Source: Frankiaceae bacterium (lineage in GTDB: Bacteria; Actinomycetota; Actinomycetes; Frankiales; Frankiaceae). From it: a DNA stretch of 11,035 bases. The DNA is taken from contig JAVEDQ010000082.1 in assembly GCA_030840885.1 (NCBI GenBank), positions 1-11,035 on the forward strand, written 5' to 3'. The notes under the pieces were generated by a model. It saw nothing but the letters and a program-made list of their open reading frames with translations. It was not told where the DNA came from and ran no database searches. The position numbers and the translations under genes were made by a program. This document shows, piece after piece, positions 1 through 11,035 of this stretch (positions are counted from its first letter, which is position 1; each line of letters opens with the position of its first letter).

Positions 1-181
1 CCGCGAACTGGTGGTAGAGCGCGCCGCGGGTGTAGCCGGCCTCCCGTGCCACGTCCTCGAGACGGAGGCTCGCGTACCCCGAACGTGAGATGCCACGAGC
101 TGCCGCCTCCAAAAGGGCGTCGCGCGAGCGCTCCCGTCGGTCGGCCTGGCTCCGTCGGGTCCGAACCCCTTCCGGCGTCAC
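1..181 (-). CDS. TetR/AcrR-family transcriptional regulator, N-terminal part (cut by window edge)
   Basis: Only the first 60 codons are in the window; the rest runs off the left edge. The visible part holds an Arg-rich N-terminus (RTRRSQADRRERSRDALLEAAA) followed by the TetR helix-turn-helix with SLRLEDVAREAGYTRGALYHQF, which matches the family pattern of helix alpha-2, turn and recognition helix ending in LYxxF. The GTG at 181-179 is chosen because an in-frame TAG (190-188) lies three codons upstream and an AGGAA lies just before it. Proteins of this family are one-component repressors released by a small ligand through the C-terminal domain, which cannot be seen here. It is divergent from the DUF2867 gene, with an operator-like palindrome between them, so autoregulation and control of that neighbour are likely (inference). 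Confidence 0.85.
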   Translation of the reverse strand, partial: MTPEGVRTRRSQADRRERSRDALLEAAARGISRSGYASLRLEDVAREAGYTRGALYHQFA

Positions 182-188
182 CTGTTCC

Positions 189-208
189 TACATACATGCA
201 TGGGTGTA
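189..208. promoter_or_regulatory. Operator-like inverted repeat between the TetR gene and the DUF2867 gene
   Basis: TACATACATGCATGGGTGTA is a 20-bp imperfect palindrome centred between 198 and 199. Eight of ten arm positions pair, and the core ACATG/CATGT-like half-sites resemble known AcrR/TetR-family operators of the TACATACAT type. It starts 8 bp upstream of the regulator's GTG and ends about 58 bp before the divergent gene, so a bound dimer would block both promoters. That it is the operator is inferred from symmetry and position. Confidence 0.5.
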
Positions 209-266
209 CGTTACCGCCCTCCGTCGTGCGGCGGCGGTTCCATACGCGAGAGAGCGAGGTCCTCCG

Positions 267-881
267 ATGAAGGTGCCGACCGAGACGGACGTGTCGCAGG
301 ACTGGGTCATCACGAGCCTCGCCCCCGAGTTCCGACTGCTCGACGTCTGGGCGCTGCCCGCGGAGGGCGACGCGGCGGATTTCGACGATCTGGTCAGCCT
401 GATGAGTCGCTTCGACCCTGCTCGGTCCGAATCCGGTCTGACGCGCCTGCTGTTCCAGGTCCGATTCCGCCTCGGGGGTCTCCTGGGTTGGGACGACGAG
501 GTCAGCGCGCGCCCGATCCCCGGCTCGACGCAGACGTCGTTGCGGGAACGGCTACCCAGCGACCTCCGCGGCAGCGCCGACGTCGGGCAAATCGGGGACG
601 GGCAGCGCAAGGTCGGCGTCGGGTTCACGCCGGTGTACCGGACCGACCGGGAGTGGGCGGCGGAGCTGTCCAACGCGACGGTCCACGGCGTCCTGCACCT
701 GGGCTGGGTGCCGCGACCCGACGGTCGATACCGCGGTCAGCTGGGTGTGTGGGTGGCGCCGCGCGGCCTGCTCGGCGAGGCGTACCTGCGACTGATCGAA
801 CCGTTCCGACGCTTCGTCGTCTATCCGGCGATGATGCGGCAGGTGGAGCGGATGTGGGCGGCTCGCGGTCACGTCGGCTGA
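267..881 (+). CDS. DUF2867 domain-containing protein
   Basis: This 204-residue protein of unknown biochemical function covers essentially one DUF2867 domain. Family-like segments are the middle RFRLGGLLGWDD, then SLRERLPSDLR, VYRTDREWAAELSNATVHGVLHLGW and the C-terminal PFRRFVVYPAMMRQVERMW. No signal peptide or convincing membrane span is seen, so it is probably cytoplasmic. The ATG at 267 is chosen because GAGG lies 7 bp before it; the frame stays open further upstream, but only through the divergent regulator's coding sequence and operator. As the divergent partner of a TetR gene it is probably the regulator's target. It converges with the HNH gene across a 97-bp gap. Confidence 0.8.
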   Translation: MKVPTETDVSQDWVITSLAPEFRLLDVWALPAEGDAADFDDLVSLMSRFDPARSESGLTRLLFQVRFRLGGLLGWDDEVSARPIPGSTQTSLRERLPSDLRGSADVGQIGDGQRKVGVGFTPVYRTDREWAAELSNATVHGVLHLGWVPRPDGRYRGQLGVWVAPRGLLGEAYLRLIEPFRRFVVYPAMMRQVERMWAARGHVG

Positions 882-978
882 ACCCGCGGTGCTGGCCATC
901 GCCTCCGACCTACGGCAATTCGGTCTGCAGGGTCCTGCCGCAACAGGTCAGACGGGTGCCACAAACCAGGAGCGCAAG
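882..978. other. Convergent intergenic gap without a clear terminator
   Basis: This 97-bp stretch separates the 3' ends of the DUF2867 gene and the HNH gene. It holds only weak hairpin candidates: GCGGTG with CATCGC around 886-902 (one wobble pair), and CCTG with CAGG around 931-946. Neither is followed by a T run. No RNA gene or short ORF with a ribosome-binding site is seen. Confidence 0.4.
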
Positions 979-2337
979 TCAGCCGGTGCCGTCGAGCGGC
1001 GGTTGGCTGTCGGCCTGGTCCTTGCCGGGCCAGCCGATGTCGTACTCGAAGCGGTAGAGCGGTTGGTCGGGTCGGGTGCGTTTCTCGATGCGGAGGACAC
1101 CGGGTGCGGTGACGACGACGGTCCAGCGGCCGCTGTGGGCGGCGGTGTGGTGGTGGGGGCAGAGCAGGCCGAGGGTGTCGGCGTTCGTGGGGCCGCCATC
1201 GGCCCAGAACCACAGGTGGTGGGCGTGGCACCAGCGGGCGGGCATGCTGCATGACGGCCAGATGCAATGCCCGTCCCGGGCAACGACGAAGCTGCGCAGG
1301 TGGGCAGGCACGTCGCGGCTGGTGCGGCCGACGTCGAAGGGCTTGCTCCCGCGGGTGAAGACCGGGGTGACGGCGCCGTCGCAGACCAGGCGTCGGGCGG
1401 TGGAGACGCCGATCGGGCCGGTCCAGGACAGCCGCGGTCGGACAGGCGTCGTACCGGCTCGCTCGGCGTCGAGCCGCTCGGTGACGGTCCGGATCAGCTG
1501 GGCGCGTTCTTCGGATGAGAGTCGGGTCAGCGGGCTGCCGGCCCGGGTGGGGTCGTGCTCGGCGAGCTGCGCTCCGACGGTGAGACTGTCGAGGCCGACG
1601 ATGAGGTTCACGTGCGGCTTCTGCCCGCCGTCTTCGGGCAGTGCGCCGGAATCGAGCAGCAGGTCCAGCGCCTGTTCCAATGCGTCGGCCTTACGTTGGT
1701 TCGGCAACCGCAGCTCGCCGGCGGCGTCCGGCCGGGACGCCGCGGACAGCGCGGACTGCAGCTTCTCCCCGACCTCGGGCGTGAGCCGGCCGGAGACGAC
1801 GGTCATGCCGTTGAAGCCAGTCGTGACCGACAGCCGCCGGGCCTCGCGCTGGGTCTCGTCCTTCGGTTTCGGGGTCGGTAGCAGTGCTTCGGCCAGCCTG
1901 CGGAGGTAGTCCCCGAGCTCCCGTGCCGTCATCGACGGCGCCGCCGTCGCGAGCGGCGCGTCGACATCGGCCCACAGCTCTTCGGGCAACAGCCGGAGCC
2001 CGGCGACCACCGCCTGCCAGTGCGCGAAGCTGATCCGCCCCGCTTGCCAGCACGCGGCCAGCTCCGGCAGCTGCTCTTGGGCGCGGGCCACCCGCGTCTG
2101 CGCCGCCGTCTGCCCGTGGCTCATCGTCGTCTGCGTCCGTAGCCACGCGCCGACGGTCACCTGCTCGTCCGCCCAGCCGTCGGTGCGGGCGAAGGCAGCC
2201 AGCCGACGTGCGATCTGCGCCTCCAGCGCGTCGCGCACCTGGTACAGCGAGCAGATTTCGTCACCCAACGCCGCCGGAGCCACCGAGACGTCCGCTGCCG
2301 CCAACTCTGCAACCGCCGCAGACAATCTCTCGAACAT
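979..2337 (-). CDS. DUF222 / 13E12-repeat-family protein with C-terminal HNH endonuclease domain
   Basis: The 452-residue protein has the standard layout of the actinobacterial 13E12 family: a helical DUF222 region (about 25-330) and a C-terminal HNH nuclease fold (about 345-402). The HNH core is intact: RDGHC 354-358, a second Cys at 363, HAHHL 371-375, Asn385 in PTNADTLGLLC, and CPHHH 393-397. That gives a Cys4-type zinc site and the His/Asn/His metal-finger residues, so it looks like an active metal-dependent DNA nuclease. The family is multicopy in many actinobacteria and its role is not settled. Some M. tuberculosis 13E12 members are known LexA targets, and this gene has a perfect LexA-type palindrome over its start. 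ATG 2337 is the only usable start, since an in-frame TAG lies eight codons upstream. No Shine-Dalgarno precedes it, which fits a leaderless mRNA. Confidence 0.9.
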   Translation of the reverse strand: MFERLSAAVAELAAADVSVAPAALGDEICSLYQVRDALEAQIARRLAAFARTDGWADEQVTVGAWLRTQTTMSHGQTAAQTRVARAQEQLPELAACWQAGRISFAHWQAVVAGLRLLPEELWADVDAPLATAAPSMTARELGDYLRRLAEALLPTPKPKDETQREARRLSVTTGFNGMTVVSGRLTPEVGEKLQSALSAASRPDAAGELRLPNQRKADALEQALDLLLDSGALPEDGGQKPHVNLIVGLDSLTVGAQLAEHDPTRAGSPLTRLSSEERAQLIRTVTERLDAERAGTTPVRPRLSWTGPIGVSTARRLVCDGAVTPVFTRGSKPFDVGRTSRDVPAHLRSFVVARDGHCIWPSCSMPARWCHAHHLWFWADGGPTNADTLGLLCPHHHTAAHSGRWTVVVTAPGVLRIEKRTRPDQPLYRFEYDIGWPGKDQADSQPPLDGTG

Positions 2338-2346
2338 CTGTTCGAG
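2329..2346. promoter_or_regulatory. LexA (SOS) box overlapping the start codon of the HNH gene
   Basis: CTCGAACATCTGTTCGAG is a palindrome with perfect 8-bp arms around two central bases. Read on the minus strand, TCGAACAGATGTTCGA fits the mycobacterial SOS-box consensus TCGAACRNRYGTTCGA at every position. The gene's ATG (2337-2335) lies inside it, so its right arm encodes the first residues Met-Phe-Glu. A bound LexA dimer would cover the -10 end, the start point and the start codon. Confidence 0.85.
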
Positions 2347-2373
2347 TATCGCATCGTCCTACGACAGAAGCAA
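2345..2373 (-). promoter_or_regulatory. Predicted sigma-70-type promoter giving a leaderless HNH mRNA
   Basis: On the minus strand TTGCTT (2373-2368) and GATACT (2350-2345) are separated by exactly 17 bp. Standard spacing puts transcription start at about 2338-2337, at or one base before the A of the ATG. The hexamers match the consensus only partly (4 of 6 each). The call is supported by the spacing, the lack of a Shine-Dalgarno and the overlap of the -10 end with the LexA box. Confidence 0.5.
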
Positions 2374-2392
2374 CCGCACCGGCCATGTGTCA

Positions 2393-2890
2393 TCAGAAGT
2401 GGGAGATCGCGAAACGGCAGCGGAGTCCCGCCTCGGTCTGCGGCGCGGCCAGTTGCTTCACAGCTGATTGTCGTTGCGGTGCCACGGCTCGGAACACGAT
2501 GACTGCGTCATCGAGGCGACGGTGGGAATCGGCGTCGTAGAAGGTCACGAGAACACGAAAATTCTGTACATGATCAGCCTGGTTCGTGATTCTCGCCTGC
2601 AATGCGCCGCCGGTGATCGACGTAGTGAGTCCCGACTCGGCGATCCGGCAGCTCGACTGCTGAGTTTCGGTGTGTACGCCGGGTGGTGCGCCTGGTTGCG
2701 TCTCTGCACCGGCGGGGATGGCCCCAGGCGGTGCCGAGCCGGTGGTCGGATGATTCGTATCCGTTCCGCCGCGGGTGAATGCGATGACGACGGCGACCAC
2801 CACTACCAGAAAGATGGATGCACCACCTTCTTCCTCGATACGCAAGCGGACATGGCCGTGCCCCGAAAGGGGGACGCGGACAGTCGGCAT
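2393..2890 (-). CDS. Small membrane-anchored protein with extracytoplasmic beta-type domain, unknown function
   Basis: The 165-residue product is not recognised as a named family. A short N-terminus ending in acidic RIEEEGG precedes one hydrophobic segment (about 24-38, IFLVVVVAVVIAF). A Pro/Gly/Thr-rich linker (about 40-75) and a compact C-terminal domain with two Cys (SSC near 80, LRC near 157) follow. The pattern ITNQADHVQNFRVLVTFYD then VIVFRAVAPQRQSAV resembles secreted FxLYD-type Ig-like domains that follow a transmembrane anchor in actinobacteria (a resemblance only). ATG 2890 is the sole Met start but has no Shine-Dalgarno, and the frame stays open 29 codons upstream to a TGA at 2980-2978, so the N-terminus may be incomplete or the gene decayed. 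Local GC is clearly lower than in the flanking genes. It is 55 bp upstream of the HNH gene, which has its own promoter. Confidence 0.5.
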   Translation of the reverse strand: MPTVRVPLSGHGHVRLRIEEEGGASIFLVVVVAVVIAFTRGGTDTNHPTTGSAPPGAIPAGAETQPGAPPGVHTETQQSSCRIAESGLTTSITGGALQARITNQADHVQNFRVLVTFYDADSHRRLDDAVIVFRAVAPQRQSAVKQLAAPQTEAGLRCRFAISHF

Positions 2891-2914
2891 GTCGCCATAC
2901 TGCAGTCGAAGCGC

Positions 2915-2931
2915 ATTCGGTGCGACCGAAT
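2915..2931. repeat. Perfect inverted repeat ATTCGGT-GCG-ACCGAAT
   Basis: Seven-base perfect arms flank a 3-base loop. On the plus strand AAAAGAAG follows, so neither strand shows the T tract of a classical intrinsic terminator. It could be a U-tract-free terminator for the fab operon, a hairpin in the 5' region of the membrane protein gene, or a protein-binding site. Confidence 0.4.
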
Positions 2932-2965
2932 AAAAGAAGTCAGTTCCGCCTGATAGCCATGCCGA

Positions 2966-2989
2966 TGCAATAGTCGCTCAACGATTGCA
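2966..2989. repeat. Inverted repeat downstream of the fab operon (TGCAATAGT-CGCTCA-ACGATTGCA)
   Basis: Nine-base arms with one mismatch surround a 6-base loop, starting 33 bp after the hydrolase stop codon. No T run follows on either strand. Position suggests a transcription end or a regulator site for the following gene; the sequence does not decide between them. Confidence 0.35.
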
Positions 2990-3021
2990 GCCCGCTACCT
3001 CGATCTCCTGCAGAGAGCGTC

Positions 3022-3819
3022 TCAGGCCGTCAGATGTGCCGCCAGCAATTGGCGGGCGCGGTGGCGGTCGGTCCAGAAGACCCCGCCGGCTTGCAGCACG
3101 TGCAGCGACGCCTGTGGCAGCGCCTCGGCGAGCGTGCGCGCGGTGGCGACGGTGTGGAGGTCGTCCTCCTCCTGCGCCAGCACCAGGCTCGGCACCTCGA
3201 TCGTGCGCAGCGCCGCGAGCGACTCGATCGGGCGGACGGCGCCCCGGGGTGAGGGCGGCTCGGTGAAGGCCAGTTGCCGAGCCCGCCGGGCGGTGAGCAC
3301 CTGCGCCGCCCGGGTCGCCCGCAGCGACGGCGGCACCTCGAGCAGCAGCAGTTCCTGCAGCCGGCTCAGGTCGCCGATCCGCATCGCTGTCGCGAGCCGG
3401 TCGAGCCGCGCCGTCGCGCCGTCGGCACGCGCCCGGTCCAGTGCGGCCGGCAGCACGAACGCCACCCGTCCGAACCGGGCGGGCGTCGCGATGAGCAGCC
3501 GCAACAGGGCACCCGCACCGAGCGAGAGACCCAGCGCGCGGGTGGCGCCGACGGCGTCGGCCACGCGGCGGAGGTCGTCGGCCAGCACGTCGTAGTCCCA
3601 CCCGTCGTCGAGCGGGTCGGAGTCGCCGTGGCCGCGGAAATGCAGCAGCACCCGCGTCCCGCTCAGACCCGCGGCGAGCGGCCGTGTCTCCGCCGTCGAG
3701 CCGCCTAGCCCGTGCGCGAGAACCGTCACGGGCTCGCCGCACCCCAGGACGACGAACTCGACTCCACCGACCCGGCCGGAGGAAGGCAGCGTGCCTGCTG
3801 TCGTCACAGAGTCATTCAC
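3022..3819 (-). CDS. Alpha/beta hydrolase, last gene of the fab operon, catalytic His position altered
   Basis: The 265-residue protein has the alpha/beta-hydrolase fold: oxyanion-hole HGLGG (36-40), RGHGDSD (62-68) and the nucleophile elbow GLSLG with Ser99, then an acid candidate in QEEDDLH (Asp219/Asp220). Where the family normally has the catalytic His before the last helix (AGHxxW), this protein reads QAGGVFWTDRHRAR, with Gly246 at that place. Other His residues (222, 241, 253) are near but not at the canonical position. The GTG at 3819-3817 overlaps the accD TGA by four bases, so translation is probably coupled and the product probably works with the fatty-acid genes, perhaps as an acyl thioesterase or lipase-like protein (inference). 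No signal peptide is seen. Substrate cannot be told from sequence. Confidence 0.8.
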   Translation of the reverse strand: MNDSVTTAGTLPSSGRVGGVEFVVLGCGEPVTVLAHGLGGSTAETRPLAAGLSGTRVLLHFRGHGDSDPLDDGWDYDVLADDLRRVADAVGATRALGLSLGAGALLRLLIATPARFGRVAFVLPAALDRARADGATARLDRLATAMRIGDLSRLQELLLLEVPPSLRATRAAQVLTARRARQLAFTEPPSPRGAVRPIESLAALRTIEVPSLVLAQEEDDLHTVATARTLAEALPQASLHVLQAGGVFWTDRHRARQLLAAHLTA

Positions 3820-5231
3820 AGCGGGATGTTGCTCTGCCGACCCCGTACGGGCTCGGTCGCCAGCAGGGCGTGCGCGACGGCGGCGCGGGTGCGGGAGGGT
3901 TCGAGCACCTCGTCGATGAAACCCTCGTCCACCGCGACCGCCAAGCCGCCGGTGACCTCGGCGTGTTCGGCGGCGAACAGCTCCTCGGCCGCCGTCTTCT
4001 CGGCGCCCTCGAGTCCGGCGAGGTCGCGGCGACGCAGGATGCGCACCGCCGAGACGGGGTTCATGACGTCGACCTCGGCGTCGGGCCAGGCGAAGGCGCG
4101 TGTCGCCCCCAACGATCGGCTGTTCATGGCGATGTAGGCACCGCCGAACGCGCGTCGCAACACGACGCTGACCCGCGGCACGCTGGCGCCGGCGAACGCG
4201 TGCAGCAGCTTCGCACCCCGGCGCAGGATGCCCTCACTCTCCTGGGCTGCACCGGGCAGATAGCCCGGGACGTCGACGAGCACGAGCAGCGGGATGCCGA
4301 AGGCGTCGCACAACCGGACGAAGCGCGCGGCCTTGTCCGAGGCCGGGCCGGTCAGACAACCGAAGTCGCGGGCCGGGTTGTTCGCAACGACGCCGACCGT
4401 CTGGCCACGCAGGCGACCGAGCAGCGTGACGACGTTGGCCGACCACTCGGCCTGCAGCTCCTCGCCGGGCCCGTCGAGCACCGCCGCGATGACCGGATGG
4501 ATGTCGTAGACCCGCTTGCGCTGCTGCGGCAGGAACAAGGCGGGGTCAGGGCGGGTCGCCTCGTCGGGTGCGGCAGCCACGCGCCGAGCGAGCAGCGCTG
4601 TGATGCGACGGGTGCGCTCCACCGCGTCCTCGTCGTCGGAGGTGGTCACGTGGGCGACGCCGGAGGTGGGCCCGTGCATACCCGGGCCGCCGAGTTGCTC
4701 GGCGGTGAGGTCCTCGCCGGTGACGGAACGGACGACGTCCGGACCGGTCACGAACACCCGCGCGTCCGGGGTGAGCACGACGACGTCGGTCAGCGCGGGG
4801 CCGTAGGCGGCACCGCCCGCGGCCGGCCCGACGACGAGGCTCACCTGCGGTATGCGACCGCTGGCCCGGGTCATCGCGGAGAAGACCTGCCCCACCGCGT
4901 GCAGGGAGCGGGCACCCTCCTTCAGCCGGGCGCCGCCCGAGTGCCACACGCCCACGATCGGCAGGTCGAGGTCGAGCGCGCGCTCGTAGGCGTCGACGAT
5001 CAAGGCGCACCCCTGCTCGCCGAGCGCACCCCCCTGCGTCCGCGGGTCGGTCGCGAACACCACGGCACGGGTCCCGTCGAGGCGACCGAAGCCCCACGCC
5101 GCGCCGTCGCAGACGTCGGAGACCGTCAACGTAGCCGGTTCGGCGAGGCACGCGAGCCGGACGACCGGGTCGCGGTCGTCGAGGCGCGGGGCCGCACCGG
5201 TCGCCGTCGTGTCGTCGAGGACGCTGGTCAC
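3816..5231 (-). CDS. accD6: Acyl-CoA carboxylase carboxyltransferase (beta) subunit, AccD6-like
   Basis: The 471-residue carboxyltransferase transfers CO2 from biotin to acetyl-CoA (or propionyl-CoA) to make malonyl- or methylmalonyl-CoA, with a biotinylated alpha subunit encoded elsewhere. Two crotonase-like halves are seen. The N-half has WHSGGARLKEG (96-106) and the oxyanion region GPAAGGAAYGPALTD (135-149). The C-half has NNPARDFGCL, the DVPGYLPG run (320-327) and FGGAYIAMNSRSLG (362-375). Length, order and the C-terminal NIPL agree closely with mycobacterial AccD6, which sits in the fabD-acpM-kasA-kasB-accD6 operon. The GTG start (5231-5229) overlaps the fabF TGA (5230-5228), and its own TGA overlaps the hydrolase GTG. 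The name rests on remembered similarity; another short-chain acyl-CoA carboxylase beta subunit remains possible. Confidence 0.9.
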   Translation of the reverse strand: MTSVLDDTTATGAAPRLDDRDPVVRLACLAEPATLTVSDVCDGAAWGFGRLDGTRAVVFATDPRTQGGALGEQGCALIVDAYERALDLDLPIVGVWHSGGARLKEGARSLHAVGQVFSAMTRASGRIPQVSLVVGPAAGGAAYGPALTDVVVLTPDARVFVTGPDVVRSVTGEDLTAEQLGGPGMHGPTSGVAHVTTSDDEDAVERTRRITALLARRVAAAPDEATRPDPALFLPQQRKRVYDIHPVIAAVLDGPGEELQAEWSANVVTLLGRLRGQTVGVVANNPARDFGCLTGPASDKAARFVRLCDAFGIPLLVLVDVPGYLPGAAQESEGILRRGAKLLHAFAGASVPRVSVVLRRAFGGAYIAMNSRSLGATRAFAWPDAEVDVMNPVSAVRILRRRDLAGLEGAEKTAAEELFAAEHAEVTGGLAVAVDEGFIDEVLEPSRTRAAVAHALLATEPVRGRQSNIPL

Positions 5232-6493
5232 GCTCCGACTCCCTCGGCTCCGGTCCAGCTGCGGAAGGCGAGCGCGGTGTTGTGGCCGCCGAACCCGAAC
5301 GACGTCGAGAGGGCGACGCCGGGGGAGGGCAGCGGGCGGGGCTCGAAGCGGACGACGTCGAGGTCGACGTCATCGTCGGGGTCGTCGAGGTTGCGGGTGG
5401 GCGGGGCCAGCCGGTGCTCGAGGGCGAGCACCGTCAGTAGGGCCTCCAGACCGCCGGCCGCACCGAGCAGGTGGCCGGTGGCCGACTTCGTGGCGCTGAC
5501 CGGAATCGACAGCACGGCGTCCCCGAGTGCGGCGTGCAGGGCCTTGACCTCAGCGAGGTCGCCGAGCGGCGTGCTGGTGGCGTGCGGGTTGATGTGCACG
5601 ACCTCGTCGGCGGCGGCACCGGCGTCGCTCATCGCGAATGCGACCGCACGTCCGGCGCCGGCACCCTCGGGGTCGGGAGCCGCGATGTGGTGGGCGTCGG
5701 ACGTCAGTCCTGCGCCCGCGAGCTCCGCATAGATCTGTGCCCCGCGGGCGGCCGCCGACGAAGCACGCTCGAGCACGAGCACCCCGGCACCCTCGCCGAG
5801 CACGAACCCGTCCCGGCCTTTGTCGAACGGACGGGATGCCGCACCCGGTTCGTCGTTGCGGGTCGACAACGCCCGCATGGCCGCGAACCCGGCCATGGGA
5901 AGCGGATGGATCGCCGCCTCCGTGCCGCCGCAGACCACGACGTCGGCGCGACCGAGCCGCAGCAGGTCGAGGCCCATCGCGATCGACTCCGCACCGGACG
6001 CGCAGGCGCTCACCGGTGCGTGGGTCCCGGCTCGGGCGCCGAGCTCCAGGGCGACGACGGCGGCCGACCCGTTGGGCATCAGCATCGGAACCGTGTGCGG
6101 GCCGACGGCACGAGCGCCCTTGGCGGTCAGGGTGTCGTGGGCGTCGAGCAAAGTGGTGACGCCACCGATGCCGGAGGCGACGACGACCGCGAGCCGCTCG
6201 GGCTCGACCTGCGGGCACCCGGCGTCGGCCCAGGCTTCGCGGGCGGCGACGAGCGCGAGCTGCTGCGAGCGGTCGAGCTTGCGGACGGCGACGCGGCCGA
6301 GGACCTCGGCGGGGTCCACGGCGGCCGGTGCGGCGATGCGTACCGGCAGTTGCTCGGCCCACGGCCGGTCGAGGGCACGTGCCCCGGAGTGGCCGGCGAG
6401 CAACGCCTCCCACGTCGTGGACGCGTCGCCGCCGAGTGGGGTGGTGGCGCCGAGGCCGGTCACGACGATCGGCTCGGCAAGGGGTGTGGGCAT
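5228..6493 (-). CDS. fabF: Beta-ketoacyl-ACP synthase II (FabF/KasA type)
   Basis: The 421-residue condensing enzyme elongates acyl chains by decarboxylating malonyl-ACP onto an enzyme-bound acyl group. The catalytic set is complete: Cys164 in VSACASGAES, His304 in NPHATSTPLGD, Lys336 and His341 in SATKSATGHLLGAAGG. The C-terminal gating segment STSFGFGGHN is also typical. RPFDKGRDGFVLGEGAGVLVLE (221-242) is a strong family signature. ATG 6493 is chosen because AGGAG stands 5 bp before it and the KAS fold begins at once (VVTGLGATTPLGGD). The open frame further upstream is spacer and fabH tail. It follows fabH by 67 bp and runs into accD through a GTGA overlap. Confidence 0.95.
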   Translation of the reverse strand: MPTPLAEPIVVTGLGATTPLGGDASTTWEALLAGHSGARALDRPWAEQLPVRIAAPAAVDPAEVLGRVAVRKLDRSQQLALVAAREAWADAGCPQVEPERLAVVVASGIGGVTTLLDAHDTLTAKGARAVGPHTVPMLMPNGSAAVVALELGARAGTHAPVSACASGAESIAMGLDLLRLGRADVVVCGGTEAAIHPLPMAGFAAMRALSTRNDEPGAASRPFDKGRDGFVLGEGAGVLVLERASSAAARGAQIYAELAGAGLTSDAHHIAAPDPEGAGAGRAVAFAMSDAGAAADEVVHINPHATSTPLGDLAEVKALHAALGDAVLSIPVSATKSATGHLLGAAGGLEALLTVLALEHRLAPPTRNLDDPDDDVDLDVVRFEPRPLPSPGVALSTSFGFGGHNTALAFRSWTGAEGVGA

Positions 6494-6507
6494 GGGCTCT
6501 CCTAGAT

Positions 6508-6533
6508 GGGAGGCGGGCTGCGGGAGGCGGGCT
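6508..6533. repeat. Short tandem repeat in the fabH-fabF spacer
   Basis: GGGAGGCGGGCT occurs at 6508-6519 and again at 6522-6533 (14-bp period), followed by a degenerate GGGATTCGGGG. It fills much of the 67-bp gap between the fabH stop and the fabF ribosome-binding site, the position usually held by acpP in actinobacterial fab operons. Confidence 0.7.
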
Positions 6534-6560
6534 TCGGGATTCGGGGGAAGAGGTGCGGCG

Positions 6561-7538
6561 TCAGGGTGCGAGGACGACCTGGCCGGCCCAGGACAGTCCG
6601 GCACCGAAGGCGACGAGCAGCACCGGGTCCCCGGTCGCGATCCGCCCGGCGTCGGCCAGTGCCGCCAGGGCGAGCGGGACACTCGCCGAGGAGGTGTTAC
6701 CGCTGGTGCGGACGTCGTCGGCGACGACCGTGCTCTCGGGGAGTCCGAGCTGGCGGACGACGGCGTCGACGATGCGCTGGTTCGCTTGGTGCGGCACGAA
6801 CGCGGCGAGGTCCGCCGGCTCGATCCCTGCCTGGGCGCAGGCGTCGCGGGCGACCTGGGCGACCGACGAGGTCGCCCAGCGGAAGACCGCCGAACCGTCC
6901 ATCGAGATCTGACGCTCGAAGTCGGCGACGCGGATGAGGTCGCGGCCGGATCCGTCGCTGCCCCACACCGCCGGCCCGATGCCGTTCTCGGACCGGGCGC
7001 AGGCGGTCAGCACAGCAGCGCCGGCGCCGTCGCCGAACAGGATGGCGGTGTTGCGGTCGGACCAGTCGATCCAGTCGGTCATCCGCTCGGCCCCGACGAC
7101 GACGGCGGTTCGGGCCGATCCGCTGCGCAGCGCGGAGTCGGCGAGGCCGAGGGCGTAGCAGAAGCCGGCACAGGCGGCGTTGACGTCGAGCGCCCCGCCG
7201 CGGAGACCGAGCCGCTCGGCGACCGTCGGCGCGATGCCGGGAACCGGTGACGGCAACGAGCAGCTGGCGATGAGCAGCAGGTCGACCTCGGCCGGGTCGA
7301 CGCCGGCGGCGGCGATGGCCTTGGCGGTGGCCCGGGTGGCGAGGTCGGCCACCGATTCACCCTCGCCGGCGACGTGCCGGGTCTCGATGCCGGTGCGCGA
7401 CCGGATCCAGTCGTCGGTGGCGCCGACGGTGGCGGGCAGGTCGGCGTTGGCCACGACGTGCCGGGGGCGTTCACCGGCCACGGCGAGCAACCGGGAACCC
7501 CCGTGCGGCGGCAGGGGCTGGCCCGACGTCGTCGGCAT
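6561..7538 (-). CDS. fabH: Beta-ketoacyl-ACP synthase III (FabH)
   Basis: The 325-residue thiolase-fold enzyme starts fatty-acid chains by condensing an acyl-CoA primer with malonyl-ACP. The catalytic triad is complete: Cys123 in NAACAGF, His250 in VPHQANQRI and Asn281 in TSGNTSSASVP. DDWIRSRTGIETRH (42-55) is the usual primer-pocket segment, and the C-terminal LLVAFGAGLSWAG is diagnostic of FabH. The start is uncertain. ATG 7538 gives the usual family length, with the fold starting at SRLLAVAGERP. ATG 7565 and GTG 7568 are also in frame, and the frame remains open to a TTG at 7652, but none has a convincing Shine-Dalgarno. It is the first gene of the minus-strand fab operon and divergent from the thioesterase. 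Confidence 0.92.
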   Translation of the reverse strand: MPTTSGQPLPPHGGSRLLAVAGERPRHVVANADLPATVGATDDWIRSRTGIETRHVAGEGESVADLATRATAKAIAAAGVDPAEVDLLLIASCSLPSPVPGIAPTVAERLGLRGGALDVNAACAGFCYALGLADSALRSGSARTAVVVGAERMTDWIDWSDRNTAILFGDGAGAAVLTACARSENGIGPAVWGSDGSGRDLIRVADFERQISMDGSAVFRWATSSVAQVARDACAQAGIEPADLAAFVPHQANQRIVDAVVRQLGLPESTVVADDVRTSGNTSSASVPLALAALADAGRIATGDPVLLVAFGAGLSWAGQVVLAP

Positions 7539-7804
7539 CTCGCGCTGGAGCGCGTCGCGAAGCATCACAGGTCGAGCCTGCTCGGCCGAAGCCGCTGCGT
7601 CGCACCTCCTCGGTAACGAGAACCAGACGGCGCTTTTGGCGCTTTCCTCCAACGGCGCGGTTGGCGAACAGCAACACCGTGCCAGTCAGGGATGGGCCGG
7701 TTGTCGAGTTACGTCAACGTCCCCTGTGTCCGGGGGTAGGCCATAGGCTCGGCTCCTGCGACGGCCGACGACGCGAGGCCGGCTTCTCGGGAGGGACGGC
7801 CAGG
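7539..7804. promoter_or_regulatory. Divergent control region between fabH and the thioesterase gene
   Basis: This 266-bp region must hold the promoters of both the fab operon and the thioesterase gene. On the minus strand a good -35 (TTGACG, near 7712-7717) is seen, but no convincing -10 lies 16-18 bp downstream. On the plus strand TAGGCT (7744-7749) fits a TANNNT -10 without a good -35. A direct repeat of GGCGCTTT lies near 7638-7645 with a partial copy just before it. No fabD, acpP or regulator gene lies here. Confidence 0.35.
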
Positions 7805-8221
7805 GTGGGTGTACTGGACATGAGCGGTGGGCTCGACGGAACGCTGGGTGTCGAGGTGCTCGAGGCTTCGGCGGACCGCGTCGTGCTCGGCGCCGCCATC
7901 GCGCCACAGCTGTTGCAGCCCTACGGCATCGTCCACGGCGGGGTGTACTGCTCGATGGTCGAGTCGGCCGCGAGTATCGGCGCCGCGCTCTGGTTCGGCG
8001 ACCGCGGCAACGTCGTCGGCGTCGCCAACTCCACCAACTTCCTCCGCGCCGCGCGCGAAGGACGGCTGACGGCGACCGCCGAGCCGATTCACCGCGGCCG
8101 CACGCAGCAGCTGTGGCGGGTGACCATCACCGGCGTTGACGACCGCATGCTCGCCGTCGGCGAGGTGCGGCTCGCCAACATCGCCGATGCCCAGGTGCTC
8201 GGCGCTCCCGCCCAGGGCTAA
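7805..8221 (+). CDS. PaaI-family hotdog-fold acyl-CoA thioesterase
   Basis: The 138-residue protein is one hotdog domain. The family signature YGIVHGGVYCSMVESAAS (about residues 40-57) contains the HGG loop and the Glu at the start of the long helix that serves as the catalytic carboxylate. A beta sheet with NSTNFLRAAREGRLTATAEPIHRGR follows. Such enzymes hydrolyse acyl- or aryl-CoA thioesters in the cytoplasm, usually as tetramers. GTG 7805 is preferred because GAGGGA ends 8 bp before it; ATG 7820 is the alternative and would remove five residues. It is divergent from fabH, which suggests a linked role in releasing or recycling acyl-CoA, but the natural substrate is unknown. It converges with the small-gene cluster, leaving only 7 bp between stop codons. 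Confidence 0.85.
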   Translation: MGVLDMSGGLDGTLGVEVLEASADRVVLGAAIAPQLLQPYGIVHGGVYCSMVESAASIGAALWFGDRGNVVGVANSTNFLRAAREGRLTATAEPIHRGRTQQLWRVTITGVDDRMLAVGEVRLANIADAQVLGAPAQG

Positions 8222-8228
8222 CCGCGAC

Positions 8229-8324
8229 TCAGCGACGGAGTAACGCGATGAGCACCAGCGTCACGAGCACGGACACCAGAAGCGATCCAAGGCATCCGAG
8301 CCGGTTCGAGAAAAAGAAGAACAT
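8229..8324 (-). CDS. 31-residue hydrophobic single-pass microprotein (third gene of small cluster)
   Basis: The ORF begins MFFFFSNRLGCLG, continues as an uninterrupted hydrophobic helix (about residues 12-29, Leu/Val rich) and ends with Arg-Arg. A strong AGGAG five bases before the ATG makes translation likely; that Shine-Dalgarno overlaps the stop codon of the preceding 44-residue ORF. The predicted topology is one membrane helix with a positive C-terminal end. Similar very short actinobacterial proteins with an SNRLGCLGS-like N-terminus are recalled but have no known function; this needs a search. The stop lies 7 bp from the stop of the convergent thioesterase gene. Confidence 0.7.
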   Translation of the reverse strand: MFFFFSNRLGCLGSLLVSVLVTLVLIALLRR

Positions 8325-8331
8325 GGTGCTC

Positions 8332-8466
8332 CTAGTAGTAGTAGTTCTGACGGCGCTGGGCCCGGCGGCGTAGGACGCGCCTCAGCACCAGACCGAGCAG
8401 CATGCCGCCCAGGCCTCCGCCGCGGACGACCACGCCCCGGCGGCCTCCGAGAAAGACTCGTGCCAC
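8332..8466 (-). CDS. 44-residue strongly cationic Gly/Arg-rich microprotein (second gene of small cluster)
   Basis: The frame starts at GTG 8466 (V/M-ARVFLGGRRGVVVRG), has a Gly-rich hydrophobic middle (GGGLGGMLLGLVL, about 16-28), then an Arg-rich stretch (RRVLRRRAQRRQ) and ends NYYY. It has 11 Arg and no Asp or Glu, so it is very basic. It could sit at the membrane or bind nucleic acid or acidic lipid; no family is recognised. The GTG follows the preceding ORF's TGA by two codons in the same frame, so reinitiation or coupling is plausible. A (TAG)4 microsatellite covers its last Tyr codons and stop. The Shine-Dalgarno is weak, so the start is less certain than those of its neighbours. Confidence 0.55.
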   Translation of the reverse strand: MARVFLGGRRGVVVRGGGLGGMLLGLVLRRVLRRRAQRRQNYYY

Positions 8467-8472
8467 AGGTGC

Positions 8473-8541
8473 TCAGCTCTCGTATTTGTCCGGGCTTGCC
8501 GCGTCCTGCGTGCGGATCGGTCCCTGATCGGTGGTCGTCAT
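8473..8541 (-). CDS. 22-residue polar microprotein (first gene of small cluster)
   Basis: The ATG at 8541 is preceded by GAGGGAGAAAC, a strong Shine-Dalgarno. The product begins MTTTDQGPIR and ends SPDKYES; it is polar, mildly acidic and has no hydrophobic segment. It may be a real microprotein or a leader peptide whose translation controls the downstream small genes. It lies in the same frame as the 44-residue ORF, separated by TGA plus two codons. No similarity is recognised. Confidence 0.5.
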   Translation of the reverse strand: MTTTDQGPIRTQDAASPDKYES

Positions 8542-8593
8542 GTTTCTCCCTCGAGGGTTGGAGACGACCGACTGCTTTGCCGTCAATTACCGC

Positions 8594-8607
8594 GCTTCAC
8601 ATGAAGC
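8594..8607. repeat. Inverted repeat GCTTCA-CA-TGAAGC in the small-cluster leader
   Basis: Six-base perfect arms flank two central bases. A further CGC/GCG pair extends the symmetry past a one-base bulge (8591-8611). It lies about 55 bp upstream of the first small ORF, so it could be an operator or an RNA hairpin in the leader. Confidence 0.4.
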
Positions 8608-8742
8608 AGCGGTGTTGAAAAGAATCCCCGAGGGCGTTAATCCCAAACTCTGCACCCGAGGGGAAGGCACTTACAACGACCTGACTACAAGCGCCGGACT
8701 GCTGGCAAGAACACTTCACGTGATCTGCAATACATAAAGCGG

Positions 8743-8756
8743 CCGCGAGGACGCGG
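8743..8756 (-). terminator. Candidate terminator of the ctaG-like gene
   Basis: On the minus strand, just after the TAA stop, CCGCG-TCCT-CGCGG forms a 5-bp GC stem with a 4-base loop. After four bases a T-rich stretch TTTATGTATT follows. The stem is short, so efficiency is uncertain. Confidence 0.4.
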
Positions 8757-8762
8757 GTGCAT

Positions 8763-9743
8763 TTAGCGGCGCGGCCGGAAATCTGCGGCCCGGTTGGCGC
8801 CGAACACGCGCGCATCGGTCTCCCACCACGGCCGGTCCGTCGCCGGGACCTCCTGCCCCGCCGCAGGAGGATCCCCGGCGACCGGACCGGCCTCGCCTTC
8901 TGCAGCCCCGGGGGCGGCGGCGTCGAGTCGGGCGTCGATGAGGGCGGCCTCCCGCTGGTCGGCCCGGATCCACTGCAGGACGATCAGAGCCAGGAATGGA
9001 AGGTCGACGACCTCGGCGACGATCCAGAGGATCGATCCACCGTCCTGCTGGTCGATCAGCGGCGGCGGGCCCCAGGGCCGGTGGAGCCCGGCGTAGAACG
9101 TGGTCAGCAGCGTCGATTGCAGTCGCAGGACGATGCCGGGGACGGCGTCGGCGAGCAGCTCGAAGAAGCCGACGAAGGCGGCGAGGGCGACCGCGAGCGA
9201 TGTCCGCGGCGCCGCATCGCCGATCAGCGGCAGTGCGAACACGAGCCCGGCGGCGAGCAGGACCAGGCGCACCGCTGCCCCGACGGCGGAGGACCGTAGC
9301 GAGGCGTCGAGAACCGGGGTGAAGAACAGCAGGAACGTCAGGACCGGCAGGGCAGCCGGGCCGAGCAGGGGATTGGCCAGCAGCGCGACGATGCGCCCAC
9401 GCGCAGGCCGCCCCCGGACTGCCGCGAGTAACTCCAGCGGCCGGCCGACGGCGATCAGCAGCGGCGCCCCTACCAGGAGCACCAGGGCCTGGACCGTGTA
9501 CATCCAGAACAGCACGCGGGCGTAGACCCCGACGCCGCCGGCCGTCGCCACCAGCACCGAGAGCAGGCCGAGGAGCAGAGCCAGCGTCCGACCGATCGGC
9601 CATGCGTCGCCCCGGCGACGCAGCACGACGACCCCCGCCGCGTAGAGCGAGGCCGCGACGAGCACGACGACGCCGGCGACGTCCGGCCGCCAATGGGCGA
9701 GGAGTGCGCCGGTGGTGACGGGGGGAACGGCGGGGTTCACCAC
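8763..9743 (-). CDS. CtaG-family (cytochrome c oxidase assembly type) multi-pass membrane protein, paired His missing
   Basis: The 326-residue protein has about seven predicted membrane helices (roughly 23-41, 52-70, 77-100, 129-148, 157-175, 182-200, 235-258) and a polar, acidic and Pro/Ala-rich cytoplasmic tail. HRPWGPPPLIDQQDGGSILW (221-240) is the conserved C-terminal signature of the caa3-CtaG family, whose members help insert copper into cytochrome oxidase. In helix 3, where the family has HMxQH before PPLL, this protein reads YTVQALVLLVGAPLL, so both histidines are gone. Function may therefore differ. GTG 9743 is chosen because AGGA lies 7 bp before it; GTG 9740 is the next codon and equally possible. 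It is divergent from the ABC exporter genes, 62 bp apart, with no oxidase genes in view. Confidence 0.8.
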   Translation of the reverse strand: MVNPAVPPVTTGALLAHWRPDVAGVVVLVAASLYAAGVVVLRRRGDAWPIGRTLALLLGLLSVLVATAGGVGVYARVLFWMYTVQALVLLVGAPLLIAVGRPLELLAAVRGRPARGRIVALLANPLLGPAALPVLTFLLFFTPVLDASLRSSAVGAAVRLVLLAAGLVFALPLIGDAAPRTSLAVALAAFVGFFELLADAVPGIVLRLQSTLLTTFYAGLHRPWGPPPLIDQQDGGSILWIVAEVVDLPFLALIVLQWIRADQREAALIDARLDAAAPGAAEGEAGPVAGDPPAAGQEVPATDRPWWETDARVFGANRAADFRPRR

Positions 9744-9805
9744 CCCAGCTTCCTGCAAATGCGATGAGGTGCGGATGTCGGCGACGCGGGCGCACACTGG
9801 AACCG

Positions 9806-10849
9806 ATGACTGCGCTCGAGACCCACCGCCCCGCCGGGGGACCGTCACCGGCACCCGATCCGACGGTCGCGGTCGAGGTGAGCGACCTCGTCAAGCGCTA
9901 CCCGAAGCGACCGTCCAACGCGGTGGACGGCATCAGCTTCGCCGTGCGCGCCGGGGAGATCTTCGGTCTGCTCGGACCGAACGGCGCCGGCAAGACCACG
10001 TCGATAGGCATCCTGACGACGCGCGTCCGCCTCACCTCCGGAGTCGCCCGCGTCGCCGGAGTGGACGTGGCCGTCGACCCGGTGCTCGCCCGCAGCCGGC
10101 TGTCGGTCGTGCCGCAACGCAGCAACCTCGACCGCGCCCTCACCGCCCGGCAGAACCTCGTCTTCCACGCGGCTTACCACGGGATGGGACGAGTCGAGCG
10201 GAGCCGCCGCGCTGACGAGTTGCTGGAACAGTTCGGGCTCGGCGGCCGAGGGGGCGACAAGGTCGACAACTACTCCGGCGGGATGGCCCAGCGGTTGCTC
10301 ATCGCCCGGGCGCTGATGCACCGGCCGCAGGTGCTCTTTCTGGACGAGCCGAGCACCGGCCTCGACCCGCAGGCCCGGTTGTTCGTCTGGGAGCAGGTGC
10401 GCGAGCTGCGCGACAGCGGCGTCACCGTCGTCATCACGACCCACGACATGGACGAGGCGGCGGAGCTCACCGACCGCGTCGGGATCATGGACCACGGGCG
10501 GCTGCTCGCGCTCGACACCCCGGCCGCCCTCACCCGAGGCCTGCCCGGCGGTTCCACCCTCGAGCTCGTGGTCACCTGCCCGCAGGACGGGACCCCGGAG
10601 CAGGTCCTCGACGCACTGGGTGCACTCGCCGGCGTCGAGCAGGTGGAGCAGGTCGGCTCCCCACCGGACCCGGAACACCCCGGCGAGCAGCTGCGCGTAC
10701 GCCTCTACCTCGAGGGTGAGGGGGCGGCGCACATCGCGCCGGTGGCGGAGCTGCTCGCCCGACGCGGGGCCAGGTTGGGTTCGGTGGTACTCGGCGAGCC
10801 GACGTTGGAGGACGTGTTCCTCGGGCTGACGGGACGGGACCTGCGATGA
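9806..10849 (+). CDS. ABC exporter ATP-binding protein, DrrA/multidrug type
   Basis: The 347-residue ATPase powers an ABC-2 type exporter. All nucleotide-binding motifs are present: Walker A GPNGAGKTT (57-65), Q-loop Gln104 in VVPQ, signature YSGGMAQR (156-163), Walker B VLFLDEP (176-182) with Glu181, D-loop STGLD and switch His213 in TTHDMDEA. The C-terminal extension (about 245-347) ending in EPTLEDVFLGLTGRDLR is typical of the daunorubicin-resistance (DrrA) subgroup. ATG 9806 has only a weak GGAA four bases upstream; a frame from 9764 has no better start. Its TGA overlaps the permease ATG (ATGA), which shows a two-gene exporter operon. Exported substrate is unknown; drug, lipid or cofactor are all possible. 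Confidence 0.92.
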   Translation: MTALETHRPAGGPSPAPDPTVAVEVSDLVKRYPKRPSNAVDGISFAVRAGEIFGLLGPNGAGKTTSIGILTTRVRLTSGVARVAGVDVAVDPVLARSRLSVVPQRSNLDRALTARQNLVFHAAYHGMGRVERSRRADELLEQFGLGGRGGDKVDNYSGGMAQRLLIARALMHRPQVLFLDEPSTGLDPQARLFVWEQVRELRDSGVTVVITTHDMDEAAELTDRVGIMDHGRLLALDTPAALTRGLPGGSTLELVVTCPQDGTPEQVLDALGALAGVEQVEQVGSPPDPEHPGEQLRVRLYLEGEGAAHIAPVAELLARRGARLGSVVLGEPTLEDVFLGLTGRDLR

Positions 10850-11035
10850 GCGCCACCGTGACCGCCCCGGCAGGAACGACGACGCGCCCCCGGCCCGTTC
10901 TAGCCTTCGCCGGTCTGCTCTGGCGGGACATCTTCGTCACCGGTCGTGAGCTGCCGAGCTTCCTGGCCCAGGTCGTCCTGCAGCCGCTGTTCCTGCTGTT
11001 CGTCCTCGGCAAGGTGCTCGGCGACCTCGGCTACA
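10846..11035 (+). CDS. ABC-2 type permease, N-terminal part (cut by window edge)
   Basis: Sixty-three codons are visible, starting MSATVTAPAG. A Thr/Pro-rich N-terminus leads to FAGLLWRDIFVTGRELPSFL and a hydrophobic segment AQVVLQPLFLLFVLGKVLG, the typical start of DrrB/ABC-2 membrane subunits (cytoplasmic helix then first membrane helix). The ATG overlaps the ATPase stop codon by four bases, so the two are translationally coupled and form one exporter. The rest lies beyond the right edge. Confidence 0.85.
   Translation, partial: MSATVTAPAGTTTRPRPVLAFAGLLWRDIFVTGRELPSFLAQVVLQPLFLLFVLGKVLGDLGY

Follow-up and report, generated by a model that had tools for sequence, protein, structure and literature searches.

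An unnamed, conserved family of predicted single-helix membrane microproteins, found through a cluster of three small ORFs in a Frankiaceae contig

Results

Organization of the locus

The window, i.e. the whole stretch of 11,035 nucleotides that was analyzed, is an entire contig of a Frankiaceae genome that is 63% complete. It carries three consecutive small ORFs on the minus strand (Table 1). Their positions and their lengths of 22, 44 and 31 residues, as given in an earlier note on this DNA, were verified on the sequence, and so were the span of 313 bp and the inter-ORF gaps of 6 and 7 bp. The strong Shine-Dalgarno sites that had been noted before ORF1 and ORF3 were located as GGGAG and AGGAG, the latter lying over the stop codon of ORF2, whereas a clear site is absent before ORF2. 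The ATG of ORF1 is internal to a 37-aa frame with a TTG start. ORF2 is indeed very basic, with 11 Arg and neither Asp nor Glu. The upstream neighbor, on the same strand and 221 bp before ORF1, is a ctaG-like gene; downstream of ORF3 lies a convergent gene for a 4HBT-type thioesterase.

Table 1. Features of the small-ORF cluster and its flanks in the window
Feature	Position	Strand	Description	Basis
ORF1	8473..8541	-	22-aa polar peptide MTTTDQGPIRTQDAASPDKYES; no relatives in fetched loci; candidate coding sequence	
ORF2	8332..8466	-	basic peptide of 44 aa, rich in Arg and Gly, with GTG as start codon; no relatives found; coding plausible	
ORF3	8229..8324	-	31-aa predicted single-pass membrane microprotein MFFFFSNRLGCLGSLLVSVLVTLVLIALLRR; unnamed cross-phylum family	
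ORF3 Shine-Dalgarno AGGAG	8329..8333	-	overlaps ORF2 stop TAG (8332-8334)	sequence
ORF1 Shine-Dalgarno GGGAG	8546-8550	-		sequence
Candidate SigB/SigF-type promoter GTTT-N15-GGGGA	8625..8648	-	83 nt ahead of ORF1 start	
ctaG-like gene (Caa3_CtaG, PF09678)	8763..9740 (start approximate)	-		Pfam E 3.6e-48
4HBT-type thioesterase gene (PF03061)	7820..8221 (start codon assumed)	+		Pfam E 9.3e-18

The GC content at third codon positions is 0.82 in ORF1, 0.82 in ORF2 and 0.77 in ORF3, and the values over the three codon positions of ORF2 (0.84/0.50/0.82) resemble those of ctaG (0.81/0.52/0.88). Moreover, the packing of the trio exceeds the chance expectation under criteria that were chosen post hoc. 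A qualifying set had to consist of three ORFs, each 20-60 codons long and separated by 0-15 bp, with two or more Shine-Dalgarno sites; the real strand of the 541-bp stretch 8222-8762 contains one such set, against none in 300 dinucleotide shuffles.

Elsewhere in the window, a fatty-acid-type gene set (3022-7652, minus strand) is oriented divergently from the thioesterase gene and includes, according to Pfam, a FabH-like and a FabF-like protein, an acyl-CoA carboxylase carboxyltransferase and an alpha/beta hydrolase. Pfam further identified a DUF222 protein (979-2337, minus strand), which we take to be 13E12/HNH-endonuclease-like, and a DUF2867 protein (267-881, plus strand). No tRNA or RNA element was found in the window, Rfam included.

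ORF1 and ORF2 look local, whereas ORF3 is conserved

Of the three frames ORF3 is the only one that is demonstrably conserved. Neither ORF1 nor ORF2 has a relative in the 109 fetched ORF3 loci, which represent at most 104 distinct places as five places came from both collections (best E 4 and 2.9, respectively). Among 29 ctaG-anchored loci of the window's family nothing rose above noise for either frame, the best E for ORF1 being 0.11. For ORF2, none of 32 candidates from a set of 5.8 billion proteins gave a score. Matches to ORF2 at E up to 1 were found in 29 of 35 genomes of the family, its own included, mostly as stretches within long frames and with a best non-self E of 0.004. The idea of a conserved ORF2 family was rejected because, with the threshold set to E <= 0.001, the 295 other class genomes contained no match. 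Thus, both frames look local to the window's genome. Since their composition by codon position is coding-like, they may nevertheless be genuine genes restricted to this lineage, or leader peptides.

These findings bear on the proposal in the earlier note that the trio forms one co-translated unit with a joint membrane-linked role. The tight packing unmatched in 300 shuffles, the overlap of the ORF3 ribosome-binding site with the ORF2 stop and the coding-like third-position GC of all three ORFs speak for it, and the packing fits co-transcription. However, in the fetched loci ORF3 stands without ORF1 and ORF2, and ORF2 is unmatched across the class in a set of genomes that includes no close ORF3-bearing relative of the window's genus. 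The joint role is not supported by these data, short of a strict refutation, and we regard the co-translated unit as improbable. The accompanying claim of overlooked microproteins applies to ORF3, for which substitutions by codon position demonstrate coding (see below); ORF1 and ORF2 are candidate coding sequences.

The ORF3 frame is under purifying selection

ORF3 relatives are about 30-40 residues long and share the core FFSNRLGCxGSxxxSxxxT, followed by a hydrophobic tail. The codon-conservation check proposed in the earlier note came out clearly for ORF3: pN/pS is 0.14 in Microvirga, 0.14 in Bradyrhizobium, 0.31 in Micromonospora, 0.36 in Nocardioides and 0.11 in Myxococcus, and 0.33 for the ORF3 of the window versus 107 others, whereas shifted frames gave 0.78-6.27. 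Within the five genera third positions take most of the substitutions. In line with this, the DNA identity within genera is 0.79-0.88 over the first 78 bases of the frame but drops to 0.31-0.54 across the 20 bases that precede it, to 0.28-0.41 beyond these and to 0.30-0.32 on the downstream side. The frame is therefore under purifying selection, and a chance ORF is excluded by the pN/pS values and by the drop in identity outside the frame.

Across the 95 distinct sequences compared, G10 and S14 are invariant (95/95), C11 and S18 are present in 94 and T22 in 89. F2, F5 and R8 are equally constant, although partly by construction because residues 1-9 were in the search pattern for named genomes; a copy found by profile (L148) has Lys at position 8. 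Position 13, a Gly in the core, is variable among relatives. The N-terminus is short and aromatic (MF-x-FF-S-N-R), with a basic residue at position 8, and the ORF3 of the window carries G10, C11, S14, S18 and T22 behind an aromatic [SN][NS][RK] start.

The single membrane helix that had been read from the sequence of ORF3 was recovered in a structure prediction, which places a helix at residues 8-30 (mean pLDDT 81.5, pTM 0.42). Owing to their four-residue spacing, G10-xxx-S14-xxx-S18-xxx-T22 would line a single face of this predicted helix. Small residues spaced by four on one face constitute a pattern that packs helices together. The topology is ambiguous because 51 of the 95 sequences have Lys or Arg near the C-terminus as well.

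The family has no name in the resources that were consulted. ORF3 matched no family of Pfam, NCBIfam or PHROGs at E up to 1, its profile matched no PDB chain at E up to 10, and a literature search with its motif strings found no paper. Among the matches listed in a descriptive literature search, no title or abstract start fits the family.

Distribution of the ORF3 family

Matches to ORF3 were present in 38 of the 393 genomes of the class, its own genome included. Within the window's family, the other 34 genomes lack a convincing copy. In named genomes 149 of 275 candidate stretches encode relatives, 80 of which were fetched and all entered the upstream counts below. According to the record titles, by which loci were grouped and of which a few are doubtful, these belong to Actinomycetota, Alphaproteobacteria (Bradyrhizobium, Microvirga, Methylobacterium and relatives of Rhizobium), Noviherbaspirillum, Myxococcus and an Eremiobacterota MAG. 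One locus titled 'Bacillus sp. AZ43' (L134), flagged unverified, was grouped with Actinomycetota. Two of the 29 loci L034-L062 did not enter later counts, namely L062 and L049, the start of the latter being unclear.

Profile searches per phylum, whose counts include the centre genome each time, yielded matches in 13 of 346 genomes of the window's phylum (10 strong, 3 weak and partial only), in 7 of 398 genomes of the phylum of a Bradyrhizobium (Pseudomonadota), in 33 of 146 genomes of the phylum of a Myxococcus (Myxococcota) and in 12 of 148 genomes of the phylum of the Eremiobacterota MAG. In the seven Pseudomonadota genomes the match is full and uninterrupted in four, partial in two and interrupted by an in-frame TAG in one. 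A later reading of individual loci covered 19 of 20, L211 being left out; nine of those read came from the search of the Eremiobacterota phylum. Every positive genome has one match, except for one Actinomycetota genome (G608) with two. The distribution of the family is therefore patchy, with few members in Pseudomonadota and none that is convincing in the window's own family. When a 40-residue member was used as query, just two proteins were recovered from the 5.8-billion set.

Several individual copies deserve mention. The interrupted copy (L161, Pseudomonadota genome G930) has its TAG near the start and is probably decaying. In genome G608 one match (L152) keeps roughly residues 1-22, with unrelated sequence thereafter, and the second match is partial. 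The neighboring genes of L069, titled Comamonas sp. KCTC 72670, cluster with those of Myxococcus loci, and the record label or the assembly looks wrong. Two contigs of the IMG/VR viral collection (L194 and L195) encode relatives, for which prophage cargo and mislabelled host DNA are candidate explanations; in L194 a Trp replaces the conserved Cys11. A tblastn search of plasmids and phages with ORF3 gave no match, a result made uninformative by the low-complexity filter.

ORF3 has no fixed genomic neighbor

The synteny comparison proposed together with the conservation test gave a divided outcome: ORF3 is widely conserved, but ORF1 and ORF2 are unmatched and the neighbors of ORF3 are mostly bound to a genus. 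Indeed, the genes next to ORF3 change across genera, and only two of the 25 listed neighbor clusters (first eight members shown per cluster) mix genera. From 41 of the 80 fetched relatives 81 nearest-gene proteins were obtained, cut at 400 residues, and 80 were scanned after one L083 entry was dropped; the most frequent Pfam families occur in 3 of the 80. Rho domains were counted in three of these proteins, one of which could be traced, to locus L087. By tblastn this protein matched L034 as well as L087 and L039, which are one and the same place, and by phmmer over the 80 proteins it matched L087 alone, whereas a motif check for Rho among the neighbor proteins found none, L087 included. By eye, a neighbor in L066 is MscS-like and one in L074 is esterase-like. 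As no partner recurs across genera, genomic context was discarded as a clue to function.

The same data weigh on the possibility that ORF3 is an accessory subunit of a conserved membrane complex whose main genes are elsewhere in the genome. Such subunits are well known, CydX and KdpF being small accessory subunits of membrane complexes. Another one, CcoM, is described as a 36-aa subunit (PMC10433244). ORF3 resembles the three in size and in having one hydrophobic helix. That C11 and one face of the helix are strongly conserved would suit a subunit, as would the single copy, the small-residue packing pattern and the ctaG neighbor in the window. Unlike subunits of this type, ORF3 lacks both a neighbor that recurs across genera and a match to a solved chain, and its patchy distribution also argues against such a role, which we consider possible but rather doubtful.

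A putative stress-type promoter box precedes many actinobacterial ORF3 genes

Among all 5- and 6-mers, GGGTA is the most enriched within 25 bases upstream of ORF3 starts in Actinomycetota. It occurs in 19 of 52 loci, versus 12 of 884 equally long upstream windows, and starts at -15 or -16 in every case. The form GGG[ACT]A, which was widened from GGGTA after the data and the published consensus had been seen, is present at -15/-16 in 32 of the 61 Actinomycetota loci left after dereplication and absent there in 29. The corresponding counts are 28 of 2745 for control positions and 3 of 203 for the starts of flanking genes (taken as mechanical ORF starts). The 61 loci include the nine stronger ones from the phylum search (L144-L152) and exclude the weak partial ones. 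Near-identical upstream stretches had been removed before counting, but loci of one genus share ancestry and the box counts are partly non-independent. Shine-Dalgarno sites show the opposite pattern, being found in 4 of the 32 loci with the box versus 19 of the 29 without it.

The box is accompanied by a putative -35 element. A G..T (GNNT) located 14-16 bp upstream of the box is found in 17 of the 32 loci, where shuffling gave a mean of 4.9 and 0 of 2000 shuffles reached the observed number. In the first 19 GGGTA loci it is found in 7 (P 0.019), and none of four stricter -35 patterns was significant in these 19. The -35 element thus appears loose by sequence. Outside Actinomycetota the box is present in 1 of 40 alphaproteobacterial loci and, at -14, in 1 of 9 others; in the search of the Eremiobacterota phylum it was at -15/-16 in 2 of the 9 loci read.

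This arrangement resembles that of known stress promoters. In the -10 element of SigB-type promoters of S. coelicolor GGG is described as near-invariant, likewise the A at position five, and for one group of promoters a less conserved -35 GNNT is given (PMC8346170). The mycobacterial SigF promoter is given as GGWWT-N16-17-GGGTAY (PMC7693655). The 32 Actinomycetota loci with the box share this -10 element, and 17 of them also the GNNT -35, with the regulons of the SigB homologues of S. coelicolor and of mycobacterial SigF. These are regulons and not protein families, and the putative membership of ORF3 is assigned from sequence, with a loose -35. Judged in this way, at most about one half of the loci from Actinomycetota have a SigB/SigF-like layout. 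In leaderless genes the box is near the start codon and the transcript begins at or beside the start (PMC3160421). Because the box of the ORF3 genes is this close to the start codon, leaderless mRNAs would be expected.

The ORF3 of the window is of the kind led by a Shine-Dalgarno site. Ahead of the cluster the window contains its single GTTT-N15-GGGGA, a weak match to a pattern picked after being seen, with a mean of 0.17 expected on both strands and at least one occurrence in 29 of 200 shuffled windows. As a candidate stress promoter of the cluster it is suggestive only.

Discussion

The explanation that we favor, with some reserve, is that ORF3 is a stress-induced single-pass membrane microprotein whose helix packs via the G10-S14-S18-T22 face. 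A SigB/SigF-type promoter would abut the start codon in roughly every second locus from Actinomycetota and give rise to a leaderless mRNA; most of the loci without the box have a Shine-Dalgarno site. The product would insert into the membrane as one helix, predicted at about residues 8-30, and the G10-S14-S18-T22 face may pack on a second copy or on a conserved membrane partner. In this way the protein could adjust the partner or the membrane under osmotic, oxidative or stationary-phase stress. In the window ORF3 lies behind two small ORFs, probably within a short operon that has a candidate stress promoter of its own.

A small hydrophobic peptide that is made under stress and acts on the membrane could also be a type I-like toxin. 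The size of ORF3, its single predicted helix and the stress-type promoter are compatible with this. Toxins of this kind are fast-changing and multi-copy, though, whereas ORF3 is nearly always represented by one match per genome and its core is strongly conserved across phyla, making a toxic function unlikely.

Among the systems known to us, the closest functional analogue of the proposed stress-induced microprotein would be Prli42. Prli42 is a protein of some 30 residues with a single membrane helix. It is described as a membrane miniprotein of Listeria and Firmicutes that ties the stressosome protein RsbR1 to the membrane, and its loss as causing little change in stress resistance (PMC9840623). 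The two are alike in size, in the one helix and in the link to the SigB general stress response, and are likened here by function only. They differ in that the link is a protein partner in the case of Prli42 and a putative promoter in the case of ORF3, and in that the conservation described for Prli42 is within Firmicutes, whereas the one Bacillus-titled locus of ORF3 is flagged unverified in its record.

Small membrane proteins are themselves a known kind, and what sets the ORF3 family apart is that it is unnamed, unusually conserved and broadly spread. The GMSC catalogue is reported to contain multi-phylum smORF families without Pfam annotation (PMC11364881). ORF3 is likewise multi-phylum, small and unannotated, and may correspond to an unnamed cluster of that catalogue, a likeness that goes by description only. 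The remark in the earlier note that genes of this size are easily missed was borne out for ORF3, and the family provides annotators with a new profile. If the stress reading is true, a gene too short for routine callers would be a common stress part in the soil bacteria of several phyla. In addition, the conserved core makes it straightforward to test what a membrane helix can do on its own. More speculatively, one may think of a stress helix shared by soil bacteria, expressed leaderless via stress sigma factors in Actinomycetota, which assembles with itself via the G-S-S-T face or clamps one conserved membrane machine and in which Cys11 serves as a redox switch at the membrane edge; we put this forward as a tentative extension.

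In Alphaproteobacteria general-stress promoters of the EcfG type follow the consensus GGAAC-N15-18-[CG]GTT. In this strict form the consensus was found in 0 of 32 dereplicated alphaproteobacterial ORF3 loci, and by sequence the link to stress therefore leans on Actinomycetota. The form GGAA[CT]-N15-18-[CG]GT[TA] is present in 3 of the 32 loci (0.58 in shuffles), and GGAAC-N15-18-NTT, a pattern loosened post hoc, in 9 (0.93 in shuffles). Six Bradyrhizobium loci (L085, L088, L109, L113, L116 and L125) share the block GGAACGCT...TTA near -57, and this block about 50-60 bases upstream of ORF3 is possibly a promoter of another kind.
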